A stretch of 64,000 bases of DNA from a virus: positions 1-64,000 of the IMG/VR virus record IMGVR_UViG_3300021090_001018. One strand, given 5' to 3'. Below the pieces are notes generated by a model. The model searched no databases. It worked only from the letters and a program-made list of their open reading frames with translations, and was not told the origin of the DNA. Positions 1 to 64,000 of this stretch are shown piece after piece (the first letter of the stretch is position 1; the number at the start of each line of letters is the position of its first letter). The position numbers and the translations under genes are program-made.

Positions 1-160
1 TGCCTTCACGGGAGCCTTGGCCTTCACGGGAGCCTTGGCCTTCACGGGAGCCTTGGCCTTCACGGGAGCCTTGGCCTTCACGGGAGCCTTGGCCTTGGTC
101 TTGGTGGACTCACCTTCGGCAGTCTTGGTCTTGGTGGACTCACCTTCGGCAGTCTTGGTC
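1..160. repeat. 18-bp and about 33-bp coding tandem repeats
   Basis: Positions 1-90 hold five tandem copies of an 18-bp unit that encodes KAKAPV on the minus strand. Next to it, about 93-160, are two copies of a roughly 33-bp unit encoding ESTKTKTAEG. Both keep the reading frame of the gene that contains them. The array may continue to the left of the window. Confidence 0.85.
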
Positions 161-396
161 TTGACCTTGGCCTCAGCAGGGGCCTCCTCCAGGTCCAATT
201 CAATCTTCTCTCCGCCAGCCATGGCGGTGCTGAGGTCCTTATAAAAGTCCTCCCATCCTGAGGGGACATCTTCCTTCTCCACCTTCCCCGGCACCTGAGA
301 CAGGCGACCAGTAATCTTCTCATCTTCCCAGGTCTTGGCCTTGGCAAACCCTAAGGCGACCAGGAAAGCCACCGCTAACGTCTTCTTGATCTTCAT
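1..396 (-). CDS. Lys/Ala/Pro-repeat protein, 3' end outside window
   Basis: The frame opens at an ATG at 396 (complement), preceded by a Shine-Dalgarno-like AGAAAGGT, and has no stop before the window edge. An in-frame ATG at 417 is the alternative; it lies 12 nt after a GGAGG. The N-terminus (MKIKKTLAVAFLVALGFAKA) could be a short hydrophobic segment or a weak signal peptide. After about 70 ordinary acidic residues come two copies of a roughly ten-residue unit (TKTKTAEGES) and then at least five copies of the hexapeptide KAKAPV, one per 18 bp. Such Lys/Ala/Pro tails resemble histone H1-like, DNA-binding tails. Nucleoid or DNA binding is inference from composition only. The repeat number at the cut end is unknown. 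Confidence 0.7.
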   Translation of the reverse strand, partial: MKIKKTLAVAFLVALGFAKAKTWEDEKITGRLSQVPGKVEKEDVPSGWEDFYKDLSTAMAGGEKIELDLEEAPAEAKVKTKTAEGESTKTKTAEGESTKTKAKAPVKAKAPVKAKAPVKAKAPVKAKAPVKA

Positions 397-482
397 TTTA
401 CCTTTCTGTTGTTTCATGTTTCGTTCAATCCTCCATTTGGAGGGCCGTTACCTCTTATTATCTTCTCCTTCACCAGAAAGAT

Positions 483-1910
483 TCATTGAGCGTCTCTATC
501 TGGAAGAGCCGATATGAGACAAGGACAAGCAATGGATAGATCTCCCGCCGTCCAAACCATCTGACTCTCAGACCACTTACCTCCACGAAGGACGATCCAA
601 TTCAAACGGTAAACCCCCAGCATCTTCTCGGCATCTGTCTGATTGATTCCAACCATTCCGGTGACATGGGCATTCTTCCTCTTATCCTCCGAAAAATCCT
701 TCTTCCTAATCACCCGCGCATCGTAGGCCGTAGTGGCTGTCTGGGTAGCCGTCACCACCAGACAATGAAACCTAAGAGCGATCCTCCGAAGGATCATCCA
801 GGTCGCATTGATCTGATGCCGAAGGTCAAGGTGTTTGGTATGAGGCTCGGCCAGCAAGGGATCGGCATAGTCGATCACCACCACATCAGGAACCCAATCC
901 TTCCCAGAGAACCGCTGAACTTCCTGTTCGATCTCTCCGGCCGAAACGATCGAACCTCCCTCACATCGAATCCTGATCGGAAGAGAGGTAGAAGCGAGGA
1001 TCGAGAGAAGCTTCTTCCGCAAGCGCAAAGCATCTTTGAGAGACACCTTCTTCCGCCATTCTGTCCGATGCTTGAGTCTCGGCACCTCCTTGCGATCCAC
1101 CACCTTCATCCGTAGAGGAATGTTCACCTCACAATCCTCCCTCCAAGGCCGCTTCAAAGCCCTAGCCTGGAGACGCTGAGAAGCCTCATGGAGGTCCATG
1201 TCCCCCAGCACATACCAAAGCACCTTGTACCGCCGTCGAAGGGCCCGCCAAACAATCTCCCCCAGCCAGTAGGATTTCCCCCGTTTGTCCGGCCCGGCGA
1301 ATGCCACGAAATCACCACGTTTGAAGTGGGGACCAAGGAAGGTCTCTAAAGCCCCATCAAACTGAATCAATCTCTCGGCGCCATCGTAATGAGCATGGGA
1401 ATCCCTCACCACCTCAGGAGACAGCGGATCCTTCCAAGCCGACGAGGAGAAGTCAATCCTCTCATAGGAGAGATAGATCTGGCGCGCCTCTTCCACGTCA
1501 TCTTTCTCCAAGGCCGATTCCACCCCCTCTACCATCCGGGTCAGCTGGACCTTGTCCAGATAGGCCGAGGCCTTGTCCACCAAAAAATCCTCGTTCATCT
1601 CCCGAGCTAGACTCTGGTAGTCATCACTGAGGCCCGAGAGAAACCCCTCCACTAATTCCACCGCTTCTGGATCAGGAGAGGATTGCGCATAGTGCCGAAA
1701 GAGAGATTGAATCGCTTTCTTGGGGGCTCTCTGGTACCGAGCAAAGTGGCGGAAGCACCAGCCCGCAATCAGATTGGACCATTTGCTCTTGAATGGGTGG
1801 GCCCCATCCGCTCCAAAACGACGGTGGACCTTTTCAAGAACCCCATCATGAACGATCAGGGCTGTCAGAATCACCCGTTCCTCATCGGCGTGGAATTGTC
1901 TTACCTTCAT
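483..1910 (-). CDS. DnaB/RecA-fold replicative helicase
   Basis: A 475-residue protein with an N-terminal helical part (about 1-180) and a RecA-fold ATPase core. The P-loop is GPDKRGKS (residues 206-213), the Walker B strand is VVVIDYAD (343-350), and a sensor-like TATQTAT lies at 387-393. This is the layout of the DnaB-family helicases that unwind DNA ahead of phage replication forks. Its start overlaps the stop of the upstream initiator gene (1907-1910, ATGA-type), so the two are translationally coupled. Loading onto the origin by the neighbouring initiator is inference from this pairing. Other RecA-fold ATPases are possible, but neighbour and length favour the helicase. Confidence 0.8.
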   Translation of the reverse strand: MKVRQFHADEERVILTALIVHDGVLEKVHRRFGADGAHPFKSKWSNLIAGWCFRHFARYQRAPKKAIQSLFRHYAQSSPDPEAVELVEGFLSGLSDDYQSLAREMNEDFLVDKASAYLDKVQLTRMVEGVESALEKDDVEEARQIYLSYERIDFSSSAWKDPLSPEVVRDSHAHYDGAERLIQFDGALETFLGPHFKRGDFVAFAGPDKRGKSYWLGEIVWRALRRRYKVLWYVLGDMDLHEASQRLQARALKRPWREDCEVNIPLRMKVVDRKEVPRLKHRTEWRKKVSLKDALRLRKKLLSILASTSLPIRIRCEGGSIVSAGEIEQEVQRFSGKDWVPDVVVIDYADPLLAEPHTKHLDLRHQINATWMILRRIALRFHCLVVTATQTATTAYDARVIRKKDFSEDKRKNAHVTGMVGINQTDAEKMLGVYRLNWIVLRGGKWSESQMVWTAGDLSIACPCLISALPDRDAQ

Positions 1911-2788
1911 TCCCGGACGAAAACAGTCGTGGTGTATTTCTTCCCATTCTTCTCATAATCGAGGGTCGTCTCCCAATGTCCCACTGGGGCAATATCATCT
2001 GGTTCACCTCCACCACTACGTTTCATGGCCCGCTTCAACTCAGGATACCTCTCGCAGAAGGAGCGCAAGGTATAAACTTGGGGAACATATTCATCCCGCC
2101 AGTGTTCAAAATACCATTGCAACACCAACCCAACCTGATGAGAATCACCGTTAAGTTGGGAGAGTAGTTCATTGAGTCTCTTCTCCCAATCTAGGAGAGT
2201 CGCCCTCGTCCAGCCATGAGTGGTAGATCCCCGTTTGCCCAGATGGAGGTGATTCTCAATAGCAAAGTTGGCGAACTCTTTCACTAGTTTTGGGAGCTTG
2301 TGTCCTCCATTCAAACCCAAAGAGGGAACACTCCCATCCGCCGGCGCTAGCCGCGGATGCGTTCTCTCTCGTGTACTCTTAATCGTAGTACTCTGTTGGC
2401 CACCGAGTTTTCTCGGTGGGGGTGCCGAGTTTTCTCGGTGGGGGTGCCGAGTTTTCTCGGTGGGTAGCTCATCCCCAAAGAAGGTGACTCTAATCATTCT
2501 CTTGTTGTTATCTTTGAGTTTCACCTCCACCAGACCCAGCTCTCTGAACTTCGTGATGCAAGTTGATACCCAGGAAGGGTCCCGCCCTCCCCACCAATTA
2601 GCCAGCCACCTATTACTCGCCCAGCACCCCTTCTTTGGGTCACACAAGGCGTTGATCTTTGCCAGGAGCACTAACTCTGGTTCGCTCAAGATGCGATCGT
2701 CGTAAAGACGAGTGAGACAAGAAGGGATGAACCAGCCTCGACTGATCTCATTGTGATTTTCTTCATTTGAAAGATACAGGTTACTCAT
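1907..2788 (-). CDS. Winged-helix replication initiator-like protein
   Basis: A 293-residue protein. The N-terminal about 110 residues read as a winged helix-turn-helix (LSEPELVLLAKI, then SWVSTCITKFRELGLVEVKL), as in phage replisome organisers of the lambda O/DnaD type. A low-complexity linker (about 112-150) is encoded by three 22-bp DNA repeats, and a helical C-terminal part follows. ATG at 2788 is chosen; a TTG at 2803 is in frame. The helicase gene overlaps the 3' end by 4 nt. The likely role is to bind the repeats in its own gene and load the helicase. This is inference by analogy with lambda O, where the origin lies inside the O gene. Confidence 0.7.
   Translation of the reverse strand: MSNLYLSNEENHNEISRGWFIPSCLTRLYDDRILSEPELVLLAKINALCDPKKGCWASNRWLANWWGGRDPSWVSTCITKFRELGLVEVKLKDNNKRMIRVTFFGDELPTEKTRHPHRENSAPPPRKLGGQQSTTIKSTRERTHPRLAPADGSVPSLGLNGGHKLPKLVKEFANFAIENHLHLGKRGSTTHGWTRATLLDWEKRLNELLSQLNGDSHQVGLVLQWYFEHWRDEYVPQVYTLRSFCERYPELKRAMKRSGGGEPDDIAPVGHWETTLDYEKNGKKYTTTVFVRE
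2401..2464. repeat. Three 22-bp iterons, candidate replication origin
   Basis: The sequence CCGAG-TTTT-CTCGG recurs at 2403, 2425 and 2447 with an exact 22-bp period, each copy followed by TGGG. Each unit has 5-bp inverted arms around TTTT. Because 22 is not a multiple of three, the three copies are read in three different frames by the initiator gene (TEKTR, HRENSA, PRKLG). Conservation is therefore at DNA level, not protein level. Location in an initiator gene suggests an origin. Confidence 0.75.
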
Positions 2789-2803
2789 AATCAATCCAGA
2801 CAA

Positions 2804-3005
2804 TAGGACCGCCGCTCACCAGGTGGGGAAGAGCCGTAGTATCCTGGGGGTGATGCTACGGGCGAGCGGCGGCCCAAATTTGAGACCCCAGCCACTAAAA
2901 TCAGCTCTTCCGCATCTATCCTATAATCTGTTCTGTCGCGGCAACTGCGACAGAACAGATATCCTAGGAGGAGATGCCCAGCCGAGATCGCCCGCTTGGA
3001 TAGGA
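2804..3005. promoter_or_regulatory. Highly structured intergenic region
   Basis: This 200-bp gap between two minus-strand genes has several long inverted repeats. The strongest is a perfect 14-bp stem with a 7-nt loop (2926-2939 with 2947-2960). A 9-bp pair CCGCCGCTC/GAGCGGCGG encloses an inner CGTAG/CTACG hairpin at about 2811-2870. GGAAGAGC near 2825 can pair with GCTCTTCC near 2904, and ATCCTAT near 2918 with ATAGGAT near 2999. It forms the leader of the initiator gene. It could be part of the origin, a structured RNA leader or an attenuator; I recognise no known family. Confidence 0.6.
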
Positions 3006-3746
3006 TCAGTCTTTTAAACGAGGGGTCCCTTGACCCGATACCTGGCGGAGGTTGATCTCTCTTCCTCTAGTATATCCCAATGCCTGGGCGAAGGAATTAC
3101 GTTGAACCCTGCGACCCTTGCGGCGTTCTAAATATGGGAAGTGTTTCTCCACAGCGGCCTGAACTAACTCACCTTTGCGCCGAACCACCAGAGCATATCG
3201 GTTGGTCTGAACTGGAGCGATTTTAGCCTCCTCCCGGCGATTGGTCTCGACGATACCGGCGAAGATGCCGCGATAGCAGCCATTGGTGTCCGCCGCGCAA
3301 TAGGTGAGAGTTCCCTCCGAGACGAAACGACTCAAGATGGCTGGAAAGACCTTCTCCAGGAAGGGGAAGACCGCCTTAGCAATCGCCACGTCGCCTGCCT
3401 CACCCACCAGAATTATTGCGGATACCACCTTCCCACCCCAAAGGGAATGACTCCTCTCAATCACATGGACATGGAAAACTTCCCTGAGAACGAAGAAGAC
3501 CCAATTATGGTAAGGTTGCTTGAATTTAGATCTGATGCGGAGGGTCTCGTCCTTCTCAATGGTGATGCTCCCTTTAACCTGTTCCTCGCTGTCCAGGTCA
3601 ATGCTAGATAGCTCAATGTTATGAGCGATGGCGATCTCCCTCGCCTTGGCCATCGCGGCCTCGACCTCACCTTTATAAGCGGCGCGGTTGTTGGCGAGTA
3701 TGAGAATCTTTCTGAGCTTCTCAATTACTTCTGACGCAATTTTCAT
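3006..3746 (-). CDS. DUF2786-type protein
   Basis: 246 residues. The N-terminal about 50 residues (KLRKILILANN, then EAAMAKAREIAIAHNIELSSI) match the DUF2786 pattern, an N-terminal module often found in phage proteins with a second conserved domain (DUF7168 type) behind it, as here. The function of the family is unknown. The C-terminus is rich in Arg and Lys, which would suit nucleic acid binding, but this is inference. Its start lies 26 nt inside the end of the upstream gene, so the two genes are expressed together. Confidence 0.7.
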   Translation of the reverse strand: MKIASEVIEKLRKILILANNRAAYKGEVEAAMAKAREIAIAHNIELSSIDLDSEEQVKGSITIEKDETLRIRSKFKQPYHNWVFFVLREVFHVHVIERSHSLWGGKVVSAIILVGEAGDVAIAKAVFPFLEKVFPAILSRFVSEGTLTYCAADTNGCYRGIFAGIVETNRREEAKIAPVQTNRYALVVRRKGELVQAAVEKHFPYLERRKGRRVQRNSFAQALGYTRGREINLRQVSGQGTPRLKD

Positions 3747-4089
3747 CTTGGTTCCTTTCAGTAGGTTGGACCTCGCTCATCAACTGGGCGCGGTGGTTGG
3801 GGCAGATGCCATGACTGATCTCACTACCACGAAGGTGTGGGAATTTCTCGAATAGGATCTTCCCCGGAAAACACCAGGCGCAAACCTGGATGAGATTCGG
3901 ACCGATCTGAACATAGGGATTTACGCCGTCAGGAAGATGAAGGTCCATATGAGCCCGTAGGTGATGACCGCCACTACCTTCATCTGGAAGGTTAGCTCTT
4001 CGAATCTCTCGGCTGTCTGGTCGATAATAAAACTCATATTGTCTTTTCTCTTTCTCTTTCTCTTGTCTTGTTATCTGTGTTACGCTCAC
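3721..4089 (-). CDS. Cys-rich small protein with CxxC...HGIC motif
   Basis: 122 residues starting at a GTG at 4089. The N-terminal 15 residues are charged (Lys/Glu). A cluster VCAWC near residue 70 followed by SHGICPNH near 92 gives a CxxC...CxxH set that could bind zinc. The same CxWC...SHGIC pattern is seen in small zinc-knuckle modules of other bacterial proteins; the function here is unknown. It is the first gene of the leftward operon that starts at the divergent control region. Its GTG follows the same CTGAGAT sequence that precedes the GTG of the rightward gene at 4307. Confidence 0.6.
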   Translation of the reverse strand: MSVTQITRQEKEKEKRQYEFYYRPDSREIRRANLPDEGSGGHHLRAHMDLHLPDGVNPYVQIGPNLIQVCAWCFPGKILFEKFPHLRGSEISHGICPNHRAQLMSEVQPTERNQDENCVRSN

Positions 4090-4312
4090 ATCTCAGGTAT
4101 GAGCACAGCCCATGCCGAAATCATTCATCTTGTAACTGGTTGATCTGCCAGGTAGAGGAGAATTCAATCAACTCAGAGGTGTATAGATTTTGTGCAGGGG
4201 TGTATAAAAATTATACACTCCTGATTTCAACGAATTCATCTTACCTGGCAGATCAACCAGTTACAAGATGAATGATTTCGGCATGAGCTGTGCTTATATC
4301 TGAGATGTGAAT
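4084..4312. repeat. Long imperfect inverted repeat at the divergent promoter
   Basis: The arms are about 4084-4168 and 4229-4312. The core runs from TACCTGGCAGATCAACCAG through an 11-codon open frame to CTGAGATGTGA and is nearly identical in both arms. It places the same leader in front of the leftward gene (GTG 4089) and the rightward gene (GTG 4307). The palindromic operator sits between the arms. A third copy of the arm lies at about 50680-50750. Confidence 0.85.
4179..4218. promoter_or_regulatory. Palindromic operator and half-site in the divergent promoter
   Basis: GTGTATAA-AAA-TTATACAC at 4200-4218 is a perfect 8-3-8 inverted repeat. A further half-site GTGTATAG lies at 4179-4186, 21 bp (two helical turns) away. 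This is the signature of a dimeric repressor or activator site. The palindrome contains -10-like hexamers on both strands (TATAAT on the minus strand), so regulator and polymerase would compete. The regulator itself is not identified. Confidence 0.65.
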
Positions 4313-4470
4313 GCGAAACAAATCAAAAAGTCGGTAGCGAAGAAGATCGGCCTCAATGAAAATCAGTTCGAGATTCGCGAGGTCAGTCATTGTTACACCA
4401 ACAACAACCAGCCGGCCTTGGCGGTTTGGTATCTCGTCAAAGGCCAAGCTGAGCTTAAGTGTGTCAAGAT
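4179..4470 (+). repeat. Inverted 292-bp duplication, copy 1
   Basis: This segment matches 50516-50807 in inverted orientation over 292 bp without a gap, with about 8 differences by eye, most of them just before the small gene's start codon. It carries the operator, the leader and nearly the whole small gene. The match stops sharply at both ends, which suggests one recent copying event. Confidence 0.85.
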
Positions 4471-4474
4471 GTAA
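4307..4474 (+). CDS. Small conserved protein, copy 1
   Basis: 55 residues from a GTG at 4307. The sequence starts VNAKQIKKSVAKKIGLNE and is basic at the N-terminus, with a central NNNQPALAVWYLVKGQ stretch. It is nearly identical to the product of 50500-50679 but has a shorter C-terminus (KM instead of KIPHCH), because the duplication ends inside the gene. The function is unknown. It is the first gene of the rightward operon behind the palindromic operator. Whether this copy works is uncertain: it has a GTG where copy 2 has ATG, and it lacks the last four residues. Confidence 0.6.
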   Translation: MNAKQIKKSVAKKIGLNENQFEIREVSHCYTNNNQPALAVWYLVKGQAELKCVKM

Positions 4475-4484
4475 CCGCACGAAG

Positions 4485-4763
4485 ATGAATCCCCTCATCC
4501 CAACTAATTGCCCCTTCGAGATCCTCGGCTATATCGAGGAATTCGACGATGCCGTGACCTACAAACCTTTGGGGTTCAGGAAAATCGCAGAGCCTGATCG
4601 CCCATGCGGATCACCCGGCCGGAGAGAGATCCTCCTCACTGAACCCCTCAGTCTGCTGAAGGGTTACAAGGAGACTCCGGTGGTGGTCCGTGCCAGTTGC
4701 GATTACCCGCGCAGGGTGATGGCGATGATCCAAATAATCTGCGGAAAAATGAAAGGCCACTGA
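4485..4763 (+). CDS. Hypothetical protein
   Basis: 92 residues from ATG 4485 (MNPLIPTNCPFEILGYIEEF). The C-terminal half is basic and contains three cysteines. I recognise no family. It lies 10 nt behind the small gene and 2 nt before the next gene, so it is part of the same transcription unit. The ribosome-binding site is weak (CGAAG), which suggests reading coupled to the gene before it. Confidence 0.55.
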   Translation: MNPLIPTNCPFEILGYIEEFDDAVTYKPLGFRKIAEPDRPCGSPGRREILLTEPLSLLKGYKETPVVVRASCDYPRRVMAMIQIICGKMKGH

Positions 4764-4765
4764 AA

Positions 4766-5311
4766 ATGAAAAGTCAAGACTATACCAGAACCTCTTATGA
4801 GATCCATACTTCTGAAGATGGGGAGAAGTGGTTCCGGAAATCACCAAATTATGAGGACACTCCCAAAGGCCTGGCCGAGGCGAGGAATCGGATACAGGCA
4901 CTGGTCCAGACTTATCGCTTCGTTCGCATCTGTCATTCAACACGGCATATCAAGATCCTTGCGGAATCTGAGAATCCCGACCTCCTGTCTAAAGAGCAAA
5001 TCGCCACCCTATTGCTGAAGGGTGAGGAGGCCTGCAAGGGCATCAAGGGACTCAGCTGTAACGAGGGATTCAACATTGGTTTCAACAGGAAGGACATCGA
5101 TCATGGACCTGTTCGTGTCACCATTTCCTTCAATGCGGCGGCGGTGATTGGCAAACCCCCCCAAGGCCGGGCCAACGAGGAAGCCAGGCGACAATGGAAT
5201 ATGAAATCTATCGAGTGTCGGAAGACCGCGCTAGATGAGTGCGTCGCCGAACTCAAGACGGCAGGTGTCACGCACATCCGTGGTGGTTATGAAATTGAAT
5301 TGAAGCCATGA
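4766..5311 (+). CDS. Hypothetical protein
   Basis: 181 residues from ATG 4766, preceded by GAAAGG. The first 60 residues (SYEIHTSEDGEKWFRKS) look like a small beta-rich module. The middle (LLSKEQIATLLLKGEEACKG) is helical, and the end is mixed alpha/beta. No catalytic motif is visible and no family is recognised. Stop and start of the next gene overlap by 4 nt (ATGA), a sign of translational coupling. Confidence 0.6.
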   Translation: MKSQDYTRTSYEIHTSEDGEKWFRKSPNYEDTPKGLAEARNRIQALVQTYRFVRICHSTRHIKILAESENPDLLSKEQIATLLLKGEEACKGIKGLSCNEGFNIGFNRKDIDHGPVRVTISFNAAAVIGKPPQGRANEEARRQWNMKSIECRKTALDECVAELKTAGVTHIRGGYEIELKP

Positions 5312-5565
5312 AAGCAAAAGCAAAAGCGAAACAGAAAATCCAAGCGGCGCTGGCCGTGCTTAACCGTTCCATGCCGAAGCCGAGGGTCCGCCGTCACCAC
5401 ACTACCCAACGCAAGGTGGATCTTACCTGCCCCGTCTGCCATGATCCCCAGTGCCAGCTGGCTTGGTCAGAGGAAGCCCACCTTCGTATTATAGATGGAA
5501 GGATGGAAGGTTCCAGCAGTGCCGACCCAGCACAGATCGCGACCGAGCCGAAGGAGAGCACCTGA
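5308..5565 (+). CDS. Small basic Cys-containing protein
   Basis: 85 residues. It has a Lys/Ala-rich start (MKAKAKAKQKIQAALAVL), an Arg/His-rich stretch, then CPVCHDPQC near residue 47. That CxxC plus C could be half of a zinc site. The tail is low-complexity. It overlaps its neighbour by an ATGA. The composition suits a small nucleic acid-binding protein, but nothing more can be said. Confidence 0.5.
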   Translation: MKAKAKAKQKIQAALAVLNRSMPKPRVRRHHTTQRKVDLTCPVCHDPQCQLAWSEEAHLRIIDGRMEGSSSADPAQIATEPKEST

Positions 5566-5655
5566 CTCCTTAACTTTCCACTTGTGCCATCTCCGTCGAT
5601 AGCCTAGAGTGTGGACTGTTGAAATGGTAAGTTCAAACAAAAATTGAGATCCCTT

Positions 5656-6198
5656 ATGTCTATCACCACCCCTATTGATCCAGCGACGGAATTCCCCAAG
5701 GTTGAAAAGATGCTCTACACACTGGCCTGGCGGACAGCAAACACCTATCCTGTCTCCTTCGAGGAAGCGCGAAGCGAGGCGTGCTATGCCTTTATGCGAG
5801 CCTGCCAAGATTACAAGTCAGAACGTGGTCAGAAGTTTTCGTCCTGGGCCTACTATTGGGCCTGGACGAAGTTGAAGGACCTAGTGATAGCCCGGTCCAA
5901 GGATCCGCTCACCTTCATCGAAATTGAAGAAGATTTGCTTGGAGAGGCTCCTCCAGAGAGAGCCGAATCGCTTGACCTGCTCGAAGAGCTCTCGGAGGAT
6001 GCTAGGGAAATAGTTGAGATGATTCTCGAGACTCCCGAAGAACTGATCGGGGTGGTTATGACACCCCGTCGCCTCCTCCACCGAGTGAAAGATTACATGG
6101 TGGCTAGGAAAGGCAAGAGCCGGAACCAGGTCAATCTAGCCGTGGACGAAATCACAATCAAGTTCCGGCAGGCTTGGAGACAGGTTACGGTTGCATGA
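5656..6198 (+). CDS. Sigma-70 region 2-like protein
   Basis: 180 residues from ATG 5656 (a TTG at 5644 is in frame). The stretch FEEARSEACYAFMRACQDY followed by GQKFSSWAYYWAWTKLKDL (about residues 35-80) has the pattern of sigma-70 region 2: the core-binding helix, then the aromatic-rich helix that opens the -10 element. A clear region 4 is not visible; the C-terminal 60 residues are basic and helical. It may direct host RNA polymerase to phage promoters. It stands alone after a 90-bp gap, and its stop overlaps the SNF2 start by an ATGA. Without region 4 it would need a partner or an extended -10. Confidence 0.65.
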   Translation: MSITTPIDPATEFPKVEKMLYTLAWRTANTYPVSFEEARSEACYAFMRACQDYKSERGQKFSSWAYYWAWTKLKDLVIARSKDPLTFIEIEEDLLGEAPPERAESLDLLEELSEDAREIVEMILETPEELIGVVMTPRRLLHRVKDYMVARKGKSRNQVNLAVDEITIKFRQAWRQVTVA

Positions 6199-7550
6199 CC
6201 AAACTTCGTTCGTTCCAGTTGGAAGGTGTCCGCCAAATTTACCAATTTGGCGGTCGTGCTCTGCTGGCTGATGAAATGGGTCTAGGTAAGACTATCCAGG
6301 CCCTCTATTGGATCATCAAGATCCCCAAACGGCGGCCGGTTGTCATTGTCACCCCTGCCAGCGTCAAATATGTCTGGCAGGCTGAGGCCGCTCTCCATTT
6401 CGGCTTGCGGACTTCAGTCTTAGAAGGCCAGTGCAACGGACATCATCATTTGCCGAGCGACATCATCATCCTCAATTATGACATTCTCAAGTCGTGGTTG
6501 CCTCTGCTGCTGAAGTCTCACCCCCAATGCGTGGTTCTAGATGAGGTCCACTACATCAAGAATCCGGCAGCCAAGCGAACCCGGGCCTCACTGAAGCTGA
6601 CCGAGAAGGCCACCTCAGTCTTGGGCCTGAGCGGGACACCCCTCACCAACCGTCCCATTGAGCTGTGGCCGGTCCTCCAGGCGATCCGTCCTGACCTCTT
6701 CCCCTCCAAACACGAATATGCCTGGCGCTATTGCAAGCCAAGATTCACTCCCTGGGGCTGGATCTTTGATGGCGCCACCCACATGGGTGAGCTCAACCGC
6801 ATCTTGCGCCGAGAATGCCTCATCAGGAGGCTCAAGAAGGATGTCCTTAAGGAACTACCACCCAAGATCCGTCAAGCGGTTCCCTTCCGTCTCGATTCCT
6901 ACCGCGAGTATGAAGAAGCCGAGGAAGATTTTCTGGGATGGCTCAGGTCCATCAGCCCAGCCCGCGCTAATAAGGCAGCGAAAAGTCAGGCATTGGTCAA
7001 GGTAGGCTACCTCCTGCGATTGGTAGCTCGCCTCAAGCTAGATCAGACAATCCGGTGGATTGAGGAGTTCTATGAGTCCCATCCGGGCGAGAAACTGGTC
7101 GCCTTGACTATGCACACCCTCGTCATTGACCGCCTCAAAGAGAAGTTTGGACGCCGCGCCGTCGTCATTGACGGTCGGGTGGTAGGACGAATGAGGCAGG
7201 AGACGGTCAAACAATTTCAGAGCAGTCGCAAGATAGACCTCTTCTTGGGGAATTGGCGAGCCGCCGGGGTAGGCATCACTCTGCACGCCGCCTCCAACGG
7301 AGTGGCATTGGACCTTCCTTGGACTCCCGGTGACCTGCTCCAAGGTGAGGATCGCCTCCACCGCATCGGTCAGAGGAAGAATGTTATCATCCACTACCTC
7401 ATGACCTTAGGGACCATTGAGGAAAAGCAGATCAAGATCCTCAGGAAGAAGACCACCATCTTAGACGCAGTGCTAGATGGTCGATCGGATGCCTCTCACT
7501 TGAACATCTTTGACGAGCTGCTCGCGGAGATGAAGAGGGAGCGAAGATAA
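6195..7550 (+). CDS. SNF2-family DNA helicase/translocase
   Basis: 451 residues, ATG overlapping the previous stop. All core motifs are present: motif I DEMGLGKT (about residue 27), the DEAH-like box LDEVHYIKN (about 115), motif III SGTPLTN (about 145), and in the second lobe GVGITLHAASN, DLPWTPGDLLQGEDRLHRIGQ (motifs V and VI). The size and lack of extra domains resemble the compact SMARCAL1-like group that anneals or remodels forks. In phages such proteins lie among replication and recombination genes, as here next to primase and SbcCD. The precise role is inference. Confidence 0.9.
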   Translation: MTKLRSFQLEGVRQIYQFGGRALLADEMGLGKTIQALYWIIKIPKRRPVVIVTPASVKYVWQAEAALHFGLRTSVLEGQCNGHHHLPSDIIILNYDILKSWLPLLLKSHPQCVVLDEVHYIKNPAAKRTRASLKLTEKATSVLGLSGTPLTNRPIELWPVLQAIRPDLFPSKHEYAWRYCKPRFTPWGWIFDGATHMGELNRILRRECLIRRLKKDVLKELPPKIRQAVPFRLDSYREYEEAEEDFLGWLRSISPARANKAAKSQALVKVGYLLRLVARLKLDQTIRWIEEFYESHPGEKLVALTMHTLVIDRLKEKFGRRAVVIDGRVVGRMRQETVKQFQSSRKIDLFLGNWRAAGVGITLHAASNGVALDLPWTPGDLLQGEDRLHRIGQRKNVIIHYLMTLGTIEEKQIKILRKKTTILDAVLDGRSDASHLNIFDELLAEMKRERR

Positions 7551-7587
7551 TATGAAGCCGGTCCAAGTAGACCGAGAGTGATAGGGG

Positions 7588-7628
7588 CCCGGTGGATCTT
7601 CTGTTTGTCTTGGATCCACCGGGTTTTT
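7588..7628 (+). terminator. Rho-independent terminator
   Basis: An 11-bp GC-rich stem (CCCGGTGGATC at 7588-7598 with its complement at 7613-7623), a 14-nt loop and TTTTT at 7624-7628. It lies between the SNF2 and primase genes, both on the plus strand, and would cut the rightward operon in two or attenuate the downstream half. Confidence 0.85.
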
Positions 7629-7646
7629 CTTCATGGGGAAGACCCA

Positions 7647-8519
7647 ATGACCATTCAAGAGATCCTCGACAAGCTGGAGGTGGAATACCTCGCATCGGGT
7701 CATCATCACTGTCGTCCTGGTTGGATCCAAATCAGACATTGTCCCTTCTGTGGATCAGACAACTTCCATCTGGGGTGGAACCTCCAAGCCAATTTCGCCT
7801 CTTGCTGGAGATGTGGGGGTCATCATGGCCCCAAGGTCCTGGCCGCTCTGGGTCTCCCTGCGAGAGAAGCCTCCGCAATCTTCCACCATGTTGAGCATGG
7901 CGCGGCACCGATCAAACGCGAGAGAGCCAGAGTCTCGCTTAAGGAACCCGCGAGGAGGGGTCCTTTAGGCCCTTCTCATCAGAGATACCTGCTGAAGCGG
8001 GGTTACGATCCTGACCAGATCTCGCGCATCTGGGACGTGGAAGGAATCGGATTGGCTATCCGGCTGAGCTGGAGGCTTTACATCCCAATCATCTTCCGAG
8101 GGAGAAGGGTTAGCTGGACCACACGGGCAATCGGGAGAGGGGTTGCCCAGAGGTATATCTCGGCTTCGTCCGATGAGGAGGTTATGAATCATAAGGAGCT
8201 CGTCTATGGATTAGACTTCTGTCACCATTCAGTTGTCGTCTGCGAAGGTCCGTTAGACGCCTGGAAGATCGGACCTGGCGCGGGCGCCTTATTTGGGACG
8301 GCATTCACTACGGCTCAGACCAGGACATTAATTGCCATTCCACGACGGTTCATCTGTTTTGATTCCTCACCCGATGCGCAAGAGAGAGCCAAGGAACTCT
8401 GCCACCAGCTTGCTTGCTTTCCGGGAGTCACCGAGAACCTTTTGATTGACGCGAAGGATCCCGGGGAAGCGAGCGAGAGAGAATTGAGACTGATTCGCAA
8501 GGTTGCGTCTCTCAGATAA
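7647..8519 (+). CDS. DnaG-type primase (zinc finger plus Toprim)
   Basis: 290 residues from ATG 7647 behind GGGGAAG. A zinc ribbon CPFC...CWRC (about 32-56) is followed by a Toprim domain with VVVCEGPLDAWK (the catalytic Glu), GALFGTAF and CFDSSPDAQ. This is the minimal phage primase layout: template recognition by the zinc finger and RNA primer synthesis by Toprim. The DxD of Toprim is changed to DSSPD, which may be tolerated. No helicase domain is fused; the helicase is the separate gene at 483-1910. The gene begins just after a terminator. Confidence 0.85.
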   Translation: MTIQEILDKLEVEYLASGHHHCRPGWIQIRHCPFCGSDNFHLGWNLQANFASCWRCGGHHGPKVLAALGLPAREASAIFHHVEHGAAPIKRERARVSLKEPARRGPLGPSHQRYLLKRGYDPDQISRIWDVEGIGLAIRLSWRLYIPIIFRGRRVSWTTRAIGRGVAQRYISASSDEEVMNHKELVYGLDFCHHSVVVCEGPLDAWKIGPGAGALFGTAFTTAQTRTLIAIPRRFICFDSSPDAQERAKELCHQLACFPGVTENLLIDAKDPGEASERELRLIRKVASLR

Positions 8520-8530
8520 TAAGATATGAT

Positions 8531-9562
8531 ATGCGACTAGAGAAATTGGAACTGAAAGATTTCCAGGCGCATGATGAACTCGTGGTCGCCTTCTCTCCAA
8601 CCATCACAACCATCGTGGGTCCTAGCGATTCCGGCAAGTCCGCGATCCTTCGAGCCTTGCGTTGGACCTGTCTGAATGACCTCGCCGGCGATGAGTTCAT
8701 CAAGGAAGGGGCCAAACAGACCGCCGTCAAGCTACAGATCGAGGGGGATCACCAGATCATTCGCTCCAAGGGCACGACCTCCTCAGGCCATAACACCTAC
8801 AAATTGGACGATAGGGAATACCGGTCCTTCGCTCAGACAGTGCCTAGCGATATCGCCAAAGCCCTCGCCTTGTCCGAGATCAACTTTCAGGGACAGCATG
8901 ATAATCCCTTCTGGTTCAGTGAGACGGCCGGCGAGGTATCGCGCCGACTCAACGCGGTGGTGGACCTGAGCGTGATTGACCAAGTGTTGTCTAGCATCGC
9001 GGCCGAGGTCCGGCAAGCTACGGAGAGGAAAACAATTTCAAACGAAAGGCTTGCCGAACTCAGAGAAGAGTTTAACTTGATCAAGAGTCAAGAGAACCGG
9101 GTGGTCCAGTTCCAGGCTCTTAGGGATTGCCAAAAGGCATTTGTCAAAGCAGATGAAAATTGCGATCGACTGGCACAAACCATCGAAAGAATCAGGACGG
9201 GTCATGATCAAGCACGGACCCACGAGGAAAGGTGGGCCAGTGCCCAGGCTGCCGCGACCGCTTGTGGTGAAGCTGTCAAGCATTCTGTTTGGTATGGACA
9301 GCTCTCCAGGTTGATTGACCAAATCAAAACCAACCAGGCCGCATCTACTCCTCCTCCCGATTTCAAATCCGTCGAGGATACCTTCGAAGAGTGGCGAGGA
9401 TCTGAGAACAAAATTGATGCCCTCGACAATATCGTCTCGAAGGCCGAGGGGATCACTCGAAAGATCCAGTCTGGCATGGGCGCGGTGAAGGGAGCCCAGA
9501 CTAGGTTCGACCAAGCCACCCAAGGAAAACGATGTCCGTTATGCCAGAAATTATTGCCATAG
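8531..9562 (+). CDS. SbcC/Rad50-like ATPase, N-terminal half ending at the zinc hook
   Basis: 343 residues. The N-terminus RLEKLELKDFQAHDEL and P-loop GPSDSGKS (30-37) are typical of Rad50/SbcC. FQGQHDNPF lies where the Q-loop is expected. A long coiled coil (about 150-320) ends in KRCPLCQKLL at 335-344, the CxxC of a zinc hook, and the protein stops right there. The returning coiled coil, signature and Walker B are missing and are found in the separate gene at 11219-11788. The 3' end overlaps the SbcD gene by 31 nt. With SbcD it should process DNA ends or hairpins. A split at the hook would need two polypeptides to rebuild one ATPase head. Confidence 0.85.
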   Translation: MRLEKLELKDFQAHDELVVAFSPTITTIVGPSDSGKSAILRALRWTCLNDLAGDEFIKEGAKQTAVKLQIEGDHQIIRSKGTTSSGHNTYKLDDREYRSFAQTVPSDIAKALALSEINFQGQHDNPFWFSETAGEVSRRLNAVVDLSVIDQVLSSIAAEVRQATERKTISNERLAELREEFNLIKSQENRVVQFQALRDCQKAFVKADENCDRLAQTIERIRTGHDQARTHEERWASAQAAATACGEAVKHSVWYGQLSRLIDQIKTNQAASTPPPDFKSVEDTFEEWRGSENKIDALDNIVSKAEGITRKIQSGMGAVKGAQTRFDQATQGKRCPLCQKLLP

Positions 9563-10446
9563 CTATCTCCGACCTCCATCTATCGCTCATGGCTCCCGCT
9601 TGTCGCGCCGACAAGGATTGGCTGGCGGTGCAGGCTCACTACCTCCAGCAGGTCAAAGACATCGCCGAAGACCTCCCTGTCTTGTGCTCAGGCGATATCT
9701 TCGACCGCTGGAATCCTCCCCCAGAACTGATCCACTTCGCATTGGTCCATCTACCAGACGGAATGATTAGTGTTCCTGGGCAACACGATCTCCCCAACCA
9801 TCGGATTGACCAAGTCAACCGTTCTGGATACGGCGTCTTGATGGAGGCAGAGAAAATCAGAGATGTCTCCAGACAGAAGACAGGAAACATGGGAGGGTTT
9901 ATCATCCATGGCTTTGGTTGGGGTCAGGAAATCACCCCTCCGATAGAACTCTCCTCACTCCTGCACATCGCTCTCATTCACCGCTATTGCTGGGAGGGGG
10001 AGAAGAGGTATCTTGGTGCGCCCATCGAATCAGAAGCCTCCACCTTCAAGAAAGAACTCAGAGGTTACCAAATCGCCATCTTCGGTGACAACCATTTCAG
10101 CTTCGTCACGCGGGCGGGCGAGTGTAACATTCTCAACCCCGGCGGCTTCATTCGTCGCAAGTCTGATGAGATCAACCGCGAACCTTGCGTCGGCATTGTC
10201 TATGACAACGGCACGGTGAAGCGGAGACGACTGGACACGACCATTGATACCTTCCACGAGGAGACAAAGGAACGCGGCGAGACTCCTCTTGACATGAGAG
10301 CATTCATTAAAGGGCTGGAGGGGTTGGGTGAGCACGGACTGGACTTCAGAGAGGCCGTCAAGAACCACCTTCGAGGCGACGACATTGAAGAGGCGACGAA
10401 AGAGATAATATGGCAGATGCTAGATAAGAAACCCACAGAGGTATGA
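9532..10446 (+). CDS. SbcD/Mre11-like nuclease
   Basis: 304 residues from ATG 9532 behind AAGGAAAA. Metallophosphoesterase motifs are in order: SDLHL (14-18), GDIFDRW (about 54-60), PGQHDLPNH (about 82-90), ALIHRYCW and FGDNHFSF. These are the metal ligands of Mre11/SbcD. It is shorter than E. coli SbcD and has only a small C-terminal cap. The C-terminal helices may bind the SbcC coiled coil. It lies between the two SbcC halves, which strengthens the assignment. Confidence 0.9.
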   Translation: MSVMPEIIAIAISDLHLSLMAPACRADKDWLAVQAHYLQQVKDIAEDLPVLCSGDIFDRWNPPPELIHFALVHLPDGMISVPGQHDLPNHRIDQVNRSGYGVLMEAEKIRDVSRQKTGNMGGFIIHGFGWGQEITPPIELSSLLHIALIHRYCWEGEKRYLGAPIESEASTFKKELRGYQIAIFGDNHFSFVTRAGECNILNPGGFIRRKSDEINREPCVGIVYDNGTVKRRRLDTTIDTFHEETKERGETPLDMRAFIKGLEGLGEHGLDFREAVKNHLRGDDIEEATKEIIWQMLDKKPTEV

Positions 10447-10691
10447 ACGAGACAATCAACGAAGAGACCTATCACCGCCTCAAGCGAGAGGTCGAGGAGG
10501 CCAAAACCTCCTCCGAGCGAGCTCACGGCGCCCTGGAACAATTGATGAGTCAGTTGAAAAAGGATTTCAATTGCGGGAATCTGAAGGAGGCTCAAACCCA
10601 TCTGGCAGAGCTAAAGGCGGGACGGGATAAGGCCGCCGAGAAGTTTCAGAAGACCCTCACAGATTACAAGGAGAAGTGGAAGACAGAGTGA
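10443..10691 (+). CDS. Small coiled-coil protein
   Basis: 82 residues, almost wholly helical with heptad-like spacing (YHRLKREVEEAKTSSERAHG) and charged. It overlaps the SbcD stop by an ATGA. Because it sits between the SbcC halves it could bridge or stabilise the shortened coiled coil. That is inference from position; no family is recognised. Confidence 0.6.
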   Translation: MNETINEETYHRLKREVEEAKTSSERAHGALEQLMSQLKKDFNCGNLKEAQTHLAELKAGRDKAAEKFQKTLTDYKEKWKTE

Positions 10692-10707
10692 AGAAGATAA
10701 CAAATAT

Positions 10708-10992
10708 ATGAAGAACACAAAGAACACGAAGAGCCCATACGTCATAGGGAAGAATTATTTCCTCCGCACGGTGACTCACCACCATACAGGGAGGTTGGTC
10801 CAAGTCACCCCTTACGAGTTGGTCCTTGAAAATGCGGCGTGGATTGCAGATGATGGAAGACTTACTCAAGCCTTGGTGTCTGGGGACTTCAACGAAGTCG
10901 AGAGATTCCCTGAAGGATCAAAAGTGATTGTGGGAAGGGGTAGCATAATTGACGCCGTCCAGATCCCCATCATCCCCACCTCACAGAAATGA
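10708..10992 (+). CDS. Conserved phage protein of unknown function
   Basis: 94 residues from ATG 10708 (MKNTKNTKSPYVIGKNYFLR). The motifs THHHTGRLVQVTPYELVLE, AAWIADDGR and ESSEN-like acidic residues before GRGSIIDAVQI are of a kind I associate with small proteins found repeatedly in phage genomes. The leader AGAAGATAACAAATAT upstream fits the gene-start motif seen elsewhere in this genome. The fold is probably beta-rich. No function is known. Confidence 0.65.
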   Translation: MKNTKNTKSPYVIGKNYFLRTVTHHHTGRLVQVTPYELVLENAAWIADDGRLTQALVSGDFNEVERFPEGSKVIVGRGSIIDAVQIPIIPTSQK

Positions 10993-11016
10993 ATCCTACC
11001 CTCCTATCTACGGGAT

Positions 11017-11220
11017 GGTCAAGGTCGGGGTCATGGTCAAGGTCAAGGTCAAGGTCGGGGTCATGGTCAAGGTCAAGGTCAAGGTCGGAGGCAAGGTCGG
11101 GGTCATGGTCAAGGTCAAGGTCGGGGTCAAGGTCAAGGTCGGGGTCAAGGTCAAGGTCAGGGTTATGGTCATGGTCAAGGTCAGGGTCATGGTCATGGTC
11201 AAGGTCGGGGTCGGGGTCAT
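11017..11220 (+). repeat. 34 tandem GGTCNN hexamers
   Basis: An unbroken run of 34 hexamers of the form GGTCAA, GGTCGG, GGTCAT or GGTCAG, with single-base variants (AGGCAA, GGTTAT). Higher-order order is visible as GGTCGG-GGTCAT-GGTCAA blocks. It lies directly before the ATG of the SbcC C-terminal half. It is open in several frames on both strands. In the frame of that gene it would encode alternating Val-Lys. Confidence 0.9.
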
Positions 11221-11788
11221 GAACCTCCTCCAGGAAGAGAAGGAAGTCCTCGCCCTTCATTCCAAGATCAATCTCCTCAAAGATATGATCAAGCGCGAGG
11301 AGGTTGAGCTGAAAAAGACCACCACAGCCTTAGAACACACGGTGGACGCTCAGGAGATCCTTCAGCACCTGGCCCAAGCCGTCCAACAACAAGCCCACCA
11401 GAAGATATCGGGGGTGGTCTCTTCCTGTCTATCTACTGTCTTTGACGATCCCTATGCCTTCAAGATCGTGTTCGAGAGGAAACGGGGGCGGACCGAGGCA
11501 ACCTTGCGGTTTCTTCGCCGAGATTTGGAGGTAGATCCACTCACGGCCAGCGGGGGTGGTGTAGTAGACGTGGCCGCCTTTGCCTTGAGAGTTGCCTGTC
11601 TCGTGCTCTATCGTCCCCGCTTATCACGAGTGGTGGTCCTCGACGAGCCATTCAGGTTTGTCTCAATGCAATACCAAGAGAACGTCCGCCAGATGCTAGA
11701 ACAACTCTCGACTGACATGAATATCCAGATCGTGCAGGTGACCCACAATCCCAACCTGACAACTGGGAAGGTGATTGACCTATCTTAA
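11219..11788 (+). CDS. SbcC/Rad50-like ATPase, C-terminal half
   Basis: 189 residues from ATG 11219. A helical coiled-coil part (1-65) is followed by the ABC-type signature LTASGGGVVDVAAFALR (108-124), Walker B with catalytic Glu VVVLDEPFRFV (138-148), and the H-loop QVTHN (173-177). The P-loop is absent here and present in 8531-9562, so the two make one Rad50-type ATPase. No CxxC hook is present. An in-frame ATG at 11015 would add 68 residues of Val-Lys repeat; I prefer the short form, but translation through the repeat cannot be ruled out. The stop overlaps the convergent gene at 11785. Confidence 0.85.
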   Translation: MNLLQEEKEVLALHSKINLLKDMIKREEVELKKTTTALEHTVDAQEILQHLAQAVQQQAHQKISGVVSSCLSTVFDDPYAFKIVFERKRGRTEATLRFLRRDLEVDPLTASGGGVVDVAAFALRVACLVLYRPRLSRVVVLDEPFRFVSMQYQENVRQMLEQLSTDMNIQIVQVTHNPNLTTGKVIDLS

Positions 11789-12291
11789 CTCTGCGCGTAG
11801 GTAGACGGAATCAGGTGGATCCAGCTTCCCGCCTTAACCGTAGGAGCTCCACCCGCCCCTGTCTTTCCCCATACCAGAATGACGTAACCGTCTTCCGAAG
11901 GAGATAACCGCAGCCAGCCTTTGAAGACATTGATACCGACTTGGGTAGTGGGAACCTCAGTAGGCAATAATGCCCCTATGTGGTAGGCAATTTCAGGAGC
12001 GGCACCCCCTCCGATATGCTCAACGAACCATTCCGCGCTATCGACATTGGGGAGGATCCATGTGATGCTGGGATTGTCACCCGCCCCAGCCTGGTTATAG
12101 ACAATGCTCAGTTCAATCAGGTAGCTCTGCCCCGCCTCCACTGCTACCAACAAGTCGTAATCCTCGACCTGGTAGATGTTTCGCGTCTCATCCGCCGTCT
12201 TTACCACCATCGCTTCTGTCACCAGTGAGATGATGGTGTTCAATTTCGCTCTCACTGACGAACCGACTTCATTGTTGGCAATAGGTATCAT
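11785..12291 (-). CDS. Putative minor virion protein
   Basis: 168 residues behind GGAGAGATTT. It is beta-rich, with NIYQVEDYDLLVAVEAGQSY, WILPNVDS and a WLRLSPSEDGYVILVWGK end. The pattern resembles a small jelly-roll-like structural module as found at phage tail tips or fibres; I cannot name a family. It is the last gene of the leftward late block, directly after the tail tip gene, which suggests a tail accessory role. Its stop codon overlaps the stop of the convergent SbcC half. Confidence 0.5.
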   Translation of the reverse strand: MIPIANNEVGSSVRAKLNTIISLVTEAMVVKTADETRNIYQVEDYDLLVAVEAGQSYLIELSIVYNQAGAGDNPSITWILPNVDSAEWFVEHIGGGAAPEIAYHIGALLPTEVPTTQVGINVFKGWLRLSPSEDGYVILVWGKTGAGGAPTVKAGSWIHLIPSTYAQS

Positions 12292-12312
12292 AAATCTCTC
12301 CAGTTTTTAGGT

Positions 12313-15300
12313 TCATGCGTCCTTCCACGTCTCCTGGTCTATCCACCGATTTAGATCAGTCCAGGTGCCGGGTTCCAAAATCCAATCAAGAGTAATGACG
12401 AACTGACTCCCTGGGGCCCCCTCAGGTCCCCAAATGTCTCCCAACCCCACCCAGAGGTAAGTGTCAGGAAAGACGTGATCAGGAGTGAGAACAATCCCTA
12501 CCACCCCCTGCTGCGGGGTGGAGCCCACCGTGGACGAGACGAATGAGTAAGATGACGGCTCCAGCGTCGGATCAAAACTAGCATCAAGCGACAGCCAGAC
12601 CACGCCACGATAAAGATCAGCTTCTAGCCCGTCCGCCCAATAGATGCGAAAGTAGAAGGTAGGTCCCGCACTGGCATCCTCGTCGTAGGAGACGAATTCC
12701 CAGGAGATAGACGAATCCGCGGGTGGCAGAGGAAGGACATTGCTCAATTCCAGTGTGCGGGGGAAATTGTCAGCCTCCAGAATATCGGTGTCGCTGTCGC
12801 GCGACATACCATCCACCTCAACTAACATCAGGCGATTCAAATTGTCGTCGTCTATTGCCATCTCCTCAAGGGAGTCGAAGGAATAAATGAACTCTACGCC
12901 TGTCTGGATGACCTCACGTTTGAGGATGGGGGCGGATTGGGCGTTGTCATAAACGCGAATTCGGTAGGCGTCGCACAACGGGTTGGACCACCAACGAATC
13001 CCCCATTCTAAATCATTCCCTCCACCGCTCTCCAAGTCGGCATTCCAAGGCATGAAAATCACCAACCCGAAGATCCGGCCCACGTCAATGGTGCCTTGGA
13101 TCCAAGGCCCCTGACCATTGTTCACCGCCGCGACTCGAACGTAGAGCAATCCTACCGTCACCTGAAACTGAAGGGAGGTGCGAACCGTGTCGGCGCGGAA
13201 TTGCCAGTTCACCCCATCAGTGGAGGTCTGGATGATGTAGAATTGGGCGCCAAAGGCAGGGTTCCAGCTGGCCAGCACTTGCAGGACACTATCGTCAACC
13301 TGGGTGAGAGTGAGGCGGGTGATGATTGGCAAGTCTGGTACCACAGGAGGCTGTGGACCGGCCGTGAAAGGAGGGGCGATAAGCTCGTCAAAGGTATGAA
13401 TAATAGGCGCCTCATTCACCAGCGTGATCTTGACTCGCTCACCCCCTTGGGGTTCTAGTTTCACCACTCGACCATATTTGGTGATTTCTCCAATCACCCC
13501 GAACAAGAAAAGCATGGGCTCAGTCGTCCCTCCAAGCAAGAAGTCAATCTCCTCGATAGGCTCGATCGTGACGATCTTTGGGTCACTGTTCTCTTGCGCG
13601 GTGAATGGACCGATGATGCTCCCATCCTTCTTCCTGAGCAGAATCTGATGGTCGCCGCTCTCACTAAAATCCAAAGGCTCTGATACATGGAGGTGGCAGG
13701 TACCGCTGCTCTCTTCTTCCACTCCCAGAATGTAACCGGATTGACCCCAGCGAGGGACGTCATGTGAAATGGCTACCAAGTCCCCATAACTGGGGATGAA
13801 CCCCTCCAGCCCTGTCTCGAAGGCGATGTTCTCTCTCAGGTATCTCTCACTCGCCAGGGTGTAGAGGCCCTCGTGGTAAGCATGATCCCGATCTTGAATC
13901 CCTGGAATCCTGAGGTCCTTAGGTATATCACCGGAATCACCTGGGAGAATGCAAAGGACCTGCTCTTGTTTGTAACCTGAAGCGGGCTCATTGTATTCGA
14001 CCATCAGGCTATCAAAGTCAAGGGGCTCCCAGAGGCTGATGCTCCACTCGAAGCTTCCCCTCACAATGTTATCAGGCATGAAAAGAGTAACGGGGACTTC
14101 CAACGGACCATCACGCCGCATCGTGATGAGCGATCCGGCTAGCAAAGGGATGGCGCGACCCGCCCGCGCGATGACCTTGGCCGCTTCCCATACGGTGATG
14201 GGGTCACGGAAGGTCCAATCGAAATGTTCATTGCGGGATTCGTAAAGGGCATCAAGTGTCTCGAGTGTCTCCCAATCGAAGAAGGTGTCGCTGAGAATAT
14301 ACCCACCATAGAAGCTTCGGAAGACATCTACAAAAGCCCAGATGATCGAACGGGTCGCGACCGGATCTGAGAAGGTTCCCCCTGACTCACGGACCGGCAA
14401 TTTGCGAGTGGCCAGGACATTGAACCGCTCTTGGGTGCGAGCGTTCAGATTGTTGGTGGCTCTGATCTTCACCGCCAGCATCGTGATATTCCCATAGTCA
14501 GGTGTCGGTCTAATCAAATAGCCCTTCATGGATTCCCAGGCCACATCACGACCATAGCGAGTGCTGATCGGCTGGAAGTCAGGGTTCCTTCCCCTGACTT
14601 CATATCGCCCCGGAGACAGCGCCACATAAGAAGTCCGCCGCTGGGGAGTGGTTGTGGCGGCGGCCATAGAGTAGGTGATAAGCGACGACCAATCCCCCAA
14701 AGGATTTCCATCGTCATCAATCAGACGTTTCTCAAACTCGACCCGCACGGTGATGATAGCCAGACTGCCATTCTTCTTGACCCGATAGACCCCCTTGGGG
14801 TAAACCAAATCTACCTCCACCGCCGAGACTGTCTCATCCGGCCCGCAGACTGCGAACGGGCCAATCCACCCCGGCGCCTCATATTCAGGATCGTTCGTTG
14901 CATAGAAGGTCTGACCGCCTACCTCAACCGAAGTCTCAATGTTGGACCAGAAGAGGGTGGATGCTTCTCCTGGTTGTAGGAGTTCGTAGGTGACCTCGGC
15001 GAAGGTATTGATATCGGTGTCCCCCACCTGAATTGCGTGGACCTCATAGAAACCCTGACCAATGCAGAAGAGAGAATATTGAAACTGGTCATTATCCACG
15101 TATCGGAAGAAGGGATAGGACGCCAGCGATGGGTAGATCCGATTGCGACCGTAGTTCACCTCGATGGGCTCACCCAGACGGATATCATTGGTCTGGCCTT
15201 TGGTAGAGAAAACCGGATCTGATGAAGGTGTCGTCCCAGGAGTCGCGGGGGGTTGCATGGTCAGCGCCAAAGCGACCATGGCGATGATGAGCACCACTAC

Positions 15301-15549
15301 GATAATGATCAAAGGACCGCCCACCAAATTGATGAAATTGACGATGTCGTCCTTCTTGATCTCCTGATCCCAATCTTCCCTCAAGACGGGTTCACCGTTT
15401 ACCAAGCAGATGGTGGGATTAGGGAATTCGATGAAGCCAGGATAGGTCCCCTCCAACCAACCGCGAATCGAAATCCCGCCTGGATGAAAATGCTTCCTCA
15501 TCCCCACGAGCGGTTGGAAGGCATTGGGCGTCTCAATGATATAGGCCAT
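12313..15549 (-). CDS. Tail tip protein (lambda J-like)
   Basis: 1078 residues. A hydrophobic segment LVGGPLIIIVVVLIIAMVAL (about 75-95) precedes a region typical of tip attachment proteins: GEPIEVNYGRNRIYPSLASY and FQYSLFCIGQGFYEV. Later come beta-rich parts and fibronectin type III-like repeats (PIITRLTLTQVDDSVLQVL and following). It follows the NlpC/P60 and DUF1833 tail genes, the usual place of the J protein. It should form the distal tail tip and contact the receptor. The length is close to lambda J. Confidence 0.85.
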   Translation of the reverse strand: MAYIIETPNAFQPLVGMRKHFHPGGISIRGWLEGTYPGFIEFPNPTICLVNGEPVLREDWDQEIKKDDIVNFINLVGGPLIIIVVVLIIAMVALALTMQPPATPGTTPSSDPVFSTKGQTNDIRLGEPIEVNYGRNRIYPSLASYPFFRYVDNDQFQYSLFCIGQGFYEVHAIQVGDTDINTFAEVTYELLQPGEASTLFWSNIETSVEVGGQTFYATNDPEYEAPGWIGPFAVCGPDETVSAVEVDLVYPKGVYRVKKNGSLAIITVRVEFEKRLIDDDGNPLGDWSSLITYSMAAATTTPQRRTSYVALSPGRYEVRGRNPDFQPISTRYGRDVAWESMKGYLIRPTPDYGNITMLAVKIRATNNLNARTQERFNVLATRKLPVRESGGTFSDPVATRSIIWAFVDVFRSFYGGYILSDTFFDWETLETLDALYESRNEHFDWTFRDPITVWEAAKVIARAGRAIPLLAGSLITMRRDGPLEVPVTLFMPDNIVRGSFEWSISLWEPLDFDSLMVEYNEPASGYKQEQVLCILPGDSGDIPKDLRIPGIQDRDHAYHEGLYTLASERYLRENIAFETGLEGFIPSYGDLVAISHDVPRWGQSGYILGVEEESSGTCHLHVSEPLDFSESGDHQILLRKKDGSIIGPFTAQENSDPKIVTIEPIEEIDFLLGGTTEPMLFLFGVIGEITKYGRVVKLEPQGGERVKITLVNEAPIIHTFDELIAPPFTAGPQPPVVPDLPIITRLTLTQVDDSVLQVLASWNPAFGAQFYIIQTSTDGVNWQFRADTVRTSLQFQVTVGLLYVRVAAVNNGQGPWIQGTIDVGRIFGLVIFMPWNADLESGGGNDLEWGIRWWSNPLCDAYRIRVYDNAQSAPILKREVIQTGVEFIYSFDSLEEMAIDDDNLNRLMLVEVDGMSRDSDTDILEADNFPRTLELSNVLPLPPADSSISWEFVSYDEDASAGPTFYFRIYWADGLEADLYRGVVWLSLDASFDPTLEPSSYSFVSSTVGSTPQQGVVGIVLTPDHVFPDTYLWVGLGDIWGPEGAPGSQFVITLDWILEPGTWTDLNRWIDQETWKDA

Positions 15550-15940
15550 AGGAGAAAAAATGGATGGTTCGGAACCCTCGCAAGCGTAGAGTCCTCACCG
15601 TATCAGCAATGGTTGCGAGGTCCTTCCAGGCATGGATGATCTTGCCCCCATCTGCCGCCGTCCAGACTCCAACATGGTGGGGGATCTGTCCTTGGCTCAT
15701 CGCCACCGCGCACATCTCGCTAGGTCGAGCTACCTCCTGCCACAATCGTGCGGTCTCTCGCACAATCTCGCGGGAGATACCCAGTAGATCACTGGAAGCC
15801 ACCCCAGGCAAACTAGGGAGGAGCACTCCTCTTTCCTCCCGATAGATGAGACGCACTAATCCCCAGCAATCAACCCCATCCCTTTCTCTGCCCCCGAGGC
15901 AGTAGGGGATCCCAATATACCTGGTGGACCAATGGTTCAT
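15533..15940 (-). CDS. NlpC/P60-type tail peptidase (lambda K-like)
   Basis: 135 residues. The catalytic Cys lies in GVDCWGLVRLIY (about residue 25) and the His in HHVGVWT (about 88), the Cys-His pair of the NlpC/P60 fold. It should cleave cell-wall peptides during DNA entry or act in tail tip assembly. It overlaps the tip gene by 17 nt and the DUF1833 gene by 4 nt. It has only the peptidase part; the JAB domain found in lambda K is missing. Confidence 0.85.
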   Translation of the reverse strand: MNHWSTRYIGIPYCLGGRERDGVDCWGLVRLIYREERGVLLPSLPGVASSDLLGISREIVRETARLWQEVARPSEMCAVAMSQGQIPHHVGVWTAADGGKIIHAWKDLATIADTVRTLRLRGFRTIHFFSYGLYH

Positions 15941-16440
15941 CCCAATGATGGAAAGCGAAGGCGCGTATAGATGTCAGATGGGAATTTCTTATTGACCACA
16001 TCCATGAAGGTTGCCCGTCCAGTCACTTGTGTGACGTTGACTTGAATCTCCTTCAAATAAAGAACCAAGGGCGGGATCATCTGCGGGCCGGTCAGATCAT
16101 CGCTCAGGTAGGGACGGTAAATCATCTCGACCGGGACCTTCTCGGACATCGCCGCCTGCACAAAATCACTCACCGCCCGGCCGATGTTATCAATGGCGAC
16201 GTTGAGACTCCGAAAGCCCTCTTCATTTTCAGGGGGAAGGGTGATTTGAAAACCACAAGGGGTAAATGTCCGGTCCACCCCATTTTCATCTTTGGCCGTG
16301 ATCCCTTGCCGGGCCTTGACTAGATAAAGAGTGGACTGGACCCCAGACTGGCGAATCTCCAGCGTCTCCAGAATCACCTTGCTGGTAGGACAACTGGCAT
16401 AGGCCTCTTTGATGGCTGTCTCCAAGGATGGGTTGGGCAT
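15937..16440 (-). CDS. DUF1833-type tail protein
   Basis: 167 residues. The start SLETAIKEAYASCPTSKVI, followed by LETLEIRQSG and FTPCGFQITLP, matches the DUF1833 pattern, proteins found between tape measure and tip genes of siphoviruses. A role in the distal tail or tip complex is inferred from this position. The start overlaps neither neighbour badly (2-nt gap upstream, 4-nt overlap downstream). Confidence 0.75.
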   Translation of the reverse strand: MPNPSLETAIKEAYASCPTSKVILETLEIRQSGVQSTLYLVKARQGITAKDENGVDRTFTPCGFQITLPPENEEGFRSLNVAIDNIGRAVSDFVQAAMSEKVPVEMIYRPYLSDDLTGPQMIPPLVLYLKEIQVNVTQVTGRATFMDVVNKKFPSDIYTRLRFPSLG

Positions 16441-16442
16441 GG

Positions 16443-16940
16443 CTATGAGGAATCAATGTATTCCAAACTTGCGGTGACTGTGAAGAGGTTGTCAGAATGG
16501 TCAAAGGAATAGTCGGATTCGAGGAAGGCCATCAATTTGGATTCCCCGAAGATCTCAATATGGAAGGGGCTGGATCCATTCGCCAGAGTCCCATCAAAGA
16601 AGGCCTTGAAGAGAATGTATTGATCCCCTGCGAAATTCCAGTTCACCTCTAGCCGCTCGGTAGGCGCGGTAAGAATGCGGCGGATTCGTTTCCGTCCGCT
16701 CTCCATCAACGTCGATTGTCCCCCAAACTCTCCCGCCATCTGAGGATTCACCAAGGGCAGAGGAACAAGAGAAGGCCAGGTGGGGTAAAAAACGGGAGCC
16801 GGCGGTTCTGGTTCCGGAATCACCTCGCCAATATCCACCAAAGGGACCGCTCCCAGCCAAGTATTGAAATCAGGATCCCCTTCGACAATAATGAAGGGGA
16901 CCCCCGCAAACCACGATTGGAAATCGGAGGAGGCACTCAT
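16443..16940 (-). CDS. Putative distal tail protein, paralogue of 20227-20607
   Basis: 165 residues. The N-terminal 50 residues are Pro-rich (PEPEPPAPVFYPTWPS). The rest has WPSLVPLPLVN, RKRIRR, LEVNWNF, FKAFFDGTLANGSSPFHIE and FTVTASLEYID. The same order (WPxxLPLP, RxRxR, VxW, FKxF, LxNG, IE, WTVTANL) is found in 20227-20607, so both are likely products of an old duplication. It is probably a tail hub or distal tail component; that is inference from position. Confidence 0.6.
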   Translation of the reverse strand: MSASSDFQSWFAGVPFIIVEGDPDFNTWLGAVPLVDIGEVIPEPEPPAPVFYPTWPSLVPLPLVNPQMAGEFGGQSTLMESGRKRIRRILTAPTERLEVNWNFAGDQYILFKAFFDGTLANGSSPFHIEIFGESKLMAFLESDYSFDHSDNLFTVTASLEYIDSS

Positions 16941-17878
16941 GTGGCCACCAGATGGTCAAAGTAGGCGGGGCTATTGAGGTTGTAAATATCCATGTTCCAG
17001 AGCTCCACAAAGAGTGCCCCATCCTGAGTGGGATTTATCGTGATGGGTCCGATCCTGATCCAGCCCGTCCCTAACCCCGCACTCGCAGAGACGTCGACAT
17101 TGATACCTACGGATGGATTTGCCTTAACCACCATCTTGGGACGCAAGCCCGTCACACTGCTCACCTGTTTGGTGTAGATGGAGATGGACCGCGTTCCAGT
17201 AAGAACTCCCCAGCGGAACCGCCACATGTTAGGGATGTCAATGGCCAGGCAGGGCGGAGTAGGGTAGCCCTCATCCGTCGCCTTGCGAATTCCCAGCGCC
17301 AGGTGACGAGTGTCAGCGCGACCATCGCCGAAGACATTGCTCATTCCCCCCAAGCAGATCCCTTTTATGAATCCAATGACACAAGGCGTGGTGGTGCTGT
17401 GATGATCAAAGGTGGGCAGGGGAAGGTCGGAGGTCATGAGGAGATCTACCGCGTGATAATTGGAGGCGGGCGTCGCCGGAAAAACATCTCCGACGCCGGA
17501 CCTAGAACCGTCACTTGCGACAATCATCGAACTGGTCACGGAATTCCCAGCGGCCTCACCTGCCGTGTAATACCAAGATTGGCTGGGGAACCAAGCCGAT
17601 ACTACATAGTAGGTATTCTTGACGATCGCGACGGCCCCAGCCAAGGCCACCGTCATCCATCCAGAACTCCCATCCCCTCCTCGGGTGGCGCTGTCCAATA
17701 AAGCTCCCGCATCCGACCAGAGTTTCAGAGCGATCGAGTTTGACTGAGCTGCATGTTTGTAGAATGAGATAGCCGTCGCTACCCCATCACCACGAGAATA
17801 GAATCTTGCCCCTAATGTATTGTTAGAGGCGGTGCTAGATACCGGGACCCGTCCCTCATAGATGGAATAGGTTGACAT
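16937..17878 (-). CDS. Tail fibre-like protein with DUF4082-type domain
   Basis: 313 residues. Residues about 20-155 match the DUF4082 pattern: GARFYSRGDGVATAISFYKH, LKLWSDAGALLDSAT, SGWMTVALAGAVAI and NTYYVVSAW, ending in SNYHAVDLLMTSD. DUF4082 is a beta-sandwich linked to carbohydrate-binding surface proteins. The C-terminal half is beta-rich and unrecognised. The role is probably receptor or glycan contact at the tail tip. Confidence 0.7.
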   Translation of the reverse strand: MSTYSIYEGRVPVSSTASNNTLGARFYSRGDGVATAISFYKHAAQSNSIALKLWSDAGALLDSATRGGDGSSGWMTVALAGAVAIVKNTYYVVSAWFPSQSWYYTAGEAAGNSVTSSMIVASDGSRSGVGDVFPATPASNYHAVDLLMTSDLPLPTFDHHSTTTPCVIGFIKGICLGGMSNVFGDGRADTRHLALGIRKATDEGYPTPPCLAIDIPNMWRFRWGVLTGTRSISIYTKQVSSVTGLRPKMVVKANPSVGINVDVSASAGLGTGWIRIGPITINPTQDGALFVELWNMDIYNLNSPAYFDHLVAT

Positions 17879-17883
17879 GACCT

Positions 17884-18876
17884 CTAATTGGTTTCGACCG
17901 TGGCACTCGTCTCGATCGCCACGGTACCATAGACACCACCCATCGTAGTCAAGAAAGGCTTCACCACGGTAAAGGTCTTGCCCGCAAAATCACCTCCACC
18001 CTCAAATGTTTGCCCATCAGCAAAGCTCGCTTGGGTGTGAAGAATCTGGTAGAGCCCCCGTATCCTCCCTCTGAGCTGACTGTCATGGTGAACCAAAACG
18101 GGGGTGATCCAAATGGAATTATCGGACATATTGGCTCCAATGATTCCACCAGACCCGAAGGCTAGGGAGCCGGCGGTATATTCGTGGAAGGAAGCGTTGC
18201 CGGCCTTGCTGACCAAAATACTAGATCCTGATCCACCCCAAGATCGAGGCATATAGTGTCCCACACCTGGTCCTGCTAAGAGGTTGGCATGACCAAACCC
18301 TTCACTGTTACCAGCACTCGAATTCTCTTGGTACCGACCTATGAGGAGACATCGCTTGGTATCATCATCCGAGAAGGCGTAGATATCGCCGAAGACGAAA
18401 GCGAAGTAGACGCTCGCGGTATCCCCTGTCAGGATGAACATATAGAAAGTGTGAGAATCGGCGGCCAACCTCCAAACCCGACCGACCCCATCCGCCGTGG
18501 TCGATTTCCTCACCACCGCATGACCTGTGGTCAAGAGTTGTGACGGCAGAGGAAACTGCCCGCTGCCGGTCCCCACCGTGCCCACTCCAGTCAGGACCTC
18601 CCATCCCGTGATCCAAGCCTCCTTGTAGGTAGCCGTGACATTAGGACCATTGTCGTTGACGTGGACAACACAGTCACTTCCACCGGCCCCCACCTTGAAC
18701 CCGGCGCAATTTCCCGAAGCGGCAACCGGCTCAGACCACCCCGCAGCGGATTTGCCCGAATATCCATCAACCAGACATGCTCGCAAGACACGGATCAGAT
18801 CGTTGGCCTGGCCTGCAAGAAGCCCAGGTCCTGAGGCATCAGAAGATGAGTAGATTGTAAGTTGAGAGGCAGACAT
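17884..18876 (-). CDS. Putative phage structural/fibre protein
   Basis: 330 residues, Gly/Ser-rich, beta-rich. It begins with LTIYSSSDASGPGLLAGQANDLIRVLRAC and has GKSAAGWSEPVAASGNCAGFK and FEGGGDFAGKTF. The pattern resembles proteins annotated as phage structural proteins next to tail tip genes. There are no enzymatic motifs. Between a DUF4082 protein and the lysis-like genes, it is likely part of the tail fibre or a tip decoration. Confidence 0.6.
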   Translation of the reverse strand: MSASQLTIYSSSDASGPGLLAGQANDLIRVLRACLVDGYSGKSAAGWSEPVAASGNCAGFKVGAGGSDCVVHVNDNGPNVTATYKEAWITGWEVLTGVGTVGTGSGQFPLPSQLLTTGHAVVRKSTTADGVGRVWRLAADSHTFYMFILTGDTASVYFAFVFGDIYAFSDDDTKRCLLIGRYQENSSAGNSEGFGHANLLAGPGVGHYMPRSWGGSGSSILVSKAGNASFHEYTAGSLAFGSGGIIGANMSDNSIWITPVLVHHDSQLRGRIRGLYQILHTQASFADGQTFEGGGDFAGKTFTVVKPFLTTMGGVYGTVAIETSATVETN

Positions 18877-18936
18877 ATGAACTCTGGTTGGTTCTGGATC
18901 GTCCCCCGAAGAAGGACGATCCAGAAGAGGTAGCCC

Positions 18937-19647
18937 TTACGACTGTGGTGGAGTCGGAGCCAGGTTCTTGAGTGCGTTGATCGTATCCATCACCTGCTGG
19001 GCGGCGACCTTCGCATCTTGATTGTTCACCTGGGTCTTCAACAATGTCATGACTTGATTCAAGACACCCGCATCGGCCTGATGGGCCTGCATCCAATTCA
19101 CCAACTCGTTATCATAGGTGGCACCATTAGGAAGGGACTTGACAAACTCACGCATGGTCTCCACCGTCTGGGCGATGTTCCCTGCCGTAACAAGAGACTT
19201 CTTGCTCCGCCAGTAGCCCCAGAGGGAAAAGAGCGCCCCTAGCGCCGTCCCAGTCATCCCTCCTACCCCAAATAGATTCCCCACTGTCGTACCAACCTCT
19301 TGAATATTCTTCGCGCCCTCACCCGGATGGTAGAGGTAGGCCTCCTGAGTATTGGTCACGATCATCGTGTTCGTTTGCTGGACAACAACTGGGATGATGT
19401 TAGTCTGCCATTCCACCACGCCCACGGTATTTGTTACGGTGACGGCATTGGTCCTCACCACGGTGACGTCGAAGATGTTCGTCCTCAAGACCACGATAGG
19501 AATCTGGTTGGTCTCGATGTTAAACAATCCTTGCTCAAACCGAGTGGGAGGTCGAGATGCACACCCCACGAAGATTGAGAGACCAATAAGGCCTCCCAAG
19601 AAGAGAGCAAGAGTTCCGGTGATAAAAGACATCAATTTATTTCTCAT
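18937..19647 (-). CDS. Putative lipoprotein with C-terminal membrane/helical part
   Basis: 236 residues. The N-terminus has a basic start, a hydrophobic stretch (TGTLALFLGGLIGLSIF) and FVGC at 27-30, a fair lipobox. It is followed by Asn/Thr-rich strands (TNAVTVTNTVGVVEWQTN). A second hydrophobic segment (VGGMTGTALGALFSLWGYW) lies near 130 and helices form the end. The organisation could suit an outer-membrane spanin or a holin-linked protein. It lies next to another membrane protein gene at 19699, so a lysis role is plausible but not shown. Asn-Thr-rich lipoproteins of this kind are frequent in Verrucomicrobia (general impression). Confidence 0.55.
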   Translation of the reverse strand: MRNKLMSFITGTLALFLGGLIGLSIFVGCASRPPTRFEQGLFNIETNQIPIVVLRTNIFDVTVVRTNAVTVTNTVGVVEWQTNIIPVVVQQTNTMIVTNTQEAYLYHPGEGAKNIQEVGTTVGNLFGVGGMTGTALGALFSLWGYWRSKKSLVTAGNIAQTVETMREFVKSLPNGATYDNELVNWMQAHQADAGVLNQVMTLLKTQVNNQDAKVAAQQVMDTINALKNLAPTPPQS

Positions 19648-19698
19648 ATCCCCATTCTACGACCTAAGCTGAAAAGGGCAATATAAATCTGCCGCCTA

Positions 19699-20097
19699 TC
19701 AAGGCTTGCCATTCGTCGGCACGACACGAGCCCTTAGATAGGCAATCAGTTCCTGGTTCTGCTCGACCATCTTCTGGATGAGATTTACCGTGACCTTCAT
19801 ATGCTCCGTGGCCGCCGCTCGCATATCGCTGATATCACGACTGATTCGCAGATCTGTATTATCTAGAGCCTTTCGATCCGTCTGCTGAAGCTCTCTCATA
19901 TGATCAACGGAGAGAGACAATCGAGCCAAAGACACCACCAGTTCTCGAGTGGTGGTAGACTGGGCCCAGCCGTAGCCCAAAGAGGTTGAGCATATGACAA
20001 GCAAGATGCCCCCCATGAGTTGCGACCAGATTGGACTTTTCTCCCTCCGGGGGCGGTCGAAGTCATCTGCATCATCGGTTCTGGAATTGTGTGCCAT
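19699..20097 (-). CDS. Single-pass membrane protein with coiled coil, possible lysis protein
   Basis: 132 residues from ATG 20097 (MAHNSRTDDADDFDRPRREK). A charged cytoplasmic part, one transmembrane helix (QLMGGILLVICSTSLGYGWA), then a coiled coil (LARLSLSVDHMRELQQTD and onwards). N-in, C-out with a coiled coil resembles an inner-membrane spanin, but other tail or lysis roles are possible. In-frame upstream starts at 20139 and 20223 exist; the extra residues (HEGTRKEEPRETKQRR) read like untranslated purine-rich leader, so I use the shorter form. Confidence 0.5.
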   Translation of the reverse strand: MAHNSRTDDADDFDRPRREKSPIWSQLMGGILLVICSTSLGYGWAQSTTTRELVVSLARLSLSVDHMRELQQTDRKALDNTDLRISRDISDMRAAATEHMKVTVNLIQKMVEQNQELIAYLRARVVPTNGKP

Positions 20098-20226
20098 AGT
20101 GGACGGTCTCGATCCTGAAGGATCTTTCTTGCGTTGCATAAAGAAGAACCAATTCCTTCTCTGTTTTGTTTCCCTTGGTTCTTCCTTTCGTGTCCCTTCG
20201 TGGTAGATGCTATCTCCTAACATAGA

Positions 20227-20607
20227 TCAGAAGATTATGGGGTTGACTAAGTCTAGATTTGCCGTCACCGTCCAGATACCGTCTGCACGGGTCGCGGAGT
20301 AGCCGTCTTCAATCCTCATGGCCCACTCCGTCAGTTCGGTATTGTAGGGGAACCGCAATTCGATCTTGCACTGAGAGGCCCCATTATTCAGATTGGTGTG
20401 GAGGAAAGTCTTGAAGGAGGCAAATTGAATCGAGGTGAGCACCCAGGTAACCGCCAGTCCAGAATAGGACCTCTCAAACCGCGATCGTCGCGCGATTAGC
20501 GTTCCTTTATCCTGGGACATTATCGTGCCATTACGCGGGTTCCCTGAGTAGTTAATTGATGGGAGGGGCAGAGCCGCCGGCCAGGTATTGTCGACTTGGA
20601 GGATCAT
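20227..20607 (-). CDS. Putative tail protein behind the tape measure gene
   Basis: 126 residues. The start LQVDNTWPAALPLPSINYSG and the order RRSRFERSY, LAVTWVLT, FASFKTFLHTNLNNGA, KIELRF, IWTVTANLDLV recur in the paralogue at 16443-16940. It overlaps the tape measure gene by 4 nt. Small proteins at this place are usually distal tail or minor tail proteins. This is inference from gene order. Confidence 0.65.
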   Translation of the reverse strand: MILQVDNTWPAALPLPSINYSGNPRNGTIMSQDKGTLIARRSRFERSYSGLAVTWVLTSIQFASFKTFLHTNLNNGASQCKIELRFPYNTELTEWAMRIEDGYSATRADGIWTVTANLDLVNPIIF

Positions 20608-23294
20608 TGTTTCCCTCGCTTCAGACCCCAGGTCTGCTCCATGGAACGGGGAATGTCACCACGACCATCGCGAACCTCTGAACTGATCTCACTCCTCAAT
20701 CGGCGGAGGACAATCTCCACTACCTTCTGGTCCCCTTCCTGCCTCTCAGTAACCTGTGGTTGAACGTCTGTGTAATTGTTGATGATCACCTTCGTACCGC
20801 CACCATCCAACTGGTCATTGGAGATGATGGAACCGCTCCGAGATGGTGAGAACATTTCTGGTCCGCGTTCCCCTACCAAGAAGGCCTTACCCGGAGACAC
20901 TGGACCTCCCTCGGCCTTCTCGCCTCCAAACTCAAGCTGGACAGATTGAATGGTGGAGACGATATTGGCAGCGGCCGCCACCACCGCAGCAACCGCAACC
21001 AGGTTAGCGGGGAAGGGTAGAGCCAAGGCGCCGGCGACTCCCTGCTGAATCTTGATGATGGATTCCGCAATCGCGAAGGCCTTAGAGGCTGCAAACATGA
21101 CCTTATAGATGGCGGATTGTTCACCGGCCGCGGCTTTCGTCGCCGCAGTCAGAGCCCCAAACATCTCTTGACCCGCTTGGATCAAGATCATGTTCTGTGC
21201 CATCTGGAGCTTCTTGACCTGTTCATTATAGGCCTCGATGGCCGCGGCTTTCCTCTTCTGAACTTCTTCGGTCAATTCAACCTCCTGGTTGCCCAGATCC
21301 TCCAAGATCTTCAGCTTGTCTTGGTTCATCTGGATCTCATTAGAAACGGCCTGGGCCTGTTGACTGAATGGGTCGAATAGTTGAGTAGCAGTTCCACCTC
21401 CCCCTTGCTGCAAACCGGCTCGCTGGAGCATCTCGATGGCCTTGCCGGCTTCCATTTGCCCGCCTTGTCCCGGTTGGATGGCCTTCATGAGTTCCGCAGC
21501 GGTGGGGGTGGGACCGCGGAGACCTCCCTCAGGCAACCCCAGAGCTTTGAGGAGCTCATTTACTTTGGCCGAGTCAATCATCTTCTTGACCTGGCTAAGG
21601 GCATTGCCCACCTTAGTGGTCGCTTGCTCCGCGGCAGTCCCTATTCCCTTCAAAGTATTCACGATGGCGGTCGTGGGTGGCTTGATTGCCTCGGCCGCCC
21701 CTACCGAGGTCTTCACTAATCCCTGCCATAACTCATCATTGGTTCCCTTGACCGTTTCCAACATTCCTTGAAGCTTCTCCCTGACGGTATCAACGAAAGG
21801 AACGGTGAAGTCATTAGCGATCTTCTTCATCGGAGCCAAGCCCAACCGATCGCGAATGGCGGCCGGGAGCAGATCAATCACCTGGTTGACCGATTGGATC
21901 ATGAAATTGAAACCGTCCACCACGACCCGGATGACCTGGTTGCTTATCAGCTTGACCAGGTCTAGGAGGATAATTTGAAAGGTGAGGGTCTGCTCCATCA
22001 GCTTCAGGAACCCCATGAGGAGCACCTTCAGGAGGTCACGGATGCCTCCAAAGACGAACAGAACCGCCTTAGCAGCATAGACCAAGGCTGTCCCCAACAC
22101 GCTAGCCGTTTCCTTGATAGACTCATTAGCCGCTGTCCCTGATTTGGCCATCTCTTTGAGCTCATCGTTCAGCTTGACGAGAGTGGGGGCCAAACCTTCA
22201 CCAATGGTGATGAGAAGGTCTTCGAAGAGATTCTTAGTGATGGTGAGCTGGGAGGAAAGACTAGCGAGGTTCTTGGAAGAGATCTCCTCCGTCGTCCCGC
22301 CCGCCTGGCGGAGGGCTGCCTCATACTCACGGATCCTTTGCGAGGTCCCCATCAAGGCCAAGATGGCTGATAAAGAACGGTCTTGGAACCCCATCATCGC
22401 GAAGGCCATTCTCCTCTCCTCAACCGTCGCCCCCGCCATCGCCTTCTCCAACGAACCCATGACATCAGCCAGATTGTTGATGTTCCCCTGGGCATCAAAG
22501 ACGGAAACCCCCATCTGGTTAAACATATCCCGGTTCTCAATCGAGGCCCTCTGCAAATCACGAAGGACGATAGCCAGCGCCTCACCTGCTGCGGCTCCTT
22601 TCAATCCCTGATCGGCAAAGGTGGCTAAGACCGCTACTCCCTCCTCCACATCTTTGTTCACCGACCGCAAAGCCGCGGCCGCCTTGTTGGTCAGAGCCTC
22701 ACTGAATTGTCGAATATCAGCATTGGCGAGGACGTTCGCCTTGCTTAAGACGTCGGAGACCCGAGTCATATTCTTCAGGTTCTCCGTCGCATCCTTTGAT
22801 CTCAGCCCCAGAGCCGATTGGGCGTCGGCCAACAGGGTAGTGGCGGTCGAGAGATCGAACATGCCTGCGGTGGCAAACTTGGCTACCGCCGGTAGGGCCT
22901 TCATCGATTGTTCGGCATCCAGACCGGCCGAGGCCAGGAAGAAATAAGCCTTAGCCAACTCCTCAGCAGATTGAATGGTCTCCCCAGACATGGAGCGGGC
23001 CAGTTCGGCCATGCTCTTCTTGGTCCCCTCTGACAGGTCCCCCATGATGGCCAATGACTCCGTCATGGCTTTGTCGAACTTCACGAACTCCTTGATGGCA
23101 ACGAAGGCCACGACCCCGAAGGCCGCCGCCATCCCGGCAGCCAGGGACGCCGTTGTCTTGAGCATGGCGGCGGAACCTGAGCTAACTGAGAGCTCCGCCT
23201 GCTTCATTCCTTTGACCAATCTGGAGGAATCCGCAGTGAGACGAACGAAGAGGGTGCCTAGACTCCCGCCACCTAATGCGTCTCCGATAGCCAT
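20604..23294 (-). CDS. Tail tape measure protein
   Basis: 896 residues. The N-terminal about 300 residues follow the TP901-type tape measure pattern: FVKFDKAMTESLAIMGDLSE, MSGETIQSAEELAKAYFFLA and AGEALAIVLRDLQRAS. Hydrophobic helices lie at about 35-65 and 400-440, and a long helical coiled-coil region follows. The end, GEKAEGGPVSPGKAFLVGER with GPEMFSPSRSGSII, is also typical. It sets the tail length and probably enters the cell envelope during injection. It directly follows the frameshifted tail chaperone genes. Confidence 0.95.
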   Translation of the reverse strand: MAIGDALGGGSLGTLFVRLTADSSRLVKGMKQAELSVSSGSAAMLKTTASLAAGMAAAFGVVAFVAIKEFVKFDKAMTESLAIMGDLSEGTKKSMAELARSMSGETIQSAEELAKAYFFLASAGLDAEQSMKALPAVAKFATAGMFDLSTATTLLADAQSALGLRSKDATENLKNMTRVSDVLSKANVLANADIRQFSEALTNKAAAALRSVNKDVEEGVAVLATFADQGLKGAAAGEALAIVLRDLQRASIENRDMFNQMGVSVFDAQGNINNLADVMGSLEKAMAGATVEERRMAFAMMGFQDRSLSAILALMGTSQRIREYEAALRQAGGTTEEISSKNLASLSSQLTITKNLFEDLLITIGEGLAPTLVKLNDELKEMAKSGTAANESIKETASVLGTALVYAAKAVLFVFGGIRDLLKVLLMGFLKLMEQTLTFQIILLDLVKLISNQVIRVVVDGFNFMIQSVNQVIDLLPAAIRDRLGLAPMKKIANDFTVPFVDTVREKLQGMLETVKGTNDELWQGLVKTSVGAAEAIKPPTTAIVNTLKGIGTAAEQATTKVGNALSQVKKMIDSAKVNELLKALGLPEGGLRGPTPTAAELMKAIQPGQGGQMEAGKAIEMLQRAGLQQGGGGTATQLFDPFSQQAQAVSNEIQMNQDKLKILEDLGNQEVELTEEVQKRKAAAIEAYNEQVKKLQMAQNMILIQAGQEMFGALTAATKAAAGEQSAIYKVMFAASKAFAIAESIIKIQQGVAGALALPFPANLVAVAAVVAAAANIVSTIQSVQLEFGGEKAEGGPVSPGKAFLVGERGPEMFSPSRSGSIISNDQLDGGGTKVIINNYTDVQPQVTERQEGDQKVVEIVLRRLRSEISSEVRDGRGDIPRSMEQTWGLKRGKQ

Positions 23295-23297
23295 ACG

Positions 23298-23968
23298 TCA
23301 ATTCTTTCCGATATCCACATTCAGCGCCTTGGTCCAGGCGCGCTTTGATTTCTCCGTCCGATCTTGAGACTCTTTCTGACCGAGCAGGAAATCCTTGACC
23401 TTGACCGAGTTGGGGTGCTTAACAAGACTCCGGCGAACCTCGGTGGCAATCTGTGCCAGGTAGAAGTCCAGCTTCGTCTGGCGGCGCTCATCCCAGCCCA
23501 AGTATTCAATCCACTCAAGAAACTCGGTATAGGTAATTCTCTCCTTCAGTTCGTCAACTGGAAGGTGAAGGTGGGAGGCCACCCTATACCAAATGAGCCT
23601 CTCACCCGTCAACCGTTTTTTTCCGAGTCTCCGGGAGTGCGAACCAGTTTGTTGAGTTCCTGGGCCGCCTGGAAGAGTTGTGTCACCACCGAGGCTGGCC
23701 ATTCCTGCACCTCTTTCTCGGTAACCAGGGTACCATCCTCTTTCTTCAGACAACAGACTAGAAGCCCGCTCTGGAGACCCTCAAATTTCTTGACTCCAGC
23801 GATCTGACCTGATGGATCCAACCGCATCCTCCCGGTCAGACTGTCGAGATACCTATCCCGGACCGCGGCGCTCATCTCGTGAAGCGCCATCTTGACTTGT
23901 TTGCCTTCGGCGTCCTCAAGGACGACAGGACGAACCGTGGTTTTGAGGTTGAATGTGAGTTCGCTCAT
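23298..23968 (-). CDS. Tail assembly chaperone, -1 frameshift product (GT-like)
   Basis: The upstream frame (23968 to 23609) can continue in the -1 frame at the slippery heptamer A-AAA-AAC (23615-23621). The downstream frame then runs from KKRLTGERLIWYRVASHLHL to the stop at 23298, adding about 105 residues (HLPVDELKERITYTEFLEWI). Phages of this tail type make a short (G) and a long (GT) chaperone by exactly this device, directly before the tape measure gene. The downstream frame has no good start of its own near the junction. Together with spacing and order this makes the fusion product very likely. Confidence 0.85.
23609..23968 (-). CDS. Tail assembly chaperone, short form (G-like)
   Basis: 119 residues. 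It starts MSELTFNLKTTVRPVVLEDA and ends RTPGDSEKNG at 23609. It is acidic/mixed, with no enzyme motif, as expected for G-type chaperones that coat the tape measure protein. The last codons GAA-AAA-AAC-GGT-TGA hold the slippery site, three codons before the stop. Confidence 0.85.
   Translation of the reverse strand: MSELTFNLKTTVRPVVLEDAEGKQVKMALHEMSAAVRDRYLDSLTGRMRLDPSGQIAGVKKFEGLQSGLLVCCLKKEDGTLVTEKEVQEWPASVVTQLFQAAQELNKLVRTPGDSEKNG
23615..23621 (-). promoter_or_regulatory. Programmed -1 frameshift site A-AAA-AAC
   Basis: The heptamer fits X-XXY-YYZ in the zero frame (AAA then AAC). After slipping one base back, AAA-AAA-CGG is read and the downstream frame continues. AAAAAAC is among the most efficient bacterial -1 slippery sequences (established knowledge). 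Confidence 0.85.
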
Positions 23969-23980
23969 ACTGGGTAAGGT

Positions 23981-24433
23981 TTAGACCGCCGAGGATTCAG
24001 CCGGGGCAGTGTAGATTGGAGCCACCTCGGCGCCGCTATCATCCACGTTGCCAGGTTGGATGTTGAGTGTGGCGGTGGGTTGTTCGCCTTCGGTCATCGC
24101 ACCGATAGTGAATTCCTCCAACCACCCCCAAAAGACGAGTGTCGATTGGTCGGGGAAGGTCACCGTGATCAACTGGTTGATCCCAACCTGGCTCTGCACG
24201 ACAGGAATCGCTTCCGTCGCGAAGGCCACTGTCACACTGACAGGGGTGAGGGATTTCAGTGCCCTCGGCGACATCGTTCGCCAAGTGACATTCCGCATGG
24301 TGGTGGTATCAATAGGGCCGCCCGCACTGATACCAGGAGGGGTGATTTCCTTCTCATACAATTTCACCGTGGGGATGTTCGCCAGGGTGATAATCGTCGA
24401 GAAGCCGTCATCGAGTCTTACATTACTAGGCAT
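23981..24433 (-). CDS. Major tail (tube) protein-like
   Basis: 150 residues. It is beta-rich (FSTIITLANIPTVKLYEKEI, ALKSLTPVSVTVAFATEAIP, STLVFWGWLEEFTIG) and ends in a threonine/proline-rich stretch (GEQPTATLNIQPGNVDDSG). Size, composition and place directly before the chaperone genes match major tail subunits of siphoviruses. The tube forms around the tape measure. Confidence 0.8.
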   Translation of the reverse strand: MPSNVRLDDGFSTIITLANIPTVKLYEKEITPPGISAGGPIDTTTMRNVTWRTMSPRALKSLTPVSVTVAFATEAIPVVQSQVGINQLITVTFPDQSTLVFWGWLEEFTIGAMTEGEQPTATLNIQPGNVDDSGAEVAPIYTAPAESSAV

Positions 24434-24460
24434 ATGATCTGGTCTTTCTGTGTGGTTATG

Positions 24461-25156
24461 TTAGATGGGAGTGTAGGGGATGGGGGATCCTCCGTATCGA
24501 AAGTCAATATCAAAACTGAGGAGGTGGAACGGGTTGCTAGAGGCGGCCACCTGATACTTGAATCGGATGGTAGTTGACAGTCCAGCAGTCCCAACTAGGT
24601 CAATTCCTCCTGAAGGCAGCGACAGGGTGAGGTTCTTCCATTGACTTCCCACAGGGATGTCTGTGCCGAACTGAGTCATCTGTGTTGCGACTGGGAAGAG
24701 GCCACCCTCATCCGCGACGGAATACCAACCATCCCACAGGATGGTATTGAGAATGTTAAGCTGTGGCTGAACGTGAATGTGCGGGTGAATGATAGTCCCA
24801 GGTAGCCACGTGCGAGGTAGCTCGGCTATGATGTAGAGTGTATTGTTGGTGGTGAGCGAAAGCGCCATATCTGTCCCACTCTGGCCACTGTTGGTTACCA
24901 GAACCCCCGCGGTACCAATGCCCGCCGGATTGAGCGTTTCGACAGGAAACCGAATATCCTCCCAGACCTCATTGGAGGCAACCAAGTTGAGGAATCGTTT
25001 GCCAATGTTCCCTCCTAGAACAATCGCTTGGTCATCTGTGCCTACCTTCCCCGTTAGCCAAGCGGAGTTCGCGTTGACCTTTTGGAAGGCTTCCCTGAGA
25101 GGGTCCCCTGTCCCATCATTTGCAGCGGTCCCTACGTTGATATTCTCAATGCTCAT
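24461..25156 (-). CDS. Virion structural protein with NDGTGDPLR N-terminus
   Basis: 231 residues. The start INVGTAANDGTGDPLREAFQ with VNAN matches a short N-terminal module seen in many phage tail, fibre or baseplate proteins. The rest is beta-rich (MALSLTTNNTLYIIAELPRT, PHIHVQPQLNIL, FHLLSFDIDFRYGG). It overlaps the gene before it by 4 nt. It lies between the tail completion gene and the major tail protein; it is likely a virion surface or fibre component. Confidence 0.65.
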   Translation of the reverse strand: MSIENINVGTAANDGTGDPLREAFQKVNANSAWLTGKVGTDDQAIVLGGNIGKRFLNLVASNEVWEDIRFPVETLNPAGIGTAGVLVTNSGQSGTDMALSLTTNNTLYIIAELPRTWLPGTIIHPHIHVQPQLNILNTILWDGWYSVADEGGLFPVATQMTQFGTDIPVGSQWKNLTLSLPSGGIDLVGTAGLSTTIRFKYQVAASSNPFHLLSFDIDFRYGGSPIPYTPI

Positions 25157-25668
25157 GTGTGGTCCACGGTTACTAGGTTAGAGTCTCCCGTCAAGATCGA
25201 GGAATCCACCGTCAGGGACGGTGCCCCTGGAGGGGTTATCGCCTCCTCTTCCCTCAATGTCAAGACCGCATTCATCGTGAAATTGTGACACCGTCTACCG
25301 TCAATATCTTCTATGCCCAACGGAAGAATATCTCCCGTTCGTGACACATTCTGGATAACGTAGACCTCCTCATCAGAAAACGCAACAAGAATGTCATTCT
25401 GAAGATCCAGCAAGAGGGCAATGGCTCGAATCTTCGCATAAGAAGCAAGGTAGTCCTTACCTCGGACACGGATCTGGATACCAGGATGGACTATCTGCTC
25501 TCCCGTCCGTAGGATGCGCCCGTCCATCCTTCCGCCGGTGTCATATGCACAGACGGCTTCGTCTGGCGTATCGGGCAAGATAGCCACCGAGATTGGCCAT
25601 TCATCTTCCAATGTGCAAAGGCCTAGATTGACGAGAAGGTGGGCAATGATGTCGGCTGGAGATCTCAT
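25153..25668 (-). CDS. Tail completion / minor capsid-like protein
   Basis: 171 residues. The stretches CAYDTGGRMDGRILRTGEQI, HPGIQIRVRGKDYLASYAKI and FTMNAVLTLREEE resemble the small tail-terminator or minor capsid 3 type proteins that cap the tail where it meets the head. It follows the HK97 gp10-like gene, the usual order. The exact family assignment is uncertain. Confidence 0.65.
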   Translation of the reverse strand: MRSPADIIAHLLVNLGLCTLEDEWPISVAILPDTPDEAVCAYDTGGRMDGRILRTGEQIVHPGIQIRVRGKDYLASYAKIRAIALLLDLQNDILVAFSDEEVYVIQNVSRTGDILPLGIEDIDGRRCHNFTMNAVLTLREEEAITPPGAPSLTVDSSILTGDSNLVTVDHT

Positions 25669-26078
25669 GTGATCATCATGTTGGTCTTGATAATCCCCAC
25701 CAGCTTAGGACCAAGGCGACGAGCGGGTTCCTCCAAGAACTTGGCCTGGGCCCGGCCCTGGGGATCCCAATACTTCCCTCGACCCTTGGGCCGGGGAAGA
25801 CCCTTCAGCTTCATGCCGACCGCCTCATGCACGTAGATGGCATAGAGCGCCGTATAGCCCACATCCACCTCAGTCTTGAACCCCTCTCCGTTCGCCCGAG
25901 TGAAAGCTGAGGCCTTCAAGACCCCAAAGTTTACCGGAACCATCTTCTGACTTTCCCTCTGGAGGGCCAGACCCGCCACCCGCAAACCGCGATTACACCC
26001 CTTCGCGAGCCGTTCATTCCTGAGCCTCAATTTTGTCAGGACCTCCCGAACCCCTTCTATTGCATTGATGATCGCCAT
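25665..26078 (-). CDS. HK97 gp10-like head-tail component
   Basis: 137 residues. The pattern GLRVAGLALQRESQKMVPVN, FGVLKASAFTRA, VDVGYTALYAIYVHE and KFLEEPARRLGPKL is that of HK97 gp10-family proteins, which complete the head-tail joint or tail terminator. It overlaps the tail completion gene by an ATGA and has the usual length. Confidence 0.85.
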   Translation of the reverse strand: MAIINAIEGVREVLTKLRLRNERLAKGCNRGLRVAGLALQRESQKMVPVNFGVLKASAFTRANGEGFKTEVDVGYTALYAIYVHEAVGMKLKGLPRPKGRGKYWDPQGRAQAKFLEEPARRLGPKLVGIIKTNMMIT

Positions 26079-26079
26079 A

Positions 26080-26400
26080 TCAGTTTAGATCATCTAGGAT
26101 CTGGATCTCATTATAGCTATCAGAAGGGAAAGTCAACACTGATCCAGCTAAGGTGACCTCCCACTCCTGTTGGTAGACACCAGAAGTGGTAGGGAAACCA
26201 ATACCAATCTCATAGGCCACCTCTCCCGGTCCTTGCCCTGATTCCTCGAATAGGGCATCATCCACGAAAGCCGCTCCCGTCCTTCCTTTCATGATGAACT
26301 TAACCGTTGCCCCTGTCAAGTCCATTGGGACCCCGTCTTTAAGAAGGGTATCAGTCAATCGAATACCGATATCACCTGATTTGAGAAAGATTCGGTTCAT
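26080..26400 (-). CDS. Small structural protein (baseplate-like beta domain)
   Basis: 106 residues. LKSGDIGIRLTDTLLKDGVP, MDLTGATVKFIMKGR, EVAYEIGIGFPTTSGVYQQE and WEVTLAGSVLTFPSD resemble the N-terminal beta module of phage baseplate upper proteins. It overlaps the repeat-rich fibre gene by 4 nt and may anchor it to the particle. This is inference. Confidence 0.6.
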   Translation of the reverse strand: MNRIFLKSGDIGIRLTDTLLKDGVPMDLTGATVKFIMKGRTGAAFVDDALFEESGQGPGEVAYEIGIGFPTTSGVYQQEWEVTLAGSVLTFPSDSYNEIQILDDLN

Positions 26401-28115
26401 TGTATTTGTAAGATACCATTCCCTTCAAGGCGACCACCTGAGAGGCTAGATTGAATAGAGGTCCGCCCTAGACGGGATTGCGTTGATGTTGGATCAGTCA
26501 GACGTATCGTCATCAATGTCCCCCCTCGACTGATCCAGACCAAAGAAGGGACGGACGATAGAACACCACTAGCCGATAAAGTCACCAGAGTAGAACCGGA
26601 TAGACTGCTGAGGGAAAGAAGAACCCCTCCCTCGTCATATGTAAGAGCCCCTCCACTGAAAGTCTCCGTTCCGACGAGATTGGGAATGGTACTCAATAGG
26701 CCAGAGGCGATCAAGAAAAGAACATCGTCACCAACCAGAGACGGAACAGATGAGATTGCTCCTGATCCAACCAAAGCAACAATGTCCACCCCCACCAAGG
26801 TCAGAATACCGGTCAGTTCTCCTCCTTCGTCAAAGGTTTGAAGACCCACAAAGGTTTCCACTCCAGTAAGGGATGGAATAGAGAAGAGCGTCCCCGATCC
26901 AACCAGGACAAGAGCATTCCCTTCAGTCAAGGAAGGCACAATGAGAAACGTCCCTGACTCACCCAAGACAAGGTAGCCCATTCCTGTCAAGGTTGGAATG
27001 GCAGACATTCCTCCCCCTTCAAATAGACTTGTTGTCTCTGTTCCAGTAAGGGAAGGGATGGTGGTTAGAACACCAGAAGCAATCAATGAGAGCAACTCAA
27101 CCCCGACCACAGACGGAACACCTGACAAGGTATCTGCCCCAAGAAATACCAGGACACTGTCTCCCGCAAGGGAAGGAATGACAGAAAGAGTTCCGCTCTC
27201 GTTATAGGTCTGACTGCTAGGTATGAGTTCTTCAATTCCGGTCAATACTGGAACAGAATTAAGAAGACCTGATTCCTGAAATGCAATTAGGTCCTGCGAG
27301 GTCAGACTAGGGAGCGACGAGACGATCCCGGCGGCTAACAGCGAAATGAGTTCAGCCGCGGTCTCCGAAGGGATACCACTGACGGCACCACCCCCAACCA
27401 GAACCACCTTATCAGATCCAATCAGCCCTGGGATGCTCGTCAGCGTTCCGCTCTCATTATAAGTAGTGGTCTGCCAGGAGAGGGTCTGACTAAATTCAAT
27501 CCAAGGAACATAGTCATTCGTACCAGTCTGATTCTCGGGTAGGTCATTTGCCCCGTTATCACCATACCGTAGATAAATTGTCCGCGAGGTGCCCGTTGCG
27601 GATCGGAAACCGACCTCAATCACCAAATAATCTCCGGCCGTGGGGGTCTGGTTCGTCAGCGTGATGCTCGCGCTCTCCGCCGTGTCGTTAAAGGAGCGAT
27701 TGGCCGCACCAGATTCAGGTGTGGTGCCGGTGAGCATCTCCGGAGGAACTGTCGTGGCCGCATCTGAAGCGACAGGGGAGAGCAACGTGGCACGATCGGC
27801 CCCACCAGGTTGAATGATCTTGATAGCTACCGCCAGAGTAGCCGAGGCACCCGCATTGTTCTCAGTGCAACGAAACTGTCCCTTGATCGTGCCACTGATC
27901 TGCACGTTTGCCAGAGGTCCAATCACCCACCTTCCCATCCCACGCAGGATAGGATTGGTAGTCGAAGTGGCTCCATTGACATTGGTCAGAGCACTAGAAA
28001 TCTTCGCTATAACCGCCTTGAATGTGACTGGGGCGGCGATCTGCGAAGTGAACAACCACCCCGAGGGCGTCACGGGAGCGGCGCCGCTCGAAGGGAAGTA
28101 GATCCGCGTGGCCAC
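26397..28115 (-). CDS. Repeat-rich fibre-like virion protein
   Basis: 572 residues. The first about 220 residues are a beta-rich head (SGAAPVTPSGWLFTSQIAAP; NRSFNDTAESASITLTNQTP). From about 225 to 540 a degenerate unit of 25-30 residues repeats at least ten times, pattern ESGxLxxIPSLxGxxxLxLxxxG. The regular Gly, Ile/Val-Pro-Ser-Leu and hydrophobic spacing suits a beta-solenoid or elongated fibre. It is encoded among head-tail genes, so it may be a head or neck fibre rather than a tail tip fibre. Confidence 0.7.
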   Translation of the reverse strand: MATRIYFPSSGAAPVTPSGWLFTSQIAAPVTFKAVIAKISSALTNVNGATSTTNPILRGMGRWVIGPLANVQISGTIKGQFRCTENNAGASATLAVAIKIIQPGGADRATLLSPVASDAATTVPPEMLTGTTPESGAANRSFNDTAESASITLTNQTPTAGDYLVIEVGFRSATGTSRTIYLRYGDNGANDLPENQTGTNDYVPWIEFSQTLSWQTTTYNESGTLTSIPGLIGSDKVVLVGGGAVSGIPSETAAELISLLAAGIVSSLPSLTSQDLIAFQESGLLNSVPVLTGIEELIPSSQTYNESGTLSVIPSLAGDSVLVFLGADTLSGVPSVVGVELLSLIASGVLTTIPSLTGTETTSLFEGGGMSAIPTLTGMGYLVLGESGTFLIVPSLTEGNALVLVGSGTLFSIPSLTGVETFVGLQTFDEGGELTGILTLVGVDIVALVGSGAISSVPSLVGDDVLFLIASGLLSTIPNLVGTETFSGGALTYDEGGVLLSLSSLSGSTLVTLSASGVLSSVPSLVWISRGGTLMTIRLTDPTSTQSRLGRTSIQSSLSGGRLEGNGILQIQ

Positions 28116-28118
28116 GTC

Positions 28119-28526
28119 TTAGGAATTGGGCAGGGTGAAGTCAATCGCCCCAACCGCGAACGCGATCTTATCACCTGACACCGAAACCGTCCGGCTGGCG
28201 CTGAAGGTGGCCCCACCTAAGAAGACCCCAGCCGCGGAGAGTGAATAGATCCCAAACCCAGTGTAGGTGCCCGCCGCTAGGTTAGTGCCCACCACAAACT
28301 CATGGGGACCTGAGCTGTTTTGAGTTGCCCGAGTCGCCGCCGTCTCCATAGTCAGGGCGATACGGGCATAACTACCCCCACTCGCCTCCGTCCCACCCGC
28401 CCCTGTTTGAAAGTTGGGGTTGGTGGTGAAGAGAGCTAGGTAGAAGGCCGTGGGCCGTGTTGGGGTTCCAGTTGCCGTGAGCCAATCAATCATCAGTAGA
28501 GCTGCCGCATCAGATATTCCAGCCAT
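28119..28526 (-). CDS. Small phage structural/fibre protein
   Basis: 135 residues. The pattern AALLMIDWLTATGTPTRPTA, FYLALFTTNPNF, TEASGGSYARIALTM and FGIYSLSAAGVFLGGATF is typical of a family of short beta-rich phage proteins usually annotated as tail fibre or structural. The end DKIAFAVGAIDFTLPNS is also typical. It lies next to the repeat-rich fibre gene and probably decorates the same structure. Confidence 0.75.
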   Translation of the reverse strand: MAGISDAAALLMIDWLTATGTPTRPTAFYLALFTTNPNFQTGAGGTEASGGSYARIALTMETAATRATQNSSGPHEFVVGTNLAAGTYTGFGIYSLSAAGVFLGGATFSASRTVSVSGDKIAFAVGAIDFTLPNS

Positions 28527-28557
28527 ATGTTTATCCTTTCATCTTGAGTTATTTGAG

Positions 28558-28902
28558 TTATGTCAGTAGAGCTATCAAGAGATTCTCAGTCGCCCTAAAA
28601 TTGGGCATTTGTTGGAAGGAAGCCACCTCATAAGAATCCGTCATCTGCATCGGATCTTCTAGCACATCGAAGACTAATTCTCCCCGCCTCAATCTATCAC
28701 CCACGCTCACCAACCGGTCCATATAGACCGTCGCTTTGGAGACATGCTTCTCTCCCTGGGCATCAAGATATTCTTGAATCGTATCTTCCCAACGACAATC
28801 TATCTCGACTGGTAAATCAAAGGTCCAGCGGCCGAAGCGGTCCTTGGAAGATCGAGCCCACCAGACGGCCTTCTGCTTCCGCATCTTCTTGATGATACTC
28901 AT
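28558..28902 (-). CDS. Putative head closure protein
   Basis: 114 residues. KAVWWARSSKDRFGRWTFDL, PVEIDCRWEDTIQEYLDAQG, ATVYMDRLVSVGDRLRRGEL and VFDVLEDP suggest a small beta-barrel as in head closure or head-tail stopper proteins (minor capsid 2 type). It lies between the connector gene (29539) and the gp10-like gene (25665), the expected region. The family assignment is by pattern and position. Confidence 0.65.
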   Translation of the reverse strand: MSIIKKMRKQKAVWWARSSKDRFGRWTFDLPVEIDCRWEDTIQEYLDAQGEKHVSKATVYMDRLVSVGDRLRRGELVFDVLEDPMQMTDSYEVASFQQMPNFRATENLLIALLT

Positions 28903-29537
28903 GCGGCAACCTCCGCGGCTGAGGTAAGAAGTTCTCTGAAGTGCTCAAAAGAGATTTTGTCGAAACAATCCAACCGCGATGAGCCATCCGTGACATTGAA
29001 GACCTGAACGGAGGGAGGAAGGCTTCGCTTCACACAATAGAAGCCACGGAGGAATCGCTGGAAGGCATATTCCTGGATGGTGGTCGTGGGGCTATGGGTA
29101 TGCCAATGGGAGACATTGACACGATTTCCTAGGTCGTAACCCAGCAGGAACACCTGGGTGGCTCCCAAGCTGATGGCAAGGTTAATCGCCGCCGCTCCGG
29201 TCGAATAATTCCATCCCAGCGTGGAACCATTGTGGATTCCATCACGAAGTCGATTCATCTTCAGGAGATTAGGAATCTCGAATGGAAGAACCCCAGGAGC
29301 ATTGGTTACCAGCCGCCCCTTGAAGTCCTTCAGTTTCCACTTATTCCGATGCCACCAACTAGGATCACCGAAGAGGCAGATGCTTACAATGTGAGCACCG
29401 AGATGCCAAGCGTCATTACAGCCAATGACATTCTTCCCAATCAATAGAGAAAAGTCGAAGTCCTTAAGGGAGGGACCTCCGCCGATGAGGTAAGCTGATC
29501 CTCCCTCCCATTCGCGTGTGGGGGTCCAGAGTTCCAT
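28899..29537 (-). CDS. DUF115-like protein within connector genes
   Basis: 212 residues. It has the glycine-rich AYLIGGGPSLKDFDFSLLIG, NVIGCNDAWHLG, SICLFGDPSWW and GAAAINLAISLGATQVFLLG followed by YDLG. This is the pattern of DUF115-type proteins, Rossmann-like enzymes linked to glycan or flagellin glycosylation in bacteria. It fits with the glycosyltransferase cassette at 33931-39460 but lies apart from it, among head-tail genes. It may modify the particle or the host surface; the reaction is unknown. Confidence 0.65.
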   Translation of the reverse strand: MELWTPTREWEGGSAYLIGGGPSLKDFDFSLLIGKNVIGCNDAWHLGAHIVSICLFGDPSWWHRNKWKLKDFKGRLVTNAPGVLPFEIPNLLKMNRLRDGIHNGSTLGWNYSTGAAAINLAISLGATQVFLLGYDLGNRVNVSHWHTHSPTTTIQEYAFQRFLRGFYCVKRSLPPSVQVFNVTDGSSRLDCFDKISFEHFRELLTSAAEVAA

Positions 29538-29538
29538 C

Positions 29539-29949
29539 TTACGTCTCCTCCTGAGGCGTCCCTAACCAGGTCACTGAGACTGTCCTCTTCGCTGAGGCTT
29601 TATTGAGAAGGGCCAGACCCCCTGACGTATCCAAGAGCATCGCGGTTTGACCGTAGTGAGATGTGGCCAGATTAAAGGTTACCGCACTCTGATAGGTGAC
29701 CGCCACCGAACCGGCTCTCTCGCTGACCGAACGGGGATCTCGGTTGGTATAAAAATGAGCGGCCAACCACCGCTCAATCAGTTCCAGTCTCTCCTCAGTG
29801 TAGGAAGAATCATCGCATACTTCGGTCACCAGTGCATTGGCAATGGTGATGAACGGGGTCAGGTCAATGCTGGGATCGACCTCGATGATCCCACCGACCA
29901 AGACAGAGGTGGTGCGCACGGGGATTCCATCACTCGTCCCACTTAACAC
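29539..29949 (-). CDS. Head-tail adaptor-like protein
   Basis: 136 residues. The helical pattern IDLTPFITIANALVTEVCDD, SSYTEERLELIERWLAAHFY, with an Ala/Thr-rich end, matches the small helical adaptors (gp6-like) that bind the portal ring. Place: right behind the capsid gene, before the closure protein. Good match by order, moderate by sequence. It overlaps the preceding gene by 20 nt. Confidence 0.7.
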   Translation of the reverse strand: MLSGTSDGIPVRTTSVLVGGIIEVDPSIDLTPFITIANALVTEVCDDSSYTEERLELIERWLAAHFYTNRDPRSVSERAGSVAVTYQSAVTFNLATSHYGQTAMLLDTSGGLALLNKASAKRTVSVTWLGTPQEET

Positions 29950-30214
29950 CCCGGCGGCGTTTAGATGCCGCCGCTGGCTTCACCGCAGGAGGAGGTGGGA
30001 TAGCCAGCGGCGGTGTGGAACCGGCCTCTACCGCGGTGGTGTGGGGCGCCACGGAGAGTGCCGAGGGGACGGGAGCAGGAGCAGGGCCAACAGGAGCAAA
30101 CTTCCCCGCAAATAGAGATGAGAGACTGCGCTCGCTCGTCACGATTTCTCCCTCCTTATATTCACGACCATCCTGGATGTGAACCCCCTTCAACACTCTG
30201 AATTTATTTGCCAT
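29930..30214 (-). CDS. Small protein with Pro/Ala-rich tail
   Basis: 94 residues. The first 40 residues (FRVLKGVHIQDGREYKEGEI, VTSERSLSSLF) form a short beta module as often found behind phage capsid genes. The rest is Pro/Ala-rich with a basic end (SKRRRGVKWDE). The function is unknown. It could be a small head protein or a linker for assembly. Confidence 0.6.
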   Translation of the reverse strand: MANKFRVLKGVHIQDGREYKEGEIVTSERSLSSLFAGKFAPVGPAPAPVPSALSVAPHTTAVEAGSTPPLAIPPPPAVKPAAASKRRRGVKWDE

Positions 30215-30259
30215 AAGTTTCTAAGTCTCGCCGTCAAACCGTCAAACGAATCGAATGGC

Positions 30260-31315
30260 TTAGGCCGCACCGTGGACGATGCCCGTGTTGCCGTTGTAAT
30301 CGGCCCTGAGCTGAGGGACGAGAATCGCCATCACCTTGAAGTTGAGACGCATGCCGCCCATCGTCTCCCATTGCACCGTGGTGATATCCATGCCGATCAC
30401 CATGCGAATGACATCGCTAGTCTGTTGGACCAGCACCAGCTGGAAGTCCGTCATGTGGTCCAGGGTCGTGACCGCCTGGATACCGTTGATCGCGAGCAGG
30501 CGCTGGCGCAGGGTGTTGTCACCCTTAGCCGAGGAGTAGTCGTCGTCCAGGTACTGATCCCAACCGGGCGAGTTGTAGAGCTTCCAGGGCCCATAGTGCT
30601 TCTTGTTCTCGCTCGCCTGGCGCATGGCAAGGATCTGCTGCACCATCAAGGCCGGAGTCCACGGACTCTCATCTGGGCCCGTAATGTCCACCGAGGTGAT
30701 CCGACTGGGGAAGTTTGTCATCCCATAGATGGTACCACCCCCATAAGTGAAGGAGCCCGTGGTACCAATCGTGAGTTTTTCCGCCTCCTCTGACACCCGA
30801 CGAGCGGCCAACTGGGCCATCGTGGTATCAAGTGGAGATCCGGCGTTCCGTGATGTCGCCACCTGGCGAGCATTGAAATAGAAATCCTTGTGAATGACTG
30901 GGAGGGGCAAGCCCACCAGGTCATACTCAGGTCGATCGCCTTCAGATTGGCGTGCCGGATCCATGCTGATGATGGCACCGGTAATGTCACTCTGACTCTC
31001 CGTCTCCAGGACTGTCTTCCCCATTCCATTGGGAATGTTGAAGGTGAGTCCCGCACCGCGGAGGTCGGCCACCACGCGGAGACGCTCTTTGGCGGCCACC
31101 ACCACCGCCTCGTCGAGGATCTTCCACTCTTCCTTGCGGAGAGTGGCGGTGGCGTTCATGGTGGGTGTGGCAACGGGCTTGCCTCCCTGGTTCTGGTTGA
31201 TGTAGGTGCGGCCATCTTTGCCGACCCACGGCCTCAGGGCCGCGACGTTGAACCCATTATTCAAAAGGGTTGTCGCGACGGCCCCTTGGGCTTGTCCGTT
31301 GAGGATGAGGTCCAT
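30260..31315 (-). CDS. Major capsid protein (HK97-like fold)
   Basis: 351 residues. The sequence PDESPWTPALMVQQILAMRQ, PWKLYNSPGWDQYLDDDYS, LRQRLLAINGIQAVTTLDHM and GGMRLNFKVMAILVPQLRAD follows the capsid/encapsulin-like phage proteins with HK97 fold. It has the usual size and follows protease-scaffold and decoration genes. The N-terminal helix region (TLLNNGFNVAALRPWVGKDG) is short, consistent with a scaffold that is separate. Confidence 0.9.
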   Translation of the reverse strand: MDLILNGQAQGAVATTLLNNGFNVAALRPWVGKDGRTYINQNQGGKPVATPTMNATATLRKEEWKILDEAVVVAAKERLRVVADLRGAGLTFNIPNGMGKTVLETESQSDITGAIISMDPARQSEGDRPEYDLVGLPLPVIHKDFYFNARQVATSRNAGSPLDTTMAQLAARRVSEEAEKLTIGTTGSFTYGGGTIYGMTNFPSRITSVDITGPDESPWTPALMVQQILAMRQASENKKHYGPWKLYNSPGWDQYLDDDYSSAKGDNTLRQRLLAINGIQAVTTLDHMTDFQLVLVQQTSDVIRMVIGMDITTVQWETMGGMRLNFKVMAILVPQLRADYNGNTGIVHGAA

Positions 31316-31371
31316 ATTGTGTTCTTTCTTCTCTGGTTAATGATGTTGGTTGCTACAGGTCGCGTTTTTTT

Positions 31372-31818
31372 TTACAAGATACGGACCTTGATTCTTTCGT
31401 CAACGTTGGCGCTATCGCTAGCGTCGACGTTCTCGAGGGGGGTCGCGATGCGGATGTCCGTCGAACTGGCGACCTTCAGAGTGCCGTCACCGTTACTGGT
31501 GAGGAACTCCGACTGATCGGCATTCTCACCACCGGATAACCAGGCATAGACGATATCGCCGGGTTTGCAGATCACGAAGGAGACTCGAGCACCGGAGGCA
31601 TAGGCGTCGTCAACCGTCTTGCCCTGGAGGGCATCCTCGGTGGCGAAGGCCTTCTCGGTCCAACCTCCGGCGGTCGCGTGAACAATCACGTCACCGTCAG
31701 CCTCACGGGCGAGGAGCATTCCTGGGGTGATAGCCCCGCCCGCCAGCGCCTCCTCAAACTGCGGGTCGCCCCGGAGGTGAATCCTCTTGGGGGTGTTACT
31801 TCCTACTGTGGTAGACAT
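31372..31818 (-). CDS. Capsid decoration/head protein
   Basis: 148 residues. IHLRGDPQFEEALAGGAITP, GMLLAREADGDVIVHAT, VSFVICKPGDIVYAWLSGGE and FLTSNGDGTLKV fit the small beta-rich head decoration type (DUF2190-like: it binds the capsid surface and stabilises it). It stands directly before the capsid gene. No enzyme features. Confidence 0.75.
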   Translation of the reverse strand: MSTTVGSNTPKRIHLRGDPQFEEALAGGAITPGMLLAREADGDVIVHATAGGWTEKAFATEDALQGKTVDDAYASGARVSFVICKPGDIVYAWLSGGENADQSEFLTSNGDGTLKVASSTDIRIATPLENVDASDSANVDERIKVRIL

Positions 31819-31882
31819 ATGGTTTTCTTTCTTCTCTGGTTAATGATGTGGGTGGTGTATTCTCGGGTAAGAGATAAAGTTC

Positions 31883-33418
31883 TTACTTGGTAGCAAAGTT
31901 GAGCACGGGGATCTCCAGGGCCTCTTCGGCCTCCGCATTCCCCGCCGGCACTGGAGCCTGGCCGGCATAGTTAGCCGTCGTGGTCACCTTGCCGCCCGCC
32001 AGGCGCGACAGGGCCCGCAGCTCGTTCAAGGGACGGGCACTCAGATCTTCCTTGGTGAAGATGTTGTTCTTGTTGGCGGTGATCGTCTCGATGAGCCGGA
32101 CCTTCTCCTCATCATAAACGGTCATGCTGTTGCGGAGAACATCCTGAATCTCCTTGGGGGCGGCGGCGATGTAATCAGCCAGGTTCACCACCTTGGTTCC
32201 CTCCTCCCCTTTCTCTTTCTCCGGAGCGACCGCGTTGGCAACCGGAGCCGGCGGGGCGGCGGGTTTGTTGAGGGCTTCGTTCAGAGCCCCCTCCAGAGCC
32301 TCATCCGTGAGGGGCTTCATCTGTTCTTCCGTCATATTGGCCGCTAGGGCAATCCCTGCCACGGTGGTGACGGCATGGGCCATCAGGATGGCCACGATCT
32401 TCTGTTTGTTCATATTGAATTGTGATTTGATGTTTCGGTTTCCTACGAAGGCGCCAGTCACCGTTCGGTATTCCGTAACCCGGCGCACCTCCACGGGAGT
32501 CTCGTCACTCAACGTGACACCCGTATCAGCCGCCGTGTAACCCAGACGCCAAAGCTTGTTCTGAAATTCATAGATGACGAAATTGGAGTAAACGTCCATG
32601 ACCCATAAATAGCCCGTGGAGGGGACGGCTGGGTCAACATTGAACTTGGTCCGCAAGGCCTCGCACAGAGCCGAGTTGATGTTGGACATGGACATCTCGT
32701 TCTTCGTTACCATCGCCTTGGCCTCATCCATCATCTGTTTGGCCTTCTTGCGCATCTCCTCATCGCCATTGTCCTGGGCCGTCTTCATCATCTTTTTGGC
32801 CTTGGCCATCAGGTCGGCTGATTGATTGCGAAGGAGTCCCGCCCCGTCGGCGAGGGAACAGGCGCCGATCTGGTCAGGTAAGAGGGCCAGATGGTCGGGG
32901 CGGTAATTGCGAGCGACACCAGTGTATTCCTCACCCCGCCAGGTTCCCTCGGTGTCGTCAACGTCGATGAAGATGCCCGTGGAGAGCTCCATCATCTCCT
33001 TGGCTTCGACCGCGGTCATGATCCGCTCATCAACGGTATTGGCGCGACCGCGGTCAATCCAGGCTTCCGACCTGAGGCGTCCCTTCTCCCAGCGGGTGTT
33101 CATCATCAGTCCGACTTTACGGTTATTGAGGATGACAGGATCGCAAGCAGAGACCCCTTCACCATTCATTGTGGGGTGATACACTACGATGGGCTTGTGG
33201 TTCCAGACAACTGGGGTCTTGGAAAGCTCTTCGGGGGGGTAGTAAAGTGGTCCCAAGGACCCTGTATGAACCCCCTCGGTCAGAAGCACCATGGGAACCA
33301 CCGTATAGTCTTTCCCTTCCAGCTGATCAACACGACAACTCGTCGGGAGGAAGTTGCAGGTAAGAAGGGAATACCTCTGGGCTCCTTCGTTCCTGACCAA
33401 CCTAGACATGGTTTTCAT
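31883..33418 (-). CDS. DUF2213-type prohead protease-scaffold protein
   Basis: 511 residues. The N-terminal half (KTPVVWNHKPIVVYHPTMNG, RLRSEAWIDRGRANTVDERI, MMELSTGIFIDVDDTEG, YRPDHLALLPDQIGACS) follows DUF2213, the phage prohead protease type. The C-terminal half is helical and charged (KEIQDVLRNSMTVYDEEKVR), as in scaffolds. An internal ATG begins MNKQKIVAILMAHAV (near 32413) and might yield a scaffold alone, as lambda Nu3 does; no strong ribosome-binding site is visible there. It lies before decoration and capsid genes, the canonical order. Confidence 0.8.
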   Translation of the reverse strand: MKTMSRLVRNEGAQRYSLLTCNFLPTSCRVDQLEGKDYTVVPMVLLTEGVHTGSLGPLYYPPEELSKTPVVWNHKPIVVYHPTMNGEGVSACDPVILNNRKVGLMMNTRWEKGRLRSEAWIDRGRANTVDERIMTAVEAKEMMELSTGIFIDVDDTEGTWRGEEYTGVARNYRPDHLALLPDQIGACSLADGAGLLRNQSADLMAKAKKMMKTAQDNGDEEMRKKAKQMMDEAKAMVTKNEMSMSNINSALCEALRTKFNVDPAVPSTGYLWVMDVYSNFVIYEFQNKLWRLGYTAADTGVTLSDETPVEVRRVTEYRTVTGAFVGNRNIKSQFNMNKQKIVAILMAHAVTTVAGIALAANMTEEQMKPLTDEALEGALNEALNKPAAPPAPVANAVAPEKEKGEEGTKVVNLADYIAAAPKEIQDVLRNSMTVYDEEKVRLIETITANKNNIFTKEDLSARPLNELRALSRLAGGKVTTTANYAGQAPVPAGNAEAEEALEIPVLNFATK

Positions 33419-33517
33419 CGTATTCTACACGGTTTACTCTATCACATTCAGAGATTTACTAGAAGAGAACAGATCCGTAAAGAAGAAAATAGCTGAATCT
33501 TTTCTGAGAGGAGTGGT

Positions 33518-33934
33518 TTAATTCCCTTCGCAGGTCCTCTTCTCGGTGGCCTTGAGAGATTCAGCCGGATCCATTGGAGTGAAGGGCCTGAGAACGATGA
33601 GTTTGGACATCAGATTCTTGATAGTCTCCTCCGGATCAGGAGTGATCAATGGACGGATATCAGAAGGCTCGGCCCCATTACCAATCGCCGCGGCGATGAT
33701 CTTGAGTGACTCACCTAGAAGCTGGTATTGCTGACAGAGAATCTGATACTGAATATTGAGCTGGTCATAACCGGAGGAACTCATCTGGGATGCCCTGTCA
33801 AGGATCTCCCTCCATCGCCGAGCCACCTCTTCCACCGAGACGCCTAGCTTCGCTGCGATAGCCCGGTCCGTCCAATTCGCCCTCTTGTATTTCACCAGCA
33901 TCCCTATGTCAGTCACATTCATGGAATATATCAT
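33518..33934 (-). CDS. Small protein with HTH-like N-terminus
   Basis: 138 residues; ATG 33934 overlaps the previous stop (ATGA). VKYKRANWTDRAIAAKLGVS followed by VEEVARRWREIL reads as a helix-turn-helix at about residues 13-45. The remainder is helical (YQILCQQYQLLGESLKIIAA). It may bind DNA, but it lies at the end of a glycosylation cassette and just before the protease gene. No family recognised. Confidence 0.55.
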   Translation of the reverse strand: MIYSMNVTDIGMLVKYKRANWTDRAIAAKLGVSVEEVARRWREILDRASQMSSSGYDQLNIQYQILCQQYQLLGESLKIIAAAIGNGAEPSDIRPLITPDPEETIKNLMSKLIVLRPFTPMDPAESLKATEKRTCEGN

Positions 33935-34779
33935 CTCACCTGCCGCCTCCTCATCACATTATCCAGCAAGACCTCACGATTACGACGCATGACCTCAGGT
34001 GACTTATAGAGTCTATCAGAAGAAGACGGATGAAACCGGTGCAGGAGACAGAGCCAAGGACTCCGATTGAGAAGTTGCCTTGCCTTAACCCGGCTGATCT
34101 CGTGGCAACATCGACGGTGCACCGTCTCAAAGGTAACGACACCCGGAAGGGGGTCTCGACCTCGCTCATGCCACTCTAGCGCGAAGATCTGTTGGTAATC
34201 TTCCCAACCATATCCACGAAACCTCTCGTCACAGCCGCCCAATTCAAGATAGGTCTCGGTCCGGCAGATGAACATAGTGGCACAGGGACCGGTCAATCGT
34301 GAACCGCAGTAGGTCCTCTGATCGCCCATGATCTTCTGGTAAACCTCCTCAGATAAAGGCATCTTCTCTCGTGTCAGGTAGGTCGCTGAGGCCGCCTGGG
34401 AGACATAAATCATCCCTCCGTTGAACCATTGCTTTACGAAGGTGCGATCGCTCACACGCAAGACGGTGAGGAGTTCCTTGAAATATCGTTCATTGGGGAG
34501 GGTGTCCACGTCCAGCTTCATCATCCATTTCGTCTCGGTCATCCGAGCCCCCAGGTTATGATAGTGACCTATGCTCAAATCACCAGGCCGGTCGGACAGA
34601 CAAACCTCAAAATGAAACTGAGGATCGCTACCATATTCCTTCTGGATCCAGTCTGGAACGGGTTCACCCACGAAGAAGACAATGTGTTTGAGACCTGGGA
34701 GGGTCGCTCCTTTTACCGCTGCCAGCCAGACCCCTAAGGTCTGCTCGCGCCCCCAATAGGGTGTGATGGTCGTCAACAT
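33931..34779 (-). CDS. Glycosyltransferase (GT-A fold, family 2/7-like)
   Basis: 282 residues. It starts MLTTITPYWGREQTLGVWL, then MMKLDVDTLPNERYFKELL (the DxD motif), and GGCDERFRGYGWEDYQQIFA, the ending typical of galactosyltransferase-like GT-A enzymes. It should transfer a sugar from a nucleotide-sugar. It is the last glycosyltransferase of the cassette. Acceptor and sugar are unknown. Confidence 0.8.
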   Translation of the reverse strand: MLTTITPYWGREQTLGVWLAAVKGATLPGLKHIVFFVGEPVPDWIQKEYGSDPQFHFEVCLSDRPGDLSIGHYHNLGARMTETKWMMKLDVDTLPNERYFKELLTVLRVSDRTFVKQWFNGGMIYVSQAASATYLTREKMPLSEEVYQKIMGDQRTYCGSRLTGPCATMFICRTETYLELGGCDERFRGYGWEDYQQIFALEWHERGRDPLPGVVTFETVHRRCCHEISRVKARQLLNRSPWLCLLHRFHPSSSDRLYKSPEVMRRNREVLLDNVMRRRQVR

Positions 34780-34781
34780 TC

Positions 34782-35408
34782 CTACCTCATGTAGAAACGA
34801 TCGCCCCAGCCACTGCCTGTCATCTTGGTCTCCCTTCCGATCAATCCGAATTTCCTCAGGTAGTCATCGATCTCCCTCACCATAGGACAGCCTTGGTAGA
34901 GCGCCTTGACATTGACCTCGATGTAGGCATAACGGAACCGGTGGATCAAATCTCCCATCCCCTTCAGCGCGAGCAGCTCAGCCCCTTGTAGGTCGATATT
35001 GAGGAACCAATCAGGCCCCACTGATAGTTCCTTTGCCTTCAGAAGAGTATCCACTCGTGTAGTTACCATCTTCTCGTCTCTGATATATTGCACCGAGGGA
35101 TGCTCAACCAGATGGGTACCAAACTCAAGAATACTAGAGCTCTGGCCCCCATTGTTCGCCACGTGGAAGGTAACCTCGTCACCATCCCTATCACTCACAC
35201 AAGCGCAAAGGCAAGTAGATCCGGGATACGCCACCGTGGCCCTCACCAGTTGAAAATAGATCACCGGAAGGGCCTCCACCCAAATAACTCGACGGATCCC
35301 CTGCTGAGCATAAGCGTGGGCCTCTTGCCCTAGATTGGCCCCTAGATGGAGAACTCCTCCAGCTTGGATCTGATATTTCTTGAAGAGGGAATCAAAAGGA
35401 ATGAGCAT
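34782..35408 (-). CDS. FkbM-family methyltransferase
   Basis: 208 residues from ATG 35408, which follows the previous stop by 7 nt behind GAGATAT. The SAM motif is VLHLGANLGQEAHAYAQQGI, then VIWVEALP, VTTRVDTLL and FLNIDLQGAELLALKGMGDL, the typical FkbM C-terminal motif. FkbM enzymes O-methylate sugars or polyketides. With the neighbouring glycosyltransferases, methylation of a glycan is likely. Confidence 0.85.
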   Translation of the reverse strand: MLIPFDSLFKKYQIQAGGVLHLGANLGQEAHAYAQQGIRRVIWVEALPVIYFQLVRATVAYPGSTCLCACVSDRDGDEVTFHVANNGGQSSSILEFGTHLVEHPSVQYIRDEKMVTTRVDTLLKAKELSVGPDWFLNIDLQGAELLALKGMGDLIHRFRYAYIEVNVKALYQGCPMVREIDDYLRKFGLIGRETKMTGSGWGDRFYMR

Positions 35409-35415
35409 ATATCTC

Positions 35416-35961
35416 TCACCATCGGAACCAGGCACCGGCATCTTCAGGCTTATCTTCAGGAATGAGATGGACCACTCGTCCTGTCTGCTTGGCGAACTGA
35501 TCCACCACCTGTCTCACTCCATATTGGGGAGCCAGGTAGTCATGGAAGGCCATCACTCCACCAACCATTAGTTTGGATTCCCAGGCCTGAATGTCAGCTA
35601 GAACCCCCTCCAGCGAATGATCTCCATCTACATAGACCAATGACAAAGACTGGTTTGGGACACAACTGACCATCGCGTAAGAATCACCACGGAGGAAAAC
35701 CGCCCGCCTGCCGAAACGAGCAACCCGTTCGCGAGTGGCCGCGAGGTTAGCATCATGCCAGGTTTGGGGATTGGAGGCATCACCTTTCTGGGTGGGCACG
35801 CATCGCCAACGGTCCACTAGATAGACGTGGCGCCAGACCGCGGGCATAGAGAGCAGGTCGGCCGAGAAGTAGCCCTCAGCGACGCCAATCTCAACGGCGT
35901 CACCATCTACCCCCATCATCAACTTCCAAATGTCGCGACGGTATCGGATTTCGGATTCCAT
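35416..35961 (-). CDS. Class I SAM-dependent methyltransferase
   Basis: 181 residues. AVEIGVAEGYFSADLLSMP is motif I; AVFLRGDSYAMV and LSLVYVDGDHSLEGVLADIQ with MVGGVMAFHDYLAPQYGVRQ match the Methyltransf_24 type used on sugars and cell surface polymers. It starts at the GATAATAAGATATG junction. Part of the glycan cassette; the substrate is unknown. Confidence 0.85.
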   Translation of the reverse strand: MESEIRYRRDIWKLMMGVDGDAVEIGVAEGYFSADLLSMPAVWRHVYLVDRWRCVPTQKGDASNPQTWHDANLAATRERVARFGRRAVFLRGDSYAMVSCVPNQSLSLVYVDGDHSLEGVLADIQAWESKLMVGGVMAFHDYLAPQYGVRQVVDQFAKQTGRVVHLIPEDKPEDAGAWFRW

Positions 35962-35967
35962 ATCTTA

Positions 35968-36663
35968 TTATCGTCTGGTCGCCCAAAAATAAACCCCATC
36001 CCGTTGACAATCATGAGTCTGGGCTAACCAACAAAGGACCTGAGTAGTCACCTCTCTCACTTTCTCTACCTCGTTACCAGAGATGGCGTAGTCATGAAGC
36101 TCCAGGCAGAGGTAATCCATCAAGGAGAGGGCCACCAGGGAGGGGGGATCATCCCAGATGGCATTTTCACCACCTTCACAATCAATCTTCATCAGGGCCT
36201 TCATGGTTGGTTTCCAGAACCGCCAGACTAAATCGCGAACGGTAACGACAGGAACCATTGACGCCTCAAGCCCCAGACCATTCCGCACTGCATTCTCCAT
36301 CACCTCCAATGGGTAACCCAGACCGGCCGATAGGTAACATTCATGCGCCCCATTAACCGCCGTGGTGGCTCTGAAGACAGGACCCCTCCCCAAAGCCGCC
36401 TCGACCAGCGACAAATTAGAATCGTGGGTGAACTGTTTGAAGACCTCCAGATTTTGGGGATGAGGTTCCACCGCGACAATATGGGCTTTAGGGAAGAGCT
36501 CGCGCGCGAAGCGGGAGAAGACTCCCACATTCGCCCCAATATCAAAGATGACGTCGGGTTGAAAGGTGACCTGACGAAGGTGATACATATCACAGGTTAC
36601 CACTTCTCCATACAAGCCGGGGTAACCTCCGTTCAAGCTCTCTTCAAGTGTTCTGGGAATCAT
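35968..36663 (-). CDS. FkbM-family methyltransferase
   Basis: 231 residues. VIFDIGANVGVFSRFARELF (motif I), HIVAVEPHPQNLEVFKQFT, LVEAALGRG and MKIDCEGGENAIWDDPPSLV mark FkbM. It is more complete than the second FkbM-type gene at 34782. The pair probably acts on different hydroxyls of one glycan. It overlaps the gene before it by 4 nt. Confidence 0.85.
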   Translation of the reverse strand: MIPRTLEESLNGGYPGLYGEVVTCDMYHLRQVTFQPDVIFDIGANVGVFSRFARELFPKAHIVAVEPHPQNLEVFKQFTHDSNLSLVEAALGRGPVFRATTAVNGAHECYLSAGLGYPLEVMENAVRNGLGLEASMVPVVTVRDLVWRFWKPTMKALMKIDCEGGENAIWDDPPSLVALSLMDYLCLELHDYAISGNEVEKVREVTTQVLCWLAQTHDCQRDGVYFWATRR

Positions 36664-37178
36664 AAGGTAGCAACTAAAATGTCTTTATGGAATTCTGGCG
36701 AGTCGATCAACTTCATTTGGTAATCGGGATTGATCCTCCTCAGAGCGCGGCGAACCTCTTTGAACCTAACCGGAAGATCCGGCGTCCCCATCAGGCGAAC
36801 GTCGTCAATCAGGATGTGGTGGATCCTCAGGAGGTGCTCCCGGATCAGAGCGAGCTCCGCCAGCAGAGGAACATCATCTATCTGGCCCCCTTCCGCACCA
36901 CAATAATGAGAATCCAGCCAGAAGGTCGCCCGGGTCGTCAAGTGAGGAAGAAAGTCCCTAAGGAACTCACGGGAGTCACCTCGATGTAGATGAACCCTAA
37001 TCGCCCGATCCTCAAAACGACGCAGGCAGTAACCAGAACAGAAAGGGTCCACCTCTACGGTGTAGATACAATCAAAACCGGCATCCAGAGCCGCCTGCAC
37101 CCCCTCCCCTTTGAAAGTGCCCGTCTCCACAAAGACGGAGGAGAAATAACGCCGCAAGATTTCAGAAGAGATAGGCAT
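36660..37178 (-). CDS. Putative methyltransferase-like protein
   Basis: 172 residues from ATG 37178, which has a very good ribosome-binding site (GGAGGTGAC). FVETGTFKGEGVQAALDAGF, IYTVEVDPFC, VHLHRGDSREFL and TFWLDSHYCGAEGGQIDDVP give the SAM-binding Rossmann pattern with an acidic second strand, and HHILIDDVRLM follows. It most likely methylates or otherwise modifies a sugar within this cassette. In-frame codons upstream overlap the previous gene and are not needed. Confidence 0.75.
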   Translation of the reverse strand: MPISSEILRRYFSSVFVETGTFKGEGVQAALDAGFDCIYTVEVDPFCSGYCLRRFEDRAIRVHLHRGDSREFLRDFLPHLTTRATFWLDSHYCGAEGGQIDDVPLLAELALIREHLLRIHHILIDDVRLMGTPDLPVRFKEVRRALRRINPDYQMKLIDSPEFHKDILVATL

Positions 37179-37179
37179 G

Positions 37180-37935
37180 TCACCTCCGCCTGGCTTCATG
37201 CCAGTCAAACTGAGCGGGGTCAAAATCAGTCATGCGATCGGCAAACCAATAAGGCCCTAGTTTCCTGAACCCACTGAACTGAGTTATTCCTTTGCCAATA
37301 TCACTCTGGTTATCATATTGAATGATACATCCTGGAACAAAGGCGTAGGTGATCAACTGGGGCTCCAGCTGGATGAACGCCCAATCAATTCCCATGCTCA
37401 GCGGAAGGATTGCCTCAATCATAGGAAGGATCTTGGCGATGCTCTCGCGGTTAACCAGATAGGCGTGAGTCGAAAAGGCCCCATAGGTCCGCATCATGCG
37501 AGGATCGTCGGTCTGCTCGGCATCACGACCCAGGTCGTCCTTATGCCACCATGGGGGGTTCACATGGAAGGTTCCGCCCATCCATAGAACATCCCAGGGA
37601 TGGTTGGTAATGAATCGCTCCATGTAGTCGATCCTATCAAGGAAATCAGAACAGAAGACCAAATCGTCCTCCATCACAAAGGCGTGCTTCCCTTGTCGCA
37701 GGGCCTCTTCCATAATCCCCACCTGACTGAAATGACAACCAATGGCTCCTTTCTGGGGGCGGTGTAACATGCACGCGATGCGAGCGGGATCCCCCTGGTA
37801 TTCAGAAGGGAGCATCCCGCGTGTGCGCGTAGCCTGCAATCCTACCGTCGCCAAGGCTACCGCCATGTGCCGCCGGCGATCGGCCCGATGGTCGAGGTTG
37901 ACAAAACTGAGATAGGCTTGGTTTAATAGACTCAT
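37180..37935 (-). CDS. Glycosyltransferase family 25-like
   Basis: 251 residues. The start AYLSFVNLDHRADRRRHMAV, GCHFSQVGIMEEALRQGKHA, FVMEDDLVFCSDFLDRI and GGTFHVN are the GT25 pattern (LPS biosynthesis glycosyltransferases) with the EDD metal motif. The middle GAFSTHAYLVNRESIAKILP and GIDWAFIQLEPQ are also typical. It should add a hexose to a glycan. The stop lies 2 nt before the next ATG. Confidence 0.85.
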   Translation of the reverse strand: MSLLNQAYLSFVNLDHRADRRRHMAVALATVGLQATRTRGMLPSEYQGDPARIACMLHRPQKGAIGCHFSQVGIMEEALRQGKHAFVMEDDLVFCSDFLDRIDYMERFITNHPWDVLWMGGTFHVNPPWWHKDDLGRDAEQTDDPRMMRTYGAFSTHAYLVNRESIAKILPMIEAILPLSMGIDWAFIQLEPQLITYAFVPGCIIQYDNQSDIGKGITQFSGFRKLGPYWFADRMTDFDPAQFDWHEARRR

Positions 37936-37942
37936 AAATTAT

Positions 37943-39460
37943 TCACAGTCTCTCCCACTCCAATGGGACAATGTCACGAGTGTCTTCAGGTCGGCCTGGC
38001 ATGAACCATTGTTTGGGCATGATTATTCTCTTGTTGGGATTTTGATTCAACCAGGCACCCCACCATGAATAGGTCGAGGCTGAACAAATATGATGCTCGC
38101 AGGTAGCCATGTAGGTAAGATCAGCCACCTCATCCGTCCCTTTGCTGATGGTAACATCCTTCCTCATCCCATAGGTAGCGCGGCACCAAGGGATGTCATC
38201 GGAGAAGAAGATGAAGTGATAACCAGGAAAGACTCGCATGGCCGCGTCAATCCACTCCTTAGAAACCAGCGGATGTTTCTGGGTTAGCATGAGATAGTCA
38301 CCTCGCCGCACATGGACGGAGACGAATCCTGGAAGGGGTCTCCAAGGAAAACCAAACGCGGCAATGATTCGATCGCGAAACTCCTTGAAGTATTTCTCCG
38401 TCTGCCAGTAACCATCTAGGACGATGTTCTGGCGGCGCCAGATCTCCCGAAAGGGAAGCTCTTGGTAGTAGAAGACCCCCTCCGTGAGCTTGATCTCCGG
38501 CAAGCTCGGACTCCAGTCCGTGTTTACCAGATGCTGGAGGTAGATAGGGTTACCTTTGGGGTTGGTGGTCCGATTGGGAAGGGTGAACTCGAGTCCGTGC
38601 TTCCACGCATAGCCCATTGCAGCCGCCGCTTGGAAGAGGAAATTCCCCATCCTTCCATACGTCCTAGGTATCACCATAGATCTGCCTTTCACTTGACGAA
38701 GTTTGTCCTCAACGACCCGATCGAAACCTTTAGTGAGATGATGATTCAACTTGTAATGACTCCCATCATGGAGGCGATGAAAATAACGGAGACCCGACAC
38801 CACCATCAACTGCCGGCCGGAGCGAAGCCAGTTATAGATCTGGTAGATGGAATCAGCGGTGTGAGGATTAACCGAACCATCCCAGACCTCCAAGTAACTC
38901 GCGCGGTGGACGAAATAGTTGCAGGTATTGAGGAGGCAACCAAAATTGGTCTTGTTTGGACGGAGCGGGGTGCGACCTCCTCTGGCGCGATTGGGAACCG
39001 GAGGGGCTGAAGGGGCCGGAGGGGTCATCAGAGCCGCCACATTCTTTGAGGAGATTATCTGACCCGACCAGGATCGGTAGTCGAAGGAAGGTTCGGCAAA
39101 TTCTGGACAATAAACCGTCTGGGGGTCCCAGCCCTCCAGAGCAAATAGAGCATCCAAATAGGCCTTGGAGAGAATGTTATCACTGTCGAAGAGAATAACC
39201 CATTCACCCATAGCCCGTTCCACCGCCTTCTGTTTATTGAAGTAGCAATCAAGATTCTTCTCATTCCGAAAGAGCCTAACCTTAGGCAAATCCCTGAAGC
39301 TCTCTACCAGTTTCTCATAGGAACCATCGGTGCTGGCATCGTCGCTGATGACAATCTCGGCAATACGCGGATCATCCTTTACCTGAGCGATGCACTCAAG
39401 TAGAAAGGCATACCGGTTGAAATGAGTGATGGCTAGGCTGATGGAGGAAGGGTGCATCAT
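37943..39460 (-). CDS. Bifunctional glycosyltransferase: GT2 plus GT11-like fucosyltransferase
   Basis: 505 residues. The N-terminal half is a GT2 enzyme (ISLAITHFNRYAFLLECIAQ, EIVISDDASTDGSYEKLV, GEWVILFDSDNIL). The C-terminal half, from about residue 265, has TYGRMGNFLFQAAAAMGYA, VSVHVRRGDYL, FIFFSDDIPWC and HHICSASTYSWWGAWLN, the motifs of GT11 alpha-1,2-fucosyltransferases. Two different transferases in one chain suggest two successive steps on one oligosaccharide. ATG 39460 overlaps the stop of the head morphogenesis gene (ATGATG). A Pro/Ala-rich linker lies near 150-165. Confidence 0.85.
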   Translation of the reverse strand: MMHPSSISLAITHFNRYAFLLECIAQVKDDPRIAEIVISDDASTDGSYEKLVESFRDLPKVRLFRNEKNLDCYFNKQKAVERAMGEWVILFDSDNILSKAYLDALFALEGWDPQTVYCPEFAEPSFDYRSWSGQIISSKNVAALMTPPAPSAPPVPNRARGGRTPLRPNKTNFGCLLNTCNYFVHRASYLEVWDGSVNPHTADSIYQIYNWLRSGRQLMVVSGLRYFHRLHDGSHYKLNHHLTKGFDRVVEDKLRQVKGRSMVIPRTYGRMGNFLFQAAAAMGYAWKHGLEFTLPNRTTNPKGNPIYLQHLVNTDWSPSLPEIKLTEGVFYYQELPFREIWRRQNIVLDGYWQTEKYFKEFRDRIIAAFGFPWRPLPGFVSVHVRRGDYLMLTQKHPLVSKEWIDAAMRVFPGYHFIFFSDDIPWCRATYGMRKDVTISKGTDEVADLTYMATCEHHICSASTYSWWGAWLNQNPNKRIIMPKQWFMPGRPEDTRDIVPLEWERL

Positions 39461-41325
39461 GTGACCGAGGTAGGGATCCATGTGCAACGGCAATTACTTG
39501 ACAAGATCCCATTTACACTATACATTGAACTATGAGTCGATACGTCAAAAACAAATACACCTCCCCGACCAGATTCTACAATCTGGACATCGACGATCTC
39601 GTCGAACGCTACCTCCGCGGGGAGAGCCTCAACCAAATCGCCGCAGTCTTCCATTGTTGTCGTCACGTGATCATGACAAGACTTATCTTCGCAGGGATTA
39701 CGATACGAACCCTCACTGAGAGCAATAGGCTGATGGCCAGCCGAAGAACCGCGAGCGAGAATAGCTGGAATGCTCTTGCGGCTCAGAAGGCAGTCCGCGG
39801 CCGCCGCCAACCTTTCAAGGAGAAGCGACAGCGAGCTCTCACCATCCAAAAACAAGGGCTGACGAGTCGAAACGTCTCCACCCATGAGAAAGAGTTTTTT
39901 CGCCTGTGCCAGACACAGAGAGTGGAACTGACCCCTCAATTCGCAGTCGGAAAGTATAACGTCGATTTCCTCATCAAGGGCACCACCGTCACCGTGGAAG
40001 TATTGGGGGCGGGTGCCAGATATTCTTCGGAGGTGTTTAGGAAGTATTTTGGAGATCGTCTCAAATACATTAGAAATCGAGGCTACTCCATCATTCTTAT
40101 CTGGGTGTTCAATAAAAGTAGAATCAACCGACGATGCACCAATAAGACAATCGCCCTGGCGAAGGTCTTTAGCCAAACACCAACCACCCCGGGTCAACAA
40201 CACATGATGTTCAGTGACGGAGAGCCGGCGATTGTGAAGAGTGGTCAAGTGAATCACTCTTCCATGATACTTTGCCCGAGTGAGGAAGAGTGCATCAGGA
40301 CATTCAATGAGGCTATCACCTAAAACACAATTGGGGTGGAGTGGAATCATCCCACGGGCCTGTTCGATTGTAAAGACCTGCCCCTCCATGGGGAGGCAGA
40401 GTTCACACACCCTATCATCTCCCGCAGTGGACCACTCGGCTTTGATGCCTAGTTCCTGCACCCCAAGACGATTGAAGGCGTCCAGCTGGCCCTCAGCGTG
40501 GGCGTTAATGATCTCCGTCCTCGCTATGGTAAGGGCCCGGGAACCTGCGAGAGATCCAATTCTCTCGCCGAGCTCGCGGGCGAGATCCTCCGCTCCACGT
40601 CCATCAGCGATCCCTTGCGCGAGAATCCGGTTCATCTCCGACGACATGGTGGCCGTAATGCCACGCAACTGCTCAAAGGCCCGGGTGCCAAGCAATTGAA
40701 CCTTGGACATCGTCTCCGGCTGAGCGAAGGATGACTTTAGGAAGGACTCCGATGACTGATCCGTGCCGGTGATCGTCCGGGAGGAGATAAAGGCATTGAA
40801 CTGACCTCTGCGATACGCAGACTCCACGAACTCGGTCGTCCATGGGGTTCCCGCCGGGGTACCTGGGTCCGGTGACAAGACGTTCGCCTCAACTTGCTGG
40901 CGAAACCAGTCATTAAACGCACCGAGCTTCTGGGCATCGGTCCGGAACTCAAACTCCCGGGGTTGGACGTGTAGAGCGATGGTCTGGAAAGGAACGAGAT
41001 GCTTCTTCTCCTTCAAACCGAGGGCATCCTTCTCCACCATGAAATCTTTCACGGCTCTTCGCAAGTTCCTAAAGGCCTTGGACAGCTCTCGCATGAACGC
41101 CCGGCGGAGCGAAAGAGTCCGGGTGGGGTCCATCTTTAATGGATTAGTCCTCTGGTTTGAGACGAAAGCATTCCCGGCCGACCGGCTCGCATAGTAGGCC
41201 GCGATAGCCGCCCGAGCCTTCCCTTTGGAACGATGACGAGAGACGATATGACCATGAGCATCCACCTTGGCCCAAGGCTCACCAGGGCGGCCTGTAACGG
41301 GGCGATATTCGACGGTGTAGGGCAT
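39457..41325 (-). CDS. Head morphogenesis protein (SPP1 gp7/Mu F type) with intein
   Basis: 622 residues. The extein parts (1-332 and 612-622) form a phage head morphogenesis protein: RALTIARTEIINAHAEGQLD, WSTAGDDRVCELCLPMEGQV and IPLHPN joined to CRCTWIP. That HPNCRC motif is the hallmark of the family, and the intein sits exactly inside it (after N332, before C612). The protein acts in capsid assembly with the portal. The N-terminal extension (VEYRPVTGRPGEPWAKVDAH) is a short extra module. A separate open frame lies on the opposite strand inside the intein. Splicing activity is predicted, not shown. Confidence 0.85.
   Translation of the reverse strand: MPYTVEYRPVTGRPGEPWAKVDAHGHIVSRHRSKGKARAAIAAYYASRSAGNAFVSNQRTNPLKMDPTRTLSLRRAFMRELSKAFRNLRRAVKDFMVEKDALGLKEKKHLVPFQTIALHVQPREFEFRTDAQKLGAFNDWFRQQVEANVLSPDPGTPAGTPWTTEFVESAYRRGQFNAFISSRTITGTDQSSESFLKSSFAQPETMSKVQLLGTRAFEQLRGITATMSSEMNRILAQGIADGRGAEDLARELGERIGSLAGSRALTIARTEIINAHAEGQLDAFNRLGVQELGIKAEWSTAGDDRVCELCLPMEGQVFTIEQARGMIPLHPNCVLGDSLIECPDALFLTRAKYHGRVIHLTTLHNRRLSVTEHHVLLTRGGWCLAKDLRQGDCLIGASSVDSTFIEHPDKNDGVASISNVFETISKILPKHLRRISGTRPQYFHGDGGALDEEIDVILSDCELRGQFHSLCLAQAKKLFLMGGDVSTRQPLFLDGESSLSLLLERLAAAADCLLSRKSIPAILARGSSAGHQPIALSEGSYRNPCEDKSCHDHVTTTMEDCGDLVEALPAEVAFDEIVDVQIVESGRGGVFVFDVSTHSSMYSVNGILSSNCRCTWIPTSVT
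39498..39524 (+). promoter_or_regulatory. Candidate promoter for the antisense endonuclease
   Basis: TTGACA at 39498-39503 and TATACA at 39519-39524, spacer 15 nt (17 if TACATT is used). The expected start of transcription is at or next to the ATG at 39532, which has no Shine-Dalgarno sequence, so a leaderless mRNA is likely. On the minus strand the same bases encode the intein's C-terminal splice motif. Confidence 0.55.
39532..40323 (+). CDS. Homing endonuclease-like protein, antisense and nested inside the intein
   Basis: 263 residues on the strand opposite to the intein, fully within its limits (39 nt inside one end, 6 nt inside the other). Residues 18-60 form a helix-turn-helix (DIDDLVERYLRGESLNQIAA, then IMTRLIFAGITI) followed by ESNRLMASRRT. 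Residues 115-200 form a Vsr/PD-(D/E)xK-like nuclease core: EKEFF (Glu119), VGKYNVDFLIKG (Asp145), TVEVLGAG (Glu156) and LKYIRNRGYSIILIWVF. This domain order is known from free-standing phage homing endonucleases. It probably cuts intein-free alleles and so spreads the intein. The promoter-like sequence upstream supports separate expression. Chance origin is unlikely given recognisable domains in order, but expression is not shown. Confidence 0.8.
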   Translation: MSRYVKNKYTSPTRFYNLDIDDLVERYLRGESLNQIAAVFHCCRHVIMTRLIFAGITIRTLTESNRLMASRRTASENSWNALAAQKAVRGRRQPFKEKRQRALTIQKQGLTSRNVSTHEKEFFRLCQTQRVELTPQFAVGKYNVDFLIKGTTVTVEVLGAGARYSSEVFRKYFGDRLKYIRNRGYSIILIWVFNKSRINRRCTNKTIALAKVFSQTPTTPGQQHMMFSDGEPAIVKSGQVNHSSMILCPSEEECIRTFNEAIT

Positions 41326-41326
41326 A

Positions 41327-41629
41327 CTAGGTGAGAGATTTCCACCGCCGGGCGGACCAACAAGGTTGCCGCAAGGGGAAGTGACTCACCTGCCTCCTTG
41401 ACTCATAGGAAAGCAACATGACCCTCTGACGGCAGAAATCTTCGTAGATCTGGGCCCTCTCTCGAATCGCTTCCAGAGATTCCCTTCTGAGCTCCTCCAG
41501 AAAATTCCTTACATCCTCATCATCCGGAGGTAAGGGTAGTCGCGAACTCAAACGTGAGTAGTCGCAATAATCAGAGGAGATTACCACTGTCGAATCAACC
41601 GAAATGGAAATGGTAATGGTGGTCAACAT
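41327..41629 (-). CDS. Hypothetical protein between portal and head morphogenesis genes
   Basis: 100 residues. A short beta-like start (MLTTITISISVDSTVVISS), then a helical charged middle (VRNFLEELRRESLEAIRERA) and a basic end. No family is recognised. Place and size suggest a small head or packaging accessory protein. Tight spacing (1 nt to the next gene, 8 nt from the previous one) supports a real gene. Confidence 0.55.
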   Translation of the reverse strand: MLTTITISISVDSTVVISSDYCDYSRLSSRLPLPPDDEDVRNFLEELRRESLEAIRERAQIYEDFCRQRVMLLSYESRRQVSHFPLRQPCWSARRWKSLT

Positions 41630-41637
41630 CTCCCGCT

Positions 41638-43077
41638 TCAGGATGGTTGATTCGGTGAAGGGGGATTAGCCGTGTCACCATCATTAGGAGGGGCCTGATC
41701 TTGCTCACCACCCTTGTCCTCATCCCGAAGCAGGGTGCCCGCTTCATCCAAAATGGACCGAGCCTCCTTATCATCCAGACCCAAGATCAATGTGAGATAA
41801 TGGAAGGGCGGAATCAGAATGTCCACCCCACCTTGGACGTATTTCGACAAGGCATCTGTCCGAAGCTGTGCCACCTCCGCCTGGCCCTTGTCACTGGGAG
41901 TGTTGAGGTCGGTCCAGTCAATCACGATCTTTTGAGGTTCCGGCAAGACCCCAAAGGCAATAAGCCTCTCCAGCAAGGGCCTGATCACGTAAGGACCCAG
42001 ATACCCCTCCCGGCGACGGTTGAGACGGCGGTTCCATGAAATAGTATCCTGCTCACTCGCGAGCTGGGCCGCCTCACTCCCCATGAACACCCGCCATGGT
42101 ACCCCCAAGGCGTTGGCAATCAGGCGAATCTGAACTTCGAGATGGGGAACCGGATCGGCCACTTGAACCGATAGAGACTTCGCCGTCATTCCAACCGTGG
42201 CGATATATCGTTGGAGGCCGTTCATGTAAGCCTCCATCTGTTTCTTGGTCCCCGGAAGATCTATCTCAACTTGCTCATCCGGCGCGACCTGGGCCTCCAT
42301 AGACAAACCCGGGAAGCCCCCCTTCCAGAACATCTCACCTGAACCGCCCGCGATCTTCCGCACGTCCAACAAGCGGTTGAACACCTTTTGCATCCTCGGC
42401 AGACCGTAAACGTCTGAAGAGGTGCGGTTGTCCGCCAGATGAATCACCCGGCTCCAGTGCACGTCCCCGGTGATCGTCTTCTGAGCCGAGCCCAAAGTCT
42501 CCTCGAACTGAATTCGATAGATGGTTGGAAACCCGTAACGGGGGTTGGTTACATCTTCCTCGAATTTCGCAATGTCGAGACAGGCCTCGTCAAAAGGCCT
42601 GAGGTAGAGAAGCTGATGAGTGCTCGTGCCTACCTTCTCACCCTTCTCGTCGATACCCATAACCGGGACATTGAGAGGCTGTCCATCATCCAAACCCAGC
42701 AGGAGGATCCCATACCGCCCAATCCCGCTAAGGACATCAGCTCGCTGCAAGATTGGAAGAATGCTGAGGGTCTCCTCTAATTCGATCCAAGCCGTCTCGA
42801 ATGCGGTCATGCTCTCATCCTCAGTCTCGAATACCTGGGGGCGAGTCGCCCAGGATTCCTCGGGCAAGACCGCTACCACACGGTGGGCGATATCGCCGCG
42901 CAAGAAGAAATTCTTGTAATCCTCTCGAGTGATCTCTAAGGGGTGACCACATTCAAAATCAAGATCACGCCGCGGATCTAGCTGTCGGCGGAGCCAGAGC
43001 TGTCGCTCTAAGAGAATGTTTTGGGCAAGCTGCGCCCCTAGTGGTGGCGGATAATTGACACGAGAATTCGATCTCAT
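41638..43077 (-). CDS. Portal protein (DUF1073-like)
   Basis: 479 residues from ATG 43077, which overlaps the preceding stop (ATGA). ECGHPLEITREDYKNFFLRG, VVAVLPEESWATRPQVFETE, LSILPILQRADVLSGIGRYG, ILLLGLDDGQ and RLIANALGVPWRVFMGSEAA fit the DUF1073 portal type. LASEQDTISWNRRLNRRREG is the conserved C-terminal motif of this group. It forms the dodecamer through which DNA passes. It lies after terminase and small genes, before the head morphogenesis gene, as expected. Confidence 0.9.
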   Translation of the reverse strand: MRSNSRVNYPPPLGAQLAQNILLERQLWLRRQLDPRRDLDFECGHPLEITREDYKNFFLRGDIAHRVVAVLPEESWATRPQVFETEDESMTAFETAWIELEETLSILPILQRADVLSGIGRYGILLLGLDDGQPLNVPVMGIDEKGEKVGTSTHQLLYLRPFDEACLDIAKFEEDVTNPRYGFPTIYRIQFEETLGSAQKTITGDVHWSRVIHLADNRTSSDVYGLPRMQKVFNRLLDVRKIAGGSGEMFWKGGFPGLSMEAQVAPDEQVEIDLPGTKKQMEAYMNGLQRYIATVGMTAKSLSVQVADPVPHLEVQIRLIANALGVPWRVFMGSEAAQLASEQDTISWNRRLNRRREGYLGPYVIRPLLERLIAFGVLPEPQKIVIDWTDLNTPSDKGQAEVAQLRTDALSKYVQGGVDILIPPFHYLTLILGLDDKEARSILDEAGTLLRDEDKGGEQDQAPPNDGDTANPPSPNQPS

Positions 43078-43394
43078 GTTCGGCACTCTAACAGGCGGCG
43101 GCGATCAGGGCAACTATTCTTTCCCCGCTTCAACGCGATGTGCAAGAGGACCAAGTAGCCCAGGAGGTCCAAAAGGGTGTCCTCTTGGAATCCACCGGGA
43201 CCATGAGCGAGGCGGCTCAGCTTATCGTCAATGCGAACCCTAAGACCCTCCGTGCTATCGCACCGCGAGAAGATCTGCACGGGGCTCAACGCCGAGTCGC
43301 CATAGGATCGATTCTTCTTGACGAGAAGGTCGCTAACCTCGCGGCAAACCTGACGGATATCACGAGCCGTGTCCAGATGGGGTCGGTTTTTCAT
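43074..43394 (-). CDS. DUF1599-like / MazG-related protein
   Basis: 106 residues from ATG 43394 behind GGGAGATAACAGGACGA. DIRQVCREVSDLLVKKNRSY, GDSALSPVQIF, GLRVRIDDKLSRLAHG and EDTLLDLLGYLVLLHIALKR match the small helical proteins with the KNxxYGDS...RxxDKxxR...DLxGY pattern (DUF1599 and related). They are thought to be nucleotide-binding relatives of MazG. The function in phages is not established. It overlaps the portal gene by 4 nt. Confidence 0.7.
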   Translation of the reverse strand: MKNRPHLDTARDIRQVCREVSDLLVKKNRSYGDSALSPVQIFSRCDSTEGLRVRIDDKLSRLAHGPGGFQEDTLLDLLGYLVLLHIALKRGKNSCPDRRRLLECRT

Positions 43395-43461
43395 TCGTCC
43401 TGTTATCTCCCTCAGGATCAACACAGACCCATTTGATGGTGTCGTAGGCCTCCATAGTCAT
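43360..43461 (-). CDS. Very small open frame, possible gene
   Basis: 33 codons (MTMEAYDTIKWVCVDPEGDN and onwards). ATG 43461 overlaps the stop of the small membrane protein gene (ATGA), and its end overlaps the next gene by 35 nt. The first 20 residues look protein-like, the rest is low-complexity. It could be coupled translation or chance. Confidence 0.35.
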   Translation of the reverse strand: MTMEAYDTIKWVCVDPEGDNRTNEKPTPSGHGS

Positions 43462-43601
43462 AGGGAAGAGAAGAAGCAGATATTGCTAACCAAACGGAGG
43501 AAGTGGGTGGCGAAATACACACCCATCACTCCCAACAAAAGTGGGAGCAGAAACACCATTAAGGCTATGACAACCCGCCAGAAAGATATAGGCGTCTTCA
43601 T
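43458..43601 (-). CDS. Small membrane protein
   Basis: 47 residues: MKTPISFWRVVIALMVFLLP and LLLGVMGVYFATHFLRLVSN. One or two transmembrane helices occupy residues 8-40. The start has a strong AGGAAAGGA. No family is recognised. It may be a small phage inner membrane protein; it lies between terminase and portal genes, where no function can be read from context. Confidence 0.6.
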   Translation of the reverse strand: MKTPISFWRVVIALMVFLLPLLLGVMGVYFATHFLRLVSNICFFSSL

Positions 43602-43804
43602 TCCTTTCCTGGGAGGGTGTAAATCGCCCCGTCTTCCCCTTCCGGTTCCTGATGGACCGGCATGGAGAAGAGGTTGTCTGTGTTTGAGGCGCCTAGGGCG
43701 AAAGGCACACCATTTTCGTCATACTTCACAATGAAGGCGCCCGCCAAGGCGTCGAAGACGAATTGCTTTTCGAGCTCAGTCAATTCACGTTTTGGCATAA
43801 TCAT
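43598..43804 (-). CDS. Hypothetical small protein
   Basis: 68 residues (start MIMPKRELTELEKQFVFDAL; a second ATG is at residue 3). The N-terminal 25 residues are helical. The rest is acidic and turn-rich (QEPEGEDGAIYTLPGKE). It overlaps neighbours by 4 nt and 1 nt, which supports a real gene. Function unknown. Confidence 0.5.
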   Translation of the reverse strand: MIMPKRELTELEKQFVFDALAGAFIVKYDENGVPFALGASNTDNLFSMPVHQEPEGEDGAIYTLPGKE

Positions 43805-44109
43805 CAGTCATCTAAGGTCCCAACCTGCCGGGCATAGGCCAAATACTTGGCGACCTTCTTGGCTTTCTCCGCCTTCTTTAAGGGGTCCTCCCAATTCTCT
43901 GGAATGATACGCATCCCCACCAGCAAGTCCACCACAGCTATAAAGTCGTTGAGTTCTCCCACCAGCCGCTGGGTATTAGTCAGGCGGTCGGGGTTCTTAT
44001 CACCGTCGTAAACCTCCAGGAGGCCAAAGCGATTGATCTTGCTCGTCATCTGAGCAATTTCAGCGCCTTCCTCACCCAGAAGGGAGATCAGATGTTCAAT
44101 GGTTGTCAT
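43804..44109 (-). CDS. MazG-like nucleotide pyrophosphohydrolase
   Basis: 101 residues from ATG 44109. TIEHLISLLGEEGAEIAQMT (ExxE motif) with FGLLEVYDGDKNPDRLTNTQ and LVGELNDFIAVVDLLVG (second acidic pair) form the four-helix MazG pattern. Such proteins hydrolyse dNTPs or lower the alarmone ppGpp in infected cells. It precedes a group of small genes between terminase and portal. In-frame codons upstream up to 44247 overlap another gene and are excluded. Confidence 0.75.
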   Translation of the reverse strand: MTTIEHLISLLGEEGAEIAQMTSKINRFGLLEVYDGDKNPDRLTNTQRLVGELNDFIAVVDLLVGMRIIPENWEDPLKKAEKAKKVAKYLAYARQVGTLDD

Positions 44110-44116
44110 CCTTCCG

Positions 44117-44263
44117 CTACGCGGCGCGGGTAATGGAGTAGATCTCGTCGTAGACAAGACCGCTCTTGCCAAACATGAGCACAGCCTCCTCGAAGCCCTC
44201 AGCCATAACCGCTTCACAGCTGAACTGACCCTCATAAATGAAAACAACCAAATATCGTTTCAT
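44117..44263 (-). CDS. Small conserved-looking protein
   Basis: 48 residues: MKRYLVVFIYEGQFSCEAVM, AEGFEEAVLMFGKSGLVYDE, IYSITRAA. Beta-alpha-beta character with no motif. The leader AGATTATAGGGT before ATG 44263 fits the gene-start motif of this genome. Small phage proteins with a YLVVF...AxGFEEA pattern are common, but the function is unknown. Confidence 0.6.
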   Translation of the reverse strand: MKRYLVVFIYEGQFSCEAVMAEGFEEAVLMFGKSGLVYDEIYSITRAA

Positions 44264-44297
44264 ACCCTATAATCTTACCATGTTATTATCTCTTCGA

Positions 44298-45776
44298 TCA
44301 GAAAAGGTTCCCTACCTTGCGCCGTTTTCGAGCGATGCGATTGAAGGCCCCGCTGCTCGCATCTACCTGATCTTTAACCTTAGCCTTGTTGCTGAAGTGC
44401 TTCAATTCTTCGACATAGGCCCTCGTCCAAAGCCTCTTCAAGACGAAGACATTCCCCGATCCCACTTGGGAAGCGAAGGGGTAAGCACGGGTCTCTTTGT
44501 CACCCGTGGGGTGGTAGGTGTAAACGCGAAAGCCGGAGAGGTTCCTCACCGTAGCCTCACCCGATTCCTTGCCTCCGGATCCTCCTTCCACCTCCAAGAC
44601 GACCTCAATGTCATCACCGTCTTCCTCTGCTGTAGCCAAAATCTTCTCCTCCCGCTGTGTCGCCCCCCATTGCCCCCGGCGAACATCCAGCACTCCAAAT
44701 TGATTCTTCTCACCTCGGGCCATCAAGACCCCCACCGAATAGGCCCCACCATCTTGAGTGCCGGCCTTGTCCCATGACCTGACTGTCGCCATACACTTGA
44801 AAGGGAGCTCATCTACCAATTGCAGTCTATCCGTATCAAAAAAACCTCCGGTGAGGGGAACCGGACTCTGGAGGACCTGCGCCGCATAGCCGTAGGCCCC
44901 TAGATCCTCCTCCATCTCCTCCAAGACCCTTTTAGGCAGGCGAACTGGATCAAAGAGATCGTCCCGGTAACGGCCCCTGAGCTCCGGCGGCGAGATTAGG
45001 TTATCAAGCCCCGGCCGGAGTTCGCCTGGCAGACATATATGGCGGACCGTCCCGTGCGATCTCGCCAGCATCTCGCCGCTAGGATCGCCTTCAGCCAACC
45101 TCTGCTGAATTAGAATCGTGGGGGTGACACGCTTGTCCACCTTGCGCGTGGTGAGAGTACCTTTCATCCACCGGTTAGCTGTCTTCAAATCAGCCTCACT
45201 GAAAGACTCCTCGGGGTTGAGCGGATCATCCACAACCAAGAGGTGGGCATGGTATCCCGTAACGTAGCCTCCCACCGATACGGACAAGCGAGATCCCATC
45301 TGGGTGTTGGTGAAAAGACCTTTGGTATTCTCGTCCTCGCGCAAGGTGATCCCTGGAAAGCATCGCTGAAACTTCTCGGACTGAACGATGTCGCGGGTCT
45401 TCAGACTGTCCTTAAGGGCAACCTGATGAGCGTAGGATCCGCAAATGATCCGGCATTCCGGCATCCGGATCCAGCACCAAGCAGGCAGGGCTTGACTGAA
45501 GATGGTGCTCTTAGTCGTGCCGGGTGAGATATTCACCACCAAGTCATATTCCTTTTCCTCCCCTTTAAACACCCGCTCCATGATCATCTGGGCCTCCTCG
45601 CACAGATACGGGAGGTGCCAGTTGTCCACCATCACTTCACCCACGATGACATCCCAAAACTCCCTAACAAATTCGTAAAAGGAATCGCGGCAGATGCTCG
45701 CAACCAAATTCTCCTCAATCGCCGTCACTGCCTCTGGTGGACGGGGCAGACCCATGAAGCTATAGGGCGTCTTCAT
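44298..45776 (-). CDS. Terminase large subunit
   Basis: 492 residues from ATG 45776. The ATPase has a P-loop-like NISPGTTKSTIFSQALPAWC (about 77-96), IICGSYAHQVALKDSLKTRD, and Walker B HLLVVDDPLNPEES. The nuclease half begins at about 315 (MATVRSWDKAGTQDGGAYSV, with the first catalytic Asp), followed by VVLEVEGGSGGKESGE and the end KDQVDASSGAFNRI. It packages DNA into the prohead. A TTG at 45827 would give 17 more residues; ATG is preferred. It overlaps the small subunit gene by 17 nt. Confidence 0.9.
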   Translation of the reverse strand: MKTPYSFMGLPRPPEAVTAIEENLVASICRDSFYEFVREFWDVIVGEVMVDNWHLPYLCEEAQMIMERVFKGEEKEYDLVVNISPGTTKSTIFSQALPAWCWIRMPECRIICGSYAHQVALKDSLKTRDIVQSEKFQRCFPGITLREDENTKGLFTNTQMGSRLSVSVGGYVTGYHAHLLVVDDPLNPEESFSEADLKTANRWMKGTLTTRKVDKRVTPTILIQQRLAEGDPSGEMLARSHGTVRHICLPGELRPGLDNLISPPELRGRYRDDLFDPVRLPKRVLEEMEEDLGAYGYAAQVLQSPVPLTGGFFDTDRLQLVDELPFKCMATVRSWDKAGTQDGGAYSVGVLMARGEKNQFGVLDVRRGQWGATQREEKILATAEEDGDDIEVVLEVEGGSGGKESGEATVRNLSGFRVYTYHPTGDKETRAYPFASQVGSGNVFVLKRLWTRAYVEELKHFSNKAKVKDQVDASSGAFNRIARKRRKVGNLF

Positions 45777-46557
45777 GCTCCGTTTCCCCAACTGGAGCCG
45801 ATAGCATTCGTGCCGGCTCCAAATCAACTATCTGGCCCTTGCCCTTCCAATCCATCTCCTTCTTCCTGCGAACCGCCTCAAGAATCTTACGGCGAGTCTC
45901 AAGATCTAGATCCAGCTGGGAGACATCTATCCCCACCATCACCTGGCCCGTATGCTCTACCGTCACTTTCTCGGAGTATCCCCGGTCTGCGTTGATCGTC
46001 CGGTTGACGAACATCACGGCTCCCGGGTACCTCACCTCCACCAGATCCATGAGGGCATTCTCGAAAAAGTCCTTTTTGTGAATCTGTATCACCTTCATCA
46101 ACTCGATAAATTCAGGTTCTTCTTGCCAAGCCCTCATCGTCTGACGACCCAATCCCACGAGCTCACAGGCTCTTGAGATGTTATAGGAGCAGTTGATCAA
46201 CGCATGGAAGAAGAGTTCCTTCCTCAATCTCTTGTCAATCCTTTCGGTAATCCTCCCTGGTACATCTCCATCTTTCCAGAACGCAAGTTCATTCCAAATC
46301 GCTCTCGCTTCTGGAGAGAGTTTCCCTAGAATATAGTGAGGAAGAGTATCTTGTTTCTGTCGTCGCTCATCCGCGAGGTCTTTCACCATCTTCAAATCAG
46401 GATACCGTTTGATCCAGGCACAAAGGGTACCGTTAGCAGCGGGAAGGTTCAGGGCCTCACTCACCTTGATCAAGTCGGGAGTTCGCAAGAAAGCGTCGTA
46501 GAGATCGAGGAGGAATCTCAATGTGAACTTCTTCGATCTAGTCATAGCCGGAAGCAT
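45760..46557 (-). CDS. Terminase small subunit-like DNA-binding protein
   Basis: 265 residues from ATG 46557 behind AAGGGGTGCT. LINCSYNISRACELVGLGRQ and TMRAWQEEPEFIELMKVIQI form a helix-turn-helix as in phage terminase small subunits. A first HTH-like stretch is KVSEALNLPAANGTLCAWIK near residue 32. Helices follow (FFENALMDLVEV). It is directly upstream of the large subunit and should recognise the packaging site. Sequence pattern and place agree. Confidence 0.75.
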   Translation of the reverse strand: MLPAMTRSKKFTLRFLLDLYDAFLRTPDLIKVSEALNLPAANGTLCAWIKRYPDLKMVKDLADERRQKQDTLPHYILGKLSPEARAIWNELAFWKDGDVPGRITERIDKRLRKELFFHALINCSYNISRACELVGLGRQTMRAWQEEPEFIELMKVIQIHKKDFFENALMDLVEVRYPGAVMFVNRTINADRGYSEKVTVEHTGQVMVGIDVSQLDLDLETRRKILEAVRRKKEMDWKGKGQIVDLEPARMLSAPVGETEHEDAL

Positions 46558-46669
46558 AGCACCCCTTCTCGCGGAAGCAAGGGCGATCTATCGTGTCCAT
46601 GGGCCCAATTCGTCCTCCAAGTCTGCCGGAAGTTCTGAGCAGACCTGCATCTGATCAGCGTCTTCGTAA

Positions 46670-47143
46670 CTAATGAATCAGTTCATACCTCACCCGGCTC
46701 CGCCAAAAGACCTGGGTGCTCGGCAAAGGTAGTTCCTGAGTCATCAGACTGATTTCATCCCTCCAAGGTCCGAGCGGATTGTTTGATGACTCGAGGGTGG
46801 AGGAGATGCGAATCGACTTCAAAGGGGGTGCGGGGGGAGGATTCGTCCCAATGGTCTTCCAGACGACATTGCTGGGGTCACTTTCCAATCCCGTTAGATC
46901 GTTGCGAGCGGTTACGACGAAGAACCAGGTCCCCGGTGCCAGACCTATAATGGTGACAGTCAGATTGGTTCCCGCATTGGTGACCGAAGAGTAGATATCA
47001 ACCTGGGTCCCAGCATAGATCCGGTAACTGGTCACGTTCGTATCTGGGCTGGGATCCCAAGCCAAAGTAACCAATGGGGCTGACCAGAGCGAACTGACCC
47101 AACCAAGGGCCAATAAAACATAGAGGCGGACTGTCGCATTCAT
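46670..47143 (-). CDS. Secreted fibronectin type III-like protein
   Basis: 157 residues. The N-terminal 22 residues look like a signal peptide (MNATVRLYVLLALGWVSSLW, then SAP). Then a fibronectin type III domain: LVTLAWDPSPDTNVTSYRIY, AGTQVDIYSSV, GLAPGTWFFVVTARNDLTGL. The C-terminus STLESSNNPLGPWR resembles proteins secreted by Verrucomicrobia (general impression). It might be released or placed on the cell surface. It lies upstream in map order, downstream in transcription, of small accessory genes, and not in the tail module. Confidence 0.65.
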   Translation of the reverse strand: MNATVRLYVLLALGWVSSLWSAPLVTLAWDPSPDTNVTSYRIYAGTQVDIYSSVTNAGTNLTVTIIGLAPGTWFFVVTARNDLTGLESDPSNVVWKTIGTNPPPAPPLKSIRISSTLESSNNPLGPWRDEISLMTQELPLPSTQVFWRSRVRYELIH

Positions 47144-47169
47144 GACCTATTATCTGGTTGAAGAGATTT

Positions 47170-47466
47170 CTAGGAGGAGGTCCCTTCCGCCTTCAGCAAA
47201 GCCTCCAATTGAACAAGGTGAGTGAGGCCCATCATAGAAGTCTCGACAGCGATCACATCTAACAGACGTTGGCGAAACCCTTCCAAGACCCACCGCTTGT
47301 CATCGAACGGCGTGAGGTCCATCTTCTTGACGGCTTCATCCAACTTTTCCACCATCATTATCAGGGAGACTGTTACCAAAGGCCCCGCGCTAGAAACCCC
47401 AAGACGGATGAACCATGAGGCCAGCTTCTGAGCTTCCTCTTCAGTATAGGGAACAATATCTTTCAT
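47170..47466 (-). CDS. Hypothetical helical protein
   Basis: 98 residues, helical, with VPYTEEEAQKLASWFIRLGV, a moderately hydrophobic SAGPLVTVSLIMMVEKLDEA and RQRLLDVIAVETSMMGLTHL. No signal or motif. It overlaps the next gene by 4 nt. Function unknown. Confidence 0.5.
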   Translation of the reverse strand: MKDIVPYTEEEAQKLASWFIRLGVSSAGPLVTVSLIMMVEKLDEAVKKMDLTPFDDKRWVLEGFRQRLLDVIAVETSMMGLTHLVQLEALLKAEGTSS

Positions 47467-47660
47467 AGGTTCTTCCTCCCATTTCGGATGGCGGCTTTGA
47501 GGACATCACGCAAACCCACACTATCCTTCTCCACCAGCCCATGAGATACCATCAGGAAGTAGGCGCTATCAAGACGGAGGGCGCGGTCAACGATTAAGCA
47601 CGCCTTCAATGGCGTGATGGTCTTGAGATCCTCCCTCGTTATCTTCTTCTTGGTGGCCAT
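47463..47660 (-). CDS. Small helical protein
   Basis: 65 residues from ATG 47660 (MATKKKITREDLKTITPLKA). The middle (CLIVDRALRLDSAYFLMVSH) and the end are helical. It overlaps the previous gene by 4 nt. Upstream in-frame codons to 47684 include the direct repeat described at this junction and are excluded. Function unknown. Confidence 0.5.
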   Translation of the reverse strand: MATKKKITREDLKTITPLKACLIVDRALRLDSAYFLMVSHGLVEKDSVGLRDVLKAAIRNGRKNL

Positions 47661-47666
47661 AGCTCT

Positions 47667-47978
47667 AAGAGCAGGAGATATCACCTATCATCGCGGCACG
47701 CTCTCTGATATGCAACCAGTCTCACACAGCTCTTTAGCGATGCGGGCGCCGCGTTCTTCGCCCGCCTCCTTGTTCCAATGTGCCCAATGCTCCCATCCAT
47801 CCTTGGCCGGAAAATCGCGAATGATGAAGCTCTTCGAATGCACCCATCCGGCCGCGGAATCTGCACACCCAGCTCCCTCAAATGTTTGGTGCAGCATTTC
47901 ATGGGTGATCCAGTTGAAGCTGATGGCTATAGCTCTTTTCATCTCGGTTTCTTCTACCTCAAGAGCAGGAGATGTCAC
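47667..47978. repeat. Direct repeats flanking a small gene
   Basis: AAGAGCAGGAGAT-R-TCAC occurs at 47667-47684 and 47961-47978, directly at both junctions of the 84-residue gene. ATAGCTCT also recurs near both copies. The repeats may mark the ends of an inserted gene. Confidence 0.5.
47688..47942 (-). CDS. Hypothetical protein between direct repeats
   Basis: 84 residues from ATG 47942 (MKRAIAISFNWITHEMLHQT). FEGAGCADSAAGWVHSKSFI and GWEHWAHWNKEAGEERGARI are aromatic and His-rich, but no metal site is evident. The gene is flanked by an 18-bp direct repeat (47667-47684 and 47961-47978, one mismatch or so), which suggests insertion or duplication. Function unknown. Confidence 0.5.
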   Translation of the reverse strand: MKRAIAISFNWITHEMLHQTFEGAGCADSAAGWVHSKSFIIRDFPAKDGWEHWAHWNKEAGEERGARIAKELCETGCISESVPR

Positions 47979-48564
47979 TCAGAGTGGTGTCTAGCTCATC
48001 CGCGATCTCCTCGATTCGTTCCTTCAAGGCCGCTCGCTTCTCAACCTGCTTGGGATCCGCCTCGGCTGCGGCCTTGCGCTTGACAAAATCTTCATCTGAC
48101 TCACCCTCCTTTTGGGTCAGTTCCTCAGGATCTTCACCCTCGAAGGTGATGTCCACCCCTTCCAGATTGCTAACGACCTCGCCCAGAGCGTCGATCCGTT
48201 CCTGGAGCAGTTCACCCGTAGGACCTTGCTGGAGACTATCAGGTATGTTGTTAAGTTTGTCTTCGCACTCATTCCCAATCTCCTCCAATTGACTCACAGC
48301 GTCATCCTTCGCTGATTCCAGATCCTCAATGCAAGCGGCCGAATGGAAATCGGTTTCCTGTGCACTGTAAACCGCGACCCAGAACTCCGATTGAGTCAGG
48401 TCCCTGGGCTTGGGAGTGCATTCAGGCTTCATACACCGGATCCTCCGCCCCCCATAGCGAAACTCCCAGTAGCGATAAGCGTCGCCTTTCCTGATTTCAC
48501 AACCGCAATACCCGCAGGTCCCTTGATCCTTTCGAGTCTTCTTGACTAGATATACTCGTGGCAT
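47959..48564 (-). CDS. Zinc finger protein with acidic coiled-coil tail
   Basis: 201 residues. TCGYCGCEIRKGDAYRYWEF, RYGGRRIRCMKPEC form a Cys4-like treble-clef site (about 16-50). The rest is acidic and helical (CIEDLESAKDDAVSQLEEIG, ERIDALGEVVSNLEGVDITF). Small proteins with this N-terminal CGYC...RxxC part occur in many phages; the function is unknown. It could bind nucleic acid or a protein via the coiled coil. Confidence 0.65.
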   Translation of the reverse strand: MPRVYLVKKTRKDQGTCGYCGCEIRKGDAYRYWEFRYGGRRIRCMKPECTPKPRDLTQSEFWVAVYSAQETDFHSAACIEDLESAKDDAVSQLEEIGNECEDKLNNIPDSLQQGPTGELLQERIDALGEVVSNLEGVDITFEGEDPEELTQKEGESDEDFVKRKAAAEADPKQVEKRAALKERIEEIADELDTTLSDISCS

Positions 48565-48585
48565 AATTGTCTGGTTTATTATCTC

Positions 48586-49005
48586 CTAGAGAACGAAGTC
48601 ATCCAACTCACAAAGGTCAACCACCTCCACCTCTCCTTTGGTGTCCTGCACCACAAAGACTCTCCTGACCGCATCACAAACCTTCAACGAGACGGGTTGA
48701 CCTCTGAGCTTGGCAGTGGCATAGAGCGAAAGTTTCTTTTCAAAGTCCGGCCCATACTTCACCCGAAAGTGAGTCAAGCTCCCTGGGGGGAGGAAGACGA
48801 GCTCCTGGTTCGCCGGATCTGGCAAGTAGCCCGCCTCTTTGAGACAGGCCGAGGCCGCTTGATCGTCGGCGAATCTCGCTATCATGTCCCCTTCCCCGGC
48901 AAAGACACACCCATCTACCACTACCACCAAGATCTCGCGTTGAGCGTAAGAGATAGCCATCTTCTTGAACAGTGCAAGAGCAATGCTGTGATTGTAAATA
49001 CTCAT
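48586..49005 (-). CDS. Hypothetical protein
   Basis: 139 residues from ATG 49005, 6 nt behind AGAGGA. IALALFKKMAISYAQREILV starts a helical part. FADDQAASACLKEAGYLPDP and TAKLRGQPVSLKVCDAVRRV follow, ending in acidic VDLCELDDFVL. There is no known motif. It is transcribed after the DUF932 gene with a 41-nt gap. Confidence 0.5.
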   Translation of the reverse strand: MSIYNHSIALALFKKMAISYAQREILVVVVDGCVFAGEGDMIARFADDQAASACLKEAGYLPDPANQELVFLPPGSLTHFRVKYGPDFEKKLSLYATAKLRGQPVSLKVCDAVRRVFVVQDTKGEVEVVDLCELDDFVL

Positions 49006-49046
49006 CTTCATTCCTCTCAATTTACCCCTTCATCTGAGCAAAAGGT

Positions 49047-49937
49047 TCAGTTAAGCAACAGGCTCAACGCCTGGCGTCCGAGAGTGTCCGTCTCCAAGAC
49101 ACCCAAGAACCGATTCGTCTCCACCGAGGTGGTATCAGTCTTCCGGTAGGTCCGGTGATGGGTGATGTATTCGGTCACGGCGTTATAGGCGTCCCAGCGG
49201 GAGCTCCCTTCATTCGCCGTACCTCCCTCGCCGAAGAGGCCAAAGATCTCCTCGCGCCGGGCAGACGTGCGACCGCTCTCTCCGGGGATGAGCTTCTCCA
49301 GGAAGTTCTGCATCTGCTTCTGGCCCATCTTCTCCGCAGCCAGCCGGACAAACTGCTTCCGCACCGAATCCACCGTCGCCCGGATTGCCGCCAGGAAGTT
49401 CTTCCACCGCGGCTCATACCGCAGGGCCATGCCAGACGTGTGAGAGACCCAAAGACTCGCGCTGAGCTCTGTGCTGGTCATCCCGTTGAGGCATTTGAGA
49501 CGCTCCACATAGAGGCGACTGCGACGAGGGGTACCGCCATCCCATCCATCGCTGGAGTAGATATAGACCTGGAGCGGATCGCCCACCTTCCGATCGGCCT
49601 TGGGGATGACGATCTTCTCATGTTCCACAAACGCGAAGGCGCGGGAACGGTCCGACATGAATCCGGCCCGGACGACCTTGCCCTTGATGAATTCGGCGAA
49701 CTCGAACTGGCTCTTGAGGAACTCCCGCGGATCACTGGGAGCATAATCGGCCCCCACGATTCCAAGGGCTGTGCGAGTGTCACTTCGATAGAGGAGCTTC
49801 TTGTAAGGCATCTGAATGCCCGTGTCCATCCCACCCACCTTGTCGCTGAGCGGTTCCCAATCGAGGTTGGAGGTCTTGAGTGTCTGCGTGAAGCTCGTGG
49901 CTTCGATACCCTGACTATTGATGACTGTCTCTTTCAT
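49047..49937 (-). CDS. DUF932-family protein
   Basis: 296 residues. The sequence RTALGIVGADYAPSDPREFL, GFMSDRSRAFAFVEHEKIVI, RSRLYVERLKCLNGMTSTEL, and the end SSRWDAYNAVTEYITHHRTY followed by NRFLGVLETDTLGRQALSL match DUF932, a family in phages and plasmids whose genes lie near replication and anti-restriction loci. The biochemical role is unknown. The start follows AAGATAATAGAATATG. It is one of the first genes behind the copy 2 promoter and so probably early. Confidence 0.85.
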   Translation of the reverse strand: MKETVINSQGIEATSFTQTLKTSNLDWEPLSDKVGGMDTGIQMPYKKLLYRSDTRTALGIVGADYAPSDPREFLKSQFEFAEFIKGKVVRAGFMSDRSRAFAFVEHEKIVIPKADRKVGDPLQVYIYSSDGWDGGTPRRSRLYVERLKCLNGMTSTELSASLWVSHTSGMALRYEPRWKNFLAAIRATVDSVRKQFVRLAAEKMGQKQMQNFLEKLIPGESGRTSARREEIFGLFGEGGTANEGSSRWDAYNAVTEYITHHRTYRKTDTTSVETNRFLGVLETDTLGRQALSLLLN

Positions 49938-49989
49938 ATTCTATTATCTTGTTGATGTGATTTGTCGTTGATGGTAGGTTACAAAATTC

Positions 49990-50478
49990 CTAGGAAACCC
50001 AGAATACGATCAAGATCGACTTGGTATCCCCTTCATTCTTGACCTCCAAGGTGTGGGGATTGGCCGATATATCTGCTATACCGGTGGCCAACTGGAGGGC
50101 CTCACGGATCTGCGTTGCTTTGGCAACCAGGCGGGCCTGGTTGCGTCCATGACCACCAGCGGTGTAACCAGCGAACTTGACGAAACGGAATTTTCCCCCG
50201 ACAGGAACGGCGGAGATGCTGACACGGAGCCGATTATCCTCCCCCCAGCTCATCATCTCACCATCACTCAACGAACCTGCCTGGGAATAACGAAGGTCGG
50301 TAATTTCGAGGCCCATCTTAACCAAGGCCTGTTCCAATGCGGGGAGTTTCTCCTCCAACACATTGAGGGCTCGATAATAGCAAGTGTTTTGATTGAGTGC
50401 CGCTGCCACGATCGCGCGGATACGGGCGTCATTATGGGATCGAGACTGCTTGATCTGCTCTATGATTTCTGGTTTCAT
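49990..50478 (-). CDS. Hypothetical protein in the copy 2 operon
   Basis: 162 residues from ATG 50478, 8 nt behind AAGGAG. KPEIIEQIKQSRSHNDARIR and IVAAALNQNTCYYRALNVLE are helical. The middle SWGEDNRLRVSISAVPVGGK and FRFVKFAGYTAGG are beta-like, then QARLVAKATQIREALQLATG. No family recognised. It directly follows the small gene of copy 2 and precedes DUF932. Confidence 0.55.
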   Translation of the reverse strand: MKPEIIEQIKQSRSHNDARIRAIVAAALNQNTCYYRALNVLEEKLPALEQALVKMGLEITDLRYSQAGSLSDGEMMSWGEDNRLRVSISAVPVGGKFRFVKFAGYTAGGHGRNQARLVAKATQIREALQLATGIADISANPHTLEVKNEGDTKSILIVFWVS

Positions 50479-50499
50479 TCTCTTGACTCCTTTCACAAT

Positions 50500-50679
50500 T
50501 TAATGACAATGTGGGATCTTGACACACTTAAGCTCAGCTTGGCCTTTGACGAGATACCAAACCGCCAAGGCCGGCTGGTTGTTGTTGGTGTAACAGTGAC
50601 TGACCTCGCGAATCTCGAACTGATTTTCATTGAGGCCGATCTTCTTCGCTACCGACTTTTTGATTTGTTTCGCATTCAT
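50500..50679 (-). CDS. Small conserved protein, copy 2
   Basis: 59 residues from ATG 50679 (MNAKQIKKSVAKKIGLNENQ), ending KCVKIPHCH. Nearly the same protein as 4307-4474, with four more residues at the end. In this copy the upstream 11-codon leader frame is continuous with the gene, so a 72-residue form from 50718 is possible. It is the first gene behind the copy 2 operator. It has basic helices and a beta-like end; function unknown. Duplication together with its operator suggests it may be a regulator acting on that operator, but this is inference. Confidence 0.65.
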   Translation of the reverse strand: MNAKQIKKSVAKKIGLNENQFEIREVSHCYTNNNQPALAVWYLVKGQAELKCVKIPHCH

Positions 50680-50807
50680 GGTTGAGATATGAGCACAGCC
50701 CATGCCGAAATCATTCATCTTGTAACTGGTTGATCTGCCAGGTAAGATGAATTCGTTGAAATCAGGAGTGTATAATTTTTATACACCCCTGCACAAAATC
50801 TATACAC
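50516..50807 (-). repeat. Inverted 292-bp duplication, copy 2
   Basis: Matches 4179-4470 in opposite orientation with about 97% identity and no gaps. Ends are sharp: just behind the half-site at 50807, and inside the small gene at 50516. Confidence 0.85.
50768..50807. promoter_or_regulatory. Palindromic operator and half-site, copy 2
   Basis: GTGTATAA-TTT-TTATACAC at 50768-50786 (perfect 8-3-8) and the half-site CTATACAC at 50800-50807, same 21-bp spacing as in copy 1. It lies between queC and the small gene and should control the leftward genes from 50679. No gene reads away to the right here, so the symmetry is used one way. Confidence 0.65.
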
Positions 50808-50816
50808 TCAGACAGA

Positions 50817-51530
50817 TCAATGGGCCGGGAGATGCCAATCATGCTGGACCATCTCCTCCACAGTAGGAGCCAGGGGGTGGTAGGGAGTAGGATCGATGAT
50901 GTCAGCGAGGTGAAAAGCCTCCCGTCTCTCCACACAGGTCCCGCACCGTCCACAATGAAGGCCTTCTCCCCGGTAGCAAGACCAAGTTCTCAAATAGTCC
51001 ACCTTCAAATCAACCCCTAGTGTGACAATGTCAGCCTTGGTCATCTTGATGAAGGGGCGAAGCAATTCAACCTTATGCCAATCACAAAGGGCCGCCACCA
51101 CATTCATGGCCTCGGCGAACTCCGGCCGGCAGTCCGAATAAATCGCATGATCTCCCGCATGGGCGGCGTAGGCCACATAATCTAGACCATGAGCGATGGC
51201 ATGACCAATAGCAATGGAGAGGAGAATCATATTGCGGTTAGGAACGACTGTCTTCTTCATCGACTCTTCATCATACCTCCCTTCCGGAACGGGCACCGAG
51301 AGGTCTGTCTGGGAGCTCCCCGGGAGAGTATCAGCAAGAGTAACCAGAGGAACGAGATGAAACGGGGTCCCTAGAAATGCGGCCTGGTATCGAGCGAAGT
51401 CCAATTCCTTCTGATGCCGTTGACCATAGTTGAAAGCAATAGCACGGACCTGATCACCTCCCTTGACGTGATGATGAAGGAGGGTAGTTGAATCCATCCC
51501 TCCCGAGGTGAGGACGAGTACCTTTTTCAT
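50817..51530 (-). CDS. queC: QueC, 7-cyano-7-deazaguanine (preQ0) synthase
   Basis: 237 residues, full length. The PP-loop is VLTSGGMDSTTLLHH (about 6-20), then AIAFNYGQRHQKELDFARYQ and the zinc cysteines CYRGEGLHCGRCGTCVERRE (four Cys). QueC turns 7-carboxy-7-deazaguanine into preQ0 using ATP and ammonia. In phages it is part of pathways that put 7-deazaguanines into DNA to avoid host restriction (established for several phages). Start overlaps the queF stop by 4 nt. No folE, queD or queE is seen in the window, so the host or genes outside supply the precursor. Confidence 0.95.
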   Translation of the reverse strand: MKKVLVLTSGGMDSTTLLHHHVKGGDQVRAIAFNYGQRHQKELDFARYQAAFLGTPFHLVPLVTLADTLPGSSQTDLSVPVPEGRYDEESMKKTVVPNRNMILLSIAIGHAIAHGLDYVAYAAHAGDHAIYSDCRPEFAEAMNVVAALCDWHKVELLRPFIKMTKADIVTLGVDLKVDYLRTWSCYRGEGLHCGRCGTCVERREAFHLADIIDPTPYHPLAPTVEEMVQHDWHLPAH

Positions 51531-51907
51531 ATTTTCATTTCGAGAGTGGCGGTGGATTTGATGGAGATACCACCGCGGGGTTTCTGGATGACCGTCACAG
51601 TGATTATTCTGGGTTTCAACTTGGTAAAGAGTTGTTGGGCAATAATGCGGGAAAATTCCTCGCAGAAGTGCCCCTCCTGGCGGAAGCTCTGCAAGAAAAG
51701 CTTCAGACTTTTCGATTCCACGCAGAGCCTATTCGGTCCATAAAGAATCTCCACCACGTACCAATCAGGTTGGCCCGTGACCGGGCAGAGAGCCGTCACC
51801 TCATCACTGGTACAGGTGACCCTCCTCACTCCCTTGGGGGCCGGGAATGTCTCCAGGCGAGTGAATTTTGTGACCTTACTACCCAGAGCCTTAAATCGTT
51901 TCTTCAT
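51527..51907 (-). CDS. queF: QueF, NADPH-dependent preQ0 reductase
   Basis: 126 residues, the short (unimodular) form. Catalytic Cys41 lies in TALCPVTGQPDWYVVE with Asp48; VESKSLKLFLQSFR and HFCEEF are the QueF NADPH/substrate motifs; PRGGISIKS closes the protein. It reduces preQ0 to preQ1. Together with QueC it predicts preQ1 as the final base, either for tRNA queuosine or for DNA modification. It is somewhat shorter at the C-terminus than the Bacillus enzyme. Confidence 0.95.
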   Translation of the reverse strand: MKKRFKALGSKVTKFTRLETFPAPKGVRRVTCTSDEVTALCPVTGQPDWYVVEILYGPNRLCVESKSLKLFLQSFRQEGHFCEEFSRIIAQQLFTKLKPRIITVTVIQKPRGGISIKSTATLEMKI

Positions 51908-51908
51908 T

Positions 51909-52505
51909 TCATTGTATCTTTCTTAGGAATTCCAGACACCTTATTATCTCCTTTGGGGTCACGACCGAGAGGAACCCTTCCAAAGGAACGGCAATAAAAT
52001 CTTGCCCCTCCCCGGAACCAATAGGCAAAATGAACCGCACACGAGGACATATGGCGTCCTTCCCCTGAAAATGACGGAAGACAGTAGAGTCAATATAGGC
52101 CACGGGCAGGCGATGATCACGCCGGCATATCATCATCCAACCAAACGTCTTCGCTTGTTCATGCGACTTGATGGCCTGGAGCAAACAGATGATCCAAGGA
52201 TGCCTGAGGTTATCCGGTTTGAAGTCGATCAGATCACCAGGGCAACTATGAGAGGATCCCCGCTTCAATTCGATCGTGAAGAGCTTCAGAAGAGGTTCAC
52301 CTATTGAATCTACCGCCGAAATATCACCATAGGATCCATGGGTAGGGATCCCTTTCTTCATCCTCTGGGTGGCGCGTCCGCCTGATTGGGAGGTGCGCCA
52401 AAAGACGTCGTCACGAGGAGCCTCACCTAGCCCCTTAGACCACCAGAGTGACAGTTTCTTACAAATCTCCCGCTCGAAGTCTCCACCCTTGTAACCCTTG
52501 TTCAT
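51909..52505 (-). CDS. Putative nuclease-like protein (Holliday junction resolvase-like)
   Basis: 198 residues from ATG 52505 behind GGAGATCAAACG. GYKGGDFEREICKKLSLWW, SGGRATQRMKKGIPTHGSYG, DISAVDSIGEPLLKLFTIEL and KRGSSHSCPGD give the order of a PD-(D/E)xK nuclease: Glu in helix 1, Asp (GDI) and ExK (IELKRG). These are typical of small resolvases or restriction-like nucleases. It lies between FEN exonuclease and queF. The role in recombination or DNA debranching is inference. Confidence 0.65.
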   Translation of the reverse strand: MNKGYKGGDFEREICKKLSLWWSKGLGEAPRDDVFWRTSQSGGRATQRMKKGIPTHGSYGDISAVDSIGEPLLKLFTIELKRGSSHSCPGDLIDFKPDNLRHPWIICLLQAIKSHEQAKTFGWMMICRRDHRLPVAYIDSTVFRHFQGKDAICPRVRFILPIGSGEGQDFIAVPLEGFLSVVTPKEIIRCLEFLRKIQ

Positions 52506-52690
52506 CGTTTGATCTCCCGGCAGTTCTTGAAACCTACTTGGCGAGCATGTTCTTTGCACAGCAGAACCCCACCACGCAAGGGACTCTTCCAGCGATACCT
52601 CGCAGCGGCTCCACAGACGATACTCTGCTGCCAGTAGGGCCTCCAACCATATTGAAGGTATTGCTGACATCTCTCGACAATCCTTTTCAT
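52502..52690 (-). CDS. Small basic Cys/His protein
   Basis: 62 residues, ATG 52690 overlapping the FEN stop (ATGA), stop overlapping the next ATG. MKRIVERCQQYLQYGWRPYW is basic and aromatic. RYRWKSPLRGGVLLCKEHAR has a CxxH. It could be a small zinc or nucleic acid-binding protein. Coupled on both sides, so most likely real. Confidence 0.55.
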   Translation of the reverse strand: MKRIVERCQQYLQYGWRPYWQQSIVCGAAARYRWKSPLRGGVLLCKEHARQVGFKNCREIKR

Positions 52691-53541
52691 CGCCGCCTCA
52701 CTCTCGTGGCCACGGGAGGATGACCTGCTATGGACCTCATGCCCAATAGTCCGCAGACTTCCCTCCAACCACCCCGATCCACTTGATCGTCCACGAGTCT
52801 CGACACAGGGCAGTTCGGGTGGGGCAGCTTAACCAGAAGCTGGTTCCGCCGCACGATCGCCCGACCCTCGGCCGAGAGGATAGCACGTCGCTGGACCCCA
52901 TCTGGTAGTCTATCCGTCAGGTATTTCAAGGCTGTGATTTCACCCACCCCTTTAACCCCTCTGACCTCATCAGTAGGACATCCCGCAATCGCCTTGACCA
53001 GAGCCCATTTCCTGGCAGGAATCCCATACTGAGAGAGGAACCACGCCTCAATCAGGATCTTCCTCTTCTGGGGCGAGTAGATGCTGACGTTCGACCGGAG
53101 GCACTGCAAGAGATCACTATCTGCGGTTACCAGAATCACCTCTTCATCCTCAGGACAGTTCAGTGCGATAGATGCCATGATGTCATCACTCTCCATCCCA
53201 TAATGGCAGAAGATGTTCTTGAAGCCGATCCTGGGGAGGTACCGCCGTCTGAGCTCAGAAATCTGAATGGATAAGACGTGGTAGGATTCCTTCTCCTCTT
53301 CGGTTCGCTCCTGGGCAGACCGTTTGCGCTTGTAGGAGGGATAGAGATCGCGACGGAACAGGTGGGGATGTTCAAAGCAGAAGGCGACACGGTCCGTTTG
53401 GAACTCATCCTTCAAGAAGGTGACGGATTTGAGGAATCCGAAAACCACCCCCGTCGAAATCCCCTTCCAGCTGAGTCCCTTGTTGACGTGAAAAGCGCGG
53501 TGGCAGAGATAACTAACGTCCAGAACGAGCCATGTTTTCAC
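52687..53541 (-). CDS. 5'-3' exonuclease (FEN/T5 exonuclease type)
   Basis: 284 residues. LVLDVSYLCHRAFHVNKGLS, VAFCFEHPHLFRRDLYPSYK, GMESDDIMASIAL, VILVTADSDLLQCLRSNVSI and the helix-hairpin-helix GCPTDEVRGVKGVGEITALK are the usual motifs with their acidic residues. It removes RNA primers and 5' flaps; here it replaces the exonuclease domain missing from the polymerase. It overlaps neighbours by 4 nt on both sides. Confidence 0.9.
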   Translation of the reverse strand: MKTWLVLDVSYLCHRAFHVNKGLSWKGISTGVVFGFLKSVTFLKDEFQTDRVAFCFEHPHLFRRDLYPSYKRKRSAQERTEEEKESYHVLSIQISELRRRYLPRIGFKNIFCHYGMESDDIMASIALNCPEDEEVILVTADSDLLQCLRSNVSIYSPQKRKILIEAWFLSQYGIPARKWALVKAIAGCPTDEVRGVKGVGEITALKYLTDRLPDGVQRRAILSAEGRAIVRRNQLLVKLPHPNCPVSRLVDDQVDRGGWREVCGLLGMRSIAGHPPVATRVRRR

Positions 53542-54161
53542 TTCGTTTCTCCTTCCACCTTCTCCGCCAGATAGAGTGCGAGAGAGATAATGTGCTTAGG
53601 CCAACCTCGATGGTTCTTGATCTTCATGAAAGCAGTCGCACCCCCACCATAATCAACCTCCTCCTTCACTAGATCATCATAAGCCTCGTCAGATAGGATC
53701 GGCTTCTTCCAGACGAAATAGATATAACGACATGCCCAAATCATATCGAGGGTGGGAGCAAAAGGGGTCCGCGCCTTCGCCGCGCTTACCTCGTCCCGCG
53801 CCTTACCACTGAGCTCCTGAACATCGCGACAGAAGAGCCTGGCCGTCTCCTTGGCAGGCACGCCCTTCGCCACATGAGCCTTCCATATCGTTATTTCATT
53901 CTGCGTGAACTTCTTCCCCTTCCGGCTGATCCGCTGACCCGGCACATACTGCCCGACCCGGTCACGTTCATTATTTGTGAATTGTTCTTTGAGACGCTTC
54001 AAGGCCTTGGGATTTCGACCGAGCTTCTGGGCCATCTGATTAGGAGTGGCTCCTGGTCCGGCCGCCAGGTAGGTATCGAAGAACCAATCAAGATCCTTCT
54101 GGTTCCAATCGTCATCCGCATGACGATTCTTGACCTCGTCGTCTGAGAAGAACCCACTCAT
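53538..54161 (-). CDS. HTH protein of unknown function
   Basis: 207 residues from ATG 54161, overlapping the RecA-like gene's stop. TYLAAGPGATPNQMAQKLGR followed by NPKALKRLKEQF is one helix-turn-helix; KKFTQNEITIWKAHVAKGVP and AKETARLFCRDVQELS another. The end RYIYFVWKKPILSDEAYDDL is like the short helical motif at the start of NAD-dependent ligases and some phage proteins. It lies between RecA-like and FEN genes and so belongs to DNA metabolism. The exact role is unknown. Confidence 0.6.
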   Translation of the reverse strand: MSGFFSDDEVKNRHADDDWNQKDLDWFFDTYLAAGPGATPNQMAQKLGRNPKALKRLKEQFTNNERDRVGQYVPGQRISRKGKKFTQNEITIWKAHVAKGVPAKETARLFCRDVQELSGKARDEVSAAKARTPFAPTLDMIWACRYIYFVWKKPILSDEAYDDLVKEEVDYGGGATAFMKIKNHRGWPKHIISLALYLAEKVEGETK

Positions 54162-55258
54162 TCGTATCGCCTCTTCCTTCGAGGTAGACACTCATCCTCA
54201 ATCGCCTTCCAGACTTTAGCAGTGAGACTCCTCACCTTCTGTTCTAGGTCCTCCTCCTCAATGTGGGAGATGATGGCATTGCGAGTCCCCTTAAACAAGA
54301 GGTCATGAGCATCGTAAGAGGACTTCCCTTTCTTACCAGGATCCTCCCCCTTGGTGATCTTGGGCCAATGCTTCTCGTCAACCAGGAAATCAACACAGGA
54401 ACCTACATCATCAATTCCGAGGTCATAGTAGATCGGAATCTGAACCGAACGATCCTTACCAACCTTCCCCGTAACCCGGTTCTTCTTCACCTCGGCCAGA
54501 CATCGACACCCAATGGTCCGCTCCTTCCCGCGGATAGACCGTCTGATCTTGCCGACCACACTCGTCCAGATCTCCAGGTTGGCGTAGAATCGAAGAGCGC
54601 GACCGCCTGAGCGCGTCTTCGGCTCAAAGCCAAACCCAAGGTTGTCACGGGTTTGGCCGATAATGATGAGAATGCTCTTAGTCCTCCGCAGGCGCGAAAG
54701 AACCTCACGAATGTGTTCACTGTGATATTTGGCTTTACCATCTCCATAAGAACCTGCAACCTCCTCTCCTCCCTCCGACGCCTTCTTCTGCCGCAAAAAC
54801 TTCTCCGATGCCACCGCCGAAGAAAGTGCATCTTGAGAATCTAAAACGTAGATAAACGGCCGACCCCCACCGAATAGGTCAACCATGTGGTAGTAGAACG
54901 ATTCTATCGTGTCACTATAGACAGGTTCGCCCCTCTTCACCTCCGGAGGTTCCATCCGCCGAGCCACCTCCTTACCAAAATAATGGGCGATATCCATCAG
55001 AACACCTCCCTCTACATCATCAAAGACGAGGCGGTAATCGGCGAAGGCTTTACTACGGCAAGCCTCAGCAAAGCAGGATAGAGACAGCCAGGTCTTGCCC
55101 GCCTGGCTATCACCCACCAGGTAGTAATATCCCCCTTTGAGAAAGCCAACGTCGGGGCGATCGGTGCAAGCCAAATTAAGGAGGGTGCTCCCAGTAGAAA
55201 GAGCACCCTCCAAATTGAACTTCTCCCGTCTGGCAAGAAGAATGTCCCTAGGGCTCAC
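54158..55258 (-). CDS. RecA/UvsX-like recombinase
   Basis: 366 residues. STGSTLLNLACTDRPDVGFL, KGGYYYLVGDSQAGKTWLSL (P-loop), Walker B PFIYVLDSQDALSSAVAS and KSILIIIGQTRDNLGFGFEP form the recombinase core, and RSGGRALRFYANLEIWTSVV is a RecA/UvsX L2-like region. The C-terminal part is basic. It should do strand exchange for repair and recombination-driven replication. It stands next to the SSB-like gene (2-nt gap), as uvsX and gp32-like genes often do. Confidence 0.85.
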   Translation of the reverse strand: MSPRDILLARREKFNLEGALSTGSTLLNLACTDRPDVGFLKGGYYYLVGDSQAGKTWLSLSCFAEACRSKAFADYRLVFDDVEGGVLMDIAHYFGKEVARRMEPPEVKRGEPVYSDTIESFYYHMVDLFGGGRPFIYVLDSQDALSSAVASEKFLRQKKASEGGEEVAGSYGDGKAKYHSEHIREVLSRLRRTKSILIIIGQTRDNLGFGFEPKTRSGGRALRFYANLEIWTSVVGKIRRSIRGKERTIGCRCLAEVKKNRVTGKVGKDRSVQIPIYYDLGIDDVGSCVDFLVDEKHWPKITKGEDPGKKGKSSYDAHDLLFKGTRNAIISHIEEEDLEQKVRSLTAKVWKAIEDECLPRRKRRYE

Positions 55259-55260
55259 GG

Positions 55261-56430
55261 CTAGGCCTCATCCCTATCCGAGTGTCGTTTCTTCTTGGGA
55301 GGCTCGTCGTCCTCATCGTCATCATGACCGGCACGGACCCGAGGTTTCTCCCCGTCCTCATCATCGTCCTCCGCAAACTTATTCTTCTTCTTGGGAGGCT
55401 TCTCGTCGTCCTCATCGTCATCAACCGGGACCTTCTTCTTGGGAGGCTCGTCGTCCTCATCGTCATCAACCGGGACCTTCTTCTTCTTGGGAGGCTCGTC
55501 GTCGAAGTCATCCCAATCGTCGTCATCAACCGGGACCTTCTTCTTGGGAGGCTCGTCGTCCTCATCGTCATCAACCGGGACCTTCTTCTTGGGAGGCTCG
55601 TCGTCCTCATCGTCATCAACCGGGACCTTCTTCTTCTTGGGAGGCTCGTCGTCCTCATCGTCATCAACCGGGACCTTCTTCTTCTTGGGAGGCTCGTCGT
55701 CCTCATCGTCGTCGTCCTTCTCACTCTCAAGGAAGGTCTTCTTCAGATCGTCATACTCTGGCACAAGAATAAGCTCATCCAGACAACAACCCTTGTCGAG
55801 GATCTCCTCGTCGTAATCCTCCCCGCGAGCTCGAAAATCGATGGCCTCCGCCTCCACATAGGTGAAGCCGGCGTAGGTCTTCTCAGCCAGAGCCACCTTC
55901 AACGTGAGACCGCCCTCCAGGTGGAAGAAGTTCTCCCACCCCTCATCCTCCTCACTGTTTCGCAGGCGAGCATCCAGCATCTTGCCGAAAAGATGGAAGG
56001 AGATGTCCCAGAGCTGAATCCCCTTATCTGGGTCCTTGAGGTTAATGACCTGGAAGAGCTGTCGTTGCTTCGGAGAGAGCTCCTTCACCAGCTCCTCGTC
56101 ATCCTCGTCGGCATTCTTCATCAAACGCAACCGATGCTCACAGATGGGGCACCGCTCCTTGACCGTCAGACGTGGGCAAGTAAGAGTGTCACCATTGGCC
56201 CCCACCGAACGGTGCGTCCAGTAAGTTCGCTCCCAATGGAGCTGGCCCTCATCCGCCCATGGATTCCCCTCGCCTGCCACGAAGGGGATGATGTCCAGGA
56301 GATACCGACCCGGTTTGGGTTGGAACATCTGGATGCCCTCCGGCAGTTTCAGGGCGGCACTGGTGAATCCGGTCTTTAGTTTCTCGGCCCGTTCGCGAGC
56401 CGAGGTGTATCGTCGTTTTTCTTTCTTCAT
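55261..56430 (-). CDS. gp32-like single-stranded DNA-binding protein with long charged repeat tail
   Basis: 389 residues from ATG 56430. The core (1-230) has MFQPKPGRYLLDIIPFVAGE, a zinc-like TCPRLTVKERCPICEHRLRL, RQLFQVINLKDPDKGIQLWD and LFGKMLDARLRNSEEDEGW, the pattern of phage T4 gp32-type SSBs. The tail has six copies of PPKKKKVPVDDDEDDE (some with one Lys less) and three degenerate ones. Gp32 also has an acidic tail that binds partner proteins; here it is much longer and alternates Lys and Asp blocks. In-frame TTG 56478 exists but ATG is better. Confidence 0.8.
   Translation of the reverse strand: MKKEKRRYTSARERAEKLKTGFTSAALKLPEGIQMFQPKPGRYLLDIIPFVAGEGNPWADEGQLHWERTYWTHRSVGANGDTLTCPRLTVKERCPICEHRLRLMKNADEDDEELVKELSPKQRQLFQVINLKDPDKGIQLWDISFHLFGKMLDARLRNSEEDEGWENFFHLEGGLTLKVALAEKTYAGFTYVEAEAIDFRARGEDYDEEILDKGCCLDELILVPEYDDLKKTFLESEKDDDDEDDEPPKKKKVPVDDDEDDEPPKKKKVPVDDDEDDEPPKKKVPVDDDEDDEPPKKKVPVDDDDWDDFDDEPPKKKKVPVDDDEDDEPPKKKVPVDDDEDDEKPPKKKNKFAEDDDEDGEKPRVRAGHDDDEDDEPPKKKRHSDRDEA
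55275..55735 (-). repeat. Tandem 45-48 bp coding repeats in the SSB tail
   Basis: The bases encoding PPKKKKVPVDDDEDDE recur about six times almost without change, plus worn copies at both ends. A 3-bp variation (three or four Lys codons) and one insertion (DDWDDF) mark slippage between copies. Copy number is likely to vary. Confidence 0.85.
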
Positions 56431-56474
56431 TTTATTTCTTTGGGTTGGTTTAGTTCTTTCTCTCTTCGTCTGTT

Positions 56475-56630
56475 TCAATCCGCATCCCTATCACTCGATC
56501 GGGATGATTCTTTCTCTCTTCGTCTGGCTCTCAGATAGCCCACAGTCCCGAACTTCATGACCATATAGGCAAGAACAGGAAGAACGAAGAAAATCGCTGC
56601 GAGTATTAAGATCAGAGTCATGAGGGTCAT
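56475..56630 (-). CDS. Small membrane protein near SSB
   Basis: 51 residues from ATG 56630, overlapping the preceding stop (TGATG); ATG 56621 is the alternative. MTLMTLILILAAIFFVLPVL starts a single transmembrane helix, then AYMVMKFGTVGYLRARRREK and a charged end. The pattern of a helix plus KFGxVGxxRAR is of a kind I have met in small phage proteins. The topology is probably N-out, basic C-terminus inside. Function unknown. Confidence 0.6.
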   Translation of the reverse strand: MTLMTLILILAAIFFVLPVLAYMVMKFGTVGYLRARRREKESSRSSDRDAD

Positions 56631-57112
56631 CAATCCTCATGGGATTGAGGTCGCCGAACATGCTGCCTGGTCATTTCCTCCACCGCTGCCCGTCCCTTCT
56701 CGCTTACTCTGGGGGAGGAGAAATAGCCCATTCCATGAAGTTCCACAAGCAAAGTCAACGTCCTCTTCTTGTGTTCCAAAGCCCACACCACCGCCTGAGC
56801 CAGACTATAATCATACTCAGCCGCCTGGAGAGCCACGGTTCCTTTTTGGAAATTGGGATTGCTCAACACGGCGCCGGTGACGGCTGCCTCCGTGACTTTG
56901 TCAATCCCGTGATCTTCTGGCGCGGCGCGAATCGCACTCCCTAATTCAGCCTGGAGAACCTTGAGCCGGTTGCTCACCTCATCCACCTTGCGTTTCGCGT
57001 CGGCCGCGAGGTGAGCATATTTAAGGTAATCAGAAGGGAGACGAATACATTCTTTGTCCAAATGGAGCTCGTCAATCTGAACAACGGATTCAGGTGTCTG
57101 TATGTCACTCAT
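56630..57112 (-). CDS. Helical protein near SSB, possible recombination mediator
   Basis: 160 residues, helical and charged. ECIRLPSDYLKYAHLAADAK, RKVDEVSNRLKVLQAELGSA form a coiled coil; FQKGTVALQAAEYDYSLAQA and VVWALEHKKRTLTLLVELHG form further helices. Its size, helicity and place beside SSB and recombinase resemble UvsY-type mediators, but no motif proves it. It overlaps the MazG gene by 4 nt. Confidence 0.5.
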   Translation of the reverse strand: MSDIQTPESVVQIDELHLDKECIRLPSDYLKYAHLAADAKRKVDEVSNRLKVLQAELGSAIRAAPEDHGIDKVTEAAVTGAVLSNPNFQKGTVALQAAEYDYSLAQAVVWALEHKKRTLTLLVELHGMGYFSSPRVSEKGRAAVEEMTRQHVRRPQSHED

Positions 57113-57510
57113 AGCACCTTATTATCTGTTTCGCCCGTGATTTTCTTGTCCTCCCGGACGATGGCGGCCTGGTCCGAGTATTGGGAACCCTTGTATCGTT
57201 TGGCGAGCTTTTTGACATTGTGGTGGAGGGCCTGCTCCCGGGTCAGGCCACGATTGGTCCTGAACTGCTGAAGGAAGAATTCTATATCACCCAGCTCCTC
57301 GAGAATGTTCTCAGCGTCAATGGGCTTGCCATAGATGACATGAGCCTTGACTGCGTCTAGGATCTCGCCGCCTTCAGTAGCAATACCCAAAGCGGCATGG
57401 AGCAGGTCAACCATCGTAGGAGTGAGGGCGGCCAGGATTTCCTCCGGTAATTTCACCAGAGCCTTGACCATCTTTTGGTGTTCCAATTCAATTGTGTTTA
57501 TGTGTTCCAT
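57109..57510 (-). CDS. MazG-family nucleotide pyrophosphohydrolase
   Basis: 133 residues. LLHAALGIATEGGEILDAVK (the ExxE helix), GKPIDAENILEELGDIEFFL (the ELGD helix with ExxD) and LHHNVKKLAKRY, the classical MazG set. It hydrolyses NTP or dNTP to the monophosphate and may lower ppGpp. It lies between replication genes. The C-terminal tail DNKVL is formed by the AGATAATAAGGTG junction motif. Confidence 0.85.
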   Translation of the reverse strand: MEHINTIELEHQKMVKALVKLPEEILAALTPTMVDLLHAALGIATEGGEILDAVKAHVIYGKPIDAENILEELGDIEFFLQQFRTNRGLTREQALHHNVKKLAKRYKGSQYSDQAAIVREDKKITGETDNKVL

Positions 57511-57516
57511 AATCTC

Positions 57517-58476
57517 CTAATGAAAGGCCTCCCAACAGGCCGCCGCTAAACCCGCGCTCTTGCTGTCGTAGAAGTTCCGTCCGAAAATTTCAATGATCTT
57601 GAAAGCCTTGATCCCGGCCGACTCGCTGGGCACCCTTTCCGGCTTACCATCTTTGGCGTCCTTGCCCACCATGCAGGACCGCGCATAGCCCAAGACCACA
57701 TAGCGTATCCCCTCTGGATCATCGTTGGCGAGAAGCCGCAAGATCTTGGCAACATCGGCCCATGTCGTCTTGCGGTCCCAGTTGAACAGAGCCTGAGCGA
57801 GTCGGAACGCATCGGCCTTGTTGAGGCTCGTCGTCTGGATGGCTTGGATCTGCTCAATCTCAGTCTCCAGTGAGCCAACCTGCTCCAGGATGACTAGAGC
57901 CTTGCGAGCCGACCCCTCCGCCGCCTCGGCAATCTCCTGAATGACCCCCTCCGTCAGCGTCATCTGTTCCCGCTCGGTGACCCGACGGAGGAGCCTCACC
58001 AAATCATCCTCGGATAGAGCATTGAGCTTGACCTCCGTAGACCGAGTATGGATCGTCTTGATGAGCTTCTGAGGATCCGTCGTCGCCAGCATGAAGTAAA
58101 CATGACCGGGAGTATCCTCCAAGAGCTTCAGGAAGGCATTCTGCGCGTCGCCAGTGAGCTTATGCGCCTCATCAATCAACCAGATACGGCATTTGCCCGC
58201 CATGGGCGAAAGGTTGGCATAGCGGCGGATATCGCGGACCATGTCGATTCCCTTGAAGTCCGCACAATTGATCTCGGTGAAGTCGTGATCCCCACATTGC
58301 AAGATCTCTTTGAGGATCCTGCCTATCGTCGTCTTGCCGCAGCCAGATGGGCCCGTGAGCAAGAGAGTATGGGGAATCTTGTTATGGTCCACTAGCTTCT
58401 GAAGGGATGCTATCGCCCCATCTTGTCCAATAACACCCTTCAGAGTCTTGGGCCGATAGAGCTTGTAAAGTTCCAT
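57517..58476 (-). CDS. Clamp loader ATPase (DnaX/RFC-like)
   Basis: 319 residues. YRPKTLKGVIGQDGAIASLQ, LLLTGPSGCGKTTIGRI (P-loop), RIWLIDEAHKLTGDAQNAFL (Walker B), MLATTDPQKLIKTIHTRSTE (sensor 1 and SRC-like part), then a helical C-terminal domain (LTEGVIQEIAEAAEGSARKA). A single loader gene is found, as with T4 gp44. It should load the clamp at 62211-63308. A DnaX-type zinc site is absent. Confidence 0.9.
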   Translation of the reverse strand: MELYKLYRPKTLKGVIGQDGAIASLQKLVDHNKIPHTLLLTGPSGCGKTTIGRILKEILQCGDHDFTEINCADFKGIDMVRDIRRYANLSPMAGKCRIWLIDEAHKLTGDAQNAFLKLLEDTPGHVYFMLATTDPQKLIKTIHTRSTEVKLNALSEDDLVRLLRRVTEREQMTLTEGVIQEIAEAAEGSARKALVILEQVGSLETEIEQIQAIQTTSLNKADAFRLAQALFNWDRKTTWADVAKILRLLANDDPEGIRYVVLGYARSCMVGKDAKDGKPERVPSESAGIKAFKIIEIFGRNFYDSKSAGLAAACWEAFH

Positions 58477-58491
58477 ATCATGTTATCTCGA

Positions 58492-58651
58492 CTACCTTAC
58501 CTGCCAGACCCTACCATACCTTACCTCACCAAACCTCACCACACCTTACCTGCCAGACCCTACCATACCAAACCTTACCGCACCTTACCCTACCAAACCT
58601 GCCGAACCTCACCTGCCAGACCCTACCAGACCCTGCCATACCATACCTACC
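58492..58651 (-). repeat. Tract of GGTNN pentamers
   Basis: On the minus strand about 28 units GGTNN follow one another (GGTAA, GGTAT, GGTAG, GGTTT, GGTGA, with GGCA where a unit is short). The motif GGTCTGGCAGGTAAGG recurs. It fills the space between the clamp loader start and the small gene upstream, about 160 bp without an accepted gene. Guanine pairs at short steps could form two-layer quadruplexes in the transcribed strand. Confidence 0.85.
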
Positions 58652-58832
58652 GAATCTGCCGCTTGACCTCACGAACCGCCGCATAGACTTGGGCCAGCTC
58701 ATGAAGTTGACCATAGCGTTGACGGTGATCCTCAAGTTCGCTCAGAGCCTCCTGAAGCATTTCACGCCGCCTCCGGGAGTTGGAAAGAACGTCCACCACC
58801 AATCGGTAACCACCACCCCGCGCTCGTCCCAT
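58647..58832 (-). CDS. Small helical protein
   Basis: 61 residues from ATG 58832 behind AAAGAGA. GGYRLVVDVLSNSRRRREML then QEALSELEDHRQRYGQLHEL, a basic coiled coil. It lies between polymerase and the pentamer tract. The final residues are encoded by the first units of that tract. Function unknown. Confidence 0.5.
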   Translation of the reverse strand: MGRARGGGYRLVVDVLSNSRRRREMLQEALSELEDHRQRYGQLHELAQVYAAVREVKRQIR

Positions 58833-58872
58833 TCTCTTTGTGTTTCCGATGTTTGTAAATGTGTTGCCTTTT

Positions 58873-60357
58873 TCATGCCTTATTATCTTCCCTCACCAAA
58901 CTCTTCAAGAAGCGGACGGGATCCTGAGTGGTCTTACTCGGGTCCTCAGGATGAATAAAACGACCCTTCTTGAACTTGAATTCCTGTTTCTGAAACCAAT
59001 TACCTCCCACCGGACAGATCTCATATTCCACCTCCAATGGCACCACCAACCAAGTATAAGCCTTGCGGAGCCGGACCATGACGACTTCTTCTACGATGGC
59101 CAGGTAGTCCTTCAACTCACCAACAGCAACATCCCCCACCAAACTATCATGAATCTGACCAACCACCATTGACCTCATGCGGTGGGTTGCTAACAACCTA
59201 TTCACACGGATCAAGGCCCAAAGTAAACAATGGAAGGCGGATCCCTGCACGGGGTAGTTCACAACTGAATTCCGATTGAACGAGCCGTGAACTCTAAAGC
59301 CCGTCAATAGGTCAAAGTATCCCCTCTTCAGATACTTCCCATACCATAACTTCCGCCACCTCCCATATTCCATGAAACGCCGGTTCCAGAAATCATCCTC
59401 CACCTCCTCAAGGTGCTTCTCGAAGGATCCGTCTTCCGGGTCTTGCTCTGGATCCAGCACACCCAAATGAGTAATACCCTGCCGCTCGAGATGATTATAC
59501 AGCGAGTCACCCTCAGGAGACTTGAGTTTTCCTAGGCGGATCCATTCCCAAAGGTTGCGAGCACAAGCTACGTAGAAGTCACCATAGAACTGAGGGAAGA
59601 CAAACTTATTCTTCGCTCCATACCTGATATCTTTGGTCACCTGCTCTGGCTCCAGCAGGTAGATCTGGGCAGCCATATCCCGGTGCATGTCCTTAGTCGG
59701 GTCGGTGATGTAGGAGATGAAATTTGGGTCTTTATGGTAGGCGGCACTGACCACTACCTCGGCTCCCTTAAAGTCGTTCTCTACCAAAACGTGACCTTTA
59801 GAGGCAATAAAATGAGAACGAATTATCTCAGAAATCTCCTTATCTCGAACTGGGAAGTTCTGGAAGTTCGGCTCGCTCGACGAACTGCGGTAGGTGCGGG
59901 CCGTGTGGAGGTGAAAAGAAGGATGGAGGCGATCGCCAACCACCTCCCTCTCAATCCCAGTCAGGAAGGTCCCCAAAGTTTTCTGATACTTGAGATACCG
60001 GACGATCTTCGCCACGAAGGGGTTGTCAATCTTCTGGAGGGCCTCCTCATCCGTTGCGGGCCTGCCCGTTTCGGTCTCGTCAGTCACCTCATAATGGAGG
60101 TCAACATGGAGGATCGTTGCCAATTGTTCCCTGGAGGTGAGATTGGCCCTCTCTCCATACCGCCGCCGCCAAGTCTTCCACACGTCCTCTGCCTCCATTT
60201 CATAACGGAGGCACCTGAGTTTCTCTGTAAGAGATCTCCTCGTCTCAACCAACCGAGGGACATCAATCCGTATTCCATTCGCCTCGACCTGAGCGAGGGC
60301 AATCGCTCCCTCATGAAGCAATTGATAGCCCTTCTGGCGAACGGCATCAATCCTCAT
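58873..60357 (-). CDS. DNA polymerase, family A, polymerase domain only
   Basis: 494 residues from ATG 60357, which lies 10 nt before the end of the exonuclease gene. The thumb part has ANGIRIDVPRLVETRRSLTE; RTYRSSSSEPNFQNFPVRDK is the template-binding motif; motif A is VLVENDFKGAEVVVSAAYHK; motif B is RYGAKNKFVFPQFYG; motif C is VVGQIHDSLVGDV. The catalytic Asp residues of motifs A and C are kept. The exonuclease domain normally fused in front is in the separate gene 60347-61531. Motif B is unusual (FPQFYG where FGxxYG is common). It is the replicative polymerase of the phage. Confidence 0.9.
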   Translation of the reverse strand: MRIDAVRQKGYQLLHEGAIALAQVEANGIRIDVPRLVETRRSLTEKLRCLRYEMEAEDVWKTWRRRYGERANLTSREQLATILHVDLHYEVTDETETGRPATDEEALQKIDNPFVAKIVRYLKYQKTLGTFLTGIEREVVGDRLHPSFHLHTARTYRSSSSEPNFQNFPVRDKEISEIIRSHFIASKGHVLVENDFKGAEVVVSAAYHKDPNFISYITDPTKDMHRDMAAQIYLLEPEQVTKDIRYGAKNKFVFPQFYGDFYVACARNLWEWIRLGKLKSPEGDSLYNHLERQGITHLGVLDPEQDPEDGSFEKHLEEVEDDFWNRRFMEYGRWRKLWYGKYLKRGYFDLLTGFRVHGSFNRNSVVNYPVQGSAFHCLLWALIRVNRLLATHRMRSMVVGQIHDSLVGDVAVGELKDYLAIVEEVVMVRLRKAYTWLVVPLEVEYEICPVGGNWFQKQEFKFKKGRFIHPEDPSKTTQDPVRFLKSLVREDNKA

Positions 60358-61531
60358 AACCCATCTCCCTCCGCTGTCTAATTGCCAAATGATATTCCAA
60401 GAGAGCATCCGTCCCTCCATAGAAGAGAAGAGTCGCCAGATCAATCTCTCTTATGCGGTTGTAGGGACCCTCCTTATTAGTCAGATAGGGCTCGACATTC
60501 TCATTGTAGGTGGGAATCCCCAACTTCACGAAGGCTTGGAATTTGAGCGAGCAGATCCCCGGACGATTATCTAGACAGTGAGAGGCCAGCATGGTATCCC
60601 ATCCCCAATTCACCACGCCATGCCCGAAGGTCGCACGAGTCCACCTTTCCTCAAATTTCAGATTGGCAGCGATCTTCCTTGTCCGTTTCGAGCGGAGGAA
60701 GAGACCCGTCACCTCGATTGCATCACCCGACCAGGGATAGGAGATGGTCTCCCTCCCATTGGAGATAGCACAGGACACAATCCGTGCCTTCGGCCATTCA
60801 GGTTTGATACAATTCGTCTCATAATCGACCACTACCCAGCCTCCCTCATCATCAATCCTCTTCAACCATTGACGCACCTCCGCATCAGAATAGACCAACC
60901 TGATCCTCTTATGAAAGTCAGGCTGCTTCGGGGGATCCCGTTCAATGGAGAAGGCCGCCCTCAAATGGTCAGAGAAGAGCCGGTCCATCAATGGATTCTT
61001 CATCCGAATTAGAAAGGCCGGATGGTAGGTAGGACAGATCCAATGATCCTGACAAGGGATCCGCCAACCCACCCATCTCTCGACGGCGCCGATGTCTCCC
61101 TTCCAGTACCTCTCCATGAGGCTGGTCAGAGCGGATTTGCCCAAGAGCACAACCACACGAGGCTCAGTCCTCGCAATCGCCTTCCGCACGTTAGGCCGAC
61201 AATATGAGATTTGCCTTGCATCAGGTGTCTTGTTCTTCGGCGGTCGGCATATCAAGGCGTTGGTAGTCCAGGCATCTCGGTCCAGATCTACGTCGAGATG
61301 GTCCAACGTCTGACGGAGGAACCGGCCCGCCTTACCTATGAAGGGCCGACCCTCCTCATCCTCTGTCTTCCCAGGCGCCTCTCCTATGACGAGGACCTCC
61401 CTCTCTCCCTTCCCATAAACCCCCATCTTCGGACTCTCACAGGTCTTGAACAATCCGCAAGCCCCACACCTTGGAACCAGACCTCCCGATCTCTCTTTCT
61501 GGACCGCCGAGGATTGGAAGAATCCCGTCAT
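60347..61531 (-). CDS. Uracil-DNA glycosylase (4Fe-4S type) fused to DEDDy 3'-5' exonuclease
   Basis: 394 residues. The N-terminal half has the iron-sulfur cysteines 22, 25, 95 and 111 (CGAC, LICRPP, SYCRPN), LVIGEAPGKTEDEEGRPFIG and PTYHPAFLIR: a family 4-like uracil-DNA glycosylase. The second half (about 205-394) has VVVDYETN (DxE), NWGWDTMLASHCLD and YGGTDALLEYHL (YxxxD), the proofreading exonuclease of family A polymerases. Glycosylase domains in front of phage polymerases are known (SPO1 type), but there the polymerase is in the same chain; here it is the next gene, joined by a 10-nt overlap. Confidence 0.9.
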   Translation of the reverse strand: MTGFFQSSAVQKERSGGLVPRCGACGLFKTCESPKMGVYGKGEREVLVIGEAPGKTEDEEGRPFIGKAGRFLRQTLDHLDVDLDRDAWTTNALICRPPKNKTPDARQISYCRPNVRKAIARTEPRVVVLLGKSALTSLMERYWKGDIGAVERWVGWRIPCQDHWICPTYHPAFLIRMKNPLMDRLFSDHLRAAFSIERDPPKQPDFHKRIRLVYSDAEVRQWLKRIDDEGGWVVVDYETNCIKPEWPKARIVSCAISNGRETISYPWSGDAIEVTGLFLRSKRTRKIAANLKFEERWTRATFGHGVVNWGWDTMLASHCLDNRPGICSLKFQAFVKLGIPTYNENVEPYLTNKEGPYNRIREIDLATLLFYGGTDALLEYHLAIRQRREMGYED

Positions 61532-62214
61532 AAGCCGAGGCCTGTCTTCTTGCCCTTCTCTCTGAAGAGAAGAATCCCCGTGGTTGATCGAGCGAGGCGT
61601 CCATCCCTGACCACTCCAAGGATATCAGATACCCAGGTCTGCAACCTAAAATGATTGGTCCATTCCTCTAACCGCTTGAGTTTCCTCACCACCTCGGCGA
61701 CGCTCTTCTCACTCACTGGTTTCATCTCACACAAGGCCCCCTGACCCCCATCCACTCGAGGATAGGACCAACCCCGACCGAACAGCTTCTGGGTGAGCAC
61801 ATTGGCCCGAGCCGATCCCTCATCAACCGGCTGGAGAGTTCTGATGAGCTCGAAGTCACACGAGAAAGGTCGCACTTGGTAGATGCCACATCGCCCATCC
61901 TCAGGTTGGAGATGACGACAACGACTGGTCTGATTACCCTCCTGAAAATCAGACCAAATCTCAACCTGTCTCCCATTGAAGTCGATCAACCTCTTGATGG
62001 CCCCAACAGGTCGTCCCTCTGATGGGAGGTAATCTAACGTGAACTTGAAGCAGCAACCCCCACAATTTGCGGGGCAAGTGTAGTCGCGCAGGAGTAGAGA
62101 AGAGACCCTGAGTGGTTGGGGAAAAAATTCCTTCCCACGGAAGGTGAACTTCTCCAGCGTCACGGTCGCAAAATACCGCTCAATGATTTTGGTGACAGAG
62201 TCGGATTGCATCAC
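61528..62214 (-). CDS. YkgJ-type cysteine cluster protein
   Basis: 228 residues. YTCPANCGGCCFKFTLDYLP, RCRHLQPEDGRCGIYQVRPF, SCDF match the zinc/iron-chelating YkgJ pattern (CxxxCxxCC...C...CxIYxxRPxxC). The function of the family is unclear; metal binding is likely. It overlaps both the exonuclease and clamp genes by 4 nt. Possibly it serves the iron-sulfur glycosylase next to it; that is inference from position only. Confidence 0.8.
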   Translation of the reverse strand: MMQSDSVTKIIERYFATVTLEKFTFRGKEFFPQPLRVSSLLLRDYTCPANCGGCCFKFTLDYLPSEGRPVGAIKRLIDFNGRQVEIWSDFQEGNQTSRCRHLQPEDGRCGIYQVRPFSCDFELIRTLQPVDEGSARANVLTQKLFGRGWSYPRVDGGQGALCEMKPVSEKSVAEVVRKLKRLEEWTNHFRLQTWVSDILGVVRDGRLARSTTGILLFREKGKKTGLGL

Positions 62215-63308
62215 TCATCAGGATCTTCGACCTTCTTCTTCCTCTTGGGTTTCTCTTCTTCCTCGTCATCCTCGGTGGACGCGGCAGCCTCTTCTTCACC
62301 TGGATCCTGCGGCCTACCTAATACCGTAACATATTCCCAGCTCCCGCCCACTACCTTCAGTTTATCACCCACCAGCTGAGCCTCATCATATTTCTCGGAG
62401 ATGTGCTTGAGAAGATCAGGAGCGATGTTGAACTCCATCGGTGGTCCTTCCCAATTGACCTTTTTCACCTCCTTATACCAGCCCGTCAACCCCTCCCCCA
62501 GGATGCGAATGACTCCATTAGACAGAGAGACAGATACCAACGGATCGCCCGCCTTATCCGCAGCAAAAATAGCGGCGCGATCACTCGCATCTTTAAGGGA
62601 CTTGGGGATAGTGATGGGACGACCCTCAAACTTGATGATGTCGTCCAAGGAAGGATACTCCTCGGAATAGCGACGGCAGGAGAAGATCAATCCCTCAGTG
62701 TTCTTGAAATGGATCCAGGCCTCAGTCAACGCGAACTGGTCCATCCCTAATTGCGTGATATGAACCAGCGAAGTCCCTCGAACCAAGACGGACTCCCGCA
62801 AACCAGTCTCCACCTTGCATCGCATGACCTGCAAATTGTCGCAAGCCTCAATCAGATGGGGTGTCAGATGAATGCACGTAAGCAGAAACCGACTCTCATC
62901 CTGGCTCACGCAATGGTGAACCAGCCCTATCCCCTCAACAAAAGCCTTGGGCAGTTCCGCCCACTTTTTCGGGATCTCCACGCGATCAATTGGAAGGAAG
63001 ATCTCAGCGTCCTTGGTGACACCAAACCCTTTCCGCTTGCCACGAAACTCCAGTTCACCCTTGTCGTTCTCGCGGACCAGCAGCTCTTCATCATCCATCT
63101 TCTCGAGAATGGCAAAGAGGGTAGTCGCCTGAATGGCGCCGGTGATGTCGAGACCAATGTCCATCCGGCAGGCCACCTCATCGTTGAAGGTCATCACCGC
63201 ACTGTCTTGGAAGACCAAACAACTCGACTGTTCTATGAATTCCCTTGGTGAAAGACCCGCCTTCACCGCGTTGAGTTTATTCAGGAAGTTTTCTCGATTT
63301 ATTTTCAT
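62211..63308 (-). CDS. DNA polymerase sliding clamp (beta-like)
   Basis: 365 residues. The three-domain beta-clamp pattern is visible: KINRENFLNKLNAVKAGLSP, VMTFNDEVACRMDIGLD; then domain 2 around FVEGIGLVHHCVSQDESRFL, TCIHLTPHLIEACD; then domain 3 ISCRR-like FSCRRYSEEYPSLDDII with AIFAADKAGDPLVSVSLSNG. A charged tail (DDEEEEKPKRKKKVEDPDE) follows and is unusual for clamps; it recalls the tail of the SSB. It tethers polymerase to DNA. Confidence 0.8.
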   Translation of the reverse strand: MKINRENFLNKLNAVKAGLSPREFIEQSSCLVFQDSAVMTFNDEVACRMDIGLDITGAIQATTLFAILEKMDDEELLVRENDKGELEFRGKRKGFGVTKDAEIFLPIDRVEIPKKWAELPKAFVEGIGLVHHCVSQDESRFLLTCIHLTPHLIEACDNLQVMRCKVETGLRESVLVRGTSLVHITQLGMDQFALTEAWIHFKNTEGLIFSCRRYSEEYPSLDDIIKFEGRPITIPKSLKDASDRAAIFAADKAGDPLVSVSLSNGVIRILGEGLTGWYKEVKKVNWEGPPMEFNIAPDLLKHISEKYDEAQLVGDKLKVVGGSWEYVTVLGRPQDPGEEEAAASTEDDEEEEKPKRKKKVEDPDE

Positions 63309-63471
63309 TGCTTTTTCGTTTCCGCCTCAGATAGGCTTTCAACCGGTCCACGCTCCCAGCCTGCCGCTGGCGAAGTTGATGGAAAGTCAACATGATATGG
63401 GGTTTCCTCTCAGGTATTAGGACCTCTGGCGTATCGACAAGACCTCCACCTCCACTAAAGTAGATTCTCAT
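63277..63471 (-). CDS. Small protein resembling the N-terminus of DpdA-type transglycosylases
   Basis: 64 residues from ATG 63471 (MRIYFSGGGGLVDTPEVLIP, then ERKPHIMLTFHQLRQRQ). The glycine-rich start and HIMLTF strand are like the beginning of phage proteins related to queuine/preQ0 transglycosylases, as far as I remember them. The rest is basic and short, and no TIM barrel follows. It may be a remnant or an independent small protein. Overlaps neighbours by 17 and 32 nt. Confidence 0.4.
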   Translation of the reverse strand: MRIYFSGGGGLVDTPEVLIPERKPHIMLTFHQLRQRQAGSVDRLKAYLRRKRKSNENKSRKLPE

Positions 63472-63751
63472 GGTCGGGACAGATAGAGTCAAAAGTAAGC
63501 TGAGTGTCAGGAACCTTGAGACGATCAGGATGATCTTCCGCGAATTTGCGAAATTGATCAATCAGCAGATTGAGAGACGCCAGGTGATCAGGTCTACACC
63601 GTACCAGGGCGGTCGCCCGGTAGGCCACCAGAGTGGACAGGGCTATCTCATCACGAGCGCGGAGGATGAAGATCGGCTCATCCTCGGGGATCGCAACACC
63701 GGATTGCACGTTGACAATACTTCCCTCGACTCGATATTTCGATACTTTCAT
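63455..63751 (-). CDS. Hypothetical protein
   Basis: 98 residues from ATG 63751 (MKVSKYRVEGSIVNVQSGVA). EPIFILRARDEIALSTLVAY and RCRPDHLASLNLLIDQFRKF suggest an alpha/beta protein; the pattern FxLRARDxxA...Y is common in small phage proteins without known function. It overlaps the next gene by 17 nt. Confidence 0.6.
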   Translation of the reverse strand: MKVSKYRVEGSIVNVQSGVAIPEDEPIFILRARDEIALSTLVAYRATALVRCRPDHLASLNLLIDQFRKFAEDHPDRLKVPDTQLTFDSICPDHENLL

Positions 63752-63752
63752 A

Positions 63753-64000
63753 TCATCGCCTAGTAAACCTCCACTCACCCAACCAGTAGTTAAAATCCTC
63801 CTCGGTCAGATCGAATCGAAACGTGGCCAGATCCCGCACCCTCAGGATATCCTGACCATCCTGCTCACTCAAAAATCTAAAGATACTCACTCCCAGGTGC
63901 ATCGGGATCTCCCTTCCGCACCAAAGCACGCCTACCGGCTCTTCATATTTCGTCACAATCCGAAACCCTTCCGATAACGAGCGGATCCCCGCTCGACTAT
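63753..64000 (-). CDS. Hypothetical protein, 5' end outside window
   Basis: The frame ends at 63753 and is open to the window edge. A GTG at 63956 would give 67 residues, but codons upstream continue protein-like (LSEGFRIVTKYEEPVGVLWC), so the start probably lies beyond 64000. VSIFRFLSEQDGQDILRVRD and LTEEDFNYWLGEWRF are visible. No family recognised. Confidence 0.55.
   Translation of the reverse strand, partial: SRAGIRSLSEGFRIVTKYEEPVGVLWCGREIPMHLGVSIFRFLSEQDGQDILRVRDLATFRFDLTEEDFNYWLGEWRFTRR

Follow-up and report, generated by a model that had tools for sequence, protein, structure and literature searches.

Does a phage head gene that is interrupted by an intein encode a second protein, a homing endonuclease, on the opposite strand of that same intein? 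The question arises in a window of 64,000 nucleotides (the whole stretch of DNA analysed here), which is part of a viral record of 67,360 bases. The interrupted minus-strand frame matched Phage_Mu_F in Pfam (1.7e-12) and the head morphogenesis family phrog_758 (1.4e-39), and its C-extein consists of CRCTWIPTSVT only. The original prediction, made from the letters alone, had described an intein at HPN|CRC in this gene, with Cys1, TxxH, a terminal Asn and a +1 Cys, and, antisense to it, a 263-codon frame that starts 39 nt inside one intein end and stops 6 nt inside the other. The coordinates of both proved to be exact and the residues check, with Cys1, TEHH in block B, the terminal SSN and Cys+1 all present in the window intein. 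The two frames share one codon register, in which minus codon positions 1, 2 and 3 lie opposite plus positions 3, 2 and 1 (Table 1).

Table 1. Features of the interrupted head gene and of its opposite strand, in window positions.
Feature	Positions	Strand	Basis or remark
MuF-like minor head (head morphogenesis) gene with in-frame intein interruption	39457-41325	minus	Pfam, phrog_758
Intein, 279 aa, Cys1 to Asn279, site HPN|CRC	39493-40329	minus	Intein_splicing, invariant residues, model, empty sites
N-terminal Hint part, residues 1-57	40159-40329	minus	minus-strand constraint in codon-position profile; block B TEHH at 40204-40215
C-terminal Hint part, residues 250-279	39493-39582	minus	minus-strand constraint; antisense promoter and nuclease start also here
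Dual-coded motif, minus F-H-G-D-G opposite plus T-V-T-V-E156	39985-39999	minus	near-frozen plus wobble in relatives
Sigma-70 promoter TTGACA-17-TACATT (10/12)	39498-39526	plus	antisense to intein C-terminal codons; ends 5 nt before nuclease ATG
Putative antisense homing-endonuclease gene, 263 codons, codon-aligned with intein	39532-40323	plus	comparative loci, AlphaFold pLDDT 85
Helix-turn-helix region, nuclease residues 20-54	39589-39693	plus	HTH_7 in 31/79 members; model helices 20-28, 33-40, 44-53
Vsr/EDxHD-like nuclease domain, residues 113-215	39868-40176	plus	VIA-align, profile match to 3r3p
Nuclease catalytic-core codons E119, D145, E156	39886-39888, 39964-39966, 39997-39999	plus	

Within the head module, the MuF gene is directly followed, at 35968-39493 of the window, by a run of genes that by eye resemble sugar- and methyltransferases (FkbM-like methyltransferase, glycosyltransferases), and L001, one of the related loci described below, has a glycosyltransferase-like ORF at the corresponding place. 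This run is possibly involved in virion glycosylation.

We searched and modelled the plus-strand product separately from the intein. The nuclease profile matched 3r3p, the catalytic domain of the homing endonuclease I-Bth0305I (E 8.7e-5), and 68 of 79 family members matched MTES_1575 in Pfam, in addition to the HTH_7 matches listed in Table 1. I-Bth0305I and Vsr were also the top Foldseek matches of the AlphaFold model, which VIA-align superposed with Z scores of 11.3 on Vsr (1cw0) and 10.6 on I-Bth0305I (3r3p). Residues Y142, N143, D145 and E156 are invariant in 79/79 nuclease sequences, and E119 is conserved in at least 90% of them, in agreement with the anticipated helix-turn-helix and Vsr-like core built on Glu119, Asp145 and Glu156. 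In a comparison with the E-D-x-H-D type, made without mapping residues onto its defining description, E119, D145 and E156 are conserved, and the W-H pair that follows in the consensus is absent in the window. Judged from its profile and modelled fold, the plus-strand protein is a real nuclease, specifically an EDxHD/Vsr-like one, with cleavage itself inferred.

The arrangement recurs far beyond this locus. A tblastn search with the plus protein matched at least 113 phage records (Salmonella, Pseudomonas, Gordonia, Klebsiella, Vibrio and others), mostly with ~90% coverage of the protein at ~26% identity, and the matches fall under annotated head genes or hypothetical proteins; the intein protein as query found phage matches over its first half only. 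Scanning with the nuclease alignment revealed 322 related stretches in viral contigs, of which the best 80 were kept for inspection. It also yielded 10 loci in the genomes of bacteria, among them Acidobacteria, Actinobacteria, Firmicutes, Chloroflexi and Gammaproteobacteria. At all 103 loci inspected, which include only the best 80 of the 322 viral relatives, the nuclease lies antisense, in the same codon-aligned register, inside one continuous minus ORF, and no free-standing copy occurs among them; Vibrio phage H2 provides a further case of an antisense nuclease in an intein. Homologous inteins had been expected to keep the antisense frame, and they do so at 103/103 loci, the sole nonsense codon noted being that of L045. 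In phages and prophages from many bacterial phyla, the frame is conserved at the protein level, and in Salmonella-type phages a near-full-length intein is found in 70 of 72 records. The nuclease gene is annotated in none of the phage records that we opened, a subset of the at least 113. Since the intein-protein search yielded no related loci, same-type inteins without the nuclease were not properly sampled. These observations establish the arrangement as a widespread class, not a single oddity.

The proteins that host the element are MuF, portal-MuF fusions, minor capsid protein 2 and, once, a deoxycytidylate deaminase-like protein, and there are several insertion sites, HPN|C being the most frequent. 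In KX853510.1 (616-1968), the element interrupts a dCMP/cytidine deaminase-like gene, which the record annotates as head morphogenesis. In Escherichia phage fEg-Eco06, the element occupies a different position of the MuF gene, SRTSTT|C, which lies upstream of HPN|C, the site used elsewhere.

Evidence for mobility came from the host genes. An empty site, that is, an uninterrupted HPNCRC, is present in L105, L106 and L108, whose MuF proteins are 58-67% identical, and among pairs of clearly similar nucleases the N-exteins lacked detectable similarity in 1252 of 1630. Empty MuF sites and similar nucleases in unrelated host proteins point to horizontal spread, as far as sequence comparison can tell, and spread as one unit may be inferred from the empty sites and mismatched host proteins, homing being unproven. 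L045 carries a single nonsense codon in the nuclease and an intact intein ORF, as expected for a homing endonuclease that decays after fixation. The plus gene might nevertheless be real and yet have ceased to home, acting instead on the head gene, as its antisense regulator or as a repressor that binds DNA, or serving as a general nuclease against competitors. It has a helix-turn-helix, its own promoter opposes late transcription, its homing target is untested, and phage homing endonucleases can also serve in inter-phage competition (PMC7468147). We regard such a role as improbable, although it is the alternative that survives best: the catalytic D145 and E156 do not vary, the empty sites and unrelated host proteins speak for mobility, and one element pairs a decayed nuclease with an intact intein, as in a homing cycle.

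To locate selection on the two strands, 24 locus pairs were aligned as DNA and mismatches were counted by minus codon position. At minus positions p1/p2/p3, the mismatches numbered 1424/1217/2011 in the exteins, 490/241/679 in N-Hint and 349/210/418 in C-Hint, versus 2123/983/1391 in the intein middle. The mismatch excess thus moves to the plus wobble position in the middle (Fisher p 2e-56 vs exteins), and the window compared with L001 alone already displays the strand switch (p 1e-4); the pairs share some loci and ancestry, and the p-values are indicative only. In the same region, plus-protein identity exceeds minus-protein identity in 24/24 pairs. A sliding codon-position profile placed the strand switches near intein residues 58 and 249, with residues 1-57 and 250-279 constrained on the minus strand and residues 58-249 on the plus strand. 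In inteins, the endonuclease normally sits between the N- and C-Hint parts, which matches these two positions. The original prediction, which would have failed if the middle were conserved only in the minus frame, is upheld by the 24 pairs and the profile, and the computation shows that both strands encode selected proteins.

The two constraints may even coincide inside the nuclease core. In relatives (83 loci), the minus-strand F/L-H-G-D-G faces the catalytic strand x-V-A-V-E156, and the plus wobble bases along this motif are C in 79, 82 and 79 of the 83 and G in 70/83. They are near-frozen even where the plus residue differs between loci, which suggests an extra intein-side constraint within the core and selection on both strands at once.

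We also searched the intein codons for signals of expression, using 1000 synonymous recodings of the same peptide per intein as the control. The window promoter exceeded its recodings at p=0.001. An antisense TTGACA-17-TATAAT lies in the last codons of inteins whose terminus is SSN or TSN, and 16 of 19 of these inteins were individually significant (p<0.05; combined 1.7e-24), whereas inteins ending in HN have an extended -10 instead, TGNTATAAT (combined 2.8e-12). Over all intein endings, the promoter matches reach 12/12 at 10 loci and 11/12 at 9 loci, and nearly all of these lie 26-29 nt upstream of the nuclease start. In most relatives, that start is reverse-complementary to the His codon of block F (HVYNLQT), and the codons after this His read in reverse as a Shine-Dalgarno, GGAGGT. 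A Shine-Dalgarno match of at least 4 nt precedes 83% of nuclease starts but only 8% of the antisense starts taken as controls, and Leu in block F is encoded by CTC or CTT in 51/55 vs 39% in exteins; tested locus by locus against synonymous recoding, the Shine-Dalgarno signal is weak (combined p 0.003). The window itself has an imperfect -10 (TACATT) and no Shine-Dalgarno before the nuclease ATG, and its translation is inferred to be close to leaderless. In L001, the -35 is absent and the conserved promoter was not found. Altogether, promoter and start signals are shown by computation to exceed synonymous chance, and transcription is inferred from them.

These results bear on whether the plus frame could be a shadow ORF without a product, held open merely because of codon usage and because the intein protein is conserved. 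In the codon-aligned register, only stops opposite Leu or Ser codons could close the frame; a 139-codon plus-strand ORF without supporting evidence (40280-40699) overlaps the same head gene, and intein block B largely determines the C-terminal tail of the plus protein (RVIRG in relatives). The length of the frame alone is indeed weak evidence, since antisense frames in this register stay open easily. However, from the codon usage of the exteins, 396 antisense stops would be expected in the overlap across 77 loci, and 0 were observed; the covering ORF was picked as open, yet every locus had one. With changes in the middle concentrated at the plus wobble and identity higher on the plus side in every pair, a product that matches I-Bth0305I and Vsr by both profile and fold, and promoter and start signals in place, very little room is left for a mere shadow. 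A chance ORF was rejected on conservation, the codon-position tests and the fold.

We next consider the minus strand. Searched alone, the window intein matched Intein_splicing with E 4.5e-6, so that a separate profile search recovers the predicted intein, albeit below the Pfam curated cut-off of 35.8 bits, and its penultimate residue is Ser, not His. Both points would be compatible with an in-frame filler that the head protein tolerates, as in the ShiLan element, leaving only the plus nuclease functional. This is hardly credible given that C1, T39, H42 and N279 are invariant in 44 inteins, that several relatives pass the Pfam cut-off, and that minus-strand purifying selection is located exactly at the Hint ends. 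Moreover, the intein model is mostly above pLDDT 90 in its Hint parts (residues 1-66 and 239-279), and Foldseek matched it to the RadA, RecA and GyrA inteins (prob. ~1.0, best E 3.4e-3). The class 1 Hint intein criteria, namely the sequence motifs, the Hint fold and the absence of the insert from homologous hosts, are met, with splicing activity inferred. Family profile searches found no endonuclease family match in the minus-strand middle, and model residues 129-233 are mostly below pLDDT 50; an in-frame endonuclease, as in a canonical endonuclease-containing intein, was rejected on these grounds.

We are therefore highly confident that the locus is a mobile phage intein with an EDxHD/Vsr-type homing endonuclease encoded antisense through the Hint codons and served by its own embedded promoter, where splicing, transcription, the cleavage site and homing are inferred in the absence of expression, splicing or cleavage data. 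In the proposed mechanism, the Hint splicing domain made from the minus strand would excise itself from the MuF head protein, while the opposite strand would supply, in codon alignment and at the place where canonical inteins hold an in-frame endonuclease, a helix-turn-helix and EDxHD/Vsr-type nuclease. Transcribed from the sigma-70 promoter inside the intein C-terminal codons, this nuclease would cleave MuF alleles that lack the intein, in or close to the HPN|CRC codons; on repair of the break with the occupied allele as template, the two-strand unit would be copied in its entirety. Intein splicing would protect the host gene, and the nuclease would provide mobility. As for its history, a reversed Vsr-type nuclease gene likely came to lie in the loop region of a small intein; the minus frame may then have been kept stop-free and the nuclease ends extended into Hint codons, both steps being inferences.

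More broadly, we think it probable, with less assurance than for the locus itself, that these loci represent a large, ancient and undescribed class of mobile inteins, in which an antisense Vsr-type nuclease gene, its promoter and its start signals lie within splicing-domain codons and FHGDG is selected on both strands. Such a class adds an architecture that couples splicing to mobility, and a long antisense double coding with measurable selection on both strands, its boundary resolved to ~12 codons. It also offers a concrete case of a bacterial promoter retained inside the codons of an unrelated conserved protein. Intein surveys restricted to the host frame would miss the antisense nuclease, and the nucleases would also be a fresh source of site-specific enzymes directed against a phage head gene.

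The components are already known: inteins, EDxHD/Vsr homing endonucleases, antisense endonuclease genes in group I introns, and an out-of-frame HNH on the same strand. Their combination, an intein with an antisense nuclease, is not described in the literature that we searched; a 2025 preprint on non-canonical actinophage inteins, cited in PMC11855218, may overlap. For Salmonella and E. coli phages, two papers report an intein, and nothing more, in the head protein (PMC8425127, PMC11162368), and the UPWr_S phages and vKMB36, which are among our matches, carry the same elements; the passages searched in these two papers do not mention an antisense nuclease.

In fractured genes, the enzymes are reportedly encoded by separate ORFs between split-intein halves. 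The window intein, in contrast, is one continuous ORF with the nuclease antisense within it, and a fractured gene or split intein was rejected on the continuous minus ORF of all 103 loci. For such fractured genes with split inteins, PMC12350094 cites Dassa 2009. The ShiLan element, an out-of-frame HNH in a phage methylase, on the same strand and without a splicing domain (PMC11855218), likewise conceals its endonuclease, in that the insert is open in the host frame and the enzyme is read in a different one; no ribosome-binding site was found for it (PMC11855218). The present element differs in being antisense and intein-based, with a promoter and, in most relatives, a Shine-Dalgarno sequence; an insertion of the ShiLan type was excluded by the opposite-strand nuclease and the Hint domain.

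With I-Bth0305I and other EDxHD/Vsr-like homing endonucleases, the element shares the nuclease fold family and the association with phage genes and inteins. Antisense homing-endonuclease genes are known in nuclear group I introns (I-DsqI, PMC9548176), which are likewise mobile splicing elements with the nuclease gene on the opposite strand; those introns splice as RNA and involve no double protein coding, whereas here the same DNA codes for two proteins on opposite strands. Finally, as in canonical inteins with a nested in-frame endonuclease (LAGLIDADG, HNH), the insertion into a conserved motif is precise and the endonuclease splits Hint between its N- and C-parts. Unlike in those inteins, the endonuclease found here has a gene to itself, which lies on the opposite strand, has its own promoter and overlaps most of the intein, including both Hint ends.
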